From: Bradyrhizobium sp. CCBAU 53338
GTDB taxonomy: Bacteria > Pseudomonadota > Alphaproteobacteria > Rhizobiales > Xanthobacteraceae
Assembly (NCBI RefSeq): GCF_015291665.1
Contig: NZ_CP030048.1
Coordinates: forward strand, 992,001 to 1,056,000
Direction of reading: 5' to 3'
Length of the DNA: 64,000 nt
Shown here: positions 1 to 64,000 of the stretch, in pieces
How positions within the stretch are numbered: position 1 is the first letter of the stretch
How the letters are laid out: every line of letters begins with the position of its first letter
Program-made: the position numbers and the translations under genes
The notes under the pieces: generated by a model
The model's database searches: none
What the model was told of the DNA's origin: nothing
What the model saw: only the letters and a program-made list of their open reading frames with translations

Positions 1-406
1 TCTCGGCGTGCGTGTCGCCTGAAAACTTGTCGATCAGCGCCTCGTCGGGCAGGCGCGTGAGAACATTGGTCTCGATCAGGACGATCTTCGGCAGGCTTTT
101 CTGCTTCGCGATGATGTCGAGGCTGGTCACCGGGGTGCCGCCCGCCAGGGCGAGATTGCGGACGCCGGGACGCGAGAAGTATTCTTCCTTGAGCCGCCAC
201 GCGACCGAGCTGCCGACCAGCGCGAGATCTGGCGCGGGCTCTCTGACATAGCGGTTGAGGGTGATGATGGTGCCGTCGCGGGTCGTCACGGTCGGCTGCT
301 GGAGCGCGGCGCCGAAATGCGCGGTGGCAAGGCCGCAGGCCAGCAGCAGTGCTACGGCGACGCCCGCGCATTTGATTAGCCATGGAAACATTGATTTCTG
401 TCCCAT
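1..406 (-). CDS. SGNH-hydrolase-like protein of an MBOAT acylation pair (partial, C-terminus outside window)
   Basis: The reverse strand reads from ATG at 406 to the window edge without a stop, giving about 135 residues. The start MGQKSMFPWLIKCAG leads into a hydrophobic segment (about residues 8-30), a signal anchor. After it come LVGSSVAW and NLALAGGTP, which fit the block I / block II layout of SGNH/GDSL-type proteins that partner MBOAT acyltransferases (AlgJ/AlgX-like logic). Its start lies 3 bases inside the end of the MBOAT gene's stop region (stop codon 409-411), so the two are tightly coupled. Likely role: periplasmic acyl transfer to, or removal from, an exported polysaccharide. The catalytic Asp-His pair would lie outside the window, so activity cannot be judged. 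Confidence 0.75.
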   Translation of the reverse strand, partial: MGQKSMFPWLIKCAGVAVALLLACGLATAHFGAALQQPTVTTRDGTIITLNRYVREPAPDLALVGSSVAWRLKEEYFSRPGVRNLALAGGTPVTSLDIIAKQKSLPKIVLIETNVLTRLPDEALIDKFSGDTHAE

Positions 407-408
407 GG

Positions 409-1767
409 TCAGAACTGAAAATAGATGAAGGCGGCGTCCGGCCCGGCCTCGAGCCAAGCCATCGCCGCGAGCGCGCCATAGAGATACGGCTCCCATCGCC
501 GCAATCTGCCGTCGAGAAGCGTGCCGATGCCAAGGTGCTGGATCAGGACGGGCAGGGCGTAGAGCAGCGCCATGTTGCGGTAGAGCTTGGTCGGATTGGG
601 ATTGTCCGTCGGCGAGAACATGCCCGAGAGATATCCGAGCGCGTGATCGAAGTTCGGAAGCTTGAAGAAGATCCAGAGCATCGTCACGCAGAAGAACACC
701 ACGCTCATGCGGACAATGCGCACGACCGGGCCGGCATCCCCGAGCAATGCAAGGAAGGGACGCTCAACGACGAGCAGCAGCCCGTGCAGCGTGCCCCACA
801 ATGCGTAGCTCAGGCTAGCGCCGTGCCAGAGCCCGCCGAGCGTCATTACGATCATCAGATTGAGACAGGTTCGGACCGGTCCCTTCCGGTTGCCGCCGAG
901 CGGGATGTAGAGATAGGTCCTGAGCCAGGTGGACAGCGAGATGTGCCAGCGCGTCCAGAACTCGGAGAACGAGACCGAGATGTAGGGCAGGTTGAAGTTG
1001 ACGGGCAGACGATAGCCGAACAGCAGCCCAAGCCCGAGCGCGATCGCCGAATAGCCGAAGAAATCGGCATAGATCTGGTAGCTGTACAGGAACACGAGCA
1101 GCCAGCGGTCAGCCGTCGCCACGGTCTCGTAGAGCGGATAGTCCATATAGGACGTCATCTCGTTGAGATTGTTCGCGACGTAGAGCTTGAAGAAGAAGCC
1201 GGTCAGGACCCATTTGGCGGTCGCGACGAAATCGACATCAGTGAGCCGCTTCGGCGCGATCTGCGGCATGAACTGGCTGGCGCGGGTGATCGGCCCGGAC
1301 ACGAGCTGCGGAAAGAAGATGATGTAGAGGAACACGTCCCGCAACGGCGGCGGCCGCTTCTCCCGCGTGAGGTCGACCAGCAGGCTGATATTGTGGAAGA
1401 CGAAGAACGAGATGCCGATCGGCAGCGGCAGGCGCAGCAGCACGTCCAGCGGCGTAATGCCGGTCTGGTGAACCGCGGTCGGGTCGATGAACAGCAGCTT
1501 GTATTTGAAGAACGCCAGTAGTGCGAGGTTGAAGACGATGCCGGCCCGCATCCAGATCGCGCGGTTGTCAAACGCCAGCACCAGGCAGAGGTAGGTTCCG
1601 AGCACGGCGAGGAGCAGCAGCGGCAGCAGGGCCGGTTGACCGGAGCCATAGAACACCAGGCTTGCGAGCACGAGCAGCTGAACCTGGAAGCGGCGTAGCG
1701 GCGGCAAATAATAAACGCCGAACACGACCGCAACAAAGATGCCGAACTGAAGAGAAGTGAATGTCAT
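409..1767 (-). CDS. MBOAT family membrane-bound O-acyltransferase (AlgI-like)
   Basis: 452 residues, nearly all hydrophobic helices. The diagnostic MBOAT region WTRWHISLSTWLRTYLYIPL is followed by GGLWHGASLSYALWG, which carries the conserved catalytic histidine. AlgI-type proteins move acetyl groups across the inner membrane for O-acetylation of exopolysaccharide or other glycans. I start at ATG 1767 (MTFTSLQFGIF) because the first membrane helix begins there; an upstream in-frame start at 1794 would add an uncharged-poor leader not typical of the family. The next gene downstream is the SGNH-like partner, the usual two-gene arrangement. The polysaccharide substrate cannot be told from this sequence. 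Divergent from glpK. Confidence 0.9.
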   Translation of the reverse strand: MTFTSLQFGIFVAVVFGVYYLPPLRRFQVQLLVLASLVFYGSGQPALLPLLLLAVLGTYLCLVLAFDNRAIWMRAGIVFNLALLAFFKYKLLFIDPTAVHQTGITPLDVLLRLPLPIGISFFVFHNISLLVDLTREKRPPPLRDVFLYIIFFPQLVSGPITRASQFMPQIAPKRLTDVDFVATAKWVLTGFFFKLYVANNLNEMTSYMDYPLYETVATADRWLLVFLYSYQIYADFFGYSAIALGLGLLFGYRLPVNFNLPYISVSFSEFWTRWHISLSTWLRTYLYIPLGGNRKGPVRTCLNLMIVMTLGGLWHGASLSYALWGTLHGLLLVVERPFLALLGDAGPVVRIVRMSVVFFCVTMLWIFFKLPNFDHALGYLSGMFSPTDNPNPTKLYRNMALLYALPVLIQHLGIGTLLDGRLRRWEPYLYGALAAMAWLEAGPDAAFIYFQF

Positions 1768-1844
1768 GCCGCCCCAGACTGTCCGGTCCGGCATGTACCA
1801 TCTTCGCCCCCGTCGTCCTAGTCTCCGGGGAGAGTCTCCGCTTT

Positions 1845-1872
1845 CTTACCCTCTCCTCCGGAGGGCGGTAAG
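1845..1872. repeat. Palindromic element between MBOAT gene and glpK
   Basis: CTTACC (1845-1850) pairs with GGTAAG (1867-1872) around the perfect palindrome CCTCCGGAGG (1855-1864). It lies in the 194-bp divergent promoter region. It could be a dispersed palindromic repeat or an operator; no second copy was noticed in the window. Confidence 0.45.
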
Positions 1873-1961
1873 CAGGGGCTGCCTTGACCTCTTGCCGACA
1901 ATCCCGTTTCTTTGGCGCGACACAATGACCCGTCCACCGGGAAAACGCCAAGGGTGCTTCC

Positions 1962-3464
1962 ATGTCTTTCGTCCTCGCCATCGACCAGGGCACCACCTCC
2001 TCGCGCGCGATCGTGTTTCGCGGCGACATTTCCATTGCCGCGACGGCGCAGCAGGAGTTTCCGCAGCATTTTCCGGCCTCGGGCTGGGTGGAGCATGAGC
2101 CGGAGGACATCTGGACTTCGACCGTGATGGTCTGCCGCGATGCGATCGAGAAGGCCGGGATCAGCGCGAAGGACATTGCCGCGATCGGCATCACCAACCA
2201 GCGCGAGACCACCGTGGTGTGGGATCGCGCCACCGGCCAGGCCGTGCACCGCGCCATCGTCTGGCAGGATCGTCGCACCGCCGACGTCTGCGCGAAGCTG
2301 AAGCACGACGGCCGCGAGCCCGTCATCACGCAGAAGACCGGCCTGATCGTCGATCCCTATTTCTCCGGCACCAAGGTCGCCTGGATCCTCGACCACGTCC
2401 CTGGTGCGCGCGCCCGCGCCGCGCGCGGCGAGCTGATTTTCGGCACCGTCGATTGCTACCTGCTGTGGCGCCTCACCGGTGGCAAGGTGCACGCCACCGA
2501 CGCCACCAATGCCTCGCGCACGCTGCTGTTCAACATCCACACCGGCCAGTGGGACGACGAGCTGCTGGAGATCATCGGCGTGCCGCGCTCGATGCTGCCG
2601 GAGGTGAAGGATTCCTCGGCCGCTTACGGCGAAAGCACGCCGGACCTGTTCGGCGGCGCCATCGCCATCTCGGGCATCGCCGGCGACCAGCAGGCCGCCA
2701 CCATCGGCCAGGCCTGCTTCCGCCCGGGCATGATCAAATCGACCTACGGCACCGGCTGCTTCGCGCTGCTCAACACCGGCACCACGCCCGTGGTGTCCAG
2801 GAACAAGCTGCTCACCACCATCGCCTATCAGCTCGGCGGAAAACGCACCTACGCGCTCGAGGGTTCGATCTTCGTCGCCGGCAGCGCGGTGCAATGGCTG
2901 CGCGACGGCATCAAGCTGATCAAGCATGCCGCCGAGACAGGACCTCTTGCCGATCAGTCGGACCCCATGCAGAGCGTCTATCTCGTGCCGTCCTTCGTCG
3001 GCATGGGGGCGCCCTACTGGAATCCGCGGGTGCGCGGCGCGCTGTTCGGGCTGACCCGCAACACCGGCCCGGCCGAGATCGCGCACGCGACGCTGGAGAG
3101 CGTCTGCTATCAGACCTACGATCTTCGCGCGGCGATGCGCGCCGACTGGCCCGGCGAAAAGGCCGAGAACGTGCTGCGCGTCGACGGCGGCATGACCGCG
3201 TCGGACTGGACCATGCAGCGTCTCGCCGACCTGCTCGACGCGCCGGTCGATCGTCCCGTGATTCAGGAAACGACGGCGCTGGGTGCTGCCTATCTCGCCG
3301 GCCTCGCCGCCGGCGTCTATCCCGAGCCGACGCAGTTCGCCGACAATTGGCGGCTGGAGCACCGCTTCAGGCCGAACATGAGCCAGGCCACGCGCGAGCG
3401 GAAGCTCGCCGGCTGGGCCCGCGCGGTGAAGGGCGTGCTGGCGAGCGACGAGGGGGAGGAGTGA
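1962..3464 (+). CDS. glpK: Glycerol kinase
   Basis: 500 residues, the usual size. FGGY-kinase family: the N-terminal phosphate-binding start [19 protein letters not shown] is classic GlpK, followed by [13 protein letters not shown] and the adenosine-binding motif [14 protein letters not shown] near residue 410. It phosphorylates glycerol to sn-glycerol-3-phosphate in the cytoplasm, feeding phospholipid synthesis or catabolism via GlpD. The ATG at 1962 follows AAGGG at a workable distance. No glpF or glpD is adjacent; instead a GNAT acetyltransferase gene follows immediately, so this is a stand-alone glpK. Identification is firm. Confidence 0.97.
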
Positions 3465-3529
3465 TCCTCCCCGACGGCTGTTCCGATGTGCCCCACGGGA
3501 AGATCGCCGCCGTCGTCATCCATCTGGAG

Positions 3530-4054
3530 ATGACCGCACCTCCCGCGCGCCGCGACGATCCGCCGGGCACGTGGTCCTTGCGCAAGGTCGATACGCCGCC
3601 GCTTCCCTGGTATCGCGATCTCTTCCGTCGTGTCGGCGAGAACTGGCTGTGGTTCTCGCGCGCACGGATGAACGACGCCGAGCTCGCCGCGATCGTCCAC
3701 GCTACTGGTATCGAGGTCTATGCGCTCGTCGTCGACGATCGCGAGGAAGGCCTGCTGGAGCTGGATTTCCGTCAGCCCGGCCAGTGCGAGCTGGTCTATT
3801 TCGGCGTCACCGCAGGGCTGATCGGCACCGGCGCCGCCCGCTTCCTGATGAACCGCGCGCTGGAGCGCGCCTGGTCCGGCGAGGTGCGCCGCGTCTGGGT
3901 GCATACCTGCACCCTCGACCATCCCTCGGCCGTCGCGTTCTATCAGCGCTCCGGCTTCCGTCCGTTCCGTCGCCAGATCGAGATTGCGGATGATCCGCGG
4001 CTCGACGGCACGGCGCCGCGCGATGCGGCGAAGCATGTGCCTGTTATCGCTTAG
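3530..4054 (+). CDS. GNAT family N-acetyltransferase
   Basis: 174 residues from ATG 3530. The core shows the GNAT pattern: beta strand LVYFGVTAGLIGTGAARFLMN (acetyl-CoA loop region; the usual Q/R-x-x-G-x-G/A is read here as GLIGTGAA) and the late signature HPSAVAFYQRSGFRPFRR, typical of motif B. Acetylates an unknown small molecule or protein. Start choice: a GTG at 3461 overlaps the glpK stop by 4 bases and has AGGGGGAGG directly upstream but very close; it would add 23 residues without domain content. Either way the gene is translated just behind glpK and probably co-transcribed with it. Substrate unknown. Confidence 0.82.
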   Translation: MTAPPARRDDPPGTWSLRKVDTPPLPWYRDLFRRVGENWLWFSRARMNDAELAAIVHATGIEVYALVVDDREEGLLELDFRQPGQCELVYFGVTAGLIGTGAARFLMNRALERAWSGEVRRVWVHTCTLDHPSAVAFYQRSGFRPFRRQIEIADDPRLDGTAPRDAAKHVPVIA

Positions 4055-4072
4055 GGAGCGGCGACGGCGCGT

Positions 4073-5239
4073 TCAATAATTGTATCGCATGCCGAAGCTG
4101 AATCCCTGCGCGAGCAGGTTCGTCGTGTTCATCACCGGCAGCGGCCGGGTCGGGCCCGCGGGCGGGCCTGGCGGCACCAGGCTCGGATTGACGGTGGTGT
4201 CGATCAGCCCGCCGGCGCGCTGCACGCCGGTCCAGTACAGCACGTCGTAGCCGACGGTCAGGCGCCAGGCCGGCGCAATCTGGTAGCCCGCCTTCAGCGA
4301 CAGTTCCGGCACCACGGCGAATTTGGTCTGCGAGAAATGGCCGCTGTTGCTGGCGAGCGCGAGGAAGCCGCCCGGCACCGTCGTGGTGACCGCGGCGACG
4401 GTCGACGTCGTCGAGCCCGAAACGTCGGCGGTGTTGAAGACGGCGCCGAGCGCGACCTTGCCGCGCCATTCCAGCGACCACGGGCCATTGCGCCAGTCGC
4501 CGGCGAGGCCGAGATCGAGACCGTGGAAGTTGCTCGCCGCCTTGAAATTGTCTGTCGGCGTGAACGTCCCGAAGGCGAGGCTGGTCGAGGTGTCGGTGAT
4601 CCACAGCGTGTCGGAGGCGCGCAAGTACCGATAGCCGATCAGCGCGCTGATGCGCTGTCCGCTCCACATTCCCAAACCTTGGATATTCAGATCCTGGCGA
4701 TAGAGCGCGCCGGCGCCGAGCAGGCGCGATGTCTCGCTGGCGTTGACGCTGCCGGTGGAGACACCAGGAAAACCTGCGATCAGCGCGTCGGGAAGTCCCG
4801 TCAGCACGTTGATGAAAGGCCGCGTCAGGATCGGATAGGCGCCGGAATCGGCCGCAAAGCCGGTCCCGATAGTCTCCAGCCCGAAGAATGACGCCTCGAT
4901 GCCGCGGCTCCGCTGCGGATCGAACCAGTAGCCGGCCGTGATGCGGCCACCCGAGCGCCAATCATTGTTGACGGTGGAATTGCCGAACAGCACGGTCGTG
5001 GTCGGCTGCCCGAGCACTCCGGCCACGCCCAGTGGCGTGCCGACGGGCGCTGTCGTCACCAGCGCGGGCAGCTTGTCCCCGGTCACGCTCCAGGCGAGAT
5101 ACTCGGCCTCTGCCCAGAACGGATTGAATTCGACGGCTTTTGGCGGCGCCTTGAGCGGCAGGTCGGCGGCAACCGCGCCACCATTCAGCGAGACCGCCGC
5201 AAGCGCCACCCCAGCCGCTGCCGCCAACTGCCGGTTCAT
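4073..5239 (-). CDS. BBP7-like outer-membrane beta-barrel protein
   Basis: 388 residues. A cleavable signal peptide is seen: MNRQLAAAAGVALAAVSLNG ending near GAVAADLPLKAPPKAV. The mature part has alternating strand patterns, a start typical of the family (FWAEAEYLAWSVTGDKLP), repeated RSGGRITAGYWFDP-like segments and the C-terminal aromatic end FSFGMRYNY, which fits recognition by the BAM machinery. Members are found in planctomycetes and rhizobia; function is unknown, presumably surface or porin-like. The ATG at 5239 is preceded by GGGGAAGG at good spacing; longer in-frame extensions upstream lack a signal-like start. Single gene, convergent with the acetyltransferase gene. Confidence 0.8.
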   Translation of the reverse strand: MNRQLAAAAGVALAAVSLNGGAVAADLPLKAPPKAVEFNPFWAEAEYLAWSVTGDKLPALVTTAPVGTPLGVAGVLGQPTTTVLFGNSTVNNDWRSGGRITAGYWFDPQRSRGIEASFFGLETIGTGFAADSGAYPILTRPFINVLTGLPDALIAGFPGVSTGSVNASETSRLLGAGALYRQDLNIQGLGMWSGQRISALIGYRYLRASDTLWITDTSTSLAFGTFTPTDNFKAASNFHGLDLGLAGDWRNGPWSLEWRGKVALGAVFNTADVSGSTTSTVAAVTTTVPGGFLALASNSGHFSQTKFAVVPELSLKAGYQIAPAWRLTVGYDVLYWTGVQRAGGLIDTTVNPSLVPPGPPAGPTRPLPVMNTTNLLAQGFSFGMRYNY

Positions 5240-5358
5240 CGGACCTTCCCCAAGGTTCCCCGGACTGAACCATGCGACATCTTGTTCGGCAAGGTGAAGT
5301 GGACCGTGGCGACAAAGGAACCTGCGGCTGTTGCCGCAAAGCCTCGTTGTTGAGACCA

Positions 5359-6306
5359 CTAATCGTCGAACTTCACCGCCGTCGTATTCGCACCGCAAAC
5401 CAGCACCGCGATGCGCTCATCCGGCGAAGGTCGATAGCCGCCCGAGAGCAGCGCCGCGAACGCCGCCGCGCCGCCGGGCTCAGTGACCAGACGCAGGCGT
5501 GACCACAGTGCGGCCTGGGCCTGCCGGATCGAATCGTCGCTGACCAGGACGGCGCGCTCGACATGGGCCCGCGCGATCGGGAACATCAACTCGCCGACGC
5601 GCCGCGGCGCGAGGCTGTCGGCAGCGAGGCCGCTCGCCGGCGCGTCGACCGGGGCGCCTGCTTCGAACGCGTCGTGCAGGGTCGGCGAGAGCTCCGGCTC
5701 GACCGCAATGATGCGGGTCCGGCCGGCGCTCCACGCCGCGATGCCGCCGATCAGTCCGCCGCCGCCGACGGCGACCAGCAGCGTGTCGATTTCAGGCGCG
5801 TCCTGCTCCAGTTCGAGGCCGACGCTGCCCTGGCCGAGCAGGGTCTCTGCCTGGTCGTAGGCGTGAACGGCCATGGCGCCGGTCCGCGCGACATGCGCTT
5901 CACTGGCCGCAAGCGCATCGGCATAGCGGTTGCCCGCGATCACGAGCTCGGCGCCGTAGCCCTTGATCCGCTCGGCCTTGGCGGGCGAGGTGATGTCAGG
6001 CACGAAAATCGTCGCGGGCACTTTGAGCCGCTGCGCCGCATAGGCGACCGCCGCGCCGTGATTGCCGCCCGACGCGGCGACGACACCGGCTTGCGGCACT
6101 TGCCGCAGCAGCAGATTTGCAAACGCGCCCCGCGCCTTGAACGAACCGGAATGCTGCAACAGCTCGAGCTTGAAGATGACGGGCGCGGGTGCAAGCCCGA
6201 AATCGGCGAGGTCGGCTGCAAGCAGCGGCGTGCGGCGGATATGCGGACGGATGACGGCTTCGGTCGCCGCGATCCGCTCGCGCGTGATGTCTGATGTCGC
6301 TGTCAT
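5359..6306 (-). CDS. PLP-dependent threonine/serine (or hydroxyaspartate) dehydratase
   Basis: 315 residues, fold type II PLP enzyme. The Schiff-base lysine is K57 in SGSFKARGA; the substrate loop SGGNHG follows around residue 79 and the phosphate-binding glycine stretch VAVGGGGLIGGIAAW near 180. It lacks the C-terminal ACT-like regulatory domain of biosynthetic IlvA, so a catabolic threonine/serine dehydratase, threo-3-hydroxyaspartate dehydratase or serine racemase is equally possible. Divergent from an ArsR-type regulator across 61 bases, which suggests that regulator controls it. Exact substrate cannot be set from sequence alone. Confidence 0.88.
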   Translation of the reverse strand: MTATSDITRERIAATEAVIRPHIRRTPLLAADLADFGLAPAPVIFKLELLQHSGSFKARGAFANLLLRQVPQAGVVAASGGNHGAAVAYAAQRLKVPATIFVPDITSPAKAERIKGYGAELVIAGNRYADALAASEAHVARTGAMAVHAYDQAETLLGQGSVGLELEQDAPEIDTLLVAVGGGGLIGGIAAWSAGRTRIIAVEPELSPTLHDAFEAGAPVDAPASGLAADSLAPRRVGELMFPIARAHVERAVLVSDDSIRQAQAALWSRLRLVTEPGGAAAFAALLSGGYRPSPDERIAVLVCGANTTAVKFDD

Positions 6307-6333
6307 GGTGATGAATGCTAGCGCGTCCGGGTG

Positions 6334-6367
6334 TTGACATCAATTAGGTAATTAGCAAAATAGCTAA
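6334..6367 (+). promoter_or_regulatory. Promoter and inverted-repeat operator for the ArsR gene, apparently leaderless
   Basis: TTGACA at 6334-6339 is a perfect -35. A weak -10 (CAAAAT at 6356-6361) follows 16 bases later. The arms TTAGC (6352-6356) and GCTAA (6363-6367) form an inverted repeat over the -10 and touch the ATG at 6368. Transcription would begin at or next to the start codon, and no ribosome binding site is visible. The repeat is a likely self-repression site. Confidence 0.5.
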
Positions 6368-6670
6368 ATGAAATTCGCGACTGCCATGCGCGCGCTGGCC
6401 AATGAGCGCCGTCTCCAGATCCTGGAATGGCTGCGGGATCCGCGGAAGCATTTTCGCGCGCAGCTCGACGGCGATCTGGTCGAGGACGGCGTTTGCGGCC
6501 TGCTGATTGCCGAGAAGCTCGGTGTCAGTGCGCCGACCGTGAGCGAGCACATGCGGGTGCTGACGTCGGCGAAACTGGTGCGCGCCAAGCGTATCAAGCA
6601 GTGGACCTTGTACAAGCGCGACGAGGCGGCGATCGCGGCTTTCAAACGCGCGATCCGGGACGGGCTGTGA
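6368..6670 (+). CDS. ArsR/SmtB-type winged-helix regulator
   Basis: 100 residues. MRALANERRLQILEWL is the conserved ArsR helix 2, and LGVSAPTVSEHMRVLTSAKLVRAKR forms the helix-turn-helix recognition element. Metal-sensing members carry a CVC motif in the recognition region; here it is absent. Only one cysteine (in the segment EDGVCGLLIAEKLG) is near it, so metal sensing is not indicated. Probably a dimeric repressor of itself and of the divergent PLP dehydratase, with a metabolite, not a metal, as signal (inference). The start at 6368 has no Shine-Dalgarno; an internal ATG at 6386 would remove the first helix. Confidence 0.88.
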   Translation: MKFATAMRALANERRLQILEWLRDPRKHFRAQLDGDLVEDGVCGLLIAEKLGVSAPTVSEHMRVLTSAKLVRAKRIKQWTLYKRDEAAIAAFKRAIRDGL

Positions 6671-6687
6671 GTGCGGCTGTCACGCTG

Positions 6688-6960
6688 TCAAAACAGCTTC
6701 TGCTCGGCCCGCGCGAGAGAGAACCCATGCTGCATGGCGTTGAAGCGCGTCAGCCCCGTCTGCTCTAACCGACAGGTGAATCCCGCGCGCTGCCACACCT
6801 CGCCATAGTCGAGCTCGCAATCGGCGGGGCCGCGCGGGCGCGTCCATATTGGTGATGTCGCAGCGGAGCATGCCCTGTCCGTTGTCGGTGTAGAACTGGC
6901 AGCCACTGATTCCGCGTTGTTGCGTTGCGCGCAATGCTCTCCTTCCAAGATGTTTGTTGC
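6688..6960 (-). pseudogene. Frameshifted remnant of a DUF6636-like small secreted protein
   Basis: On the minus strand GCQFYTDNGQGMLRCDITNM is followed by MDAPARPR in one frame, but the natural continuation PADCELDYGEVWQRAGFTCR and the end FSLARAEQKLF lie in the next frame, ending at the TGA at 6688. Together these match the cysteine-patterned DUF6636 domain. The junction is a CG-rich run (about 6825-6840) consistent with a one-base insertion. No signal peptide or convincing start codon is found upstream (expected near 6960), so the N-terminus is also lost. It is unlikely to be expressed as a working protein. Confidence 0.65.
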
Positions 6961-7027
6961 GGACGCCGCCCAATGACGATGAACTGTTCGGCCCTGCCTT
7001 GTCTAACGACAGAGAGAAGCGAGAACC

Positions 7028-7657
7028 ATGTTCCTGATCGGCCAATATGATTCCCCCTTTGTCCGCCGCGTCGCGATTGCGCTGCGGCTCTACGGGCTCA
7101 GCTTCGAGCACAGGCCATGGTCGACCTTCGGCGATGCCGACAGGATCGCACCGTACAATCCGCTGCGCCGGGTGCCGACACTGGTGCTGGACGACGGCGA
7201 GGCGCTGATCGAGAGCACGATCATTCTGGACTATCTCGACGAGTTCGTCGGGCCTGACAAGGCGATGCTGCCGCGAAGCGGTGCCGAGCGCCGCCGGCAT
7301 TTGCGGATCTGCGCGCTCGCGACCGGCCTCGGCGACAAGGCGGTCAGCCTGCTCTACGAGCGCGTGCTGCGGAAGGAGCAGCTGGCGCTATGGGTCGAGC
7401 GCTGCCAGGCGCAGATCGGCGATGTGCTCGGCGTGCTCGAGGCCGAGCGGGCCAAAGTGACGACGCCGTATTGGCTCGGCAGTCGCACCGGCCATGCCGA
7501 CATTGCGGTTGCCTGCGTCGTCAGGTTCACCCGCGAGGCGCATCCGCAACTGTTCGATGCGGCACGCTATCCGGCGCTGTCGGCGCATGCCGATCGCTGC
7601 GAAGCGCTGGTCCCGTTCCAGGAGATCGTGCAGCCGCTGGCGCCGCCGAAGGGGTAA
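7028..7657 (+). CDS. Glutathione S-transferase family protein
   Basis: 209 residues. The N-terminal thioredoxin-like domain begins MFLIGQYDSPFVRRVAIALR, with the active-site Ser in DSPF, the cis-Pro in RRVPTLVLDDG and the glutathione-binding pair E-S in ALIESTIILDYLDE. An all-helical C-terminal domain follows (about 85-205), including the N-capping-like GHADIAVACVV. A soluble detoxification or redox enzyme; the substrate is not predictable. The ATG at 7028 follows GAGAAGCGAGAACC. It stands alone, converging on metH across a region that contains repeat elements. Confidence 0.9.
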   Translation: MFLIGQYDSPFVRRVAIALRLYGLSFEHRPWSTFGDADRIAPYNPLRRVPTLVLDDGEALIESTIILDYLDEFVGPDKAMLPRSGAERRRHLRICALATGLGDKAVSLLYERVLRKEQLALWVERCQAQIGDVLGVLEAERAKVTTPYWLGSRTGHADIAVACVVRFTREAHPQLFDAARYPALSAHADRCEALVPFQEIVQPLAPPKG

Positions 7658-7744
7658 GAGGGCCGTGCCTGAGGGACAATGTCGCGATCACGCGCGCGGT
7701 TCCGATCCTGCACTCTTACAGGTGTTTTGCCCGACGGAGCAATC

Positions 7745-7769
7745 GATTTTTCGGTAAGGCCGAAAAATC
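7745..7769. repeat. Perfect 10-bp-stem hairpin between the GST gene and metH
   Basis: GATTTTTCGG (7745-7754) and CCGAAAAATC (7760-7769) are exact complements with a five-base loop. It lies between the convergent stops of the GST gene and metH and could slow transcription from both sides. It has no following T-run, so it is not a classic intrinsic terminator. Confidence 0.6.
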
Positions 7770-7783
7770 TGTCGACCCCGGCC

Positions 7784-7808
7784 CTACTGTGCATGGGGTT
7801 GTTTTCGC
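7784..7808. repeat. 25-bp dispersed repeat, copy 1
   Basis: Exactly the same 25 bases (core GTGCATGGGGTTGTTTTCGC) are found at 34376-34400. Both copies lie between convergent genes, 15-22 bases beyond the stop codon of the minus-strand gene. This points to a dispersed 3'-end element. Confidence 0.75.
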
Positions 7809-7829
7809 CTTTTGCCTTCCGAGTGGGCG

Positions 7830-11681
<3,852 letters not shown>

Positions 11682-11687
11682 GATGTC

Positions 11688-12608
11688 CTAGGCCGCCTTC
11701 TGCGCGCTCTTGGCGCGAATGCCGAGCAAATGGCTGATCGCGAACACGAGATCGGCGCGGTTCATGGTGTAGAAATGGAAGGTGTCGACGCCGTGTTTTG
11801 CCAGTTTCTGCACCTGGCCGGCTGCGACCGTGGCGGCCACCAGCTTGCGGGTCTCGGCGTCGTCATCGAGGCCTTCGAACTTCGCGGCGAACCAGTCCGG
11901 CACCGTGGTGCCGGCGCGGGTGACGAAATTCCGAGCCTGCTTGAAATTGTGCATGGGCATGATGCCCGGCACGATCGGGATGTCGATACCGCGCGCACGG
12001 ACGCGGTCGAGATAGCGGAAGTAGAGGTCGTTATCGAAGAAGACCTGGGTGATCGCGCGCGTCGCGCCGGCATCGACTTTTGCCTTCAGCGTGTCGATAT
12101 CGGCGTCGAAGTCGCGCGCCTCGGGGTGCTTCTCAGGATAGGCGGATACGGACACTTCGATATCGGCGTGCCGCCTCTTGATTCCGGCGACGAGGTCGGC
12201 CGAGCTCTGGTAGCCCTCGGGGTGGCTGGAGTAGGGCGTACCGATGCCGCCGGCGGGATCGCCGCGCAAGGCCACGATGTGGCGGACGCCGACCTCGTGA
12301 TAGCGGTCGACGATCTCGTCGATCTCGCCGCGCGAGGCCCCGACGCAGGTCAGGTGCGCAGCCGGCAGCAGCGCGGTCTCCTTGAGAATGCGGGCTATGG
12401 TCGAGTGGGTACGCTCGCGGGTGGAACCGCCGGCGCCGTAGGTTACCGAGACGAATTTCGGATCGAGCGGGGCGAGCCGGTTGATGGTCTCCCAGAGATT
12501 CCGCTCCATGTCTTCCGTCTTGGGCGGAAAGAACTCGAACGAGATCGCAGGCCGCTTCAGGTGCCCGTCTTGCCCGTCGGTATGGCCAGGCGTCGTCGTC
12601 TCGGTCAT
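11688..12608 (-). CDS. metF: 5,10-methylenetetrahydrofolate reductase
   Basis: 306 residues from ATG 12608. FAD-dependent TIM barrel: ISFEFFPPKTEDMERNLW carries the conserved catalytic glutamate, with VSVTYGAGGSTRERT and HIVALRGDPAGG further on, and AITQVFFDND in the C-terminal half. It reduces methylene-THF to methyl-THF for MetH, encoded directly downstream. A GTG at 12620 is an alternative start with GGAG three bases away; the ATG at 12608 has a more ordinary leader. The long upstream region carries a palindrome and a hairpin that may regulate the operon. Confidence 0.96.
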   Translation of the reverse strand: MTETTTPGHTDGQDGHLKRPAISFEFFPPKTEDMERNLWETINRLAPLDPKFVSVTYGAGGSTRERTHSTIARILKETALLPAAHLTCVGASRGEIDEIVDRYHEVGVRHIVALRGDPAGGIGTPYSSHPEGYQSSADLVAGIKRRHADIEVSVSAYPEKHPEARDFDADIDTLKAKVDAGATRAITQVFFDNDLYFRYLDRVRARGIDIPIVPGIMPMHNFKQARNFVTRAGTTVPDWFAAKFEGLDDDAETRKLVAATVAAGQVQKLAKHGVDTFHFYTMNRADLVFAISHLLGIRAKSAQKAA

Positions 12609-12653
12609 GGCACCACTCACTCCAGGGGCGCGCCAAGGTCTGGCGGCCGGCGT

Positions 12654-12677
12654 CTATCTTTGGAGGGGCTAAGATAG
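12654..12677 (-). promoter_or_regulatory. metF leader hairpin with anti-Shine-Dalgarno-like loop
   Basis: CTATCTT (12654-12660) pairs with AAGATAG (12671-12677). In the metF transcript the 10-base loop reads AGCCCCUCCA, whose CCUCC could pair with the GGAG in front of metF. A possible translational control element; function inferred only. Confidence 0.35.
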
Positions 12678-12735
12678 GACAAAGGCAGGTTACTCGACAG
12701 CCCATCGGAGATGGGAAGTAGCCCACTTATGGTGA

Positions 12736-12749
12736 TATTGGTGCCAATA
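12736..12749. promoter_or_regulatory. Inverted repeat TATTGG-TG-CCAATA, candidate operator
   Basis: Perfect 6-base arms with a 2-base spacer, 128 bases upstream of the metF start and beside the AT-rich stretch. It is a candidate site for a dimeric regulator of metF-metH. The regulator is not encoded next to it. Confidence 0.4.
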
Positions 12750-13000
12750 GTGCAGCACAAAGGCTTCGGGTGGGACGCGTCTATAAATGAAACTTAATAT
12801 AAGCAATTCAGATATATAGTTTTATTTTGATGGCCGACGAAGTCTCTTTTTCTGGTGTGGGCAGGGTGAATCTAATGTTGCAGATGGCTCGATCGTCCCA
12901 ATCCTAGCCTGGCCTTATACCTGAAGTCTCGGTCCGAACACGCCAGATCTGCGCTGATGACCCATTGCCGCTGCGCGGCCCTCCATTACGTTACCGCGCC

Positions 13001-14014
13001 ATGATCCCGCTCTCAGTCCTCGACCTCTCGGTCGTCACCACAGGCACAAAGCCCGCCGCGGCGCTGCGCAACAGCATCGATCTGGCGCGCCAAGTCGACG
13101 GGCTCGGCTATGTCCGTTACTGGCTTGCCGAGCATCATAACCTCGCCTCCGTGGCGAGCCCGGCGCCCGACGTGATGATCGGGCAGATCGCAGCGGTAAC
13201 GAAGCACATCCGCGTCGGCTCCGGCGGCGTCATGCTGCCCAACCACGCCCCGCTGGTGGTGGCCGAGCGCTTCAAGATGCTGGAGGCGCTGTTTCCGGGC
13301 CGCATCGACCTCGGTCTTGGCCGTGCGCCCGGCACCGACGGTGCCACGGCTTACGCGCTGCGCAGCCGGCTCGACCGCCGCGAGGGCGACGATTTTCTGG
13401 AGCGGCTGCACGAATTGATCCTGTGGGAGACGCGCGAATTTCCCTCGGGGCATCCTTACCACAACGTGGTCGCGATGCCTGATGACACGCCATTACCGCC
13501 GATCTGGCTGCTCGGCTCCAGCGACTATTCTTCGGAGCTCGCCGCGCAGGTCGGCATGGGCTTCGCCTTCGCCCATCACTTTGCGTCCCACGATGCGATC
13601 GACGCGATGGTACACTATCGCAACCGCTTCCAGCCGTCGGCCTGGCGCGCGACGGCGCACGCGATCCTCGCGGTTGCGGTCATCACGGCGGATACGGACG
13701 AGGAGGCTGAAAGGCTCGCGACCTCGTTCGACCTCAACCGCCTGCGCCGCGATCGCGGCCAATATCTGCCGTTGCCGAGCGTCGAGGAAGCGCTGGCTTA
13801 TCCCTACTCGGATTCCGAGCGGGTCTCGATTGCGCGCAACCGCTCGCGCCTGTTCGTCGGCAATCCGTCCACGGTGCAAAAGAAGCTCCAGCCGCTGCTG
13901 GAGGCGAGCAAGCCGGACGAGCTGATGGTGATCACGGCCGTGTACGACCACGAGGCGCGCAAGAGGTCGTATTCGCTATTGGCCGAGGCGTTTGAGCTTA
14001 AAGCAGCCGCGTAA
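13001..14014 (+). CDS. LLM-class flavin-dependent oxidoreductase (luciferase-like)
   Basis: 337 residues from ATG 13001 ([15 protein letters not shown]). A TIM-barrel bacterial-luciferase-like protein: [20 protein letters not shown], then [17 protein letters not shown] and [18 protein letters not shown] are the typical MsnO8/YhbW-like group signatures. It uses reduced FMN or F420; the LGLGRAPG group in alphaproteobacteria is usually FMN-linked. Physiological substrate unknown. The in-frame TTG at 12965 would add 12 residues with no homology content. Single gene, divergent from metF. Confidence 0.9.
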
Positions 14015-14060
14015 AAATCCTCGTGCCCCTGCTCGCGCTTCGCGGTTCCGGGACACGAGA

Positions 14061-14921
14061 TCAATCCTGCTGCGTCTCGTTGAACGTCGCGCGGAACGGG
14101 TGGCCCGGATATACGCCGACGATGCGGAATTCACGCGAGAAGAATTTCAGCTCTTCGATCGCAAACGCCAGGCCCTTGTCGTCGGGGTGGCCGTCGACGT
14201 CGGCATAGAACTGCGTGGCGAAGAAATTGCCATCGACCATGTAGCTTTCGAGCTTGGTCATGTTGACGCCGTTGGTGGCAAAGCCGCCGAGCGCCTTGTA
14301 GAGCGCGGCGGGCAGGTTGCGCACCCGAAATACAAAAGTGGTGACCAGCGGGCCGGAGCCCTGCGCCGCCCATTTCGGCTCGCGCGCCAGCACCACGAAG
14401 CGCGTGGTGTTGTGGGCCTCGTCCTCGATGTCCTCGGCGAGGATGTCGAGGCCGTAAATCTGCGCGGCGAGGCGCGAGGCGATCGCGGCGACGGTCTTGT
14501 CCTTGCGCTCCGAGATGTCGCGGGCGCTGCCGGCGGTGTCGGCGTGCACGATCGGCTTGATGCCGAGCTTGCGGATGACGCGGCGGCACTGGCCGAGCGC
14601 GTGCACATGGCTCTCGACGGACTTGATGTCGGACAGTTTGGTGCCCTTGATCGCCATCAGCTGATGGCGGACCGGCAGGAACCATTCGCCGATGATGAAG
14701 AGGCCGGAGGCCGGCAGCAGATGATGGATGTCGGCGACGCGGCCGGCGACCGAATTCTCGATCGGGATCATGCCGAGATCGGCTTCGCCCGAGGAGATCG
14801 CCGACAGCGCGTCCTCGAAGGTGGCGCAGGGCATCGGCTCGGCGTCGGGATAGGCCTCGACGATGGCGATATGGGAATTGGCGCCAGGTTCGCCCTGGAA
14901 TGCGATCTTCATCTTGCTCAT
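14061..14921 (-). CDS. pheA: Prephenate dehydratase
   Basis: 286 residues. The catalytic domain starts MKIAFQGEPGANSHIA and contains DLGMIPIENSVAGRV and the family signature NTTRFVVLAREPK near 190, whose TRF threonine is catalytic. The C-terminal ACT domain (about 205-280, FVFRVRNLPAALYKALGGFA, then KLESYMVDG) binds phenylalanine for feedback control. It converts prephenate to phenylpyruvate and is a stand-alone enzyme without a chorismate mutase domain. ATG 14921 gives MSKMKIAFQG; the much longer open frame upstream only overlaps kdsB antisense. It follows kdsB by 22 bases, so the two are probably one transcript. Confidence 0.95.
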   Translation of the reverse strand: MSKMKIAFQGEPGANSHIAIVEAYPDAEPMPCATFEDALSAISSGEADLGMIPIENSVAGRVADIHHLLPASGLFIIGEWFLPVRHQLMAIKGTKLSDIKSVESHVHALGQCRRVIRKLGIKPIVHADTAGSARDISERKDKTVAAIASRLAAQIYGLDILAEDIEDEAHNTTRFVVLAREPKWAAQGSGPLVTTFVFRVRNLPAALYKALGGFATNGVNMTKLESYMVDGNFFATQFYADVDGHPDDKGLAFAIEELKFFSREFRIVGVYPGHPFRATFNETQQD

Positions 14922-14943
14922 GACGGTGCCTTGTAGCAGCGGC

Positions 14944-15684
14944 TCAGGATTTGGAAAGGATGCCGCGGGCGGTCTCGAGATCAGCCGGCGTGTCGACCCC
15001 GCGGGGGACGGTATCGACGATGGTGAAGTCGATGCGCATCCCGGCCTCCAGGGCCCGGAGCTGCTCGAGCTTCTCCTGCAATTCCAGCGGCGAGGGCGGC
15101 AAGGAGACATAGCGCTCCAGTGCGGCGCGACGATAGGCGTAGAGGCCGATATGGTGGTAGCGCGGTCCGTCACCGGTCGGCGCGGTCGCGCGGGTGAAAT
15201 AAAGTGCGCGCATGCGCCTGCCGCCGAGTGAGGTTCCAATCGCCTTCACGACGCTCGGGGCGAGGTCCTCCTCCTCGGTATGGATCTGCGAGGCCAGCGT
15301 GGCGATGTCCACCGCGGGGTCTTCCAGCGGCGGCAGCACTTCGCGGATGTTGTCGACCGTGATGGTCGGGAAATCGCCCTGGAGATTGACTACGATCTCG
15401 GCCTTGGCGTCAGGATCAAGCTTCCGCATGGCCTCGTGGATGCGGTCGGAGCCGGACGGATGCTCGGGCCGGGTCATCACGGCCTCGCCGCCATGGGCGG
15501 TCACGACGGACGCGATTTCGTCCGTGTCAGTTGCCACCGCAACCCGGCCGATACCGGCAGCGACCGCTCGCCGCATCACGTGCACGATCATCGGCAGGCC
15601 CGCGATATCGGCGAGCGGCTTGCCGGGCAGGCGGGTGGCGGCCATGCGGGCCGGGATCAGCACCAGGATGCGGGGATCGATCAT
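14944..15684 (-). CDS. kdsB: 3-deoxy-manno-octulosonate cytidylyltransferase (CMP-Kdo synthetase)
   Basis: 246 residues, the family size. The nucleotide-binding start [20 protein letters not shown] is diagnostic, followed by [20 protein letters not shown] and VVNLQGDFP. It activates Kdo with CTP for lipopolysaccharide inner-core synthesis, in the cytoplasm. Upstream of the ATG there is no recognisable ribosome binding site; instead three 14-base tandem repeats abut the start codon. pheA follows 22 bases downstream, an odd but plausible pair. Confidence 0.96.
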
Positions 15685-15685
15685 T

Positions 15686-15727
15686 GGTTCAAGCGACTGG
15701 GTTCAAGCGACTGGGTTCAAGAGCCTG
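15686..15727 (-). repeat. Three 14-bp tandem repeats abutting the kdsB start codon
   Basis: GGTTCAAGCGACTG occurs at 15686-15699 and 15700-15713, and a third copy with two changes at 15714-15727 (plus-strand orientation). The array ends one base before the kdsB ATG (15682-15684) and so replaces the usual ribosome-binding region. Copy-number change by slippage is possible. Confidence 0.85.
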
Positions 15728-15931
15728 GAAACGGGGCGTTTTCCGCACCGGGAAATGGGGTGGGGATGGGCTGAAAGCCGCACCGCTTATACGGGTTGCC
15801 AGACCCCGGGCAAACCGATATCTGAATGGCAAAACTCGGGGAAACAATAAGGAACGTCTGATTCTCCCGAGGCTCGTCCTGGCGGCCGCCCGGCCGCCTA
15901 ATCCTTCTTGCGGTGTGGGGCCTGGCCGGAA

Positions 15932-16486
15932 ATGGACTCTTTCGAACTCAATAAGATTCTCGGTGCTGTTCTCGGCACCTGTCTCATTCTGCTGGTGACG
16001 AGCTTCACCGCTCAGGCGCTGTTCTCGCCGAAGATGCCGGAAAAGCCGGGCTTCGAGATCGCCGTGAAGGAAGAAGCCGGTGACAAGGGCGGCGCCGCCG
16101 CGGCCGCAGCCCCGTCCGAGCCGATCGAAAAGCTGCTCCAGACCGCCTCTGTCGAGAAGGGCGCTGCTGCCGCCAAGAAGTGCGGCGCCTGCCACACCTT
16201 CGAAAAGGGCGGCCCGAACCGGGTCGGTCCGAACCTCTATGGCATCGTCGACGATCACCGCGGCGAGGGACGTAACGGCTTCAACTTCTCGGCTGCGATG
16301 AAGGCCAAGGGCGGCACCTGGACGATCGATGAGCTGAACAAGTTCATCGCCAATCCGAAGGGCGACATCCCCGGCACCGCGATGGGCTTCGCCGGTATCC
16401 CGAAGGACAGCGAGCGCGCGGACGTCATCGCCTATCTGAACAGTCTCTCCGACAGCCCGAAGCCGCTGCCGACCGCGGCGAAGTAA
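15932..16486 (+). CDS. cycM: Membrane-anchored c-type cytochrome (CycM)
   Basis: 184 residues. An uncleaved N-terminal anchor (about residues 9-31, ILGAVLGTCLILLVTSF) is followed by an Ala/Gly/Pro linker (about 45-65) and a class I cytochrome c domain with the heme-binding CGACH at 84-88 and the probable Met ligand in GTAMGFAGIP near 150. In Bradyrhizobium CycM carries electrons from the bc1 complex to the aa3 oxidase (established for that family). ATG 15932 begins MDSFELNKILG. Single gene followed by a terminator-like hairpin. Confidence 0.95.
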   Translation: MDSFELNKILGAVLGTCLILLVTSFTAQALFSPKMPEKPGFEIAVKEEAGDKGGAAAAAAPSEPIEKLLQTASVEKGAAAAKKCGACHTFEKGGPNRVGPNLYGIVDDHRGEGRNGFNFSAAMKAKGGTWTIDELNKFIANPKGDIPGTAMGFAGIPKDSERADVIAYLNSLSDSPKPLPTAAK

Positions 16487-16538
16487 GGCTCTCGCAACAA
16501 GGCTCTCTAAGGGGCTTGGGTCTCGATCTCTGACATGC

Positions 16539-16560
16539 GGCCAGGCCTCAAAGCCTGGCC
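16539..16560 (+). terminator. Hairpin terminator after cycM
   Basis: GGCCAGGC (16539-16546), loop CTCAAA, GCCTGGCC (16553-16560): a perfect 8-bp GC-rich stem followed by GTTTCC. The T-run is weak. It stands 50 bases after the cycM stop. Confidence 0.6.
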
Positions 16561-16721
16561 GTTTCCGTATCCGGGCCTCGCGGCGTCGTTATCGGGGCGT
16601 TTGGCCGCATCCGAGAGGCCGCTCCGCCTTCCAAGATGAGGAAAAAGCAACATATTCCGTCGAAACCTCGCCTATATTGGGAACTTAAAGGAATAGCCTC
16701 CTTCAAGACAGGGATGTTGAT

Positions 16722-18617
16722 TTGGCCATTACCCGACGCGATCTCCTGCTCACCGGCGCAGCCGTTGCTGCGCTTCCCGCCCTCGGTTCTGCGGCGGGCC
16801 TTCCCGTCGTCGGCACGGCCGAGGCGCAATCGGCCGGTGAGCTCCCCTGGCGCCATGCCCTGTCGCTGTTCGGCGACATCAAATACCCCGCCGACTTCAA
16901 GCGCTTCGACTACGTCAATCCGGATGCCCCCAAGGGCGGCACAGCGCGCCTGATCTCGCTCGGCACGTTCGACAATTTCAACATCGCGGTCGCCGGCATC
17001 AAGGGCTCGCTCGCGCCGGCCGCGGCGTTGATCTACGAAACGTTGATGACGCGCGCCCAGGACGAGGTCGCCACCGAATATGGCGAGCTCGCCGAATCCG
17101 CGCAGCATCCCGACGACTTTTCCTTTGTGGTCTATCGCCTGCGCAAGGAAGCCCGTTGGCACGACGGCAAGCCGGTGACGCCCGAGGACGTCGTCTTCTC
17201 GCTGGAGAGCCTGAAGAAGCTGAGCCCGATGTACGCCTCCTACTATCGCCATGTCGCGAAGGTGGAGAAGAGCGGTGAGCGCGACGTGAAATTCACCTTC
17301 GATGCGCCCGGCAATCGCGAATTGCCCACCATCGTTGGCGAACTCACCGTGCTGCCGAAGCATTGGTGGGAGGGCACCGACGCCCAGGGCCGCAAGCGCG
17401 ACATCGGCGCGACCACGCTCGAGCCGCCGCTCGGCTCCGGCCCGTACAAGATCAAGGAATTCGTGGCCGGACGTTCGATCAAGCTCGAGCGGGTGAAGGA
17501 CTATTGGGGCGCCAATGTCCCGAGCCAGATCGGCACCAACAATTTCGACGAACTGCGGTTCGAGTTCTTCCGCGACAACCTCGTTGCGCTGGAAGCCTTC
17601 AAGGCCGACCAGGCCGACTGGATCGCGGAAAACTCGGCCAAGCAGTGGGCCACGGCCTATGATTTCCCGGCGGTGGCCGAGAAGCGCGTGCTCAAGGAAG
17701 AATTCCCGATCAACGATTCCGGCCGGATGCAGGCCTTCGCCTTCAACATCCGCCGCGATCAGTTCAAGGATGCGCGGCTGCGCCGTGCCTTCAACTACGC
17801 CTTCGACTTCGAAGAGATGAACAAGCAGCTCTTCTACGGTCAGTACAAGCGCATCGGCAGCTATTTCGAGGGAACGGAGCTCGCGTCGTCAGGCCTGCCG
17901 CAGGGGCAGGAGCTGGAGATCCTCCGGGCGGTGAAGGACAAGGTGCCGCCGGAAGTCTTCACCACGGCCTACCAGAATCCGGTCGGCGGCAGTCCGGAAA
18001 CCGTGCGTGCCAATCTGCGCGAGGCGGCGAAGCTGCTGAAAGAGGCCGGCTTCGAAGTCAAAGACCACAAGCTGGTGGATGGCACCGGCAAGCCGCTCAC
18101 GGTCGAGATCCTGGTGCAGGATCCGTCGTCGGAGCGCATCGCCCTGTTCTACAAGCCGTCGCTCGAGCGCATCGGCATCAGCGCCTCGATCCGCGTCGTC
18201 GACGATGCGCAATACCAGAACCGGCTGCGCAGCTTCGACTTCGACATGATCATCGATCAGTGGGGCGAATCGCTTTCGCCAGGCAACGAGCAGCGCGAGT
18301 TCTGGGGCTCGCAGGCCGCCGACATGCCGGGTGCGCGCAACACCATCGGCATCAAGAATCCCGCGGTCGATGCCCTGATCGAGAGGGTGATCTACGCCAA
18401 GAACCGCGGCGAACTGGTCGCGGCGACCCATGCGCTCGATCGCGTGCTGCTGTGGAATTTCTACCTCGTCCCGCAATTCACCTACGGCTTCTCGCGCTAC
18501 GCCCGCTGGGACCGCTTCAGCCATGCCGATCCGCTGCCGAAATACGGCCGGTCCGGCCTGCCAACGCTGTGGTGGTATGACGCTGACAAGGCGGCGCGGA
18601 TCGGAAAACGCTCTTGA
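16722..18617 (+). CDS. Peptide ABC transporter substrate-binding protein 1 (YejA-like)
   Basis: 631 residues, SBP family 5 (oligopeptide/dipeptide/nickel type). TTG start at 16722 with GGGA 8 bases upstream; no ATG or GTG in this frame fits. The leader TRRDLLLTGAAVAALPALG has a twin-arginine motif, so export in folded form by Tat is likely. The mature start WRHALSLFGDIKYPADFKR, then FDYVNPDAPKGG is characteristic of YejA. It delivers peptides to the YejBEF transporter encoded two genes later. A TATATT at 16673-16678 could be the -10. Its stop overlaps a possible TTG of the next gene by 4 bases. Confidence 0.92.
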   Translation: MAITRRDLLLTGAAVAALPALGSAAGLPVVGTAEAQSAGELPWRHALSLFGDIKYPADFKRFDYVNPDAPKGGTARLISLGTFDNFNIAVAGIKGSLAPAAALIYETLMTRAQDEVATEYGELAESAQHPDDFSFVVYRLRKEARWHDGKPVTPEDVVFSLESLKKLSPMYASYYRHVAKVEKSGERDVKFTFDAPGNRELPTIVGELTVLPKHWWEGTDAQGRKRDIGATTLEPPLGSGPYKIKEFVAGRSIKLERVKDYWGANVPSQIGTNNFDELRFEFFRDNLVALEAFKADQADWIAENSAKQWATAYDFPAVAEKRVLKEEFPINDSGRMQAFAFNIRRDQFKDARLRRAFNYAFDFEEMNKQLFYGQYKRIGSYFEGTELASSGLPQGQELEILRAVKDKVPPEVFTTAYQNPVGGSPETVRANLREAAKLLKEAGFEVKDHKLVDGTGKPLTVEILVQDPSSERIALFYKPSLERIGISASIRVVDDAQYQNRLRSFDFDMIIDQWGESLSPGNEQREFWGSQAADMPGARNTIGIKNPAVDALIERVIYAKNRGELVAATHALDRVLLWNFYLVPQFTYGFSRYARWDRFSHADPLPKYGRSGLPTLWWYDADKAARIGKRS

Positions 18618-18631
18618 GGAAGCAATTGCGC

Positions 18632-20518
18632 ATGGCGCAGCTTTCACGCCGGCATGTGCTGGCTTTGGGTGTCGGCGGTGCATTCGGCGCGGCCGTGCTC
18701 CGCGGCGCGTCGGCGTCCGAGGGGCCGCCCGAGGTCCACGGCATCTCGGCGTTCGGCGATCTCAAATATCCCGCCGACTTCCATCGTTTCGACTACGTCA
18801 ATCCCGATGCGCCGAAGGGCGGCACCTTCTCGCTGATCCCCTCGGTGCGCGGCTACAATCAGTCCTATTTCACCTTCAATTCGCTCAATGCCTTCGTCCT
18901 GAAGGGCGAGGGCGCGCAAGGCATGGATCTGACCTTCGTCACGCTGATGGCGCATGCCGGCGACGAGCCCGACGCGATGTACGGCTTCGCCGCGAAGTCG
19001 GTGCAGATCTCGCCCGACAAGCTCGCTTATCGCTTCACGATGCGACCCGAGGCGAAGTTTCATGACGGCACGAAGCTGACCGCGCACGACGCCGCGTTCT
19101 CGATCAACGTGCTGAAGGACAAGGGGCATCCGCTCATCCAGATCCAGATGCGCGACGTCAAGGGCGCCGAGGCGCTCGACGATGCCACCGTGGTCGTGAA
19201 TTTCGCCGAGAAGCGCGCGCGCGACGTGCCGCTCTACGTGGCGGGCCTGCCGATCTTCTCCAAGGCCTATTACGCGAGCCGTGTCTTCGACGAGACCACC
19301 ACGGACGCGCCGCTGGGTTCGGGCCCGTACAAGGTCGGAAAGTTCGAGATCAACCGCTTCATCGAGTTCGAGCGCGTCAGGGATTGGTGGGGCGCGGACC
19401 TGCCGGTCTGCCGCGGCAGCAACAATTTCGACGTGATCCGCTACGAATTCTACCGCGACCGCGACGTCGCCTTCGAAGGCTTCACCGGCAAGAACTATCT
19501 CTATCGCGAGGAGTTCACCTCACGCATCTGGGCGACGCGTTACGACTTCCCGGCCATCAAGGACGGCCGCGTCAAGCGCGAGGAGGTGCCGGATCAGACA
19601 CCGTCGGGCGGCCAGGGCTGGTTCCTCAACACGCGGCGGGACAAGTTCAAGAATTTGAAGGTGCGCGAAGCGCTGAACTACGCGTTCGATTTCGAATGGA
19701 CCAACAAGACCATCATGTACGGCGCCTATGCGCGCACGCGCTCGCCGTTCCAGAATTCCGATCTCGTCGCCGAGGGGATGCCATCGCCCGAGGAGCTGAA
19801 GCTGCTGGAGCCGTTCCGCGGCCAGGTGCCTGACGAAGTCTTCGGCGAGCCGTTCGTGCCGCCGGTGTCCGACGGCTCGGGCCAGGATCGCGCGCTGCTT
19901 CGCAAGGCGCAGCAATTGCTCCAGGAGGCGCAGCTTCCGGTGAAGGACGGCAAGCGCCTGTTGCCGAACGGCGAGGTCTTCGGCATCGAGTTCCTGACCG
20001 ACGAGGCCTCGTTCCAGCCGCACCATGCCTCGTTCCTCAAGAACCTGAACATGCTGGGCATCGACGCGAATTTGCGTCTCGTCGATGCGGTTCAGTATCG
20101 CGCCCGGGTCGAATCCTTCGATTTCGACGTGGCCATCAACCGCCTGTCGATGTCGGCAACGCCCGGCGACAGCCTGCGCACCTACTTCACCTCGCAGGCC
20201 GCGGCGACGAAGGGGTCCTACAATCTTGCCGGCGCCTCCAGCCCCGCGCTCGATGCGCTGGTCGAGAAGGCGATGGCGGCCGCGACGCGCAATGACCTCA
20301 CCGTCGCCTGCCGCGCGATCGACCGTGTCTTCCGCGCCGGCCGCTACTGGGTGCCGCAATGGTACAATACCAGCCACCGGCTGGCGTATTGGGACGAGTT
20401 CAGCCATCCCGCGAACCTGCCGCGATATGCGCTCTCCGACTATGCGAGCGGCGTCGGCGAGCGGACCTTGTGGTGGTACGACCGCGCCAAGGCCGCCAAG
20501 ATCGAGCAGGCGAAATAA
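18632..20518 (+). CDS. Peptide ABC transporter substrate-binding protein 2 (YejA-like)
   Basis: 628 residues, clearly a paralogue of the preceding gene: the same signature GDLKYPADFHRFDYVNPDAP occurs near residue 50. ATG 18632 is chosen since GAGGAAG lies 9 bases upstream; a TTG at 18614 overlaps the previous stop. The leader LSRRHVLALGVGGAFGAAV again has a twin-arginine motif. Having two binding proteins for one permease suggests two peptide classes or affinities. Ends 2 bases before yejB. Confidence 0.92.
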   Translation: MAQLSRRHVLALGVGGAFGAAVLRGASASEGPPEVHGISAFGDLKYPADFHRFDYVNPDAPKGGTFSLIPSVRGYNQSYFTFNSLNAFVLKGEGAQGMDLTFVTLMAHAGDEPDAMYGFAAKSVQISPDKLAYRFTMRPEAKFHDGTKLTAHDAAFSINVLKDKGHPLIQIQMRDVKGAEALDDATVVVNFAEKRARDVPLYVAGLPIFSKAYYASRVFDETTTDAPLGSGPYKVGKFEINRFIEFERVRDWWGADLPVCRGSNNFDVIRYEFYRDRDVAFEGFTGKNYLYREEFTSRIWATRYDFPAIKDGRVKREEVPDQTPSGGQGWFLNTRRDKFKNLKVREALNYAFDFEWTNKTIMYGAYARTRSPFQNSDLVAEGMPSPEELKLLEPFRGQVPDEVFGEPFVPPVSDGSGQDRALLRKAQQLLQEAQLPVKDGKRLLPNGEVFGIEFLTDEASFQPHHASFLKNLNMLGIDANLRLVDAVQYRARVESFDFDVAINRLSMSATPGDSLRTYFTSQAAATKGSYNLAGASSPALDALVEKAMAAATRNDLTVACRAIDRVFRAGRYWVPQWYNTSHRLAYWDEFSHPANLPRYALSDYASGVGERTLWWYDRAKAAKIEQAK

Positions 20519-20520
20519 TC

Positions 20521-21630
20521 ATGAGCGCCTATATCGCCCGCCGCATTCTCCTGATGATTCCGACGTTGCTCGGAATCCTCTTCGTTTCGTTCGTCGTCGT
20601 GCAGTTCGCGCCGGGCGGTCCGGTCGAGCGCGTGATCGCGCAGCTGTCCGGCGCCGATACCGGCGGCAATTCCCGCATCTCGGGCGGGGGCGATTTTGCG
20701 CAACGTGCGCCCGGGCAGCTGGGCGCCGGGGGCGATGCCATCAACTCGAAATATCGCGGCGCCCAGGGGCTCGACCCCGATTTCATCAAGAAGCTCGAGG
20801 TGCAGTTCGGCTTCGACAAGCCGGCGCCGGAGCGCTTCGCGCTGATGGTGTGGAATTTCGCGCGCTTCGATTTCGGCAAGAGCTATTTTCGCGACGTCAG
20901 CGTGATCCAGCTGATCAAGGAAAAGCTGCCGGTCTCGATCTCGCTCGGCATCTGGCTGACACTGATCACCTATCTGATCTCGATCCCGCTCGGCATCCGC
21001 AAGGCGGTCAAGGACGGCACGCGCTTCGACACCTGGACCTCGGCGGTGATCATCGTCGGCTTCGCGATCCCGGGCTTCCTGTTCGCGATCCTGCTGATCA
21101 TCCTGTTCGCCGGGGGCTCCTTCTTCAACCTGTTCCCGTTGCGCGGCCTGACCTCGGACGGCTGGTCGCAGTTTCCCTGGTACTGGAAGATCATCGACTA
21201 TTTCTGGCATCTGACCTTGCCGCTGGTCTCGATGGGGCTGAGCGCTTTCGCTACCATGACGCTGCTGACCAAGAACTCGTTCCTGGACGAGATCCGCAAG
21301 CAATATGTCATGACCGCGCGCGCCAAGGGCTGCAGCGAGGGGCAGGTGCTCTACGGCCACATCTTCCGCAACGCGATGCTGATCGTGATCGCGGGATTCC
21401 CGGGCGCCTTCATCCACGCCTTCTTCTCCGGCTCGCTCCTGATCGAAACCATCTTCTCGCTGGACGGGCTCGGGCTTCTCAGTTTCGAGAGCGTGCTCAA
21501 TCGCGACTATCCCGTGGTGTTCGGCACGCTCTACATCTTTTCGCTCGTCGGTCTCGTGGTCAATCTGATCTCCGATCTGACCTATATGTGGATCGATCCG
21601 CGGATCGACTTCGAAGCGCGGGAGGTCTGA
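20521..21630 (+). CDS. yejB: Peptide/microcin C ABC transporter permease YejB
   Basis: 369 residues, six membrane helices. MSAYIARRILLMIPTLLGIL is the typical DppB/OppB-type start, followed by a long periplasmic loop (about 35-130, including the glycine-rich GGNSRISGGGDFAQR), and the EAA loop near 265 (EIRKQYVMTARAKGCSEGQV). It forms half of the membrane channel with YejE. It overlaps yejE by one base (TGATG), so the two are translationally coupled. Confidence 0.95.
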   Translation: MSAYIARRILLMIPTLLGILFVSFVVVQFAPGGPVERVIAQLSGADTGGNSRISGGGDFAQRAPGQLGAGGDAINSKYRGAQGLDPDFIKKLEVQFGFDKPAPERFALMVWNFARFDFGKSYFRDVSVIQLIKEKLPVSISLGIWLTLITYLISIPLGIRKAVKDGTRFDTWTSAVIIVGFAIPGFLFAILLIILFAGGSFFNLFPLRGLTSDGWSQFPWYWKIIDYFWHLTLPLVSMGLSAFATMTLLTKNSFLDEIRKQYVMTARAKGCSEGQVLYGHIFRNAMLIVIAGFPGAFIHAFFSGSLLIETIFSLDGLGLLSFESVLNRDYPVVFGTLYIFSLVGLVVNLISDLTYMWIDPRIDFEAREV

Positions 21631-22808
21631 TGACGCTGACCGCCCCAACTCCGATCGAGACCACGACAACGTCGCCGCTCGGCGACGCCGTGCCGGCCAC
21701 GCGCAAGCCGTTCGCGCCCTCGCCGCTCAACAGGCGCCGCTGGGAAAACTTCAGGGCGAACCGGCGCGGCTACTGGTCGTTCTGGATCTTCATGGTCCTG
21801 TTCGTGGTGTCGCTGTTCGCCGAGCTGATCGCGAACGATCGGCCGTTCCTGATCAAATATGACGGCCACCTCTACTGGCCGGCCTTCGTCACCTATTCCG
21901 AGACGACCTTCGGCGGCGACTTCGAGACCGCGGCCGACTATCGCGATCCCTATCTGCAGAAGCTGATCAAGGACAAGGGCGGCAGCATCGTCTGGCCGCT
22001 GATCCGCTACTCCTACGACACCCACAATCTCGACCTGCCGACGCCGGCGCCGTCGCCGCCGACCTGGATGCTGACGGAAGCGCAGTGCAAGCCGGTCGTC
22101 GAGAAGAAGGGCCTGAAGAGCTGCCGGGATCTCGAATACAACTGGCTCGGCACCGACGACCAGGGCCGCGACGTCGTGGCGCGGCTGATCTACGGCTTCC
22201 GCATCTCGGTGCTGTTCGGCCTTTGCCTGACCATCGTCTCCTCGATCGTCGGCGTCGCCGCCGGCGGCATCCAGGGCTACTTCGGCGGCTGGATCGACCT
22301 GACCTTCCAGCGCTTCATCGAGATATGGACCGCGATCCCCTCGCTCTATCTGCTGCTGATCCTGTCGTCGGTGCTGGTGCCCGGCTTCTTCGTGCTGCTC
22401 GGGATCTTGCTGCTGTTCTCATGGGTGTCGCTGGTCGGTCTGGTGCGCGCGGAGTTCCTGCGCGGACGCAATTTCGAGTACATCCAGGCGGCGCGAGCGC
22501 TCGGCGTGTCGAACGCGGTCATCATGTTCCGGCACCTGCTGCCGAACGCGATGGTCGCGACCATGACGTTCCTGCCGTTCATCGTGTCGTCCTCCGTGAT
22601 GACGCTGACGGCGCTGGACTTCCTCGGCTTCGGCCTGCCACCGGGATCGCCGTCGCTCGGCGAGCTGCTGTCTCAGGGCAAATCCAACGTGCAGGCGCCG
22701 TGGCTAGGCTTTACCGGCTTCTTCTCGGTCGCGATCATGCTGTCGCTGCTGATCTTCATCGGCGAGGCCGTGCGCGACGCCTTCGACCCGCGCAAGACGT
22801 TCAAGTGA
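21630..22808 (+). CDS. yejE: Peptide/microcin C ABC transporter permease YejE
   Basis: 392 residues. N-terminal cytoplasmic tail with NRRRWENFRANRRGYWSFW leading into helix 1, then a large periplasmic loop (about 75-160, with the cysteines of EAQCKPVVEKKGLKSCRDLE), and five further helices. The EAA motif is FEYIQAARALGVSNAVIMFR; the helix pair FLGFGLPPGSPSLGELLSQG is typical of OppC/YejE. Second half of the channel. Start ATG 21630 overlaps the yejB stop. Seven bases separate its stop from the yejF ATG. Confidence 0.95.
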   Translation: MTLTAPTPIETTTTSPLGDAVPATRKPFAPSPLNRRRWENFRANRRGYWSFWIFMVLFVVSLFAELIANDRPFLIKYDGHLYWPAFVTYSETTFGGDFETAADYRDPYLQKLIKDKGGSIVWPLIRYSYDTHNLDLPTPAPSPPTWMLTEAQCKPVVEKKGLKSCRDLEYNWLGTDDQGRDVVARLIYGFRISVLFGLCLTIVSSIVGVAAGGIQGYFGGWIDLTFQRFIEIWTAIPSLYLLLILSSVLVPGFFVLLGILLLFSWVSLVGLVRAEFLRGRNFEYIQAARALGVSNAVIMFRHLLPNAMVATMTFLPFIVSSSVMTLTALDFLGFGLPPGSPSLGELLSQGKSNVQAPWLGFTGFFSVAIMLSLLIFIGEAVRDAFDPRKTFK

Positions 22809-22815
22809 GGGCGTG

Positions 22816-24453
22816 ATGGACGCGATCAATCAGCCATTGCTGGCCGTGCGCAGCCTCTCGGTGGCCTTCCACCAGGGCGGCAACACGACGTTGGCGGTCG
22901 ACAAGGTCTCGTTCCAGATCAGGCGCGGTGAATGTGTGGCGCTGGTCGGCGAATCCGGCTCGGGCAAGTCGGTCAGCGCGCTCTCGATCCTGAAGCTGCT
23001 GCCTTATCCGAGCGCGTCGCATCCCTCGGGCAGCATCCGCTTCAAGGGTCAGGAATTGATCGACCGGTCCGAGCGCGAAATGCGGGAGATCCGCGGCAGC
23101 GACATCTCCATCATCTTCCAGGAGCCGATGACCTCGCTCAATCCGCTGCACACGATCGAGGCGCAGATCGGCGAGATCATCCAGCTGCACAATCCGACCA
23201 GCAATGCGAAGGCGCGCGAGCGGACGCTGGAATTGCTGACGCAGGTCGGCATTCCCGAGCCGGAGACGCGGCTGAAGAGCTATCCGCACCAGCTCTCCGG
23301 CGGCCAGCGTCAGCGGGTGATGATCGCGATGGCGCTCGCCAACGAGCCGGATCTGCTGATCGCGGACGAGCCGACCACGGCACTCGACGTCACCGTACAG
23401 GCGCAGATTCTGGCGCTGCTCGCCGAGATCCGCGCCCGGCTCGGCATGAGCCTGCTCTTCATCACCCACGATCTCGGCATCGTGCGCCGCATCGCCGACA
23501 CCGTTTGTGTCATGAAGGGTGGCGAGATCGTCGAGCAGGGGCCGGTCGAGCAGGTCTTCAACACCCCGAAACATCCCTATACGCGCGATCTGCTCGCGGC
23601 CGAGCCGAAGCCGGATCCGGCGCCGCCGCAGCCGAACGCGCCGGTAGTGATGGCGGCCGATGACCTGAAGGTGTGGTTTCCGATCAAGCGCGGCCTGATG
23701 CGCAAGACGGTCGGTCACATCAAGGCGGTCGACGGCGTCAGCGTTGCCGTGCGCAAGGGCGAGACGCTCGGTGTGGTCGGCGAATCCGGCTCGGGCAAGA
23801 CCACGCTCGGGCTGGCGCTGCTGCGACTGATCTCGTCGAACGGCCGCATCGTGTTTCTCGGCAAGGACATCCAGGGCCTGCGCTTCAAGGAAATGCGCCC
23901 CTTCCGACGCGACATGCAGATCGTGTTCCAGGATCCGTTCGGCTCGCTCAGCCCGCGCATGTCGGTGGCCGACATCATCGCCGAGGGCCTCTCGGTGCAT
24001 CAGCCGAAGCTGTCGCGCGATGAGCGCGAGGCGCGTGTCGTCAAGGCGCTCGAGGATGTCGGGCTGAAGCCGGATACCCGCTACCGCTATCCGCACGAAT
24101 TCTCGGGCGGCCAGCGCCAGCGCATATCGATCGCGCGCGCCGTCGTGCTGGAGCCCGATTTCGTCGTGCTGGACGAGCCGACCAGCGCGCTCGACATGCT
24201 GTTCCAGGCGCAGATGGTGGAGCTGTTGCGCGAGCTCCAGCGCAAGCGTGATCTCACCTACATGTTCATCTCGCACGATCTGCGCGTCGTCGCCTCGCTC
24301 GCCAGCCATCTCATCGTGATGCGCGGCGGCAAGGTCGTCGAGGAAGGCCAGGCCGCCGAGCTCTTCAAGAACCCGAAGACGGATTACACCCGCGCGCTGT
24401 TCGCTGCGGCGTTCCGGCTGGAGACGGCGGGCAACGGCGCGGTGGCGACGTAG
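22816..24453 (+). CDS. yejF: Peptide/microcin C ABC transporter ATP-binding protein YejF (two nucleotide-binding domains)
   Basis: 545 residues with two complete ABC domains. Domain 1: Walker A GESGSGKS near 43, signature LSGGQRQRV near 160, Walker B LLIADEPT. Domain 2: Walker A GESGSGKT near 325, signature FSGGQRQRI near 435, Walker B FVVLDEPT. The oligopeptide C-terminal extension follows each. Both sites look catalytic. It powers YejBE. ATG 22816 is preferred over the GTG one codon earlier. Last gene of the five-gene operon starting at 16722. Confidence 0.96.
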
Positions 24454-24525
24454 CTTTTCCGGTCATTCGGGGTCGGCGACTTGTCGGCCGAAGCGCGAAG
24501 ACTTTCGGCCGTCCCGAAACGATCT

Positions 24526-25488
24526 CTACCCGATCACCCTGTCCGCCAACAAGAGCACTCGTTCCGGGACGGCCAAATGCAGCGCTTTGGCCGTTTGGAG
24601 ATTGATCACGAGCTCGAATTTCGTCGGCTGTTCAACCGGCAAGTCCGCTGGATTTGCGCCTTTCAGGATCCGATCCACGTAGTCAGCCGCCAGCACGAAT
24701 AAAGCCTTGATCTCCGGCCCATAGGCCATCAACCCTCCGCGGTCAGGGTAGCTGGTGATCTGATAGACCGTGGGCATCCCGTATTTGAGCGCGATCGACG
24801 GCAATGCCGGGCGGATCGGGTCTGCAAGCACGTAGACGACTTCGCAATCCGCCGCTTGCATGCTGGCGAATGTCTTGTCGAGATCCTCCGGGTTGGGCGC
24901 AACGAATCGTTGGGCCGAAACGCCGATGGAATCCGCCGCCCTGGCCGCCGTTTCAAACGCCGCCACGTGTGTCGGATTGTTTGAAGCGAGCACACCGATT
25001 TTTCGCACTTTGGGGAAGAGAAGGCGAATGACGTCCAGCATCTTCGCCGTGAGATCAGCGAACATGTTCGCTATGCCCGTGATATTGCCGCCCGGCTTGG
25101 CGAAGCTCTTGACGAAGCCGGAGCCGACGGGATCGGTGGACGGCGACATGATGATCGGAATCGTCGAGGTCGCTCGCTGCGCCGCCGCAATCGCAGGCGT
25201 CGCTTCAGCAATGATGACGTCTGGCTCGAGCGCAACGACTTCCGCCACCAGATTCGGCAGCAGTGAGTAGCTGCCATTCGCTTCGCGGAATTCTATGATC
25301 AGGTCCTTTCCCTCCTGATATCCCTTGGCTTTGAAAGCTTCTCTGAACCACCCGAGAACCCGATCGCCTTTCCCCGAGGTGACCAGTCCGACGCGCCATG
25401 GCCGCGATGGATCGGCATTTGTCGCGGCGGCAATAGCAGCCGAAAAGGACATCGTAAGAAAGGTGCGACGCGTTGAAGATCGAGGCAC
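24526..25488 (-). CDS. ABC_sub_bind family (TrpX-like) substrate-binding protein
   Basis: 320 residues. Type I periplasmic-binding fold: FREAFKAKGYQEGKDLIIEF, then AQRATSTIPIIMSPSTDPVG and KPGGNITGIANMFADLTAKM are hallmark segments of this group, which expanded greatly in Bradyrhizobium. Ligand unknown. GTG 25488 is chosen: GGAGGGA stands 4 bases before it, and the resulting leader STRRTFLTMSFSAAIAAA looks like a Tat signal. A longer ATG start (25524) adds an unlikely WKCRWQEG segment. No permease or ATPase neighbours, so an orphan binding protein. Confidence 0.88.
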   Translation of the reverse strand: MPRSSTRRTFLTMSFSAAIAAATNADPSRPWRVGLVTSGKGDRVLGWFREAFKAKGYQEGKDLIIEFREANGSYSLLPNLVAEVVALEPDVIIAEATPAIAAAQRATSTIPIIMSPSTDPVGSGFVKSFAKPGGNITGIANMFADLTAKMLDVIRLLFPKVRKIGVLASNNPTHVAAFETAARAADSIGVSAQRFVAPNPEDLDKTFASMQAADCEVVYVLADPIRPALPSIALKYGMPTVYQITSYPDRGGLMAYGPEIKALFVLAADYVDRILKGANPADLPVEQPTKFELVINLQTAKALHLAVPERVLLLADRVIG

Positions 25489-25737
25489 GGCTCCCTCCTG
25501 CCAGCGACACTTCCATATCAGCATGGCTCACTGCCGCTCGGGACGATGAGGCTTTCTGCTGCGGTGCATGAGCCCAGGTTGTGGTTCTCTTGCGACGTGG
25601 CGGACCAATCTGAAGATGACCGTCCGGAGGACCGGAAGCGAGGGGCACGCTTTCATACTTTAGTTGTCGCTTGCGGTTCCACGAGACGCCGCTGCTCTTC
25701 CACGAACCGATGTTATCGGAGGAGAGCCTGGAACTGC

Positions 25738-26172
25738 TCAAGGGGCCGCGACCGTAACCGTCTCTTCCAGTATTCTGGGCTGACCATCCTGCTGCACGAC
25801 GATTGCGCTGTAGTATCCGTGGAAAGGCTGGTCGCCGAGCTTCGCCTGCCACGTCCCGGCGTTGAAGAGGAAAGCACCTTCCGAACGCGAAACGAGAATC
25901 TTGGCTGAATGGTCATGCAGACCAAGCTTCAACGCTTCCTGGAAACTACCTCGAATGGCGTCGCGTCCCTCGAAAATTCCAGAGGGTGTTACCCGCACGG
26001 CATTGTCGGTGAAAGCGGCTGCCATGGCATCGACATCGCCGTGGTTGTAGGCTTCAGAGAAGCGCTTCTGCATCTCGGCGGTGGGGGGAGCCCCGGACTT
26101 GTCTTGGGCCGAGACGGTCGCGGGAGCCGCTATCAGTAGGCAAGCGATAGGAAGGATGATCCTGATTACCAT
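25738..26172 (-). CDS. Secreted NTF2-like (SnoaL/SgcJ-type) protein
   Basis: 144 residues. Signal peptide MVIRIILPIACLLIAAPATV cleaved after VSA-Q. The mature part has the NTF2-like cone pattern: helix EMQKRFSEAYNHGDVDAMAA, then FTDNAVRVTPSGIFEGRDAI and late strands with AGTWQAKLGDQPF. GAGGAGCG before ATG 26172 is a strong ribosome binding site and settles the start among several upstream in-frame codons. Periplasmic; could be an enzyme or a ligand-binding protein, no catalytic residues can be assigned. A second NTF2-like secreted protein lies at 28532-28975. Intergenic DNA between this gene and the binding protein gene (25489-25737) shows nothing clear. Confidence 0.75.
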   Translation of the reverse strand: MVIRIILPIACLLIAAPATVSAQDKSGAPPTAEMQKRFSEAYNHGDVDAMAAAFTDNAVRVTPSGIFEGRDAIRGSFQEALKLGLHDHSAKILVSRSEGAFLFNAGTWQAKLGDQPFHGYYSAIVVQQDGQPRILEETVTVAAP

Positions 26173-26318
26173 AACGCTCCTCCTGAGCAGTTGCTCTTGC
26201 CGGGTGGAGAGCAAACTATCGGCAAGTTTCGATCGGCCGCAAGATCGACCGAGGTAAGCTCGCTCGGGCTGAGAGCGGCGGTGCCGGGCTCGCGGCCTGC
26301 GGTCCGGGACCAAATTCC

Positions 26319-26332
26319 TTGATCCAGATCAA
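26319..26332 (+). promoter_or_regulatory. FixK/FNR-type anaerobic box
   Basis: TTGATCCAGATCAA is a perfect dyad matching the rhizobial FixK/FNR consensus TTGAT-N4-ATCAA. A -10-like TACTAT lies at 26356-26361, which puts the box centre about 42 bases ahead of the predicted start of transcription (about 26368), the class II activator position. It faces the 112-residue gene at 26488. On the other strand no -10 fits. Confidence 0.75.
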
Positions 26333-26487
26333 ATTCAGCGTTTTCCGAGCCTCCCTACTATTGGCGATCATTGGGCAACGAGGGTTCAGCGGGACAATTT
26401 GAAGCCACGGTCCGCCGACCGGCCGGGCGACCATTTTTGCACTGTCATCTTCCAAACTGCCAACCGAGCGTGGATTCGGGGTGTCCG

Positions 26488-26826
26488 GTGCACCGATTTA
26501 TCGCGAAAGCCAACGTGGATCATTTTATTGGCCTTCTGAACGACAGCGATCTGACGGCTGATAAACGAACGAATATCACGAAGTTGCTGATCGCTGAGCT
26601 GGATAAGCTCACGCATGATCTGGAGCACCTGGAGTTTGCCGAGACAAGGGCAGCAGAATGCCGTGACCGGTTGCATCGCATCAGGGACCAACGCAGCGGT
26701 CACGCCTTCGGCACAACGGAGCGCGAACAGGCGGAGCGGCTGCTCGTGAGCTGTGAGAATTTGCAGACGGTGCTTGAGGATTTTTGTCATCGATTGCGCG
26801 AAAAGGTTCTCTCGCGGAGCATCTAG
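26488..26826 (+). CDS. Small conserved hypothetical protein, probably FixK-controlled
   Basis: 112 residues from GTG 26488 (VHRFIAKANVDHFIGLLND). Highly charged and mainly helical, with heptad-like stretches (KLLIAELDKLTHDLEHLEF, then LLVSCENLQTVLEDFCHR). It resembles a small protein family common in Bradyrhizobiaceae; no function is known to me. The open frame continues upstream to 26371, but that would begin right at the predicted transcription start and lacks the conserved pattern. The perfect FixK/FNR box at 26319 suggests expression in low oxygen or symbiosis. The 315 bases between 26172 and 26488 hold this promoter only. Confidence 0.65.
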   Translation: MHRFIAKANVDHFIGLLNDSDLTADKRTNITKLLIAELDKLTHDLEHLEFAETRAAECRDRLHRIRDQRSGHAFGTTEREQAERLLVSCENLQTVLEDFCHRLREKVLSRSI

Positions 26827-26942
26827 CAATCGTTTGGCCAAGCGCGTGCGCTCTGCCAAGGCGCGCACAGCGGATATTTGTCGCGTCGCAGCGGAGCGGC
26901 AAGATCCGGCCCAGTTAACCCGCCCATGTCCGGGGGCGCATC

Positions 26943-27494
26943 TCAGGTGGTTGACGATCGGCGAAGCTCTCGGGCTATGCTGGGCCGCAGTTCGGCTAGG
27001 TCAATGAAGACATCGGCCTGCCGGCGAAGCTCATCGGCAATCATCGGCGGTTGGCTGGCGATCGTGGACACCACAGTGACGTGGACCCCGCGTCGCTGCA
27101 CTGCCTCGACGAGCGGACGGAAAGTCCCATTACCGGAAAATAGCACCATTTGGTCGAGACGCTCGGCAAGCTCCATCGCATGCGCGGCAAGTTCGATGTC
27201 CATGCTGCCTTTGATTTTACGACGTTCGTTGGCGTCGATGAATTGCCTGGCCGGCTTTGTGACGACCGTGTAGCCATTATAGTCCAACCAGTCGATCAGC
27301 GGGCGCATTGACGAGAACTGATCCTGGTCATCGATGATGGTGGTGTAATAATACGCACGTAGGAGTGCCCCGCGGCTCCGAAATTCCTCTAGAAGTCGCT
27401 TGTAATCGACATCGAAGCCGAGCGCTTTTGCAGTCGCGAAGAGATTTTCGCCGTCGATAAACAGAGCCATGCTGTTTGCTGTTGTTGATGACAT
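26943..27494 (-). CDS. NYN-domain (LabA/DUF88-like) protein with altered catalytic motif
   Basis: 183 residues from ATG 27494. PIN-like NYN fold: MALFIDGENLF gives the first acidic site (D14) and KIKGSMDIELAAHAM the second (D99). The third site, normally SGDGDF in LabA-type proteins, reads SGNGTF (N122, T124), so two acidic residues expected for metal binding are replaced. It ends VVSTIASQPPMIADELRRQA, typical of the rhizobial group. NYN proteins are RNases or RNA-binding regulators; this copy may be inactive or bind only. No clear ribosome binding site; an upstream ATG at 27536 is possible. Confidence 0.8.
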   Translation of the reverse strand: MSSTTANSMALFIDGENLFATAKALGFDVDYKRLLEEFRSRGALLRAYYYTTIIDDQDQFSSMRPLIDWLDYNGYTVVTKPARQFIDANERRKIKGSMDIELAAHAMELAERLDQMVLFSGNGTFRPLVEAVQRRGVHVTVVSTIASQPPMIADELRRQADVFIDLAELRPSIARELRRSSTT

Positions 27495-28104
27495 GAGGCG
27501 ATGCTCTGACCCTGCGGATCGATTGCCGATGCGCATTGCGAAAATCTTAGTGTGAGGCGGGAGCCGCAATTCGCGGCCAATCTGAAAGTTCGGCACCATC
27601 CACGACGCATCAGGGCGCGCGCAGTTCGCCACCGCAAGCAATAGCAACACGCTAATGTGTTTTCCGCTTGCGAGTCCAGCCCGCACGGAATTGAGTGCGG
27701 CGGGCATTTGGTAATAAGAAAAGCTTAGGTTTTAGTCCTTCAAGTTTCAAACATCAAAGTACGTGACGTTACGTCGCACCAAGAGGCCTGCGGAGAAATC
27801 GCTGGCCGTTCGACGATCTGATCACGCGGCGCGCATGCGAGCTTCTGCCTATGGCGGCCCAAAGTGCCTGTCGCTGTCGCGCGGGATCAACAGAACCCCC
27901 AATGCGCATACAGCGTATAAGGGGCCCTACCCCGGCTGAATGCGTCAAACTCAGTTACCGATTATTCCCGATAACAAAGTCTGGTACTATAAAAACAATC
28001 CGGTGCCGGACTGCCGCCAGCTAAATCACGAGCACGTTTGCGCCTTGTCTTTGGTGGCTCCGAGGAAGTGGATCGTATTCTGATATTTTTTTCAGGAGGG
28101 ATAC
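27495..28104. other. 610-base intergenic stretch without a supported gene
   Basis: Less GC-rich than the flanks, with open frames that look like chance. Near 27979-28000 the words GGTACTATAAAAACAATCC look promoter-like, and a near-palindrome ACGTGACGTTACGT lies at about 27762. A strong AGGAGGG stands directly before the next gene. I see no RNA gene or mobile-element remnant. Confidence 0.4.
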
Positions 28105-28416
28105 ATGCCCGCAGTCGTCGTCCAGTATGTTTCAAAGCCAAGGCCCGGCAGCAGTCTCGAGACCATCATGCAGATATCCAAGGAAGCAGCAGCTCTTTGG
28201 AGAAAGCATGGAGCTGAAGTGAGCTACTGGTCCGTGGTGGGCGGTGAGATTGGAAATCTCGTTTTTGTCGTTCGGTTCGAGAGCTTCGAGACCTATGGGC
28301 GTTGCATGTCCGCAATCGCAGCCGATCCGGCAACCATGGAATGGCAAGCCAAACGACTGAAGGCAGGTCAAGCGGAATGGGTGCGCGCCAATACGGCGTT
28401 CGAAATCGAGATCTAG
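28105..28416 (+). CDS. Small hypothetical protein, possible dimeric alpha-beta barrel (NIPSNAP/ABM-like)
   Basis: 103 residues, soluble. MPAVVVQYVSKPRPGSSLET starts a strand-helix unit, then ISKEAAALWRKHGAEVSYW, VVGGEIGNLVFVVRFESFE and a helix with MEWQAKRLKAGQAEW. This beta-alpha-beta-beta-alpha order and the phrase HGAEV fit the dimeric ferredoxin-like barrel group. AGGAGGG 7 bases before ATG 28105 is near-ideal. No function can be assigned. Confidence 0.7.
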   Translation: MPAVVVQYVSKPRPGSSLETIMQISKEAAALWRKHGAEVSYWSVVGGEIGNLVFVVRFESFETYGRCMSAIAADPATMEWQAKRLKAGQAEWVRANTAFEIEI

Positions 28417-28531
28417 CGTAACCTGGTCAGCGGCTTGGCGCGCTCTTTTCGTGTGCGCTTTGGACTTTTTTCGAGATCGCAGACGTTTTGCGCGACAGGC
28501 TGTCCCTTCCATTCAAGTTCGAGGGGGAATG

Positions 28532-28975
28532 ATGCGCGATATCGCGTTTGGGGTGATGAGTGGGCTTGCCTTGTTGGTTGCAACGCCGGTTCTTGCTGGC
28601 CCAAAGGAAGACGCCTACGCGATCGTCGAGAAATGGTCGTCTGACTTCAACGCTCTCGATGCGGAGCAGACGGCTTCGAACTACGCACCGGATGCAATCG
28701 TCATCGGAACGTTCGGAAAACAACTGACGACAGGTGCCTCGGCGATCACCGGCTATTTCAAGGCTGTTGCTGCGAGCAAGGCGCAAGTGAAGCTTCAGGA
28801 CTGGTCGGCAATCGAACTGTCACCCGACGCGGTCGCGATTGCCGGCTTTTACGAGTTTTCGGTGCCCAAGGATGGGCAGACGACGACGATCCCCGCCCGA
28901 TACACCTTCGCGCTTTTCAAACGTGAGGGGGTTTGGAAAATCGGGCATCACCACTCGTCACCTCGGCCGCACTGA
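28532..28975 (+). CDS. Secreted NTF2-like (SgcJ/EcaC-type) protein
   Basis: 147 residues. Signal peptide MRDIAFGVMSGLALLVATPV with cleavage at VLA-G. Mature domain: EDAYAIVEKWSSDFNALDAE helix, YAPDAIVIGTFGKQL, GASAITGYFKAV and strands ending in YTFALFKREGVWKIGHHHSS, the normal NTF2-like/SgcJ pattern (W-K-I-x-x-H-H-S). ATG 28532 is chosen over the adjacent ATG 28529 because GAGGGGG ends 4 bases before it. Periplasmic; ligand or activity unknown. Distinct in sequence from the NTF2-like protein at 25738. Confidence 0.8.
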   Translation: MRDIAFGVMSGLALLVATPVLAGPKEDAYAIVEKWSSDFNALDAEQTASNYAPDAIVIGTFGKQLTTGASAITGYFKAVAASKAQVKLQDWSAIELSPDAVAIAGFYEFSVPKDGQTTTIPARYTFALFKREGVWKIGHHHSSPRPH

Positions 28976-29002
28976 CGTGCGATGCCTTGTCGGCGAGGCG
29001 AG

Positions 29003-29845
29003 CTAGAGCCGCTTGATCGTGACGACCTCGCTGCCGGCCGCCTTGATCCGCGCGATCGCCGGCGCGATCGGCTCGATCACCGTTGCCATGTGATGCGCGT
29101 TGGCGTGAACCATGGTGTTGTCGTCGCGGACGATGGCGACATGGCCCTTCCAGAAGATCAGGTCGCCGCGCAGCAAGCTGCGGCGCTCATCTGGCTCCAG
29201 CGCGCGGCCGAGGCCGGCCTGCTGCATGTCGCTGTCGCGCGGGCAGCCGATGCCTGCTGCGGTCAGCGAGACCTGGACGAGGCCGGAGCAATCGATTCCG
29301 AGGCTGCTCTTGCCGCCCCAGAGATAGGGCGTGCCGAGGAAGCGCTCGGCGACCGCGACGAAATCAGGCTCGCGATGGTCGAGCGGCGAAAGATGGGCGT
29401 TCGGCACGAACGTGCCCTCGCGCGTCACGGCGAAAGGGCCGTCCTCGCGCGCGATCGTCAACTTCGATCCCAGCACCAGCGTGTTATCGGGCGGCAGCTT
29501 GATCGAAGGCCCGGGGAAGACGAGCGTGCGAAGCGCGCTGACCTTGTGCGTCGGTGCCGCCGCCGGCTTCATCAGTGCGGCCTCGGGCAGCCAGCCGACA
29601 TAGCCGTCGCCGCCGAGTTGGCCCCAGGCCCAGCCTTCGCCGTTGCGGTCGTAGATCGTCACGCGTTCGCCGCGCAGCGCTTCCGTCATCAGCATCGCGT
29701 TCGAGGACGGCTGCTCGCGAACCGGCGCAATCGGCGCGACCACCTCGAATTCCTCGCCGGTGACGAAGCGATCGGCCTGCACCTTGCCTTCGAGATATTT
29801 GGCGGCGAGGTCGCCGCGTGCCGGTGTCAGCCTGATATCATGCAT
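29003..29845 (-). CDS. NlpC/P60 (C40) cell-wall peptidase with SH3 domains
   Basis: 280 residues without a signal peptide. Two bacterial SH3-like segments (about 38-90 and 95-150, the first with GEGWAWGQLGGDGYVGWLP), then the C40 peptidase: GTPYLWGGKSSLGIDCSGLVQ gives the catalytic Cys, WKGHVAIV the His, and HANAHHM the third polar residue. It resembles YkfC-type gamma-D-glutamyl-diamino-acid endopeptidases, which cut murein peptides during recycling. Its start overlaps the end of the M17 aminopeptidase gene by 8 bases, so the two probably act in one cytoplasmic peptide-degradation path. Confidence 0.9.
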   Translation of the reverse strand: MHDIRLTPARGDLAAKYLEGKVQADRFVTGEEFEVVAPIAPVREQPSSNAMLMTEALRGERVTIYDRNGEGWAWGQLGGDGYVGWLPEAALMKPAAAPTHKVSALRTLVFPGPSIKLPPDNTLVLGSKLTIAREDGPFAVTREGTFVPNAHLSPLDHREPDFVAVAERFLGTPYLWGGKSSLGIDCSGLVQVSLTAAGIGCPRDSDMQQAGLGRALEPDERRSLLRGDLIFWKGHVAIVRDDNTMVHANAHHMATVIEPIAPAIARIKAAGSEVVTIKRL

Positions 29846-31211
29846 AGCGCTCGCTCAGCACCTTGTAGATGGCGCGGGCGGCCTGGCATTCGCCGCCCTC
29901 GGGCCGCGCAGGCTTCGCCGAGGGCGTCCAGCCATAGATGTCGACATGCAGCCAGCTCCTGGCCTGCTCGACGAAGCGTTGCAGGAACAGCGCGCAAGTG
30001 ATCGAGCCGGCAAAGCCGCCGGACGGTGCGTTGGTGATGGTGGCCGTCTTGGAGTCCAGCCAGGCATCGTAAGGCGGCCACAGCGGCATGCGCCACAACG
30101 GATCGTTCTCCTTCACGGCGCAACGCGCGACGTCGGCGGCCAGCGTCTCATCATTGGTGTAAAAGGGCGGTAAATCCGGCCCCAGCGCGACGCGCGCAGC
30201 GCCGGTCAGCGTGCCCAGATCGATCAGCAGCTCGGGTTTCTCCTCGTCGGCCAGCGCCAGCGCGTCGGCGAGCACCAGCCGTCCCTCCGCATCGGTATTT
30301 CCGATCTCGACCGTGATGCCCTTGCGCGAGGTGAAGATGTCGAGCGGGCGGAAGGCATTGCCGGCAACCGCGTTCTCCACGGCCGGAATCAGCACGCGCA
30401 GCCGCACCTTCAGCTTCGCATCCATCACCATGCGCGCCAGCGCCAGCACGTTGGCGGCGCCGCCCATGTCCTTCTTCATGATCAGCATGCCGCTCGACGG
30501 CTTCAGGTCGAGCCCGCCGGTGTCGAAGCAGACGCCCTTGCCGACCAGCGTCACCTTGGGATGATCAGGGTCGCCCCAGCCGATGTCGATCAGCCGCGGC
30601 GCGCGGCTGGAGGCCATGCCCACCGCATGGATCAGCGGGAAGTTCGTCTCCAGCTCCTCGCCGATGGTGCAGACGCAGCTCGCGCCGAACTCGGTTGCGA
30701 GCGCTTGCGCGGCGGCGGCCAATTCCTCCGGTCCCATGTCGTTGGACGGGGTGTTGATGAGATCGCGTGCCAGCATCGCGGCATCGGCCATCCGGTCGAT
30801 CTCGGCGGCGTCGACGCCTTCAGGCGGCACCAGGCGGACGTCGGGCTTGTCAGCCTTGCGGTAGCGGGCGAAGCGGTAGCATCCCAATGCAAAGGCGAGC
30901 GCCGCCAGCCGTATGTCGTGCGGTGCATTGGCAAAGCGATAGGTCCCCGGCGGCAGCAAGCCGGGCAGGGCGCCCGGCCGGAACGGATCACGCGATCTGG
31001 CGCCCTCATCCTCGAGGCCGAACAGCACCTGCGCGATCGTACCGTCGGAGGCGGGCAGCGCGAGATAGCCGCCCGGCTTGGCGGTGAAGGCGCTCGCTGT
31101 GGCGAACTGGCGTTGTGCCGGCGGAAGTGTCTCGCGTACGCCCTCCCAGCTCGATTTGGTGACGAAGGTGATCGGGGTGGCTGTCGAGGACGTCTCGAAG
31201 ACGGAAGGCAT
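29838..31211 (-). CDS. M17 family leucyl aminopeptidase
   Basis: 457 residues. Divergent N-terminal domain (1-160) and a C-terminal catalytic domain: LVGKGVCFDTGGLDLKPSSG contains the metal-binding Lys and Asp, MKKDMGGAANVLALA the next Asp, and NTDAEGRLVLADAL the M17 signature with Asp and Glu ligands. Two zinc or manganese ions are expected. It removes N-terminal amino acids from peptides, with broad specificity. It is the first gene of a two-gene unit with the NlpC/P60 gene (8-base overlap). It is not necessarily the main PepA of the cell, since the N-domain is of the shorter PepB-like type. Confidence 0.93.
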   Translation of the reverse strand: MPSVFETSSTATPITFVTKSSWEGVRETLPPAQRQFATASAFTAKPGGYLALPASDGTIAQVLFGLEDEGARSRDPFRPGALPGLLPPGTYRFANAPHDIRLAALAFALGCYRFARYRKADKPDVRLVPPEGVDAAEIDRMADAAMLARDLINTPSNDMGPEELAAAAQALATEFGASCVCTIGEELETNFPLIHAVGMASSRAPRLIDIGWGDPDHPKVTLVGKGVCFDTGGLDLKPSSGMLIMKKDMGGAANVLALARMVMDAKLKVRLRVLIPAVENAVAGNAFRPLDIFTSRKGITVEIGNTDAEGRLVLADALALADEEKPELLIDLGTLTGAARVALGPDLPPFYTNDETLAADVARCAVKENDPLWRMPLWPPYDAWLDSKTATITNAPSGGFAGSITCALFLQRFVEQARSWLHVDIYGWTPSAKPARPEGGECQAARAIYKVLSERYA

Positions 31212-31414
31212 TGGCGGGTCCGCAAGGTCATTCGGTTGGAGGAGACTTTGCAGAGTTTGGCCGTTGCTGCAATCGGCTTTGCGGTCACCGCCGGCTGAGC
31301 AGCTACTCGCAGGCCAGGAGCCATGCTAGGTTCCGGCAGCGGTTGCCGGGCGGGTTGTCACGTGCGCAGAGAACGCCGGCGACCGGAGACGAAGCGTGCT
31401 GGGAGGAAACGCAA

Positions 31415-31618
31415 ATGGAATTTGTGTGGAGCATATTCACGTTCCTCGGCCAGGCCGTCGAGGCGGTCCTTGGCTATGTCGAGCATCATCACTGGGTTTT
31501 TGCGTTTCTCGCCGGCGGCTACGTCTTCTATCTCCATGACCGTTCGATCCATGCGCGGTTCGACGCGCTCGACAAGCGTATCGACGAAATCCGCAAACGT
31601 CTCGCCGTCGAATATTGA
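31415..31618 (+). CDS. Small single-pass membrane protein
   Basis: 67 residues. MEFVWSIFTFLGQAVEAVLG and the segment WVFAFLAGGYVFYLH form one or two hydrophobic stretches, followed by a charged helix IHARFDALDKRIDEIRKRLA that may form a coiled coil. GGGAGGAAAC before ATG 31415 is an excellent ribosome binding site, which is the main support for its reality. The end VEHHHWVFAFL places a His cluster at the membrane edge. Function unknown. The 277 bases up to the phosphoesterase gene show no gene. Confidence 0.65.
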   Translation: MEFVWSIFTFLGQAVEAVLGYVEHHHWVFAFLAGGYVFYLHDRSIHARFDALDKRIDEIRKRLAVEY

Positions 31619-31895
31619 TTGATCTCCGCGAAAACCGTCCGCGGGACGGCGCTCGTGCGTCATTTGAGAACTCCCGTTCACGGCTGCGCAGCCGCGGGAC
31701 TTTACTAGCGCTTCGGTTGTGGCATTATTGACCAATATTTCTAGGTTGTTCCGCGCGTCCCTGCGCCGGTCGAGCGCAAGGGCGCCGCTGAATCCCTGAC
31801 GATGGCGATCCGGGTTGTCACCTGCCTGAACTCTTCGTCGAAGGCATTTCTCTCAATCGTTTGGGCGACGCACCATTCGCAATGAGCGGCGCAAA

Positions 31896-33401
31896 ATGGA
31901 TAGATCGTTTGTCATTGCGCAGATCTCCGACCTGCATCTGGACGGGTCCGGCCGGCTGCTTGCGACGATCGAGACCCTCACCGCGGCCTTGCGCGAGCGG
32001 ATGGCGGCCTTCGCTGACGTGGCCGACCGCATTCTGCTGATCACGGGAGATCTCGTGAACGAGCCGACGCCGCGTGCGCTCGACGAGGCGCTCGCGGTCC
32101 TCGCCTCCCTCCGGCAGACCGGCCTGTTCACCGACATCCAGGCGGTCGCCGGCAATCACGACGTCAAGCGTCCGGGCCAGCGCAACGGCCGGTACGATGT
32201 CTATGACTATCTGCATCTGCCGCGGACTTCGAAGAGCGTCTATTACCGCCAGGCCGGTCTCGATCTGGTGCTGCTCGATTCCAACGGCGCAAGCCTGACG
32301 ACGCCCGACGGTACCTTCGATGAGCGGGCCTACCATGCGATGGTCGCGCGGTCCGCCCGGCTGAGCGTCGAGCTCGCGGGGACCGCCGGTTCGACCGGAC
32401 GCGCCGATTATTTCGAGCCCATGGACAATCTGGTGCGCGTGCTGGCGCTGCATCATCATCCGCTGCCGCAGGCGACCGGCGAGGGCAAACGCTTTCTCGG
32501 CGTCCCGGACGAGCCGCTGATGTATCTCGCCGCACCCGCGACCTTTCTCGAAGCGGCCACTTCGCTCAACGTCACCATGGTCGTGCACGGACATCGCCAT
32601 GTCGAGGGGCTCACCCGCTACTCGATTCCCGATCCACGTGCCTCCCGCAGCAGCGGCGAGGAGTTCTGGCGCACGATCTATGTGCTGTCCTGCCCGTCCT
32701 CCACCGGGCAGGGCGGCGACGATGCCGGATTCAACATCATCCATTTCGGCCCGGCATCCGAGGCCCGCCGGCTAGAGCATCGATTCACGATCGCCCGCTA
32801 TTCGCGGCCGCGCAACGATGGTGGCTTCAGGCCGCTCGATTCGAATCTGCCTGGCGGGATCATCAGCCTTGCAGTCGGACGGGATCTGTCCCGCGATCCC
32901 GCCATCCAGTCGGCGATCGAGATCGCCTCATGCACGTCGCTGAAGCGGGACCAGGTCTTGCAGCTCGTCCGCCGGTTGCTGTCGCGGCCGGCGTTCTACG
33001 ATGACAGCGAACAGAGCTGGACGGACGGTCTCTATACCTATCTCGTCACGTCCCACACCTTCGCCGATATCGAGGGCAGGTTCGCAAGGTCGGCGTCGAT
33101 GGCCGATGTCGCTGTGCTGGCGGAGGTGAGGGCGCTGCTGCGCCAGCTGATCGGGCAATCGGCCGACATGCTCGGCATCGACAGCGCCACGCTCGACGAG
33201 CTCCGCGCCGACCGCCTGGTCAATCGTGACGACCTGTCGCGCCGGTGGCCGATGCTGCCGCGCGCGGCCGTCGACGTCGCGGGGAGGGGGCACCAGCGGT
33301 TACAGCGGCTGCGCGACCTGGACGATCAGGTGAAGCGGCTCGGCCTCGACCTTGGGCTGGGTGGGCCGATGTCGCCGCAAGGCCGCGGTGACCTGCGTTA
33401 A
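31896..33401 (+). CDS. Calcineurin-like metallophosphoesterase with uncharacterised C-terminal half
   Basis: 501 residues. All five metallophosphoesterase motifs are present: ISDLHLDG (about 10), ITGDLVNEP (about 50), VAGNHDVK (about 85), LALHHHPLP (about 187) and MVVHGHRHVEG (about 230). These bind two metal ions and hydrolyse phosphomonoesters or diesters. After about residue 290 the sequence (about 210 residues) has no motif I recognise; it is helical and rich in charged and Leu residues. No signal peptide or membrane segment. Substrate unknown: cyclic nucleotides, nucleic acid ends or sugar phosphates are all possible. Confidence 0.88.
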   Translation: MDRSFVIAQISDLHLDGSGRLLATIETLTAALRERMAAFADVADRILLITGDLVNEPTPRALDEALAVLASLRQTGLFTDIQAVAGNHDVKRPGQRNGRYDVYDYLHLPRTSKSVYYRQAGLDLVLLDSNGASLTTPDGTFDERAYHAMVARSARLSVELAGTAGSTGRADYFEPMDNLVRVLALHHHPLPQATGEGKRFLGVPDEPLMYLAAPATFLEAATSLNVTMVVHGHRHVEGLTRYSIPDPRASRSSGEEFWRTIYVLSCPSSTGQGGDDAGFNIIHFGPASEARRLEHRFTIARYSRPRNDGGFRPLDSNLPGGIISLAVGRDLSRDPAIQSAIEIASCTSLKRDQVLQLVRRLLSRPAFYDDSEQSWTDGLYTYLVTSHTFADIEGRFARSASMADVAVLAEVRALLRQLIGQSADMLGIDSATLDELRADRLVNRDDLSRRWPMLPRAAVDVAGRGHQRLQRLRDLDDQVKRLGLDLGLGGPMSPQGRGDLR

Positions 33402-33472
33402 CCGGCCATTAGGGTTAACAGTCTATTGCTGACGCGTTCGGCTCGATCAATTGGCCCGAGAGTCAAAGCGTC

Positions 33473-34285
33473 ATGCGTCAACGGTTCCGTCCTGCCCGGC
33501 TTCTTGCCTCCGCCTCGCTGATCGCATTGGTGGCCGCCAGCCTCGGCGGCTGCACGGCAATGTCAAAGCTCTCCGACGTCACCGGCTCGATCGGGACGAA
33601 GGCGGAAGCCGCACCGGTCGATCCGGTACGCGCGGTCGAGGCCTATGGCGCGCGCTATCGCGCCAATCCCAAGGATCCCGACGCGGCACTGGCCTATGGC
33701 CAGGCCCTGCGCGCCAACGGCCAGAACGCCCAGGCGGCGGCCGTGCTCGAACAGGCGACCATCGCCAACGTCGGCAACAAGCCGCTGCTTGCCCAATACG
33801 GGCGCGCGCTCGCCGACAACGGCAATTTCCAGCAGGCTTTCGACGTGCTGTCGAAGGCGCACTCGCCCGACAATCCGGACTGGCGCCTGCTCTCGGTGCA
33901 GGGCACCTGCCTCGACCAGATGGGCCGTCACGACGAGGCGCGCGCCTATTACGCGAGCGCGCTGAAGATCGCGCCGGGCGATCCCGGCGTGCTGTCCAAT
34001 CTCGGCCTGTCCTACATGCTGTCGCGCGATCTGCCCAAGGCGGAAGAGACGCTGCGGCAGGCCTACGCTTCGCCGCGTGCGAGCTCGCGCGTGCGGCAGA
34101 ATCTCGGCCTGGTGGTCGGCCTCCAGGGCCGCTTCGCGGAAGCCGAGTCCATCGTGAAGGCGGACCTGCCGCCGGACGAGGCCGCGGCCAATGTCGCCTA
34201 TCTCAAGGACATGCTGAACCGCAACGATGGCGCGCGCGGCGCGCCGAAGCGCACGCCGATCGCCTCGCTCAGCCGATCCGGCTGA
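33473..34285 (+). CDS. tadD: Tad pilus lipoprotein with TPR repeats (TadD-like)
   Basis: 270 residues. A lipoprotein signal ends in the lipobox ASLGGC with Cys at 27. TPR motifs follow: DPDAALAYGQALRANGQNAQ, PLLAQYGRALADNGNFQQAF, GTCLDQMGRHDEARAYYASA and LSNLGLSYMLSRDLPKAEET. TadD-type proteins are outer-membrane lipoproteins thought to aid secretin (CpaC/RcpA) assembly, like PilF for type IV pili. The gene converges on tadC, so it sits in the tad locus but on the opposite strand. The C-terminal tail APKRTPIASLSRS is basic and probably disordered. Confidence 0.88.
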   Translation: MRQRFRPARLLASASLIALVAASLGGCTAMSKLSDVTGSIGTKAEAAPVDPVRAVEAYGARYRANPKDPDAALAYGQALRANGQNAQAAAVLEQATIANVGNKPLLAQYGRALADNGNFQQAFDVLSKAHSPDNPDWRLLSVQGTCLDQMGRHDEARAYYASALKIAPGDPGVLSNLGLSYMLSRDLPKAEETLRQAYASPRASSRVRQNLGLVVGLQGRFAEAESIVKADLPPDEAAANVAYLKDMLNRNDGARGAPKRTPIASLSRSG

Positions 34286-34375
34286 TTCCGCTGCCTTTGG
34301 CGGGACGAGGCGAATTTCGCCTGACAGTTCGAAGGTTTGCCGCGATCCAGGTGGCACCGAGCCGGCGCCGGCCGG

Positions 34376-34400
34376 CTACTGTGCATGGGGTTGTTTTCGC
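34376..34400. repeat. 25-bp dispersed repeat, copy 2
   Basis: Identical over 25 bases to 7784-7808 and, as there, placed between convergent stops (tadD and tadC), 15 bases from the tadC stop. The following bases (T-run then TTCCG) are also similar between copies, so the real element may be longer and degenerate. Confidence 0.75.
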
Positions 34401-34414
34401 GTTTTTGTTCCGCG

Positions 34415-35389
34415 TCAGTGCAACTCGGAGATCTTGATGCCGGTCGGTCCGAGAATGACGACGAACAGCACCGGCAGGAAGAACAGGATCATCGGCACCG
34501 TCAGCTTCGGCGGCAGTGCGGCGGCCTTCTTCTCGGCTTCGTTCATGCGCATGTCGCGGTTTTCCTGCGCCATCACGCGCAGGGACTGGCCGAGCGGGGT
34601 GCCGTAGCGTTCGGCCTGCTGGAGCGCCAGACAGACCGATTTGACGCCCTCGAGCCCGGTGCGCTTCGCCAGGTTTTCATACGCCACCTTGCGGTCCTGC
34701 AAGTAAGACAGCTCGGCGGTGGTCAGCGTGAACTCCTCCGACAGCGCGATCGACTGGCCGACGATCTCGGTCGCGACCTTGCGGAACGCCATTTCCACCG
34801 ACATGCCGGATTCGATACAGATCAGCAGCAGGTCGAGCGCGTCGGGGAAGGCGCGCTTGATCGAGAGCTGGCGCTTGGAGATCGCGTTCTTCAGGAACAG
34901 CATCGGCGCCTGCAGGCCGAGATAGGCCGCACCGACGCAGATTCCGATCTTGATCGGCATCGGGCGGTCCATATGGGCGATCAGGAACACGTAGACGACC
35001 GAGCCGACGAACAGCACGAGCGGCGCCACCATGCGGGCGAACAGGAAGGTGACGTAGGGCGCCTGGCCGCGGTAGCCGGCCATGATCAGCTTGTCGCGCG
35101 CAGCCTCCTGCGCCAGCCATTTGGTGAGGTTGAAGTCCTCGACGACCTTGGAGACGAGTTGCTTGGGCGTCTGGCGCAGCGACACCTTCTCGCTCTTGTT
35201 GAGGCGGTCGCGCTCGCGCTGCCGGATCCGCTCGCGCTCGCTCGCCACCGCCTTCATCCGCTTGGCGAGGCCCTCGCCGGCGAACAGCGGTATGACCAGC
35301 GTGTAGACGGTGGCACTGGCGGCGATGGCCGCCAGCAGCATGGTCATGAAGTGGGCGTCATGCAGTTTCGTAACGAGGAACTCGACCAT
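34415..35389 (-). CDS. tadC: Tad pilus inner-membrane protein TadC
   Basis: 324 residues with a T2SSF (GspF-like) domain in the middle: FPDALDLLLICIESGMSVEM, then RYGTPLGQSLRVMAQENRDM, and a final membrane helix pair with the stretch PMILFFLPVLFVVILGP. It pairs with TadB as the polytopic platform of the Flp pilus machine, on which the ATPase CpaF acts. The gene is the last of the minus-strand block, 9 bases after tadB. Several N-terminal hydrophobic segments (about 15-35, 125-165). Confidence 0.94.
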   Translation of the reverse strand: MVEFLVTKLHDAHFMTMLLAAIAASATVYTLVIPLFAGEGLAKRMKAVASERERIRQRERDRLNKSEKVSLRQTPKQLVSKVVEDFNLTKWLAQEAARDKLIMAGYRGQAPYVTFLFARMVAPLVLFVGSVVYVFLIAHMDRPMPIKIGICVGAAYLGLQAPMLFLKNAISKRQLSIKRAFPDALDLLLICIESGMSVEMAFRKVATEIVGQSIALSEEFTLTTAELSYLQDRKVAYENLAKRTGLEGVKSVCLALQQAERYGTPLGQSLRVMAQENRDMRMNEAEKKAAALPPKLTVPMILFFLPVLFVVILGPTGIKISELH

Positions 35390-35398
35390 ATGGCACCG

Positions 35399-36376
35399 TC
35401 AGAAATCGAAGTTGATCATCTTCTTCATCACCATGATGCCGATCGACATCCAGGCGACGCAGCCGACCAGCATGAGCTGTCCGGTGGGATGGGTCCACAG
35501 CAGGGAGATGTAGCCGGGCGTCGTGAGATAGACGAGGAACATCACGATCGGCGGCAGCGAGCCGATGATGCCGGCCGAGGCCTTGGCTTCCATCGACATC
35601 GCCTGGATCTTTTCCTTCATCTTCTTGCGGTCGCGCAGCACCTTGGAGAGGTTGCCCAGCGCTTCGGAGAGGTTGCCGCCCGATTTCTGCTGGATCGACA
35701 CCACGATGCCGAAGAAATTGGCTTCCGGGAGCGGCATCCGCTCGTAAAGACGCGAGCAGGCCTCGCCGAGCGGCATGCCGATCGCCTGCGTCTCGATGAT
35801 GGCCAGGAACTCGCTGCGCAGCGGCTCCGGCGCGTCGGCCGCGACGACCTTGATGGATTCGAACAGCGGCAGGCCGGCCTTGATGCCGCGGACGATGACG
35901 TCGACGGCGTCGGGCAGTGCCTTCAGGAATTGGTTCTCGCGGCGCTTCTTCAGGAAGCCCAGCGCCCAGCGCGGCAGGCCGAAGCCGCCGGCGAAGGCAA
36001 GACCAGCCGCGCCGAGCAGGCCGCCGCCGCCGAACAGCGCGCCAAAGAAGAACACGCCCGCCACGACGCCGGACACGATCCAGAATTTCTGCGTGGTCCA
36101 GTCGAGCCCGGCCTGCGACAGGCGGATGTTGAGCGGGACGCTCTTCTCCTGCGTGCGTCTGGCCTCGAGGTCCTTGAGCGAGCTCTCGACCTGCTCGCGG
36201 CGCGACCGCTGGGTTTTCTCAGCCTGGCGGGCGGTCGGCGCTTCGGCGCGCGCGATCGAGGCGCGGCGGCTCTCGGCCTTCCGTTCGCCGGACAGCATCG
36301 GATAGAGGAAGACCCAGGCCAAGCCGCCGACGGCAGCGGTGGCGAGGAAGGCGAGGGCAAGGACCTGAATGTTCAT
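35399..36376 (-). CDS. tadB: Tad pilus inner-membrane protein TadB
   Basis: 325 residues from ATG 36376 (MNIQVLALAFLATAAVGG). T2SSF domain: LPDAVDVIVRGIKAGLPLFE, GMPLGEACSRLYERMPLPEA, IVVSIQQKSGGNLSEALGNL, and the final helix pair with SLLWTHPTGQLMLVGCVAW. A cytoplasmic arm rich in Arg/Lys (35-110) follows the first helix. Partner of TadC. A longer frame upstream overlaps the cpaF end and has no support. Continuous with cpaF (16-base gap). Confidence 0.94.
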   Translation of the reverse strand: MNIQVLALAFLATAAVGGLAWVFLYPMLSGERKAESRRASIARAEAPTARQAEKTQRSRREQVESSLKDLEARRTQEKSVPLNIRLSQAGLDWTTQKFWIVSGVVAGVFFFGALFGGGGLLGAAGLAFAGGFGLPRWALGFLKKRRENQFLKALPDAVDVIVRGIKAGLPLFESIKVVAADAPEPLRSEFLAIIETQAIGMPLGEACSRLYERMPLPEANFFGIVVSIQQKSGGNLSEALGNLSKVLRDRKKMKEKIQAMSMEAKASAGIIGSLPPIVMFLVYLTTPGYISLLWTHPTGQLMLVGCVAWMSIGIMVMKKMINFDF

Positions 36377-36392
36377 GATTGCGCCGACCTGC

Positions 36393-37856
36393 TCACGTCT
36401 TCGGTCCCGTTTCCGCGGCGTCGAGGGCCGCGGCAAGTCGTTTCTCTTCGCCGTAATAGCGGGCGCGTTCCCAGAATTTCGGGCGGCCGATGCCGGTCGA
36501 GCGGTGCTTGCCGATGATCTTGCCGTTGGCGTCCTCGCCGACGAGGTCGTAGAGGAAGATGTCCTGGGTGATGATGGTGTCGCCTTCCATGCCCATCACC
36601 TCGGTGATGTGGGTGATGCGGCGCGAACCGTCGCGCAGGCGCGCGGCCTGGACGATGACGTCGATCGAGGCGCAGATCATTTCGCGGATGGTGCGCGAGG
36701 GTAGGGAGAAGCCGCCCATCGTGATCATGGATTCGCAGCGCGACAGCGCTTCGCGGGGATTGTTGGCGTGCAGCGTTCCCATCGAGCCGTCGTGGCCGGT
36801 GTTCATGGCCTGGAGGAGGTCGAAGGCCTCCGGGCCGCGGACTTCGCCGACGATGATGCGCTCGGGGCGCATACGCAGGCAGTTGCGCACCAGTTCGCGC
36901 ATGGTGACCTGGCCTTCACCCTCGATGTTGGGCGGGCGGGTTTCGAGCCGCACCACGTGGGGCTGCTGGAGCTGAAGCTCGGCGGCGTCCTCGCAGGTGA
37001 TGACGCGCTCGTCGTGCTCGATATAGTTGGTCAGACAGTTGAGCAGGGTGGTCTTGCCCGAACCGGTACCGCCGGAGATCAGTACGTTGCAGCGAACGCG
37101 ACCGATGATCTGGAGGATCTCGGCGCCCTCAGGCGAGATCGCGCCGAACTTGACCAGCTGATCCAGCGTCAGCTTGTCCTTCTTGAACTTACGAATGGTG
37201 AGCGCCGGGCCGTCGATCGCCAGCGGCGGCACGATGGCGTTGACGCGGGAGCCGTCGGCGAGGCGCGCGTCGCAGATCGGCGAGGATTCGTCGACGCGCC
37301 GGCCGACCTGGCTGACGATGCGCTGGCAGATGTTGAGCAGCTGCTGATTGTCGCGGAAGCGGATACCGGTACGCTGGATCTTGCCGCTGACTTCGATGAA
37401 GACCGTGCCGGCGCCGTTCACCATGATGTCGGCGATGTCGTCGCGGGCCAGAAGCGGCTCGAGCGGGCCATAGCCGAGCACGTCGTTGCAGATGTCGTCG
37501 AGCAGCTCTTCCTGCTCGGCGATCGACATCACGATGTTCTTGATCGCGATGATCTCGTTGACGATGTCGCGGATTTCCTCGCGCGCGGACTCGGAATCGA
37601 GCTTGGCGAGCTGGGCGAGGTCGATGGCCTCGATCAGCGCGCCGAAGATGGTTGCCTTGACCTCGTAATAATTGTCCGAGCGGCGGGTTTCCATGGCCGG
37701 GGGCGGCCGGGAGGGGGCAAGCGGCGGGGAGGCGACGGTCGGCGGGGGCGGCGCGCGCGACACCGTCGGCGCCGGAGCCGGGGCAGGCTCTGGCGACACG
37801 GCGCCGGGCTTGGGAGCCCGAAGGTCGGTGTCTGTTCCGCTACGCTTACCGAACAC
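36393..37856 (-). CDS. cpaF: Tad pilus assembly ATPase CpaF/TadA
   Basis: 487 residues. A Pro/Ala-rich N-terminal stretch (about 15-55) is followed by the secretion-ATPase core: LDDICNDVLGYGPLEPLL, Walker A ISGGTGSGKTTLLN near 275, Asp box CEDAAELQL, His box GTLHANNP and Walker B-like RPERIIVGEVRGPEA. Hexameric ATPase driving both assembly and retraction of Flp pili (established for TadA/CpaF). GTG start at 37856 with GGAG 7 bases upstream; the frame has no better ATG near. Cytoplasmic. Confidence 0.97.
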   Translation of the reverse strand: MFGKRSGTDTDLRAPKPGAVSPEPAPAPAPTVSRAPPPPTVASPPLAPSRPPPAMETRRSDNYYEVKATIFGALIEAIDLAQLAKLDSESAREEIRDIVNEIIAIKNIVMSIAEQEELLDDICNDVLGYGPLEPLLARDDIADIMVNGAGTVFIEVSGKIQRTGIRFRDNQQLLNICQRIVSQVGRRVDESSPICDARLADGSRVNAIVPPLAIDGPALTIRKFKKDKLTLDQLVKFGAISPEGAEILQIIGRVRCNVLISGGTGSGKTTLLNCLTNYIEHDERVITCEDAAELQLQQPHVVRLETRPPNIEGEGQVTMRELVRNCLRMRPERIIVGEVRGPEAFDLLQAMNTGHDGSMGTLHANNPREALSRCESMITMGGFSLPSRTIREMICASIDVIVQAARLRDGSRRITHITEVMGMEGDTIITQDIFLYDLVGEDANGKIIGKHRSTGIGRPKFWERARYYGEEKRLAAALDAAETGPKT

Positions 37857-37877
37857 TTAACAACTCCATGCGGCGGC

Positions 37878-39143
37878 CTATTTTCCCCGCAACTTCTCAA
37901 TCAGCGGTGAAAGCAAGGACGACTTTTGTTTCTTCGTCTCGCTGCGCCCGGTCAGGCGCTGGGCGATCTGGAGGAACATCTCGATCGACTTGTGGTTGGC
38001 GGAGATCTCCGCGATCATCTGGCCGTTGTTGGCGGCCGCGCCGAAGATCTGCGGCTCGAACGGGATCGAGACGACCGGCTGGCTCTCGATCGCCTTGGCG
38101 AATTCGGTGGCGGCGATCTCCGGCCGCTTGGGAACGCCGACCTGGTTCAGGCAGTACAGCGGGGGACGGTCGTTCGGGCGCGAGGCCTTCAGGAGATCGA
38201 ACAGGTTCTTGGTATTGCGCAGATTGGCCAGATCCGGGGCCGCAACGATCAGGATGTCGTCGGCACCGATCAAGGCGCGCTTGGTCCAGCCCGACCATTG
38301 ATGCGGAATGTCGAGCACGATGCACGGCATGGTCGAGCGCAGCGTGTCGAACACGGCGTCGAAGGCGTCGGTGCCGAAATCATAGACCCGGTCGAGCGTC
38401 GCCGGCGCCGCCAGCAGGCTGAGATGGTCCGTGCATTTCGACAGCAGGCGATCGATGAAGGCGGTGTCGACCCGGTCGGGCGAGAATACCGCGTCCGCGA
38501 TACCTTGCGGCGGGTCCTGGTTGTAGTCGAGCCCGGCGGTGCCGAAGGCGAGGTCGAGATCGGCGACCACGGCGTCCATCGCGAGGTCCCGCGCGATCGC
38601 CCAGGCGACGTTGTGGGAGATGGTGGAAGCGCCGACGCCGCCCTTGGCGCCGACCACCGCGATGATGCGGCCGACTGCCTTGGCTTCCGGCGCCGAGAAC
38701 AGATTGCAGATCGAGCGCACGACGTCGATCGGGCCGACCGGCGCCAGCACGTAGTCGCTGACGCCGCGGCGCACCAGCTCGCGATAGAGCATGACGTCGT
38801 TGATGCGGCCGATCACGACCACGCGAGTGCCGGCGTCGCAAACGGTGGCAAGCTGGTCGAGCCCGGTCAGCAGATCGCTGCGAGCGTCGCTCTCGAGCAC
38901 GATCACGTTCGGCGTTGGCGCCGAACGATAGGCTTCGATCGCAGCCGCCATGCCGCCCATCTGGATCTTGAGATGAGCCTTGCCGAGGCGGCGGTCCTCG
39001 CCGGCCGATTGCACGGCTGCGGCTGTCTCCACGGTTTCGCAGAAGGCCTGGACCGAGACACGCGGCGCGGGCGCAATATGCTCCTCGGCCGGCGGCGGGG
39101 CCTCCGGCTGCTCTTCCTGGGTCTGACGCGCGTAGCTGATCAT
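37878..39143 (-). CDS. cpaE: Tad pilus localisation protein CpaE/TadZ
   Basis: 421 residues. An N-terminal receiver-like domain (about 45-140, VIVLESDARSDLLTGLDQLA) lacks a clear phospho-acceptor set, as in other TadZ proteins. The ParA/MinD-type ATPase follows with the deviant Walker A VGAKGGVGASTISHN near 167, DLDLAFGTAGLDYNQDP, and CIVLDIPHQWSGW. TadZ/CpaE places the pilus machine at a pole. Its ATG overlaps the cpaD stop by 4 bases, which couples the two. A basic C-terminal tail (KKQKSSLLSPLIEKLRG) is present. Confidence 0.95.
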   Translation of the reverse strand: MISYARQTQEEQPEAPPPAEEHIAPAPRVSVQAFCETVETAAAVQSAGEDRRLGKAHLKIQMGGMAAAIEAYRSAPTPNVIVLESDARSDLLTGLDQLATVCDAGTRVVVIGRINDVMLYRELVRRGVSDYVLAPVGPIDVVRSICNLFSAPEAKAVGRIIAVVGAKGGVGASTISHNVAWAIARDLAMDAVVADLDLAFGTAGLDYNQDPPQGIADAVFSPDRVDTAFIDRLLSKCTDHLSLLAAPATLDRVYDFGTDAFDAVFDTLRSTMPCIVLDIPHQWSGWTKRALIGADDILIVAAPDLANLRNTKNLFDLLKASRPNDRPPLYCLNQVGVPKRPEIAATEFAKAIESQPVVSIPFEPQIFGAAANNGQMIAEISANHKSIEMFLQIAQRLTGRSETKKQKSSLLSPLIEKLRGK

Positions 39144-39874
39144 TTGCCGGTGTCGCTTAGTTTGGCCTTTTCGGCCTCGGGATAGGTGGTCGTCGTCGGC
39201 GTCCCCTTGCGATATTTCTCGAAGGCGGTGATGCGCCGCGCCGTGTAGGCGGGAGTTTCAGGCCTGGGCTGCTCGAGGTCCGACGGATTGTCGACCATGG
39301 CTGCCATGTTGCGCTGATAAGAGCAGCCGAAGTTGTAATATTCCTTGTTCTCGAACCAGCTCTTGTTCTTGATCGATGGGCCGAGGTCCTCGGGCCACAG
39401 GCCGCAGGGGCCCGCGACCGCGGCGATCTTCGAATATGTCAGCCGGATCGGCGGCAGGAAGCGCTTGTCTTCCGGCTGGTAGGGGCGCGAGATGATGCCG
39501 CGAGGGGGCACGCCCGCCGCCGCCAGCATCGCCTGAATCTCGCGCATGGATTCCGCAACCGGACGCGCATTGGGCGTTCCCGCGGGCACGTCGATATGGA
39601 TGGCGCCGGTGCCTTCATGCATCCAGGTCGAGGCAAGGCCCATCACGTCGGCGCGCTGGGCTGCGGTCAGGCCGCCGCGGGCGTGGCCGACGAACACGAC
39701 GATCGAGCGGTTCTGTTCCTCGATCGCGATCGGATGACGCTGCTTGTAGTCGTCGGGAATGGAAGCCGTGGCCACCTCGTCGTGCTGGCAGCCGCCGAGC
39801 GCGAGCGCGATACCGACGAGCGCGCCACCGAGGGCGGCGGCGCGGTAGCGGGTTTGGGGTCGTGTTGTGATCAT
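39140..39874 (-). CDS. cpaD: Tad pilus lipoprotein CpaD
   Basis: 244 residues. Signal with lipobox LALGGC near residue 29. CpaD pattern: DDYKQRHPIAIEEQNRSIVV, then AAAGVPPRGIISRPYQP and AVAGPCGLWPEDLG, NFGCSYQRNMAAMVDNPSDL, which is the family's C-terminal signature (PAM). It is an outer-membrane lipoprotein needed for stable secretin. It lies between cpaC and cpaE, the canonical position, and shares ATGA with cpaE. Confidence 0.94.
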   Translation of the reverse strand: MITTRPQTRYRAAALGGALVGIALALGGCQHDEVATASIPDDYKQRHPIAIEEQNRSIVVFVGHARGGLTAAQRADVMGLASTWMHEGTGAIHIDVPAGTPNARPVAESMREIQAMLAAAGVPPRGIISRPYQPEDKRFLPPIRLTYSKIAAVAGPCGLWPEDLGPSIKNKSWFENKEYYNFGCSYQRNMAAMVDNPSDLEQPRPETPAYTARRITAFEKYRKGTPTTTTYPEAEKAKLSDTGK

Positions 39875-39894
39875 GACTATGTCCCCGTTCCGCG

Positions 39895-41385
39895 TCAGTC
39901 GGTGATGAAGCCGTAGGTGCCGCGGTAGTTCCTTGCCGGTTCGGCCCGGCCCGGCACGCCATAGATGCGGTTGACGTTGCCGATCAGCTGGGCCTGCGGG
40001 TCCGCAGGCGCCGCAAAGCCGTCATCCGGCCGCGACAGGTCCTTCGGCGCCGCTGCGCGCACGATGTAAGGCGTCACGATCACGACCAGCTCGGTCGTGT
40101 TGTTGACGAAGTCGCGGCTGCGGAACAGCGTGCCGAGAATCGGGAGCTGCATCAGGCCCGGCAATCCGCTGATCGCCTGCTTGGTCTGCTCCTGGATCAG
40201 GCCGGCCATCGCCATCGCGCCACCGGAGGGAATTTCCAGCGAGGTCTCGGCGCGGCGGGTCTTGATCGAGGGCACGGTCAGCGAGTTGACCGAGCTCGAG
40301 GTCACCGCCTGCGACAGCGTGATCGCGTTGTCGTTGGAGAGCTCCGACACCTCGGTCATCACCCGCAGGCTGATCTTGCCTTCGGTCAGCACGACCGGCG
40401 TGAAGTTCAGCGAGATACCGAACTTCTTGAAGCTGATCTGGGTGGTACAAACGTGAGTGGTGGGATCGCAGGCATAGCCCGCCGGCACCGGGAATTCGCC
40501 GCCGGCGATGAATGTCGCGGATTCGCCGGAGATCGCGGTCAGGTTCGGCTCGGCCAGCGTGCGCACCACGCCCGCGGTCTCCATCGCGCGCAGGGTCGCC
40601 TGCACCGACGGCGTCGCGCCGAACTTGGTGGTCAGATTGTTGCCGTCGACGAGGTTGCGGCCGTAGGCGGTGAAGGGGTTCGAGTTGGTGAAGCTCACCA
40701 CCGAGGTGCCGTAGTTGAGGTTCGCCGACAGGTCGATACCGAGCTGCTTGACGATGTTGCGCGCGACTTCCGCAACCGTCACCTTCAGCATGACCTGATC
40801 GCGGCCTCGGACCACGATCGAGTTCACGACCTTGTCGGCGCCGCCGGCAAGGCGCACCGCAAGATCGTTGGCCTGCTGCGCTTCGACCGGGCTGGCCGCG
40901 GTGCCGCTCAGCACGACGCCGTCGCCGATACCGTCGATCTGGATGTCGGAATTGGGCAGGATCTGCTTGAGCGCCGCGCGCACGCCGTTGAGGTCGCGCT
41001 TGACCGCGATGTCATAGGCGGCGATCTGCTGGCCGGCGGAATCGAAGAACACGATGTTGGTCTGGCCGACCGAGGCGCCGATGATGTAGGCGCGCTGGGA
41101 CGAGCGGACCACGGCATTGGCGATCTTGGGATCGGCGACGAGCACGTCCTTGATGTCGCGCGGCAGGTCGATCACGATCGACTTGCCGATGCCGAGCGAG
41201 AGGAAGCGGGCGTTCATCTGGCCGTCGGTCGCAACCGGTGCGGCGGGACGGTAATCCGCGGCGATCACGGGCGTCAGCGCGGGATTGAGCGTCAGCGCGA
41301 GAGCGGCCGAGAACGACAGGGCTCGGACCATCGAGGTCCGCAGCGTCGTAAGATCTGCCCTGCACTTCATGTCGACTGTCCTCAT
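39895..41385 (-). CDS. cpaC: Tad pilus secretin CpaC/RcpA
   Basis: 496 residues. Signal peptide around MVRALSFSAALALTLNPALT. N-terminal pilus-assembly domain with LGIGKSIVIDLPRDIKDVLV, then BON-like and N1-like parts (about 120-230), and the secretin core from about 250, with VRTLAEPNLTAISGESATFI, and the closing signature IPSGGAMAMAGLIQEQ then LPGLMQLPILGTLFRSRDF. It forms the multimeric outer-membrane channel for the pilus. The start at 41385 overlaps the cpaB stop (ATGA); ATG 41370 is a second choice, with AGGA 9 bases before it. Confidence 0.95.
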   Translation of the reverse strand: MRTVDMKCRADLTTLRTSMVRALSFSAALALTLNPALTPVIAADYRPAAPVATDGQMNARFLSLGIGKSIVIDLPRDIKDVLVADPKIANAVVRSSQRAYIIGASVGQTNIVFFDSAGQQIAAYDIAVKRDLNGVRAALKQILPNSDIQIDGIGDGVVLSGTAASPVEAQQANDLAVRLAGGADKVVNSIVVRGRDQVMLKVTVAEVARNIVKQLGIDLSANLNYGTSVVSFTNSNPFTAYGRNLVDGNNLTTKFGATPSVQATLRAMETAGVVRTLAEPNLTAISGESATFIAGGEFPVPAGYACDPTTHVCTTQISFKKFGISLNFTPVVLTEGKISLRVMTEVSELSNDNAITLSQAVTSSSVNSLTVPSIKTRRAETSLEIPSGGAMAMAGLIQEQTKQAISGLPGLMQLPILGTLFRSRDFVNNTTELVVIVTPYIVRAAAPKDLSRPDDGFAAPADPQAQLIGNVNRIYGVPGRAEPARNYRGTYGFITD

Positions 41386-42179
41386 GGTGCCTTCGACGCC
41401 TGGCTTTGAACGCCGTAACGAATGATCGAAACGCCTTCGCGCTTCTGCGCGGAGTCGTCGAGTGTGATCTCGCTCATCTTGACGTCGGCAATGCTGCGCA
41501 GCGCCAGCGACAGCGTTCCGGCCTGGCGGCCCGAAGAAAGCGCCTGGGTCTGTGCGGGATTGAGCTCAAGAGTCACGGTCTTGCCGATCACCGAGTTCTG
41601 GCCGTCCTTCTCCTTCGGAGCCTGGTCGATGGCCAGCACGCGGACATTCGCCAGGAGGATCTCGGACTTGATGATGTCGGGGGCGCCGGAGCTCTGATCC
41701 GGGTTCTTGAGGCGCCGCGTGAGAATCACGTCGACGCGGTCGTTCGGCAGGATGAAGCCGCCGGCGCCGGTCTCCGGCGAGATTTCGGTGGAGATGGCCC
41801 GCATGCCGGTCGGCAGGATCGCAGCCATGAAGCCGGAACCATCGGCCTTGACCAGCTTCTGGTCGCGGATCGGCTCACCCTGGATGAAGGGAGCGCGCGC
41901 AATCGAGCCGGTGACCTGGGTGGCGCCATCGGGGCGCTCGCTGCGGCGGATGAAAGTGGAGCTGGCGGTCGCGGTCGGCCAGGTCTGCCACTGCACGTCT
42001 TCCGGCTTCACGGTCTGGCCGAGGCCGATGTCGTTCTTGGCGACCAGAACGTCGGTGGTGGGGAGCTGCGCGACCGGAGCCGTTGGCGGCGGCGCAGAGT
42101 CCGAACTGCTCGCCAGGTACGCGGCGATACCGCCGGCGCAGATGGCGACCGTCAGGACGACTATGCGTGCCCTATTCAT
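41382..42179 (-). CDS. cpaB: Tad pilus assembly protein CpaB/RcpC
   Basis: 265 residues from ATG 42179. A single N-terminal helix (MNRARIVVLTVAICAGGIAA) anchors a periplasmic SAF-like domain: TTDVLVAKNDIGLGQTVKPE, then VTGSIARAPFIQGEPI and a second half with GFILPNDRVDVILTRR. CpaB proteins may bind peptidoglycan and steady the secretin complex. A GTG at 42188 in frame is less likely since GGAAA stands properly for the ATG. It ends overlapping cpaC. Upstream stands a 128-base gap to cpaA. Confidence 0.93.
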   Translation of the reverse strand: MNRARIVVLTVAICAGGIAAYLASSSDSAPPPTAPVAQLPTTDVLVAKNDIGLGQTVKPEDVQWQTWPTATASSTFIRRSERPDGATQVTGSIARAPFIQGEPIRDQKLVKADGSGFMAAILPTGMRAISTEISPETGAGGFILPNDRVDVILTRRLKNPDQSSGAPDIIKSEILLANVRVLAIDQAPKEKDGQNSVIGKTVTLELNPAQTQALSSGRQAGTLSLALRSIADVKMSEITLDDSAQKREGVSIIRYGVQSQASKAP

Positions 42180-42307
42180 ACGCTTCACTTTCCACAGAAC
42201 GCCGCGACGCTGCCGCCGCCGTAATCGGCAGTTGACCAGCTATTCGTCAAAGCATGGTTAATGAGGCGTATCTAAATCGCCTTAACGCCGGGTTTATCCG
42301 AGGCGTT

Positions 42308-42832
42308 TCAGCCCAGTGCGAGGTGAGCGAGGTCGATCGCCTTCACCCATTCGGTCTCGGGGTAGACCAGCAATGCGCCAAGCGCGAGCGCGATGCCGTA
42401 GGGAATGCCGGTCTGCTTGTCGTGCAGCCGTGCGAGCCAGGCCTGGCCGGCAAGCCCGTAAGGCAACGGCCATTGCCGGAACTGGAGCAACAGCAGCGTC
42501 AATGCTCCGCCGAACAGCGAGGCGTAGAGCAGGAAGTCCATCAATTGGGCGAAGCCGAACCAGAGCGCAACGGATGCCGCGACCTTGGCGTCGCCGCCGC
42601 CCATCCAGCCCATCGCAAAGCAGGTGAAGGCCACGACGAGCAGCAGCGCGCCGGCGCCGACATGGCTCAGCACGTCGTAAGGTGCCATGCCACCGGCAAA
42701 GGCGAGCACGAAGAAGCCTGCGACCAGCGCCAGCGAGACGCGGTTCGAGATCGTCATGGTGAAGAGATCGCTGGCGGCTGCGAACGCCATCAGGGCCGGG
42801 AAGAGCAGAAGGCGCGCGAGGTCGAGGATCAT
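42308..42832 (-). CDS. cpaA: Prepilin peptidase CpaA/TadV
   Basis: 174 residues, about six helices. The aspartyl-protease residues of the A24 family are seen in AAASDLFTMTISNRVS (first Asp near 22) and MGWMGGGDAKVAASV (GGGD, second Asp near 80). It cuts the leader of Flp prepilin and of TadE/F-type pseudopilins at the inner membrane. It lacks the N-methylating domain of PilD. Gene order pilin, small membrane peptide, cpaA, cpaB is as expected for alphaproteobacterial tad loci. Confidence 0.94.
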   Translation of the reverse strand: MILDLARLLLFPALMAFAAASDLFTMTISNRVSLALVAGFFVLAFAGGMAPYDVLSHVGAGALLLVVAFTCFAMGWMGGGDAKVAASVALWFGFAQLMDFLLYASLFGGALTLLLLQFRQWPLPYGLAGQAWLARLHDKQTGIPYGIALALGALLVYPETEWVKAIDLAHLALG

Positions 42833-42957
42833 GGCTGCGTCTTGAGGCCTTCAGTCTGTTGCCGGATCGCGGGCGTCGGCGCATGCTATTGGGCAGTGTT
42901 AAACAAACCGACAACGGCCGCAGCGGCCTCATGGCCGGTAGCCGGACGCCGGCGATC

Positions 42958-43104
42958 TCACCACATAGTGGCGATGCGCATCGCGAGCGTGACCATGGCG
43001 AGCAGCAGCGCAAGGCAGACCCAATAGGCCGACGCGTCGGTGCGCGCCGTGTCCGCCTCGTTCGCCGCAACCGCGGCATCGGTCCTGTGCTTACGCAACA
43101 CCAC
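42958..43104 (-). CDS. 48-residue membrane peptide in the tad block
   Basis: Short frame from GTG 43104 to TGA at 42958. It begins VVLRKHRTDAAVAANEADTA, a charged cytoplasmic stretch, and ends in a hydrophobic helix SAYWVCLALLLAMVTLAMRI followed by ATMW. A GAG-TTCCA precedes the GTG. Reading-frame quality (charged then hydrophobic, same codon style as neighbours) and position between pilin and cpaA make it a likely real gene. Function unknown; a pilus-associated membrane peptide is an inference. GTG 43101 is also possible. Confidence 0.5.
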   Translation of the reverse strand: MVLRKHRTDAAVAANEADTARTDASAYWVCLALLLAMVTLAMRIATMW

Positions 43105-43125
43105 TGGAACTCGCCTACGCCAGAA

Positions 43126-43155
43126 AAACAAAGGCCCCGGAGGTCCGGGGCTTTT
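43126..43155 (-). terminator. Intrinsic terminator after the Flp pilin gene
   Basis: GCCCCGG (43134-43140), loop AGGT, CCGGGGC (43145-43151). Read on the minus strand the stem is followed by CTTTGTTTTT, so it fits an intrinsic terminator just 21 bases past the pilin stop. It would make the pilin transcript much more abundant than the cpa genes. Confidence 0.8.
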
Positions 43156-43175
43156 GCCGTCGTTCGTTGGTCGGC

Positions 43176-43340
43176 TTACTTCAGCGAGGAGCTGATCGAG
43201 CCGAACTTGGTGTTCAGCGTGGTGCCGAGGTTGTTGACGACGGTGATGATGGCCAGCGCGATGCCGGCGGCGATCAGACCGTATTCGATGGCGGTGGCGC
43301 CGGATTCATCCTTGGCGAAACGCGCAATCAGGTTCTTCAT
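43176..43340 (-). CDS. pilA: Flp/Fap type IVb pilin
   Basis: 54 residues. MKNLIARFAKDESGATAIEY is the classic Flp prepilin: a short basic leader, the cleavage site Gly-Ala (CpaA cuts after G), Glu at +5 region and the GLIAAGIALAIITVVNNL hydrophobic helix that packs the fibre. It ends in SISSSLK. GGAG lies 6 bases before ATG 43340. It is the structural subunit of the adhesive pilus made by all the neighbouring cpa/tad genes. A terminator directly follows, and cpaA begins about 340 bases on. Confidence 0.96.
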   Translation of the reverse strand: MKNLIARFAKDESGATAIEYGLIAAGIALAIITVVNNLGTTLNTKFGSISSSLK

Positions 43341-43595
43341 GAACTAACTCCATCTGGTTGAGGTCGCCGTTCGGCGGTGTCTTGACGCACCGACCATGTG
43401 AGCCGAGCTCTTTCGGCGGGGTTAATTCGATCGGTCAAACACGCCTCTTGCGCGATGCTTTTGGCCACAGTGAATTTCGCCTTAAGGGGGCTGTCGCAAT
43501 TCGGTCCAGTTCCGAACTTCGCGTCAACTTCACCCTCCCTTAAATTTCACGGAGTAGGCGTAAGACGGATCAGCAGCCTGGAAGAGAAGCGATTG

Positions 43596-44423
43596 ATGTC
43601 GAGCCTGCCCATGCAAGTCGCCCTGATGCTGGGTGAGACGATCGAGAAGGTGATCCCCGTCACTTTCATGCTCGCGGCCGTGTTCACGGTGCTCGAGCAC
43701 TTCTGGGCCTGCAATCCCGGTCCGTCGTGGTGGCGCAAGCGGGAGATCGTGACCGACGTCTGCTACTGGTTCTTCGTTCCGGTGTTCGCTCGCACCATGC
43801 GGATTGGACTGTTGATCGTCACCGCCGGCTTCGTCTTCAACATCCACGATGCCGACGAACTGATCGCCTTCTACGACAACGGCCACGGCCCGCTGTCGCA
43901 ACTGCCGCTCTGGTTGCAGGGCGTGCTGTTCCTGGTCCTGGCCGACTTCATGCTGTACTGGCTGCACAGGCTGTTTCACGGCGGCGAGTTCTGGAAATAC
44001 CATGCGATCCATCACTCCTCGGAGGAGATCAGCTGGATCTCGGCGGCCCGCTTCCATCCGGTGAACCTGATGCTCGGCACGATCGGTGTCGACGTGGTGC
44101 TGCTGATGGCCGGCATTTCGCCGAACGTGATGATCTGGGTCGGTCCGTTCACGACCTTCCATTCGGCCTTCGTGCACGCCAACCTGAACTGGACCTTCGG
44201 GCCGTTCCGTTATGTGCTGGCGACGCCGGTGTTCCACCGCTGGCACCACACCCCGCTTGAAGATGGCGGTGACACCAATTTCGCCGGCACCTTCCCGATC
44301 TGGGACGTGCTGTTCGGGACCTTCCGTATGCCGAAGGGCGAACTGCCGCAGGACTATGGCAAGGACGAAGCGACCATGCCGAAGGAATTCCCCGGTCAGC
44401 TTGCCTACCCGTTCCGGCACTAG
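43596..44423 (+). CDS. Sterol desaturase/fatty-acid hydroxylase family membrane di-iron protein
   Basis: 275 residues from ATG 43596. Four or so membrane helices. The three histidine clusters of the family are complete: HRLFHG (about 128), HAIHHSSEE (about 142) and HRWHHTPLEDGG (about 221), with a further SAFVHANLN. These bind two irons and use O2 to hydroxylate or desaturate a lipid. Rhizobial members act on hopanoids, ornithine lipids or carotenoids; this one cannot be placed. It lies inside the tad region between pilin and the TadE block, yet is unlikely to be a pilus gene. Confidence 0.9.
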   Translation: MSSLPMQVALMLGETIEKVIPVTFMLAAVFTVLEHFWACNPGPSWWRKREIVTDVCYWFFVPVFARTMRIGLLIVTAGFVFNIHDADELIAFYDNGHGPLSQLPLWLQGVLFLVLADFMLYWLHRLFHGGEFWKYHAIHHSSEEISWISAARFHPVNLMLGTIGVDVVLLMAGISPNVMIWVGPFTTFHSAFVHANLNWTFGPFRYVLATPVFHRWHHTPLEDGGDTNFAGTFPIWDVLFGTFRMPKGELPQDYGKDEATMPKEFPGQLAYPFRH

Positions 44424-44574
44424 GCGCTCTCGGCGCTGACAAAGCGGCAGTCCGTTAGAACAATAGTCGGCGAATTTGCGGAACGTTCACGAATTACAGG
44501 CAGGTTAACCGGGTCGGGCGCCGGCTCCGCTTCCTGATCGATCATGCCGGTTTGTGACGTCCCGGGGTAAGAGT

Positions 44575-45075
44575 ATGTGTAAAGAGTTCCTGCGCCGTCG
44601 TGCGCGCATCTGTCTTCTGGCCACGGCTGCCGTGCTGGCTTCGCCGGCCATCGGCCTTGCCGAGCCCACCGTCGATACCATCGCCGTGAATGTCGACCAG
44701 GCCAAGCTGGTTCGGCTGCCCGGCAAGGTGGCGACGATCGTGGTCGGCAATCCCTTGATCGCCGACGTCACGCTTCAGCCAGGCGGAATGATCGTCGTAA
44801 CAGGCAAAGGCTACGGCGCCACCAACTTCATCGCGCTCGATCGCGGCGGCGAGATCCTGGTCGACCGGCAGATCCAGGTCGAAGGCCCGAGCGACCAGCT
44901 TGTCACCGTCTATCGCGGGATCGAGCGGGAGTCCTACAGTTGCATGCCGCTCTGCCAGCGTCGCGTCACGCTCGGCGACAGCGATCAATACTTCAACAAC
45001 ACGATGAGCCAGGCCGGTTCGCTGAACAGCAACGCCAGCGGCACCGCGGCCGCGCCGGCTGCGAAGACGAACTAG
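44575..45075 (+). CDS. Pilus assembly protein N-terminal-domain protein (CpaC N-domain-like)
   Basis: 166 residues. Signal-like MCKEFLRRRARICLLATAAV ending near GLAEP. The domain VNVDQAKLVRLPGKVATIVV, VGNPLIADVTLQPGG and VTGKGYGATNFIALD equals the N-terminal pilus-assembly domain of CpaC secretins, but without the secretin barrel. After about 125 an unusual Cys-containing stretch (SYSCMPLCQRRVTLGDS) and a Ser/Ala tail follow. A periplasmic pilus accessory protein is the best guess. ATG 44575 is preceded by GGGGTAAGAG. Confidence 0.85.
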   Translation: MCKEFLRRRARICLLATAAVLASPAIGLAEPTVDTIAVNVDQAKLVRLPGKVATIVVGNPLIADVTLQPGGMIVVTGKGYGATNFIALDRGGEILVDRQIQVEGPSDQLVTVYRGIERESYSCMPLCQRRVTLGDSDQYFNNTMSQAGSLNSNASGTAAAPAAKTN

Positions 45076-45283
45076 CAAAACAAAGGCGTCTGGACCGGCG
45101 ACCGGCGGGACCTCCGGTCTCGCGCCGTCACTGCTGCCTGGGTCCCACCTTGCGATGGCGGCGGCGTGGTTAACCCGCTCTTAACGACGCGGCCCGGCCG
45201 GTGCGGATTGCCTGAAACACTTAAACAATCAGTTTCCGGTACTGGTCAGGGCAATGATCGCCGCCGCTGGGGAATTTGACGCG

Positions 45284-45862
45284 ATGCCATCGCCTGCACC
45301 TTCGAGGTTCACGCTCCGGACTGCAATGCGCAGATTTCGCAGCAATCGCCGCGGATCGGCGGCGGTCGAATTCGCGCTGATCGCACCGATCTTCTTCGCA
45401 CTGCTGTTTGCCATCATCGAGACGGCGCTGGTGTTCTTCTCGGGCCAGGTGCTCGAGACCATCACGCAGAATTCCGCGCGCGTGGTGCTGACCGGCCAGG
45501 CGCAGTCGGGTTCAGTGAGCGCCTGCGCGGTGGGCGGCGTCGCCACGGCCTGCACGCAAGCGACGTTCAAGAGCTACGTCTGCAGCCAGATCCCTGCGCT
45601 GTTCGATTGCAACAGCCTGTACGTCGACGTCACCAGCTTCTCGTCCTTCTCGGCCGTGACGTTGCCTACCCATCTCGATGCGGCCTGCAACTTCGACACC
45701 AACATGAACTACAGCGCGGGCAATGCCGGCGACATCGTGGTGGTCCGGCTGTTCTATCAGTGGCCACTGTTCGTCACCGGGCTCGGCTACAACATCGGCT
45801 GCGGCAGCACCAGCAAGCGGCTGCTGGTGGCCACGGCCGCATTCAAGAACGAGCCTTATTGA
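45284..45862 (+). CDS. tadE: TadE/TadG-like pseudopilin 1
   Basis: 192 residues. The TadE-like signature RRGSAAVEFALIAPIFFALL with the pseudopilin Glu in VEFAL is near residue 25, followed by one hydrophobic helix. The periplasmic remainder has several cysteines (CAVGG, CTQATFKSYVC, DC, DAACNFD, IGC), likely disulphides. Processed by CpaA. ATG 45254 (CAGGG near) is an alternative that adds 10 residues. Followed after 22 bases by a second TadE-like gene. Confidence 0.85.
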   Translation: MPSPAPSRFTLRTAMRRFRSNRRGSAAVEFALIAPIFFALLFAIIETALVFFSGQVLETITQNSARVVLTGQAQSGSVSACAVGGVATACTQATFKSYVCSQIPALFDCNSLYVDVTSFSSFSAVTLPTHLDAACNFDTNMNYSAGNAGDIVVVRLFYQWPLFVTGLGYNIGCGSTSKRLLVATAAFKNEPY

Positions 45863-45884
45863 GACCAACGGACCGGGTAGAGCG

Positions 45885-46460
45885 ATGCGGATGATTGCGA
45901 AATTCTGGCGGGCGGCCCGTTTCTCCGCGTATGAGTTCCTGGCCGATGGCAGGGGTCTTGCGGCCACCGAATTCGCGGTGATCGTGCCGCTGATGCTGGT
46001 GATGTTCTTCGGCACGGTCGAATTCTCGTCGGCCGTGGCAATCGATCGCAAGGTGACGCTGATGGCCCGCACGCTGTCGGACCTGACCTCGCAGTCGACG
46101 TCGGTCGCCGATACCGACATGACCAATTTCTTCGCGGCCTCGACCGCGATCATGACGCCGTATTCCGCGACGCCGGTGCTGGCGACGATCACCGAGCTCT
46201 ACGTGGATTCGACACAGACGGCGCATGTTCAGTGGAGCAAGGGGTCGGCGCCGCGGACCCAGAAGTCGACGGTCTCGATTCCCACGACGCTCGCGATCGC
46301 CGGCACCTATCTGATCTTCAGCGAAGTCAGCTACAACTACACGCCCTCGGTCGGCTACGTGCTCAAGAACTCGATCACGCTCAGCGACGTCGCCTATACC
46401 CGCCCGCGCCAATCGTCCTGCGTGTATTACAGCCCGGCCACGGCCTGCACGACCTATTGA
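45885..46460 (+). CDS. TadE/TadG-like pseudopilin 2
   Basis: 191 residues. DGRGLAATEFAVIVPLMLVM is the TadE-like leader with Glu in TEFAV near 32, followed by a helix and a periplasmic domain rich in Thr/Ser, ending YTRPRQSSCVYYSPATACTT with a Cys pair. Minor pilin-like component of the Tad machine. Start ATG 45885 is inferred from length; a second ATG follows at 45891. Last gene of the plus-strand tad block, closed by a terminator. Confidence 0.84.
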   Translation: MRMIAKFWRAARFSAYEFLADGRGLAATEFAVIVPLMLVMFFGTVEFSSAVAIDRKVTLMARTLSDLTSQSTSVADTDMTNFFAASTAIMTPYSATPVLATITELYVDSTQTAHVQWSKGSAPRTQKSTVSIPTTLAIAGTYLIFSEVSYNYTPSVGYVLKNSITLSDVAYTRPRQSSCVYYSPATACTTY

Positions 46461-46483
46461 GCGCATCCGCTCGCCCGACATGA

Positions 46484-46517
46484 AAAAGGCCGTGCATTCG
46501 CACGGCCTTTTCCTTTG
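46484..46517. terminator. Bidirectional terminator between tad block and csp gene
   Basis: AAAAGGCCGTGC (46484-46495), loop ATTC, GCACGGCCTTTT (46500-46511), then CCTTTG. A perfect 12-bp stem with A-run before and T-run after, so it can act in both directions for the convergent TadE-like and cold-shock genes. Confidence 0.9.
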
Positions 46518-46569
46518 TTCAGTGCGCTCGCGCTGACCCGTCCGTGCGCCCTAAGGCGCGCGGGGGGAA

Positions 46570-46782
46570 TCAGCCTGCGTCGCGGAGATTGTCGGCAGCC
46601 GACTTGCCGGAGCGGCGATCAGCGACGATCTCGTAGGAGATCTTCTGGCCTTCGCGCAGCGAGCCGAGACCGGCGCGCTCGACGGCGCTGATGTGAACGA
46701 ACACGTCCTTGCCGCCATCGTCGGGCTGGATGAAGCCAAAGCCCTTGGTTGCGTTAAACCACTTCACGGTTCCCATGCTCAC
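46570..46782 (-). CDS. Cold-shock domain protein (CspA family)
   Basis: 70 residues. OB-fold RNA chaperone: [20 protein letters not shown] holds RNP1 (KGFGFIQ), and [16 protein letters not shown]2 (VFVHIS). It melts RNA secondary structure; constitutive and cold-induced members cannot be told apart here. GTG 46782 is preferred, since AAGGA stands 9 bases upstream; ATG 46776 would place it 15 bases away. The 267-base upstream region to the infA-like gene has no gene and includes a hairpin, fitting a long regulated 5' leader. Confidence 0.95.
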
Positions 46783-46975
46783 GGGGGTAGTTCCTTCTCA
46801 GATACACAATGTCAGAGCCCGCTTGCGCAGGCCGGTTAGATCGAATTTCTGGAAGGGTCGTCAGCGTGTCTGAACCGGCTGTACCGGTGGATGCTAATGT
46901 CGTCCGGCCGAAAATCGATGACTGGATTTTATTGGAAACAAGGCGGCAAAACAATCCGGACGTGCACGATTTTTT

Positions 46976-47002
46976 GATCCGCCGTGATGTCCCCGGCGGA
47001 TC
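46976..47002 (-). promoter_or_regulatory. 9-bp-stem hairpin between IF-1-like gene and csp
   Basis: GATCCGCCG (46976-46984) pairs with CGGCGGATC (46994-47002), loop of 9. On the minus strand it is followed by A, not T, residues, so not an intrinsic terminator. It could be part of the csp 5' leader or the 3' end of the infA-like transcript. Confidence 0.45.
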
Positions 47003-47049
47003 AGCATATTGGTCGGCATTTTAATGCCGCGCTCGCGCGCGGGAGCCCA

Positions 47050-47337
47050 CTAACGGCGACGGAACTGGCCGCCGCGCTGTCCAGGACGGGGAGGTCCACC
47101 CACTCCGCTCGGACGTTCGTCCTTGTGGCGGAAAATCAGCCGGCCCTTTTCGAGGTCGTAGGGCGACATCTCCACCGTCACGCGGTCTCCCGCCAGCGTT
47201 TTGATGCGGTTCTTCTTCATCTTGCCGGCGGTGTAGGCGACGATCTCGTGCCCGGCGTCGAGCTGCACACGGTAGCGCGCGTCGGGGAGGATTTCGGTGA
47301 CCAGTCCTTCGAACTGGATCAGCTCTTCCTTAGCCAT
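47050..47337 (-). CDS. infA: Translation initiation factor IF-1-like protein
   Basis: 95 residues. OB-fold S1-like: [73 protein letters not shown] are the full IF-1 pattern. It is longer than the usual 72 residues by a Gly/Arg/Pro tail ([20 protein letters not shown]), which suggests a second IF-1 copy, not the essential standard one. GGAG AAATTC ATG gives a good start. It follows the DEAD-box helicase gene by 23 bases, probably one transcript. Confidence 0.92.
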
Positions 47338-47360
47338 GAATTTCTCCAGGTCGTGGACGG

Positions 47361-48926
47361 CTAGTGCGAATGGGGTTTGCGGTTCGGGTGGCCGTTCGGC
47401 CGACTCTCACGGCGCAAAAAGGCCACGCCTTGTATCCCATCAGGCGCCCCCGCGCTATGCGCGGAACGCTGTTCCGGGCGGTCGTTTGACGATGAGTGCA
47501 TCTTACCACCGGAGCGGCGGCGGCGAGAGCTCTTCGCGCTGTTGCCGGGCCGTCCGTCCACATGCCTGCCATCGGCGTGCCGTGCCTCGCCGTGGCGGCC
47601 CTCACCGGGCCGTCCGTCGCCCGGCTTGCCGGAGCTGTGGTGGCGACTGTCGCCATGCCGTTCGTCGCTGCGCCGTGCGTCGCCGTGGCGCGCGCCTTGC
47701 GGACGCTGGCCCGGGCGGCCGCCCGGCCGCCCCTGTCGCTGCTGCGGCGCCGGGGCGCCCGGGTCGCGGCGGCCCGCATCGGTACGCAGATCCTCGCGCG
47801 GCAGCGCCACGCGGATCAGCCGCTCGATGTCGCGCAGATAGCTGAGCTCCTCGCCGCCGGCGACCAGCGAGATCGCGGTGCCGTCGGCACCTGCACGCGC
47901 GGTGCGGCCGATGCGGTGCACATAGGTCTCGGGGACGTTGGGAAGGTCGAAATTGATGACGTGGGTAATGCCGTCGACGTCGATGCCGCGGGCGGCGATG
48001 TCGGTGGCGACCAGGGTGCGGATCTCACCGGAGCGGAACTGCGCCAGCGTCCGCTCGCGATGGTTCTGCGACTTGTTGCCGTGGATGGCGCTCGCGGGGA
48101 TACCGGCTCGCTCGAGCGTCTTCACCACCTTGTCGGCGCCGTGCTTGGTGCGGGTAAACACCAAGGCTCGGTTGATCGGTTCGTCCTTCAGGAGCTTGGT
48201 CAGGAAGGCAGGCTTGGACGCGAAGTCGACCTGGATGATGCGCTGGTTGATGCGCTCGGCGGTCGAGGAGACCGGGGTCACCGCGACGCGGGCGGGATCG
48301 CGCAGCATGGCGTCGGCGAGCTCGGCGATGTCCTTCGGCATGGTGGCCGAGAAGAACAGCGTCTGCCGCTTGATCGGCAGCTTGGCGACGATTTTGCGGA
48401 TGTCGTTGATGAAGCCCATGTCGAGCATGCGGTCTGCCTCGTCGAGCACGAGGAACTCGACGCTGCCGAGCTTCAGCCCGTTGCTTTGCACGAGGTCGAG
48501 CAGGCGGCCGGGGGTCGCGACCAGCACGTCAACGCCCTGCATGAGGGCACGGACCTGGCGGCCCATCGGCACGCCGCCGATGGCCAGCGTCGAGGACAGG
48601 CGGATATGGCGGCCATAGGCGTTGAAGCTGTCGAGGATCTGGCCGGACAGTTCGCGGGTCGGCGACAGCACCAGGACGCGGGCGGTCTTCGGCTGCGGCT
48701 TGATGCGGTTTTCGAGCAGGCGGTGCAGGATCGGCAGCGCGAAGGACGCCGTCTTGCCGGTGCCGGTCTGGGCGATGCCGACGACGTCGCGGCCGGTCAG
48801 GGCCGTGGGAATCGTCTGGGCCTGGATGGGGGTCGGGGTGACGTAATTCTCTTCGGCGAGAGCACGTGCGATCGGTTCGGCGAGGCCGAAGTCCTGAAAC
48901 GAAGTCAAAAGATGGGTTCTTTCCAT
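47361..48926 (-). CDS. DEAD-box ATP-dependent RNA helicase (RhlE-like)
   Basis: 521 residues from ATG 48926. Q motif [14 protein letters not shown] with PTPIQAQ, Walker [11 protein letters not shown] (near 50), [17 protein letters not shown] box [13 protein letters not shown] motif, then C-lobe [23 protein letters not shown] and [10 protein letters not shown]. The C-terminal tail (about 385-521) is low-complexity, rich in Arg, Gly, His and Asp repeats like [19 protein letters not shown], typical of RNA-binding extensions. It remodels RNA in ribosome assembly or decay. No clear ribosome binding site. Followed by the IF-1-like gene. Confidence 0.95.
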
Positions 48927-49249
48927 GTCAAATGCGATCGGCCCGACGCAATCAGCGGGGCGCGCGCAAAAGGGTGTCGAGAAGACACCTGCGTGTTTGG
49001 GGTGTCGGATGGCTTGGAGGATATGGGGCAAGCCAGAGGCCCGTAAGGGCTTAAGAACACGCGGCTCGCTACGATCGCTCGATTCGCAAGCGATCTCCCC
49101 TCTCATATGGAACATTGACGGGGCGCATTCAAGGCGGATCGTCGGCTGACGTCGATTGCAGTGCAAAAATAGTTATGCCGGAATTTTAGCCAGCGACACT
49201 GATTTGCTCAAAAAATGAACTGGCTGCCGCGTAAGCATACATTTTGTTC

Positions 49250-49264
49250 GCTCAAGTTTTGAGC
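49250..49264. promoter_or_regulatory. Inverted repeat GCTCAA-GTT-TTGAGC upstream of urtA
   Basis: Perfect 6-base arms with a 3-base spacer, about 90 bases upstream of the sigma-54 promoter. That is the usual distance for an enhancer-binding activator. It does not match the NtrC consensus well. Confidence 0.4.
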
Positions 49265-49339
49265 AGTCAGATCGCGGCTAAAGTTGGATTGCGGCGAAAT
49301 TATTGAAGCCGACCAATCACTTGGCAGGTGCCCAGGCCA

Positions 49340-49355
49340 TGGCATGGTTCTTGCG
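49340..49355 (+). promoter_or_regulatory. Sigma-54 (RpoN) promoter of the urt operon
   Basis: TGGCATGGTTCTTGCG matches the consensus TGGCAC-N5-TTGCA, with GG (49341-49342) and GC (49353-49354) spaced by exactly 10 bases. Transcription would start near 49366, 65 bases ahead of urtA. Nitrogen control by NtrC is expected for urea uptake. Confidence 0.8.
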
Positions 49356-49430
49356 ATTCCGTTAATCGCAGGCGGCCGTGGGGCCGTTTCGCAGCGTTTT
49401 TCACGTCTGCGTCAGGGAGATGATACATCC

Positions 49431-50753
49431 ATGCCTACCAAATCCATTCACGATATAGCGGCGTCATTTAGCCGCCGCGGCGTGCTCGCCGCGACCACTG
49501 GACTGATGCTCGGTCTGGCGTCCATTTCCGGCGCGAAGGCCGCGGACGACACCATCAAGGTTGGCGTCCTGCACTCCCTCTCCGGCACCATGGCCATCAG
49601 CGAAACCACGCTGAAGGACACCATCCTTTTCCTGATCGACGAGCAGAACAAGAAGGGCGGCTTGCTCGGCAAGAAGCTCGAGGCCGTCGTTGTCGACCCC
49701 GCTTCGAACTGGCCGCTGTTTGCCGAAAAGGCGCGCGAGCTGATTACCAAGGACAAGGTCTCGGTCGTGTTCGGCTGCTGGACCTCGGTGTCGCGCAAGT
49801 CGGTGCTCCCGGTGTTCAAGGAGCTCAACAACATCCTGTTCTACCCCGTGCAGTACGAGGGTGAAGAGTCCGAGCGCAACGTGTTCTACACCGGTGCTGC
49901 TCCGAACCAGCAGGCGATCCCCGCCGTCGACTACCTGATGAAGGAAGAAAAGGTGAAGCGCTGGGTGCTCGCGGGCACCGACTACGTCTATCCGCGCACC
50001 ACCAACAAGATCCTGGAAGCCTATCTGAAGTCGAAGGGTGTCGCCCAGGAAGACATCATGATCAACTATACGCCGTTCGGTCACTCCGACTGGCAGACGA
50101 TCGTGGCCGACATCAAGAAGTTCGGCTCGGCCGGCAAGAAGACGGCGGTGGTCTCGACCATCAACGGCGACGCCAACGTCCCCTTCTACAAGGAACTCGG
50201 CAACCAGGGCATCAAGGCGAAGGACATCCCGGTGGTCGCGTTCTCGGTGGGTGAAGAGGAGCTCGCCGGCATCGACACCAAGCCGCTGGTCGGCCATCTC
50301 GCCGCCTGGAACTACTTCGAGTCGATCAAGACCCCGGCGAACGAGAAGTTCATCAAGGACTGGCAGGCCTACACCAAGAACCCGAAGCGTACGACCAACG
50401 ACCCGATGGAAGCCCACGTGATCGGCTTCAACATGTGGGTGAAGGCGGTCGAGAAGGTGAAGTCGACCGATCCGGACAAGGTGATCGACGCGCTTCCCGG
50501 CATCGAGACGCCGAACCTGACCGGCGGCATCGCCAAGATGCTTCCGAACCACCACATCACCAAGCCGGTGTTCATCGGCGAGATCAAGGGCAACGGCCAG
50601 TTCGACGTGGTCTGGAAGACCCCGAGCCTCGTCCCCGGCGACGCATGGTCGAAGGAGCTCGACGGCTCCAAGGACCTGATCGGCGACTGGGTCGGCAAGA
50701 AGTGCGGCAACTTCAACACCAAGACCAACAAGTGCCTCGGCTCCGGCTCCTGA
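49431..50753 (+). CDS. urtA: Urea ABC transporter substrate-binding protein
   Basis: 440 residues. A Tat-type leader SRRGVLAATTGLMLGLASIS ends at AKA-A. Mature protein: DDTIKVGVLHSLSGTMAISE, GCWTSVSRKSVLPVFKELNN, FYPVQYEGEESERNVFYTGA, AVDYLMKEEKVKRWVLAGTD are the hallmark of UrtA in the Leu/Ile/Val-type binding proteins. It captures urea in the periplasm with high affinity. ATG 49431 is the start; GGGAG is 12 bases away. A strong hairpin separates it from urtB. Confidence 0.96.
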   Translation: MPTKSIHDIAASFSRRGVLAATTGLMLGLASISGAKAADDTIKVGVLHSLSGTMAISETTLKDTILFLIDEQNKKGGLLGKKLEAVVVDPASNWPLFAEKARELITKDKVSVVFGCWTSVSRKSVLPVFKELNNILFYPVQYEGEESERNVFYTGAAPNQQAIPAVDYLMKEEKVKRWVLAGTDYVYPRTTNKILEAYLKSKGVAQEDIMINYTPFGHSDWQTIVADIKKFGSAGKKTAVVSTINGDANVPFYKELGNQGIKAKDIPVVAFSVGEEELAGIDTKPLVGHLAAWNYFESIKTPANEKFIKDWQAYTKNPKRTTNDPMEAHVIGFNMWVKAVEKVKSTDPDKVIDALPGIETPNLTGGIAKMLPNHHITKPVFIGEIKGNGQFDVVWKTPSLVPGDAWSKELDGSKDLIGDWVGKKCGNFNTKTNKCLGSGS

Positions 50754-50780
50754 TCCGGATCTGACATTCGACTGCACGAC

Positions 50781-50812
50781 GGGAGAAGGCGGCTATTCCG
50801 CCGCCTTCTCCC
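50781..50812 (+). promoter_or_regulatory. 13-bp-stem hairpin between urtA and urtB
   Basis: GGGAGAAGGCGGC (50781-50793), loop TATTCC, GCCGCCTTCTCCC (50800-50812): perfectly paired, no T-run. It probably stabilises the urtA 3' end or reduces read-through, so more binding protein than permease is made. Confidence 0.75.
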
Positions 50813-50833
50813 CACTTCTGCCGGGGTGATCCA

Positions 50834-52444
50834 GTGCCAACCAAACTATCTGCTCGTCTCTCGACCCTTGTTCTTTCGCTGTTCCTGATCGCGTTCGCGC
50901 TGCCGGCCTTTGCCGGTCCGTTCGAGGATGCGGTCGCCAAATTCGCCAACGACGATTTTTCCGACACCGATGACGCGATCGGCGTAGTCGCAAGCAGCGG
51001 CAACAAGCTCGCCTTTCCGATCATCAGCGCGCTCCAGGACGGTCGTCTCATGGCCGATCCCGACAGCAAGAAGGTTTACGTCACGGGTACCGACGGCAAG
51101 TCGATCGACGCCGCGACCGGTGAGGCCGTTGCCAGCGTACCCGACAGCGCCAGCGCTGTTCGCCTCAATAATCGCCTGCGCCGCAGCGTCGATGCCGCGC
51201 TCGGCAGCCTGACGCTGCAGTCGCCCGATCTCGATACGCGGCTCCAGGCCGCTCAATCCGTCTTCAAGTCGCACGAAGAGACGGCGCTCGATCCCGTCGA
51301 GAGTGCACTTGCCAAGGAAACCAACAAAGCGGTCAAGACTGCGCTCGGCGAAGCGCGCGCGGCGATCCTGCTGTTCAAGTCCGACGCCACCGAAGTGCAG
51401 AAGCTCGAAGCGGTCGCCACCATCAGGGCGCGCGGCGATCAGGAAGCGCTGGCGCTGCTGGCCGACATCGGCTCCGACCAGCCGGCCTCCGTATCGAAGG
51501 CCGCGACGAGCGCGATCGGCTCGATCCAGAACTCGCTCGCGATCTGGTCGACGGTGCAGAATGCCTGGTACGGCCTGTCGCTCGGCTCGGTACTGCTGCT
51601 GGCGGCGATCGGGCTCGCCATCACCTTCGGCGTGATGGGCGTCATCAACATGGCCCATGGCGAGATGGTGATGATCGGGGCCTACACCACTTTTGTGGTG
51701 CAAGAGGTGATCCGCACCCGCTATCCCGCACTGTTCGACTATTCGCTGCTGATTGCCGTGCCGCTCGCCTTCCTCGTCGCCGGCGCCATTGGCGTGCTGA
51801 TCGAGCGCAGTATCATCCGCTTCCTCTATGGCCGGCCGCTGGAGACGCTGCTCGCGACCTGGGGCTTGTCGCTGGTGTTGCAGCAGGCGGTGCGCACCAT
51901 GTTCGGCCCGACCAACCGCGAGGTCGGCAACCCCTCCTGGATGAGCGGCGCGTTCGATCTCGGCCAGATCACCATCACCTACAACCGGCTCTGGATTCTC
52001 GTCTTCACGCTTGCGGTATTCGCGATCCTGCTCGCCATGCTGCGCTACACCGCGCTCGGCCTGGAGATGCGCGCGGTGACACAGAACCGCCGCATGGCGG
52101 CCTCGATGGGCATCGCCACCTCGCGTGTCGACGCGCTGACCTTCGGGCTCGGCTCGGGCATTGCCGGCATTGCCGGCGTGGCGCTGTCGCAGATCGATAA
52201 TGTCAGCCCCAATCTCGGCCAGAGCTACATCATCGACAGCTTCATGGTCGTGGTGTTCGGCGGGGTCGGCAATCTCTGGGGTACGCTGGTCGGCGCCTTC
52301 ACGCTCGGCATCGCCAACAAGTTCCTGGAGCCGGTCGCAGGCGCCGTGCTCGGCAAGATCGCGATTCTGGTCCTGATCATCCTGTTCATTCAAAAGCGGC
52401 CGCGCGGCCTGTTCGCGCTCAAGGGCCGCGCGGTGGAAGCATGA
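50834..52444 (+). CDS. urtB: Urea ABC transporter permease UrtB
   Basis: 536 residues, GTG start 50834. A signal-like N-terminus (SARLSTLVLSLFLIAFALPA) is followed by a periplasmic domain of about 190 residues (30-225) rich in helical repeats (LQDGRLMADPDSKKVYVTG, later VQKLEAVATIRARGDQEALA). The LivH-type permease starts near 235: AIGLAITFGVMGVINMAHGE, then GLEMRAVTQNRRMAASMGIA (EAA loop) and GNLWGTLVGAFTLGIANKFL. Long N-terminal domains are normal for UrtB. It ends overlapping urtC by 4 bases (ATGA). Confidence 0.95.
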   Translation: MPTKLSARLSTLVLSLFLIAFALPAFAGPFEDAVAKFANDDFSDTDDAIGVVASSGNKLAFPIISALQDGRLMADPDSKKVYVTGTDGKSIDAATGEAVASVPDSASAVRLNNRLRRSVDAALGSLTLQSPDLDTRLQAAQSVFKSHEETALDPVESALAKETNKAVKTALGEARAAILLFKSDATEVQKLEAVATIRARGDQEALALLADIGSDQPASVSKAATSAIGSIQNSLAIWSTVQNAWYGLSLGSVLLLAAIGLAITFGVMGVINMAHGEMVMIGAYTTFVVQEVIRTRYPALFDYSLLIAVPLAFLVAGAIGVLIERSIIRFLYGRPLETLLATWGLSLVLQQAVRTMFGPTNREVGNPSWMSGAFDLGQITITYNRLWILVFTLAVFAILLAMLRYTALGLEMRAVTQNRRMAASMGIATSRVDALTFGLGSGIAGIAGVALSQIDNVSPNLGQSYIIDSFMVVVFGGVGNLWGTLVGAFTLGIANKFLEPVAGAVLGKIAILVLIILFIQKRPRGLFALKGRAVEA

Positions 52445-53610
52445 CCCCTCACATGCTGACGCGATCGCTGGACCGCGGCGCGGCGATCTTCCTCGCCGTC
52501 GTCGCTGCCTGCGGCATCCTCATCCCGCTCTCCAACCTGCTGCTGCCGTCGGATTCGTTCCTGCAGGTGCCGACCTATCTGGTCGCGCTCTGGGGCAAGT
52601 ATGTCTGCTACGCGATCCTCGCACTCTCGATCGACCTGATCTGGGGTTATTGCGGCATCCTCTCGCTAGGCCACGGCGCCTTCTTCGCGCTCGGCGGCTA
52701 CGCCATGGGCATGTATCTGATGCGGCAGATCGGCGCCCGTGGCGTCTACGGCAATCCTGTCTTGCCCGACTTCATGGTGTTCCTGAATTACTCGAAGCTG
52801 CCCTGGACCTGGTACGGCTTCGACATGTTCTGGTTCGCCGCGCTGATGGTCTTGATCGTACCTGGCCTGCTCGCTTTCTGCTTCGGTTGGCTCGCCTTCC
52901 GCTCCCGCGTCACTGGCGTGTATCTGTCGATCATCACGCAGGCGATGACCTATGCGTTGCTGCTCGCCTTCTTCCGTAACGATTTCGGCTTCGGCGGCAA
53001 TAACGGACTGACCGACTTCAAGGACATCCTGGGCTTCAACGTTCAGGCCGAGGGCACGCGCGCGGCGCTGTTCGCGCTGAGCTGTCTGGCGCTGATCTTC
53101 AGCTTCCTGATCTGCCGCTCGGTCGTGTCCTCCAAGCTCGGCAAGGTGCTGATCGCGATCCGCGACGCGGAATCCCGCAGCCGCTTCCTCGGCTACCGCG
53201 TCGAGTCCTACAAGCTGTTCGTATTCACGCTGTCGGCCTGCATGGCGGGCGTCGCCGGCGCGCTCTATGTGCCGCAGGTCGGCATCATCAATCCATCCGA
53301 ATTCGCACCGGGCAATTCGATCGAGGCGGTGATCTGGGTCGCAGTCGGCGGGCGCGGCACGCTGATCGGCGCGGCGCTGGGCGCCATCGTGGTCAACTAC
53401 GCCAAGACCTTCTTCACCTCGGGCGTGCTGGCGCCGTACTGGCTGTTCATGCTGGGTGCGCTGTTCATCCTGGTGACGCTGCTGCTGCCGAAGGGCATTG
53501 TCGGCACTTTCAATGCCTGGCGCGATCAGTCGAAAGAGAAGCGCTCTGCGTCGGCCACTGCAAGTGCGGCGGCCGAAGACGCCATCACCGAACCCAAGAT
53601 GGCGGAGTAG
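52441..53610 (+). CDS. urtC: Urea ABC transporter permease UrtC
   Basis: 389 residues, LivM-type: YAILALSIDLIWGYCGILSL, GHGAFFALGGYAMGMYLM, FRSRVTGVYLSIITQAMTYA, AIRDAESRSRFLGYRVESYK (EAA loop) and EFAPGNSIEAVIWVAVGGRG. About ten helices; the C-terminal 30 residues are charged and Ala-rich. Partner of UrtB in the inner membrane. Start ATG 52441 overlaps the urtB stop. Five bases separate it from the urtD start. Confidence 0.95.
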   Translation: MTPHMLTRSLDRGAAIFLAVVAACGILIPLSNLLLPSDSFLQVPTYLVALWGKYVCYAILALSIDLIWGYCGILSLGHGAFFALGGYAMGMYLMRQIGARGVYGNPVLPDFMVFLNYSKLPWTWYGFDMFWFAALMVLIVPGLLAFCFGWLAFRSRVTGVYLSIITQAMTYALLLAFFRNDFGFGGNNGLTDFKDILGFNVQAEGTRAALFALSCLALIFSFLICRSVVSSKLGKVLIAIRDAESRSRFLGYRVESYKLFVFTLSACMAGVAGALYVPQVGIINPSEFAPGNSIEAVIWVAVGGRGTLIGAALGAIVVNYAKTFFTSGVLAPYWLFMLGALFILVTLLLPKGIVGTFNAWRDQSKEKRSASATASAAAEDAITEPKMAE

Positions 53611-53615
53611 CTGTC

Positions 53616-54377
53616 ATGAACGTCATGGATACCCGCGCGACATCCGCGATGCTCTATCTCGACGGCGTACACGTCTCGTTCGACGGCTTCCATGCCATCA
53701 ACAATCTGTCGCTGACGCTCGAGCCGGGCGAGATGCGGGCCATCATCGGCCCGAACGGCGCCGGCAAGACCACGATGATGGACATCATCACCGGCAAGAC
53801 CAAGCCTGACGAGGGGACGGTGCTGTTCGACGGCGTCACCGATTTGACGCGGCTGGACGAGACCCGCATCGCCGAGCTCGGCATCGGCCGCAAATTCCAG
53901 AAGCCGACCGTGTTCGAGAGCCAGACCGTGCAGGACAACCTGCTGCTGGCGCTCAATGTCGACCACAGCGTCAAGGGCACGCTGTTCTGGCGCGGCAGCA
54001 AGGCCGAGTCCGAGCGCATCGACAAGGTGCTGGAGACGATCCGTCTCACCGACGCCCGCAACCGCCTCGCCGGCAGCCTCAGCCACGGCCAGAAGCAGTG
54101 GCTCGAGATCGGCATGCTGTTGGCGCAGGATCCGAAACTGCTCCTCGTCGACGAGCCCGTTGCCGGCATGACCGACGTCGAGACGCATCTCACCGCCGAG
54201 CTGCTCAAGGAAATCAACAAGACCCACACCGTCATGGTGGTCGAGCACGACATGACGTTCGTGCGCGAGCTCGGGGTCAAGGTCACCTGCCTGCATGAAG
54301 GCACCGTGCTCGCCGAAGGAACCATCGACCAGGTCTCGTCGAACGAGCGGGTCATCGAAGTCTATCTGGGACGCTGA
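53616..54377 (+). CDS. urtD: Urea ABC transporter ATPase UrtD
   Basis: 253 residues, LivG-type ATPase. Walker A IIGPNGAGKTTMMD near 47, IGRKFQKPTVFESQTVQDNL (characteristic of UrtD), signature SLSHGQKQWLEI near 152 (SHGQ in place of SGGQ, normal in UrtD), Walker B LLLVDEPVAGMTDVE. C-terminal EGTVLAEGTIDQVSSNERVIEVYLGR is cut short as in the family. Energises urea import with UrtE. Confidence 0.96.
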   Translation: MNVMDTRATSAMLYLDGVHVSFDGFHAINNLSLTLEPGEMRAIIGPNGAGKTTMMDIITGKTKPDEGTVLFDGVTDLTRLDETRIAELGIGRKFQKPTVFESQTVQDNLLLALNVDHSVKGTLFWRGSKAESERIDKVLETIRLTDARNRLAGSLSHGQKQWLEIGMLLAQDPKLLLVDEPVAGMTDVETHLTAELLKEINKTHTVMVVEHDMTFVRELGVKVTCLHEGTVLAEGTIDQVSSNERVIEVYLGR

Positions 54378-54380
54378 GCG

Positions 54381-55076
54381 ATGCTTGAGGTCAAGGACAT
54401 CAACCTGTTCTACGGCGCGGCGCAGGCGCTCCGCGGCGTCTCGATCGCGGCCGAGCCGGGCAAAGTGACCTGCGTGCTCGGGCGCAACGGCGTCGGCAAG
54501 ACGTCGTTGCTGCGCGCCATGGTCGGGCAATATCCGATCTCCTCGGGCGCAATCGTGTTCGATGGCAGCGACATTACCGGCCTCAAGCCCTATGAGCGGG
54601 CGCGCAAAGGCATCGGCTTCGTGCCGCAGGGCCGTGAGATCTTTCCGCTGCTGACGGTCGAGGAAAATCTCAAGACCGGCTTCGGTCCGCTCAAGCGCCA
54701 GGACAAGAACATTCCGGACGACGTGTTCTCGCTGTTTCCGGTGCTGCAATCCATGCTCGGCCGGCGCGGCGGCGATCTCTCCGGCGGCCAGCAGCAGCAG
54801 CTCGCGATCGGGCGCGCGCTGGTGATGCGGCCGAAGCTGCTGCTGCTGGACGAGCCGACCGAAGGCATCCAGCCCTCGATCATCAAGGACATCGGCCGCG
54901 CCATCTCCTACTTGCGCAACCTCGGCAACATCGCCATCGTGCTGGTCGAACAATATCTCGACTTTGCCTGCGAACTCGGCGACAGTTTTGCGGTGATGGA
55001 TCGCGGTGCGGTGAAGTTCACCTGCGACCGCTCCAATCTCGACCCGGCCGAAATCAGCCGCCAGATGGCGCTGTAA
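54381..55076 (+). CDS. urtE: Urea ABC transporter ATPase UrtE
   Basis: 231 residues, LivF-type ATPase: NLFYGAAQALRGVSIAAEPG, Walker A LGRNGVGKTSLLRA near 37, GIGFVPQGREIFPLLTVEEN, signature DLSGGQQQQLAIGRAL near 133, and Walker B LLLLDEPTEGIQPSIIKDIG. Together with UrtD it forms the ATPase dimer. It begins 3 bases after the urtD stop. The urease accessory gene ureD follows after 35 bases, so transporter and enzyme share an operon. Confidence 0.96.
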   Translation: MLEVKDINLFYGAAQALRGVSIAAEPGKVTCVLGRNGVGKTSLLRAMVGQYPISSGAIVFDGSDITGLKPYERARKGIGFVPQGREIFPLLTVEENLKTGFGPLKRQDKNIPDDVFSLFPVLQSMLGRRGGDLSGGQQQQLAIGRALVMRPKLLLLDEPTEGIQPSIIKDIGRAISYLRNLGNIAIVLVEQYLDFACELGDSFAVMDRGAVKFTCDRSNLDPAEISRQMAL

Positions 55077-55111
55077 TTCCAGATTTCTGCCGCGGCCGGC
55101 TGGGGAGACGG

Positions 55112-55942
55112 ATGCGCAGCGACGCTTTAGCGATATCTTCGGTGTTTGAAGCCAATCGTGCTCGAGGCGCGGTGCGCTTCGACGTGCACGCCCGTGACGG
55201 CGTGACGCGGCGGGGCGCCCTGCATGAATCCGGCTCGCTCCGTGTGCGCTTTCCCTCGCCGGAGGACGACGGCCTGTCGGGGGTGTTCGTGAACACGGCC
55301 GGAGGCGTTGCCGGCGGCGATCGGTTCGACATCGAGATCTCGGCCGCAGATAGCTCGCGTTTGACGCTGACGACGGCGGCCGCTGAAAAGATCTATCGCG
55401 CGCCGGGGGCGGTGGCGCAGCTCAACATTTCCTTGAAGGTTGGTGCCGACGCGCACCTCGGCTGGCTGCCCCAGGAGACGATCCTCTTCGACCGCGCACG
55501 GGTGCATCGCCGCTTCGACATCGAACTCGATAACGCCGCTTCGCTACTGCTTTGCGAGATTGTCGTATTCGGCCGCACCGCCATGGGCGAGCGCCTGGAA
55601 CAGGGCGAATTCGTCGACCGCTGGCGGCTGCGCCGTGGCGGCAAACTGATTTTTGCCGAGACCATCAGGCTCGACGGCCAGATCGGTGAAAAGCTGGCGC
55701 GGTCGGCGGTCGCCAAGGCAGGTGCTGCGATCGGTACGGCGCTGATGGTGCCCGGCGACGAGGCGCTGGTCGAACGCATTCGCGAAGCCTCGGGCTCTTT
55801 TGCCGGCGAGGTCGGAATATCCGCCTGGAATGGCTTTGCAATGGCGCGGTTCTGTGCCCAAGATGCGGCGCGTTTGCGTGCCGACATGATGGCCGTGCTG
55901 GCGTGCACGGGTGCGGCCTTGCCGCGGCTCTGGCTGAATTGA
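55112..55942 (+). CDS. ureD: Urease accessory protein UreD
   Basis: 276 residues. Family signatures: FPSPEDDGLSGVFVNTAGGV, GGDRFDIEISAADSSRLTLT, AAEKIYRAPGAVAQLNISLK, GADAHLGWLPQETILFDRAR. UreD binds apo-urease and with UreF and UreG forms the preactivation complex that carries nickel to the active site. The end DAARLRADMMAVLACTGAAL matches. ATG 55112, 35 bases after urtE. Its position ahead of ureA is the normal ureDABC order. Confidence 0.95.
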   Translation: MRSDALAISSVFEANRARGAVRFDVHARDGVTRRGALHESGSLRVRFPSPEDDGLSGVFVNTAGGVAGGDRFDIEISAADSSRLTLTTAAAEKIYRAPGAVAQLNISLKVGADAHLGWLPQETILFDRARVHRRFDIELDNAASLLLCEIVVFGRTAMGERLEQGEFVDRWRLRRGGKLIFAETIRLDGQIGEKLARSAVAKAGAAIGTALMVPGDEALVERIREASGSFAGEVGISAWNGFAMARFCAQDAARLRADMMAVLACTGAALPRLWLN

Positions 55943-55966
55943 CGATTTGAACGGAAGAGATTCTTC

Positions 55967-56269
55967 ATGAACCTGTCTCCCCGCGAAAAGGACAAGCTTC
56001 TGATCTCGATGGCGGCGATTGTGGCGCGTCGCAGACTGGATCGCGGCGTCAAGCTCAACCATCCCGAGGCGATCGCGATCATCTCCGATTTCATCCTCGA
56101 AGGCGCGCGCGACGGCCGCACGGTCGCCGAGCTGATGCAATCGGGCGCACAGGTGCTCACCCGCGACCAGGTGATGCCCGGCATCCCCGAGATGATCCAC
56201 GACATCCAGGTCGAGGCGACGTTCCCTGACGGCACCAAGCTCGTCACCGTGCACGAACCGATCAGGTAG
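55967..56269 (+). CDS. ureA: Urease gamma subunit
   Basis: 100 residues, standard size. [80 protein letters not shown] are near-universal gamma-subunit sequences. Part of the (alpha-beta-gamma)3 urease enzyme. Separated from ureB by 11 bases. Confidence 0.98.
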
Positions 56270-56280
56270 GAGCGAGAAGC

Positions 56281-56586
56281 ATGATCCCCGGCGAACTCTT
56301 CATCCAGGACGGCGAGATCGAGCTCAATGCCGGCCGCAAGACTGTGACGCTCACGGTCGCCAACACCGGCGACCGACCGATACAGGTCGGCTCGCACTAC
56401 CATTTCTTCGAGACCAATCCGGCGCTGAAGTTCGACCGCAAGAAAGCCCGCGGCATGCGCCTCGACATCGCCGCCGGCACCGCCGTCCGCTTCGAGCCCG
56501 GCCAGACCCGCAACGTCCAGCTCGTCGCGCTCGCGGGGAAGAAGACGATCTACGGCTTCCGCGGTGACGTGATGGGGAAGCTGTGA
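56281..56586 (+). CDS. ureB: Urease beta subunit
   Basis: 101 residues, normal length. [60 protein letters not shown] and [20 protein letters not shown] fit the beta-subunit immunoglobulin-like fold. Second subunit of the urease trimer unit. It is followed after 3 bases by an HD-domain hydrolase gene, not directly by ureC, which is the unusual feature of this operon. Confidence 0.98.
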
Positions 56587-56589
56587 TTC

Positions 56590-57129
56590 ATGCTTCCCGC
56601 CGTTCGCCTCATTTCGGAAGCTGCTGAGCTGGCCGCGCGCCGGCACAATGGCATGGCGCGCAAGGGGCGGGGGAACGAGCCTTACATCAACCATCTCGCC
56701 GAGGTCGCGAACCTGGTGGCAACGGCGACTGACGGCGCTGATGCCGAGCTCGTTGCGGCTGGCTGGCTGCACGATGTGATCGAGGATACCGACACCACGC
56801 GCGACGAGCTGGCGCAGGTATTCTCCGACCGGGTTGCCTCCCTCGTCGTCGAATGCACCGACGACATGAGTCTGTCGAAGGCCGAGCGGCGGCGCCTGCA
56901 GGTCGTCGAGGCGCCGAAGAAATCGGCCAGCGCAAAGCTGATCAAGATCGCCGACAAGGTCAGCAATATCGGCGCGCGTATTCATTCCGATCCGACTGCG
57001 GACGAGCGCGACGATCTCGCCGATTATGCCGGCTGGGCCGAGCAGGTCGTCGCCGGCTGCCGTGGCGGTAACGCCTGGCTCGACGCGAGATTCGACGACA
57101 TGGTGCGAAAAGCGAGGGCCTCGCTGTGA
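56590..57129 (+). CDS. MESH1-like HD-domain hydrolase (probable (p)ppGpp or related nucleotide 3'-pyrophosphohydrolase)
   Basis: 179 residues, the same length as animal MESH1 (HDDC3). The metal and substrate residues sit at the MESH1 numbers: R24/K25 in ARKGRGNEPYINH, H35 (YINH), H61-D62 with E65-D66 in WLHDVIEDTD, and D122/N126 in KIADKVSN. ERRRLQVVEAPKKSASAKLI is close to the MESH1 linker. Such enzymes hydrolyse ppGpp (and MESH1 also NADPH) without a synthetase domain. It lies between ureB and ureC with 3 and about 37 bases, so it is co-expressed with urease. A role in the stringent or nitrogen response is inferred. Confidence 0.9.
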   Translation: MLPAVRLISEAAELAARRHNGMARKGRGNEPYINHLAEVANLVATATDGADAELVAAGWLHDVIEDTDTTRDELAQVFSDRVASLVVECTDDMSLSKAERRRLQVVEAPKKSASAKLIKIADKVSNIGARIHSDPTADERDDLADYAGWAEQVVAGCRGGNAWLDARFDDMVRKARASL

Positions 57130-57166
57130 GCACTGAACTGGAATTCAAACGCAAACGGGGCTTGTG

Positions 57167-58882
<1,716 letters not shown>

Positions 58883-59022
58883 AATAGCGCCTCGACGCAT
58901 GTCCCCGGCGCATGCCGATTGCATGTCCTGGGGCGGCTTTTCCGGTTTTGCGTTCGATCCCGGCTGGTCTAATGTCCCGGCCGGTATCTAACCCTTCAGA
59001 AGAAAAGCCGGGAGGATTTCTC

Positions 59023-59322
59023 GTGATCTACGTCGTTGCCACCTTGACCATCAAGCCCGAAACCCGCGCCGAATTCATTGCAGCCGCCACCGCCTGCATC
59101 AGGGAGACGCGGAAGGAGCCCGGCAATATCGCCTACGATCTGCACGAAAGCGTCACCGACCCCACCAAGATGGTGTTCGTCGAGCAGTGGGAAAATGCCG
59201 AGGCGCTCGTGCCGCATCGCGGCCAGGAGCACATGAAGACGTTCGGCCGTGTCGCGGTGAAGTGCTTCACCGCGCCCCCGAAGATCGAAGTCATCACGCC
59301 CGAGAAGGTCGAGACGAGGTAA
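59023..59322 (+). CDS. Antibiotic-biosynthesis-monooxygenase (ABM) domain protein
   Basis: 99 residues from GTG 59023, which has GGGAGGA 7 bases before it. Dimeric alpha-beta barrel: VIYVVATLTIKPETRAEFIA, CIRETRKEPGNIAYDLHESV, MVFVEQWENAEALVPHRGQE and HMKTFGRVAVKCF. Similar to YgiN-like quinol monooxygenases. Its activity is not proven by sequence; it may act on quinones. Placed between ureC and ureE, 6 bases from ureE, it is an insertion into the accessory set. No role in urease maturation is known to me. Confidence 0.88.
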   Translation: MIYVVATLTIKPETRAEFIAAATACIRETRKEPGNIAYDLHESVTDPTKMVFVEQWENAEALVPHRGQEHMKTFGRVAVKCFTAPPKIEVITPEKVETR

Positions 59323-59328
59323 CAGCGC

Positions 59329-59976
59329 ATGATCCGGGCGACGCAGGTTAAGGGACAGCACCGCTTCACGGAAACGCCGGCGGATACGGTCGTGCTCGAT
59401 TTCGACGATCGGCACCGTCGCCGCATGGCGATGACGGGAACGCGGGGCCTCGAATTCCTGCTCGACCTGGAGAACGCGGTGGCACTGCGCGGCGGCGATG
59501 CGCTCTTGCTGGAGGACGGCCGTCTGGTCGAAGTGGTCGCGGCACCCGAGCCGCTGCTCGAGATCCGCGGCCGCGACCCGCACCATCTGATCCGCGTCGC
59601 CTGGCATCTCGGCAATCGCCATCTGCCGACGCAGCTCATGGCCAAGAGCCTGCGCATCCGCCGCGACCACGTCATCGAGGCGATGGTGCAGGGACTTGGC
59701 GCGAAGGTGATCGAGATCGAAGCGCCGTTCGATCCCGAAGGCGGTGCCTATGCCGATGCCGGCCATGCGCACGGACACGATGACCATGCACGTCACGAGC
59801 ATGGTCATCATGGTCACGGCCACCATGATCATGGCCATCATCAACATGATCATCACGGCCTTGACCATCAGCACGATCATGCCGCGCATGATCATGATCA
59901 TCACCACCACCACGACGAACACTGCGACCATCCCGACCATCACCACGGCCACAAACATGCTCATGACCACAAATGA
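59329..59976 (+). CDS. ureE: Urease accessory nickel chaperone UreE with long His-rich tail
   Basis: 215 residues. UreE N-domain: [20 protein letters not shown]; metal-binding C-domain: [20 protein letters not shown] and [20 protein letters not shown] with the conserved His. From about residue 144 to the end (about 70 residues) roughly half of all residues are His, interspersed with Asp/Gly, as in nickel-storing UreE of Klebsiella and rhizobia. It delivers or stores nickel for UreG. The repeated CAT/CAC/GAT codons are prone to slippage. It overlaps ureF by 14 bases. Confidence 0.96.
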
Positions 59977-60685
59977 GCCTGTCAGCGCGGGCGACCTCGC
60001 CGACCGCGAGGCTGCGGCGCTGTACCGGCTGATGACGTGGCTGTCGCCGGCGTTTCCCGTCGGCGGATTCTCCTATTCCAGCGGCATCGAATGGGCGGTC
60101 GAAGCCGGCGATATCGCCGACATCGCAACGCTCGCCGATTGGCTCGACGCGATGCTCAGTGATGGCTCCGGCTTTTGCGATGCGACCTTCCTGGTTCATG
60201 CCTATCGCGCTGCCGAAGCCGGCGACGACAACACTCTGTGCGATATTGCGGAACTCGCGGCCGCGTTCGTGCCCTCGCGCGAGCGGCAGCTCGAGACCAC
60301 TTCGCAGGGCCGAGCCTTCATCGAAATCTCCCGCGCGGCGTGGGATGCCGTGGGCCTGGATGCCATGGTCGCGGCGTGCCGGACGCCGCTGGTCTATCCC
60401 GTCGCTGTCGGCGTCGTTGCCGCGATGCATGGCGTGCCGCTGGCCCCGACACTGCACGCCTTCCTGCATGCGCTGGTCTCGAACTGGATTTCTGCGGCGA
60501 GCCGGCTCGTTCCGCTCGGCCAGACCGACAGCCAGCGTGTGCTGGTCACGCTGGAAACCGCCGTCGCGGTGACCGCAAATCGGGCGCTGAACGCGACATT
60601 GGGCGATCTCGGCAGCGCCATCTTCCGCGCCGATCTCGCCAGCCTGCGGCACGAGACGCAATATACGCGGCTGTTTCGGTCATGA
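59963..60685 (+). CDS. ureF: Urease accessory protein UreF
   Basis: 240 residues from ATG 59963 ([10 protein letters not shown]), inside the ureE His-rich tail. All-helical Ure[61 protein letters not shown], and [20 protein letters not shown] near the end. UreF is the bridge between UreD and UreG, needed for nickel insertion. The upstream ATG 59957 is also possible. After it comes a 155-base gap, unlike the rest of the operon. Confidence 0.95.
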
Positions 60686-60705
60686 CGGTCGGGCTGTGCA
60701 CTCCG

Positions 60706-60825
60706 TCGTCGTCCTGACGAAAGCCAGGACCCATAGCCACTACTGCGCGTGCACCCGTGCGGCCTCGGCTTGCCGCGACGACAAAGTTCGGTGGTAATGG
60801 GTCCTGGCTTTTGCCAGGACGACGA
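60706..60825. repeat. REP-like long inverted repeat between ureF and ureG
   Basis: The left arm (60706-60734, TCGTCGTCCTG then GAAAGCCAGGACCCAT) and the right arm (60797-60825) are inverse copies with few mismatches, separated by about 60 bases. The right arm itself folds (TCCTGGC-TTTT-GCCAGGA). It has the look of a dispersed bacterial palindromic element, and splits an otherwise tight operon. Confidence 0.8.
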
Positions 60826-60840
60826 TAGGAAACAATCTCA

Positions 60841-61464
60841 ATGGCAACTTCTCACGGCCCTTTGCGTGTCGGCGTCGGCGGCCCCGTTGGATCGGGCAAG
60901 ACTGCGTTGATGGACCTGCTCTGCAAGACCATGCGCGAGCGTTACGACATCGCCGCGATCACCAACGACATCTACACCAAATGGGATGCGGAATTCCTTG
61001 TGCGCTCCGGCTCGCTGACGCCGGACCGCATCGCCGGCGTCGAGACCGGCGGCTGCCCGCACACTGCGATCCGCGAGGACGCCTCGATGAATCTCGCTGC
61101 GGTGGCGGACATGCGCGCCAAATTCCCCGGGCTCGATCTCGTGCTGATCGAGTCCGGCGGCGACAATCTCGCCGCCACTTTTTCCCCGGAGCTGGCCGAT
61201 TTGACCATCTATGTCATCGACGTTGCCGCCGGCGACAAGATCCCGTCCAAGGGCGGCCCCGGCATCACCCGCTCGGACCTTCTGGTCATCAACAAGATCG
61301 ATCTCGCGCCCCATGTCGGTGCGTCCCTCGAGAAGATGGATACCGACGCCAAGCGCATGCGCGGCGAGCGTCCCTTCGTCATGACCAATTTGAAGAAGAG
61401 CGAAGGCCTCGACCGCATCGTCGGCTTCATCGAGACCAAAGGTGGGCTGAAACGAGCGGGCTGA
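60841..61464 (+). CDS. ureG: Urease accessory GTPase UreG
   Basis: 207 residues. SIMIBI GTPase: P-loop [13 protein letters not shown] (G14-T21), the metal-binding CPH motif in [34 protein letters not shown], and the guanine-specific [12 protein letters not shown]. It uses GTP to hand nickel to the UreDF-urease complex. ATG 60841. Last gene of the urt-ure operon; about 265 bases of apparent non-coding DNA follow before the histidine kinase. Confidence 0.97.
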
Positions 61465-61729
61465 TCGGCCGCGGCGAGATGGCGCAGGCATTTCCGCCGT
61501 TAACGTCTGGGGCAGATCCGCGTTTGCGGAACAAATTTCGGACACGGCGATTATCTACCTCCTGTGCCCCGGCAAAGCCGTTCCTGGCCAGACGTTCGGC
61601 CGGGCGGATTAAGCTTTTTGGGCGACCCAAGTTGCGTACAGATGCCTCCTCCGTCATTATCCCTGCCACTGGGCTCCACCCTGTTTCGGCACATGGCCGT
61701 TCGAGCGGCGTTCATATGCTCCGTGTTTA

Positions 61730-63421
61730 TTGCCGACCTCCCGACTTCGCCTGAGTAGTCGCGTGGTCCGGCTGGGTTTCATCATCGGTTTCATCGCTCT
61801 GCTCGGAGCTTTGCTCTCGGGGCTTGCGGCCTATCGTGTCCACGACCAGGAGCTGGCGCTGGATCGCATTGCGCTGGCGCGTGCGATCGACGTTCATGCG
61901 AGCCTTGTCCAGGACAGGTCGACCGAGCGTGAGCTACTGGCGCGTGTCGCCTCAGGCCTGTTCCGCGCGCCGTCGGTGCTGAAACCCAATATGCTGGAGC
62001 CGCTGCGATCGGCGATCTACGCCTTCAAGACCGACTTCGTGGTGGCCGGCTGGATCGCCCGGCTCCAGCCGAGCGAACTCGCTGCGGCACAGACCGCGAT
62101 CGCGACCGCCGGCTTCCCGAAGCCCCAGATTCGCGACTACAGCGACAAGCCGATCGACCCCGCCAGCCTCACCCATCCGATCGACGTGCTGATGGACCTC
62201 GAGCCGCGCAGCGACGAGACGAAGGCACTCCCGGGCCGCAGTTACGATGACGATCCGGTTCGCAGCGCGATGTTGACGCGGGCCAGGGTCGAGAAGCGGT
62301 CGGTCGCCTCCGACCCGGTACCCCTCTTGCGCGGGAACGGTCCGATCGGCGTCATCGTCGCCGCTCCCGTCATCCCCGAGGGCGCCACCGAGCCGGTTGG
62401 GTTCATCACGTTCTCCTACGAGCTCGCCTCGCTGATGCTGACCAATGACGATCTTTCGTTGTTCTCGGTCGCGCTGAAGGACCCGCGCAAGGAGGGCAGT
62501 GAACTGATTGCCAACGACCAGGGCGTCGTCTCCACCCGGATGACGTCGCCGGACGGCCCGGCCCCGTCGGCAACGCGCACCATCAGCTTTGGAGGCCGCG
62601 ACTGGCAGCTCGGCTATTACGCCAAGACCAATTCGGCGCGGCGTGCCGAGCAGACCGCGATCATCGTGGCGGCGATCGGCTTCGCCATCACAGCGATGGT
62701 GTGCGGCCTGTTCGGCTACGTCGCCTACAACAACCTGAGGCTCAGCCGCGAGATCCAGGTGCGGATCGGATTCGAGCGGCGGCTGACGGCTGTCATCGAC
62801 GAGCTGAATCATCGCGTGAAGAACATCCTTGCCGTGATCCAGTCGATCGTAACGCGAACCCTGCGCCATGGTTCGGACATCGACGTCGCGCGCGAGCTGT
62901 TGATCGGCCGCATCCACGCGATGTCCAACGTGGTCTCGCTGCTCAGCGAGAGCCAGTGGCAGGGCGTCAAGCTGAAGGGCCTGTTCGAAGCGCGCGCCAT
63001 TCCGCATGCCGATCGGATCGCGGTCAGCGGTCCGGACATCGCGGTCAGCGCGCGCGCCGCGCAAAGCCTCTCGCTCCTGTTCTTCGAGCTGGCCTCGCAT
63101 TCGGACGAAGGCCTGTCGCTGGTCGGCAAGCATCCGCACATCACCGCGAACTGGACGGTGACGGGCGAGGAGCCCGAGACGGTGTTTCACTTCCGCTGGG
63201 AGGAGTTCAACACCAGCGAGGCGACGCGCCGGCCGGATTCGGATTTCGGCCTGATCCTGCTCGACCGTGTCGCGCCCGAAGCGCTCGGCGGCACCGCCAA
63301 GCGCTACTTCACCGACGTCTCCTACGTCTATGAGCTGACTGCGCCGATGGAGACGGTCGTCGATATGACTGAGCGTGATCGAACGGAAAAGCTGTCGCAG
63401 CCGGTGAAGGCGGTGCGGTAG
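61730..63421 (+). CDS. Membrane sensor histidine kinase, HWE/HisKA_2 type, with degenerate ATP-binding core
   Basis: 563 residues, TTG start 61730 (GTG 61763 is another option). Helix 1 (VVRLGFIIGFIALLGALLSG), a CHASE-like periplasmic domain (about 40-300, with RIALARAIDVHASLVQDRST), helix 2 (AIIVAAIGFAITAMVCGLFG), then the phosphoacceptor H361 in DELNHRVKNILAVIQSIVTR. The N box, normally HELATNAxK, is FFELASHSDEG: the Asn is H457. The glycine box is DFGLILLDR. The RWEE element of the HWE family remains. ATP hydrolysis may be weak or lost. Partner regulator not in the window. Confidence 0.85.
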   Translation: MPTSRLRLSSRVVRLGFIIGFIALLGALLSGLAAYRVHDQELALDRIALARAIDVHASLVQDRSTERELLARVASGLFRAPSVLKPNMLEPLRSAIYAFKTDFVVAGWIARLQPSELAAAQTAIATAGFPKPQIRDYSDKPIDPASLTHPIDVLMDLEPRSDETKALPGRSYDDDPVRSAMLTRARVEKRSVASDPVPLLRGNGPIGVIVAAPVIPEGATEPVGFITFSYELASLMLTNDDLSLFSVALKDPRKEGSELIANDQGVVSTRMTSPDGPAPSATRTISFGGRDWQLGYYAKTNSARRAEQTAIIVAAIGFAITAMVCGLFGYVAYNNLRLSREIQVRIGFERRLTAVIDELNHRVKNILAVIQSIVTRTLRHGSDIDVARELLIGRIHAMSNVVSLLSESQWQGVKLKGLFEARAIPHADRIAVSGPDIAVSARAAQSLSLLFFELASHSDEGLSLVGKHPHITANWTVTGEEPETVFHFRWEEFNTSEATRRPDSDFGLILLDRVAPEALGGTAKRYFTDVSYVYELTAPMETVVDMTERDRTEKLSQPVKAVR

Positions 63422-63423
63422 CT

Positions 63424-63783
63424 TCAGGTCGAACTCATGCGAGCCGCGATGGCGGTCATCTCGAGTTTCACGCCCGGGCCGAGATCGGCCACGCCGACGG
63501 CGGCACGCGCGGGCAAATGAGCTTCCGCAAAGTGCGCCTTCCAGGCCGCATTGAACGCGGCCTTCTCGCTCAGATCGGTCATGAAGATGGTCACCTGCAA
63601 GACGTTGGCTACGTCGGACCCGAGCGTCTCCAACAGCCGCGACAGCTGACCGAGCACGTCGGTTGCCTGACCGGACATGTCGAGGCTCGTGTCCTCGGGG
63701 ACGATCCCGCCGATGTAAAGCACGCCCGCATGCTCGACCACTTCGTGGAGCAGCCCTTCGTATGGCAAGATGCGCCTGATCAT
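63424..63783 (-). CDS. RidA family protein (YjgF/UK114)
   Basis: 120 residues from ATG 63783 (MIRRILPYEGLLHEVVEHAG). The trimeric RidA fold pattern includes VLYIGGIVPEDTSLDMSGQA, VLQVTIFMTDLSEKAAFNAA, LPARAAVGVADLGPGVKLEM. The active-site Arg of RidA (substrate carboxylate contact) is in ARAAVGV, and the Glu in KLEMTAIAA. RidA proteins hydrolyse reactive enamines or imines made by PLP enzymes. An in-frame extension to 63837 exists but AGGAG is far from either start. Just downstream of a TetR-like gene, also minus strand. Confidence 0.88.
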   Translation of the reverse strand: MIRRILPYEGLLHEVVEHAGVLYIGGIVPEDTSLDMSGQATDVLGQLSRLLETLGSDVANVLQVTIFMTDLSEKAAFNAAWKAHFAEAHLPARAAVGVADLGPGVKLEMTAIAARMSST

Positions 63784-63840
63784 GATGAGAACAATGCTCC
63801 TGTCGAATAGGGTGAGATTTTGTCGGATCCGGCGCAAGGT

Positions 63841-64000
63841 CTAGCCTTTCGGCCGCAACACCAGATCGACCAGAGATCGCGCATAGGCCGGCGTAATCGG
63901 CGCTATCCCGAAGATGTAGCGGTAGAACAGGCTGCCATAGATCGCGTCGTAGAGATCCTGGGCCGGCGCTTCGGCCAAAATGCTGCCGTCACGTTGGCCT
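63841..64000 (-). CDS. TetR/AcrR-type regulator, C-terminal part (partial)
   Basis: Reverse strand runs open to the window edge from the stop at 63841 (53 codons). It reads ILAEAPAQDLYDAIYGSLFY, RYIFGIAPITPAYARSLVDL, VLRPKG. This helical end with YGSLFYRYIFG and P-A-Y-A-R-S-L-V-D is typical of the TetR C-terminal ligand domain (TetR_C_11-like). The DNA-binding part is outside. It stands 57 bases upstream of the RidA gene and may control it. Identification is fair for a short fragment. Confidence 0.6.
   Translation of the reverse strand, partial: GQRDGSILAEAPAQDLYDAIYGSLFYRYIFGIAPITPAYARSLVDLVLRPKG

Follow-up and report, generated by a model that had tools for sequence, protein, structure and literature searches.

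The urease operon of Bradyrhizobium sp. CCBAU 53338 contains, between the genes for the beta and alpha subunits of urease, a gene whose product (P0001) resembles the animal alarmone hydrolase MESH1, and relatives of this gene occupy urease operons in other genomes as well. The best explanation for the sequence comparisons described below is that one subfamily of small alarmone hydrolases (SAHs) belongs to the urease operon in part of the Hyphomicrobiales. As for its function, we regard the case as evenly balanced for an alarmone hydrolase that would be co-produced with urease and would lower (p)ppApp, perhaps also (p)ppGpp, during life on urea nitrogen.

Gene, product and operon context

The gene was found in a 64,000-nt stretch of contig NZ_CP030048.1 (hereafter the window, i.e. 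the whole stretch of DNA analysed), where the listing of open reading frames (ORFs) gives a plus-strand frame at 56590-57129 with an ATG start, 179 codons and a stop. The gene and its surroundings are as follows:

49431..55076, plus strand: urtABCDE, urea ABC transporter directly upstream of the ure genes (ORFs; urtB-E adjoin ureD in family relatives with urease clusters)
55112..55942, plus strand: ureD accessory gene (Pfam UreD, E=2e-54)
55967..56269, plus strand: ureA, urease gamma subunit (ORF, synteny)
56281..56586, plus strand: ureB, urease beta subunit (ORF, sequence, tblastn synteny in relatives)
56590..57129, plus strand: P0001, predicted Mesh1-type SAH, 179 aa (ORF, residues, Pfam HD_4, MESH1 structures, dN/dS)
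57167..58882, plus strand: ureC, urease alpha subunit, 572 aa (ORF; relatives in 124 of 149 family genomes)
58912..59322, plus strand: ABM-domain protein, encoded additionally between ureC and ureE (Pfam ABM at 58987-59319, E=1.6e-21)
59329..59976, plus strand: ureE with a His-rich tail (Pfam UreE_N and UreE_C)
60841..61464, plus strand: ureG, GTPase of urease maturation (ORF; tblastn matches at the equivalent place in the ure clusters of relatives)

The names ureA, ureB, ureC, ureF, ureG and urt are those we take these genes to have by homology, for urt without a family search, and the resulting plus-strand order is urtABCDE, ureD, ureA, ureB, the hydrolase gene, ureC, the ABM gene, ureE, ureF and ureG. 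The original prediction had placed the hydrolase between ureB and ureC, and the gaps bear this out: the ureB stop codon occupies 56584-56586, 3 nt before the hydrolase start, and ureC begins at GTG 57164 or ATG 57167, i.e. 34-37 nt downstream of the hydrolase. Since all intergenic gaps from urtE to ureC are at most 37 nt, and no terminator-like site was found on the plus strand from ureD to ureC in the window, the hydrolase is likely to be co-transcribed with the neighbouring ure genes.

The description of P0001 as a MESH1-like protein of 179 residues with seven key positions also stands, on the evidence of its reading frame, domain, closest structures and residues. Pfam HD_4 matches it with E=4.6e-16 (59.4 bits against a cut-off of 27.2), and its best solved relative is human MESH1 (3nr1, 178 aa; E=3.4e-32, 115 bits with phmmer), followed by Drosophila Mesh1 (3nqw, 179 aa; E=4.6e-31), with Lmo0812 as the best structure that is not a Mesh1 (E=1.4e-14, 58 bits). 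All seven residues (H35, H61, D62, E65, D66, D122 and N126) are found at exactly the predicted numbers. R24, K25 and Y146 are present too, the residues that form the lining of the base pocket in human MESH1 (PMC12934728). P0001 stands alone, with Pfam matches to HD families only and without synthetase, TGS or ACT domains over its 179 aa. There is a strong case for assigning its activity class as that of a Mesh1-type SAH, an assignment that rests on similarity to metazoan Mesh1.

The genome encodes three HD_4 proteins: P0001, a second one that is 42% identical to it (189-aa frame, elsewhere in the genome), and a Rel (765-aa frame) whose hydrolase motif looks intact by eye. RelA_SpoT domains occur twice, ~0.5 and 2.5 Mb from the P0001 gene. 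A 450-aa protein with a RelA_SpoT synthetase domain, encoded at 1060-2412 of L168 (same genome, near C1:1554274), matches the PADLOC model PDC-S33 (E=3.3e-11). The SAH antitoxins of toxic small alarmone synthetases are, like P0001, stand-alone enzymes, and they hydrolyse (p)ppApp or (p)ppGpp; unlike P0001, they have the synthetase gene adjacent. With no synthetase beside it and no PADLOC match for P0001, we reject a toxSAS-antitoxin function in toxin immunity.

Urease-linked relatives, selection and phylogeny

Named contigs were represented by the best 80 of 198, hence by the closest relatives; 79 of them carry the label Bradyrhizobium and one is labelled Frankia. Among these best 80, the hydrolase lies upstream of ureC on the same strand in every case, and ureB is found at most ~1.2 kb upstream of the hydrolase in 78. 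The other two are L006, which begins at a contig end, and L057, a locus that shows no ureD, ureA or ureB. Including the window, the gap from hydrolase to ureC (extrapolated to a GTG start) is no longer than 34 nt in 79 of 81 loci, and ~555 nt in L004 and L070. The seven catalytic residues are intact in 79 of the 80 named-contig loci, the exception being L074 (E65 lost). They are likewise intact in two more sets of urease-linked relatives, in all 12 of one and all 4 of the other.

The hydrolase gene is under purifying selection, with dN/dS of ~0.15. Specifically, its median over 250 random pairs out of 79 loci is 0.153, a value on which we reject a decaying gene; for comparison, the same pairs and loci numbers give medians of 0.112 for ureD, 0.062 for ureB, 0.040 for ureC and 0.025 for ureA.

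The space between ureB and the hydrolase is an apparent insertion hot spot in Bradyrhizobium, where many strains carry an insert and others none. For example, patatin-like inserts (~370 aa) are present in L013, L015, L017, L021 and L048 (Pfam-confirmed in L013), and DUF559-type inserts (~150-180 aa) in L001, L003, L005 and others (Pfam-confirmed in L001). The contig of L004, labelled Frankia sp. RB7, has a Bradyrhizobium-type urease operon (UreC 99%) and is probably mislabelled or contaminated.

At the family level, a hydrolase match (E<=1e-12) was obtained in 35 of 149 genomes and ureC in 124 of 149. We examined the loci of 30 of the 37 matches; of the other seven, one is a second G116 match (8.5e-38) and the rest are weaker. 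Half of the 30 loci are in urease clusters (seven Bradyrhizobium including the window, G016, five Rhodopseudomonas-type genomes, G009 and G099), 14 have no urease gene within ~1.5 kb, and in the remaining one, G080, the hydrolase adjoins ureE only. G080 is a Rhodopseudomonas-type genome; a search of all of it gave no ureC match, and the 16 kb around the hydrolase contain none of ureA, B, D, F and G. At its locus L149 (8106-9336) the hydrolase is directly followed by ureE, apparently as the remnant of a urease operon.

The position of the hydrolase varies within this set. G009 and G099 have it between ureA and ureB. At all six Rhodopseudomonas-type and G016 loci, a GTG start of ureC overlaps the hydrolase stop by 4 nt. 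Two Rhodopseudomonas-type genomes, G112 and G125, have a urease cluster from which the hydrolase is absent. The G099 locus (L098, 620-1601) also has two other ORFs, one before ureC and one, small, His-rich and membrane-like, before ureB.

The order survey yielded a hydrolase match (E<=1e-25) in 34 of 297 genomes, and of the 30 loci examined (the four weakest were left out) 11 are urease-linked, i.e. nine from Bradyrhizobium together with G251 and G410. Taking both surveys together, 9 of the 11 sampled Bradyrhizobium genomes have the hydrolase, always in the urease operon, and G109 and G122 of this genus have a urease operon with ureC and without the hydrolase. The urease-linked copy of G410 (L127, 1468-2052) has probably lost its hydrolase activity, because D66 is replaced by K and N126 by G.

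Across the phylum, the hydrolase was matched in 25 of 397 genomes, and the 14 loci lying outside the order (L135-L148) are all without urease genes within ~1.5 kb, on which we reject a phylum-wide habit. No shared neighbour of the unlinked SAHs was obvious at eight loci, as judged from ORF starts only.

A search with L115 gave proteins of Methylobacterium and Methylorubrum extorquens. Of 111 genomes of Methylobacterium, the genus of G251, 21 have the hydrolase (E<=1e-20) and 108 have ureC; all 21 hydrolase-bearing genomes have ureC, and 87 of the 108 ureC-bearing ones have no hydrolase match at the same threshold. The hydrolase follows ureB in the urease operon in 20 of the 21. At each of these 20 linked loci, an in-frame ATG or GTG of the hydrolase overlaps the ureB stop by 4 nt and the seven catalytic residues are intact. 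The ureC start is located between 4 nt before and 5 nt after the hydrolase stop at 15 of them, and 0.5-1.2 kb past the hydrolase at the other five. The sole unlinked SAH of the 21 (L207, from G862) has no adjoining urease genes in its 2.3-kb stretch.

The arrangement is thus present in many Bradyrhizobium, Rhodopseudomonas-type and Methylobacterium genomes, on which we reject an oddity of this strain alone; in the survey of ure operons that the original prediction had proposed, the gene was found there in 80 of 80 named contigs (best 80 of 198) and in 20 of the 21 Methylobacterium genomes that have it.

We built two trees of these proteins, leaving L144 (internal stop) out of both. The first comprised 73 rows, only two of the linked ones being from outside the Xanthobacteraceae. 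The Bradyrhizobium, Rhodopseudomonas-type and G016 copies were joined in it (97/81, with L096), the placement of L097, L098 and L115 was not settled, and the AU test did not reject placing all linked rows and L096 in a single clade (p 0.138, or 0.396 when L127 is left out). As this left the question open, a second tree of 61 rows was made, with 22 near-copies or long-branch rows taken out and 10 rows added (eight Methylobacterium copies, L207 and the M. extorquens protein P0222). Here, every urease-linked row falls in one clade of 29 with support of 99/95. Of its members, 26 were read as urease-linked, P0222 is presumed to be so, and two are unlinked, namely L096 (G080, adjoining ureE) and L131, which has a long branch and an altered D66. 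L207 and, except for L131 and L096, the unlinked Mesh1-type SAHs of the tree lie outside. Judged from this tree, the urease-linked SAHs, the M. extorquens SAH included, form one supported clade apart from the unlinked ones, with those two exceptions.

These distributions also bear on whether the hydrolase is simply cargo, i.e. a functional enzyme lodged at an insertion-tolerant site of the urease operon and kept for the housekeeping of alarmones or nucleotides in general, unconnected with urea in particular. Other genes do occupy the same gap in many Bradyrhizobium (DUF559-type, patatin), and the ABM gene follows ureC; yet one clade is tied to urease operons over two GTDB families, with the unlinked SAHs outside it save L131 and L096. 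Similarly, G009 and G099 place the gene between ureA and ureB, but it stays inside the operon even as its position there shifts, and the overlap with ureB is kept at 20 of 20 Methylobacterium loci. The frequent absence of the hydrolase from urease-bearing genomes fits cargo, as does G080, where retention of the gene without ureC suggests that its use may not need urease. On balance, we find the cargo explanation rather unlikely.

Characterised relatives and likely substrate

P0001 is 59% identical to P0222, the SAH of M. extorquens (186 aa), over 175 residues, and scores 194 BLASTP bits with it versus 115 phmmer bits with human MESH1, the two values being from different programs. The closest sampled relatives of P0222, L187 (96%) and L188 (92%), are both in urease operons. 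The only SAH of M. extorquens is a homologue of eukaryotic Mesh (PMC6491832), and the characterised enzyme, SAHMex of Methylorubrum (Methylobacterium) extorquens AM1, is MexAM1_META1p3226 (PMC7644958). We strongly infer that P0222 is the counterpart of AM1 SAHMex and that the AM1 gene lies in a urease operon.

According to PMC7644958, SAHMex has a kcat/Km of 1.05 x 10^4 per s per M for ppApp and 2.47 x 10^4 per s per M for pppApp, shows negligible activity on (p)ppGpp, and does not hydrolyse NADPH at 18 nM or 0.2 uM. The original prediction had named ppGpp or NADPH as the substrate; because SAHMex hydrolyses (p)ppApp, hardly (p)ppGpp and shows no NADPH activity, neither is, by analogy, the best-supported one. 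P0222 falls in the same clade as P0001 and has a similar size. According to our own mapping of PMC7644958, which is a weak one that assumes numbering shifts and takes 'D80Q' as the residue after ED-T, the residues listed for (p)ppApp-using enzymes correspond to N34, A57 and K123 in P0001, and these are kept across the urease-linked sets except for N34 in L127. The same weak mapping sets the candidates for (p)ppGpp loss in SAHMex (L, Q and T) against I64, D68 and V124 in P0001, A37 being common to both. Lacking three of the four suggested residues, P0001 could have activity on ppGpp, its base preference may be broader than that of SAHMex, and it may act on both bases; to this extent the ppGpp half of the earlier claim survives.

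Metazoan MESH1 (human 3nr1/5vxa, Drosophila 3nqw) is like P0001 in its single HD domain, its length of 178-180 aa, its catalytic residues and its R24, K25 and Y146. Both (p)ppGpp and (p)ppApp are substrates of the metazoan enzymes, and human MESH1 additionally accepts NADPH and CoA (PMC7644958 and PMC13221220). XccSAH of Xanthomonas campestris is, like P0001, a stand-alone bacterial SAH without a partner synthetase; by its authors' account it belongs to the sister group Mesh1-L, and it is promiscuous, with action on (pp)pGpp, pppApp and NADPH (PMC9765508). The words 'urea' and 'operon' are absent from the main text of that paper.

A cofactor could also be the substrate, in which case P0001 would be a 2'- or 3'-phosphatase that acts on NADPH or coenzyme A and so tunes metabolism to the arrival of nitrogen from urea. 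MESH1 acts on both compounds (PMC13221220), XccSAH acts weakly on NADPH (PMC9765508) and R24, K25 and Y146 are kept in P0001, but SAHMex lacked NADPH hydrolysis at both concentrations assayed (PMC7644958) and CoA activity is unreported for any bacterial SAH in the literature examined. We consider a cofactor substrate very unlikely.

The (p)ppApp-directed reading thus draws on published enzymology of an evident ortholog (PMC7644958), and the statement that no function had been described holds for the urease context only. 'Urea' and 'operon' are absent from the main text of PMC7644958, and the literature searched for MESH1 or alarmone hydrolase with urease, or for ppGpp with the urease operon, does not report this context, with subscription papers mostly outside the search.

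Probable nitrogen control and possible roles

The supply of the hydrolase had been predicted to follow urea use. In Bradyrhizobium and Rhodopseudomonas it is better described as probably following nitrogen shortage, given the following site before urtA:

49340..49354, plus strand: sigma-54-type -24/-12 site TGGCATGGTTCTTGC, 91 nt upstream of the urtA ATG

A -24/-12 core of this kind is the sigma-54 pattern, which is often nitrogen-regulated. The core of TGGCATGGTTCTTGC recurs 78-91 nt before the urtA start (partly extrapolated) in 15 of 15 relatives examined, two of which (G109 and G122) are without the hydrolase. The pattern with at most two mismatches has 19 sites in the window, fewer than expected by chance (mean 29); the case for the one before urtA is therefore made by position and conservation, not by enrichment. 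The conserved site suggests that the urease cluster of Bradyrhizobium and Rhodopseudomonas would be expressed under nitrogen shortage. None of ten Methylobacterium stretches (ureD unmatched in two) has a sigma-54-type site just upstream of ureD, and a single weaker one was found in L214, ~1.5 kb from ureD; on these stretches we do not extend sigma-54 control to the clade as a whole.

For the role we propose, that of an alarmone hydrolase co-produced with urease, we infer each component, i.e. the physiological role, the substrate in Bradyrhizobium, the co-expression, the drop in alarmone and the benefit. P0001, presumably metal-dependent, would take the 3'-pyrophosphate off alarm nucleotides, with (p)ppApp as the most likely substrate and (p)ppGpp as a further candidate; in characterised relatives this activity depends on Mn2+ (PMC7644958). 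The enzyme would be made together with the urease subunits, probably through translational coupling to ureB. In Bradyrhizobium and Rhodopseudomonas, nitrogen shortage would act through sigma-54 and the cluster would probably be switched on, at the time when, as in Caulobacter, the long Rel/SpoT lets the alarmone rise. In that bacterium, nitrogen (glutamine) starvation raises (p)ppGpp, and phosphorylated EIIANtr inhibits the SpoT hydrolase (PMC4848567). Under such shortage, P0001 could counter the (p)ppGpp rise if active on (p)ppGpp, or clear (p)ppApp, and it could lower the alarmone again once the cell commits to urea as its nitrogen source. Being short and without a regulatory domain, the enzyme could bring the alarmone back down. 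Counting against a role tied to urease is the patchy distribution of the gene (missing from 87 of 108 ureC-bearing Methylobacterium, and from G109, G122, G112 and G125), and counting against a guanosine-alarmone role is that the closest characterised relative hardly acts on (p)ppGpp, the alarmone that rises in nitrogen shortage.

Guanosine alarmones are central to one further explanation, in which the hydrolase would clear them from the GTP site of UreG, where nickel insertion would otherwise stop when nitrogen is short. The ureG gene is in the same cluster, and HypB is the hydrogenase counterpart of UreG. Such a protective role is thinkable since HypB has similar affinities for ppGpp (Kd 12.4 uM) and GTP (Kd 9.0 uM; PMC5845004). 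The weakness of (p)ppGpp hydrolysis by the evident ortholog SAHMex argues against it, as does the lack of any such hydrolase gene in most ureC-bearing family and Methylobacterium genomes, and we consider protection of UreG improbable.

Returning to an enzyme co-produced with urease, it could be that the operon carries its own (p)ppApp-directed eraser, i.e. a dedicated circuit in which the use of urea nitrogen resets the adenosine alarmone made by the long Rel. We hold this to be unlikely. If true, (p)ppApp hydrolysis would gain a physiological setting outside toxin immunity, and the existence of a (p)ppApp-specific hydrolase in M. extorquens would be explained.

SAHMex has been assayed in the test tube, and the placement of its subfamily largely in urease operons suggests a setting for it, namely nitrogen shortage with urea as the sole nitrogen source. 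The finding bears on what housekeeping (p)ppApp does in bacteria and on what their orphan Mesh1-type hydrolases are for. An alarmone hydrolase in the urease operon of Bradyrhizobium and several related bacteria is a candidate link between urea feeding and alarm signalling, and may tie the use of urea by plant-associated bacteria to growth control.
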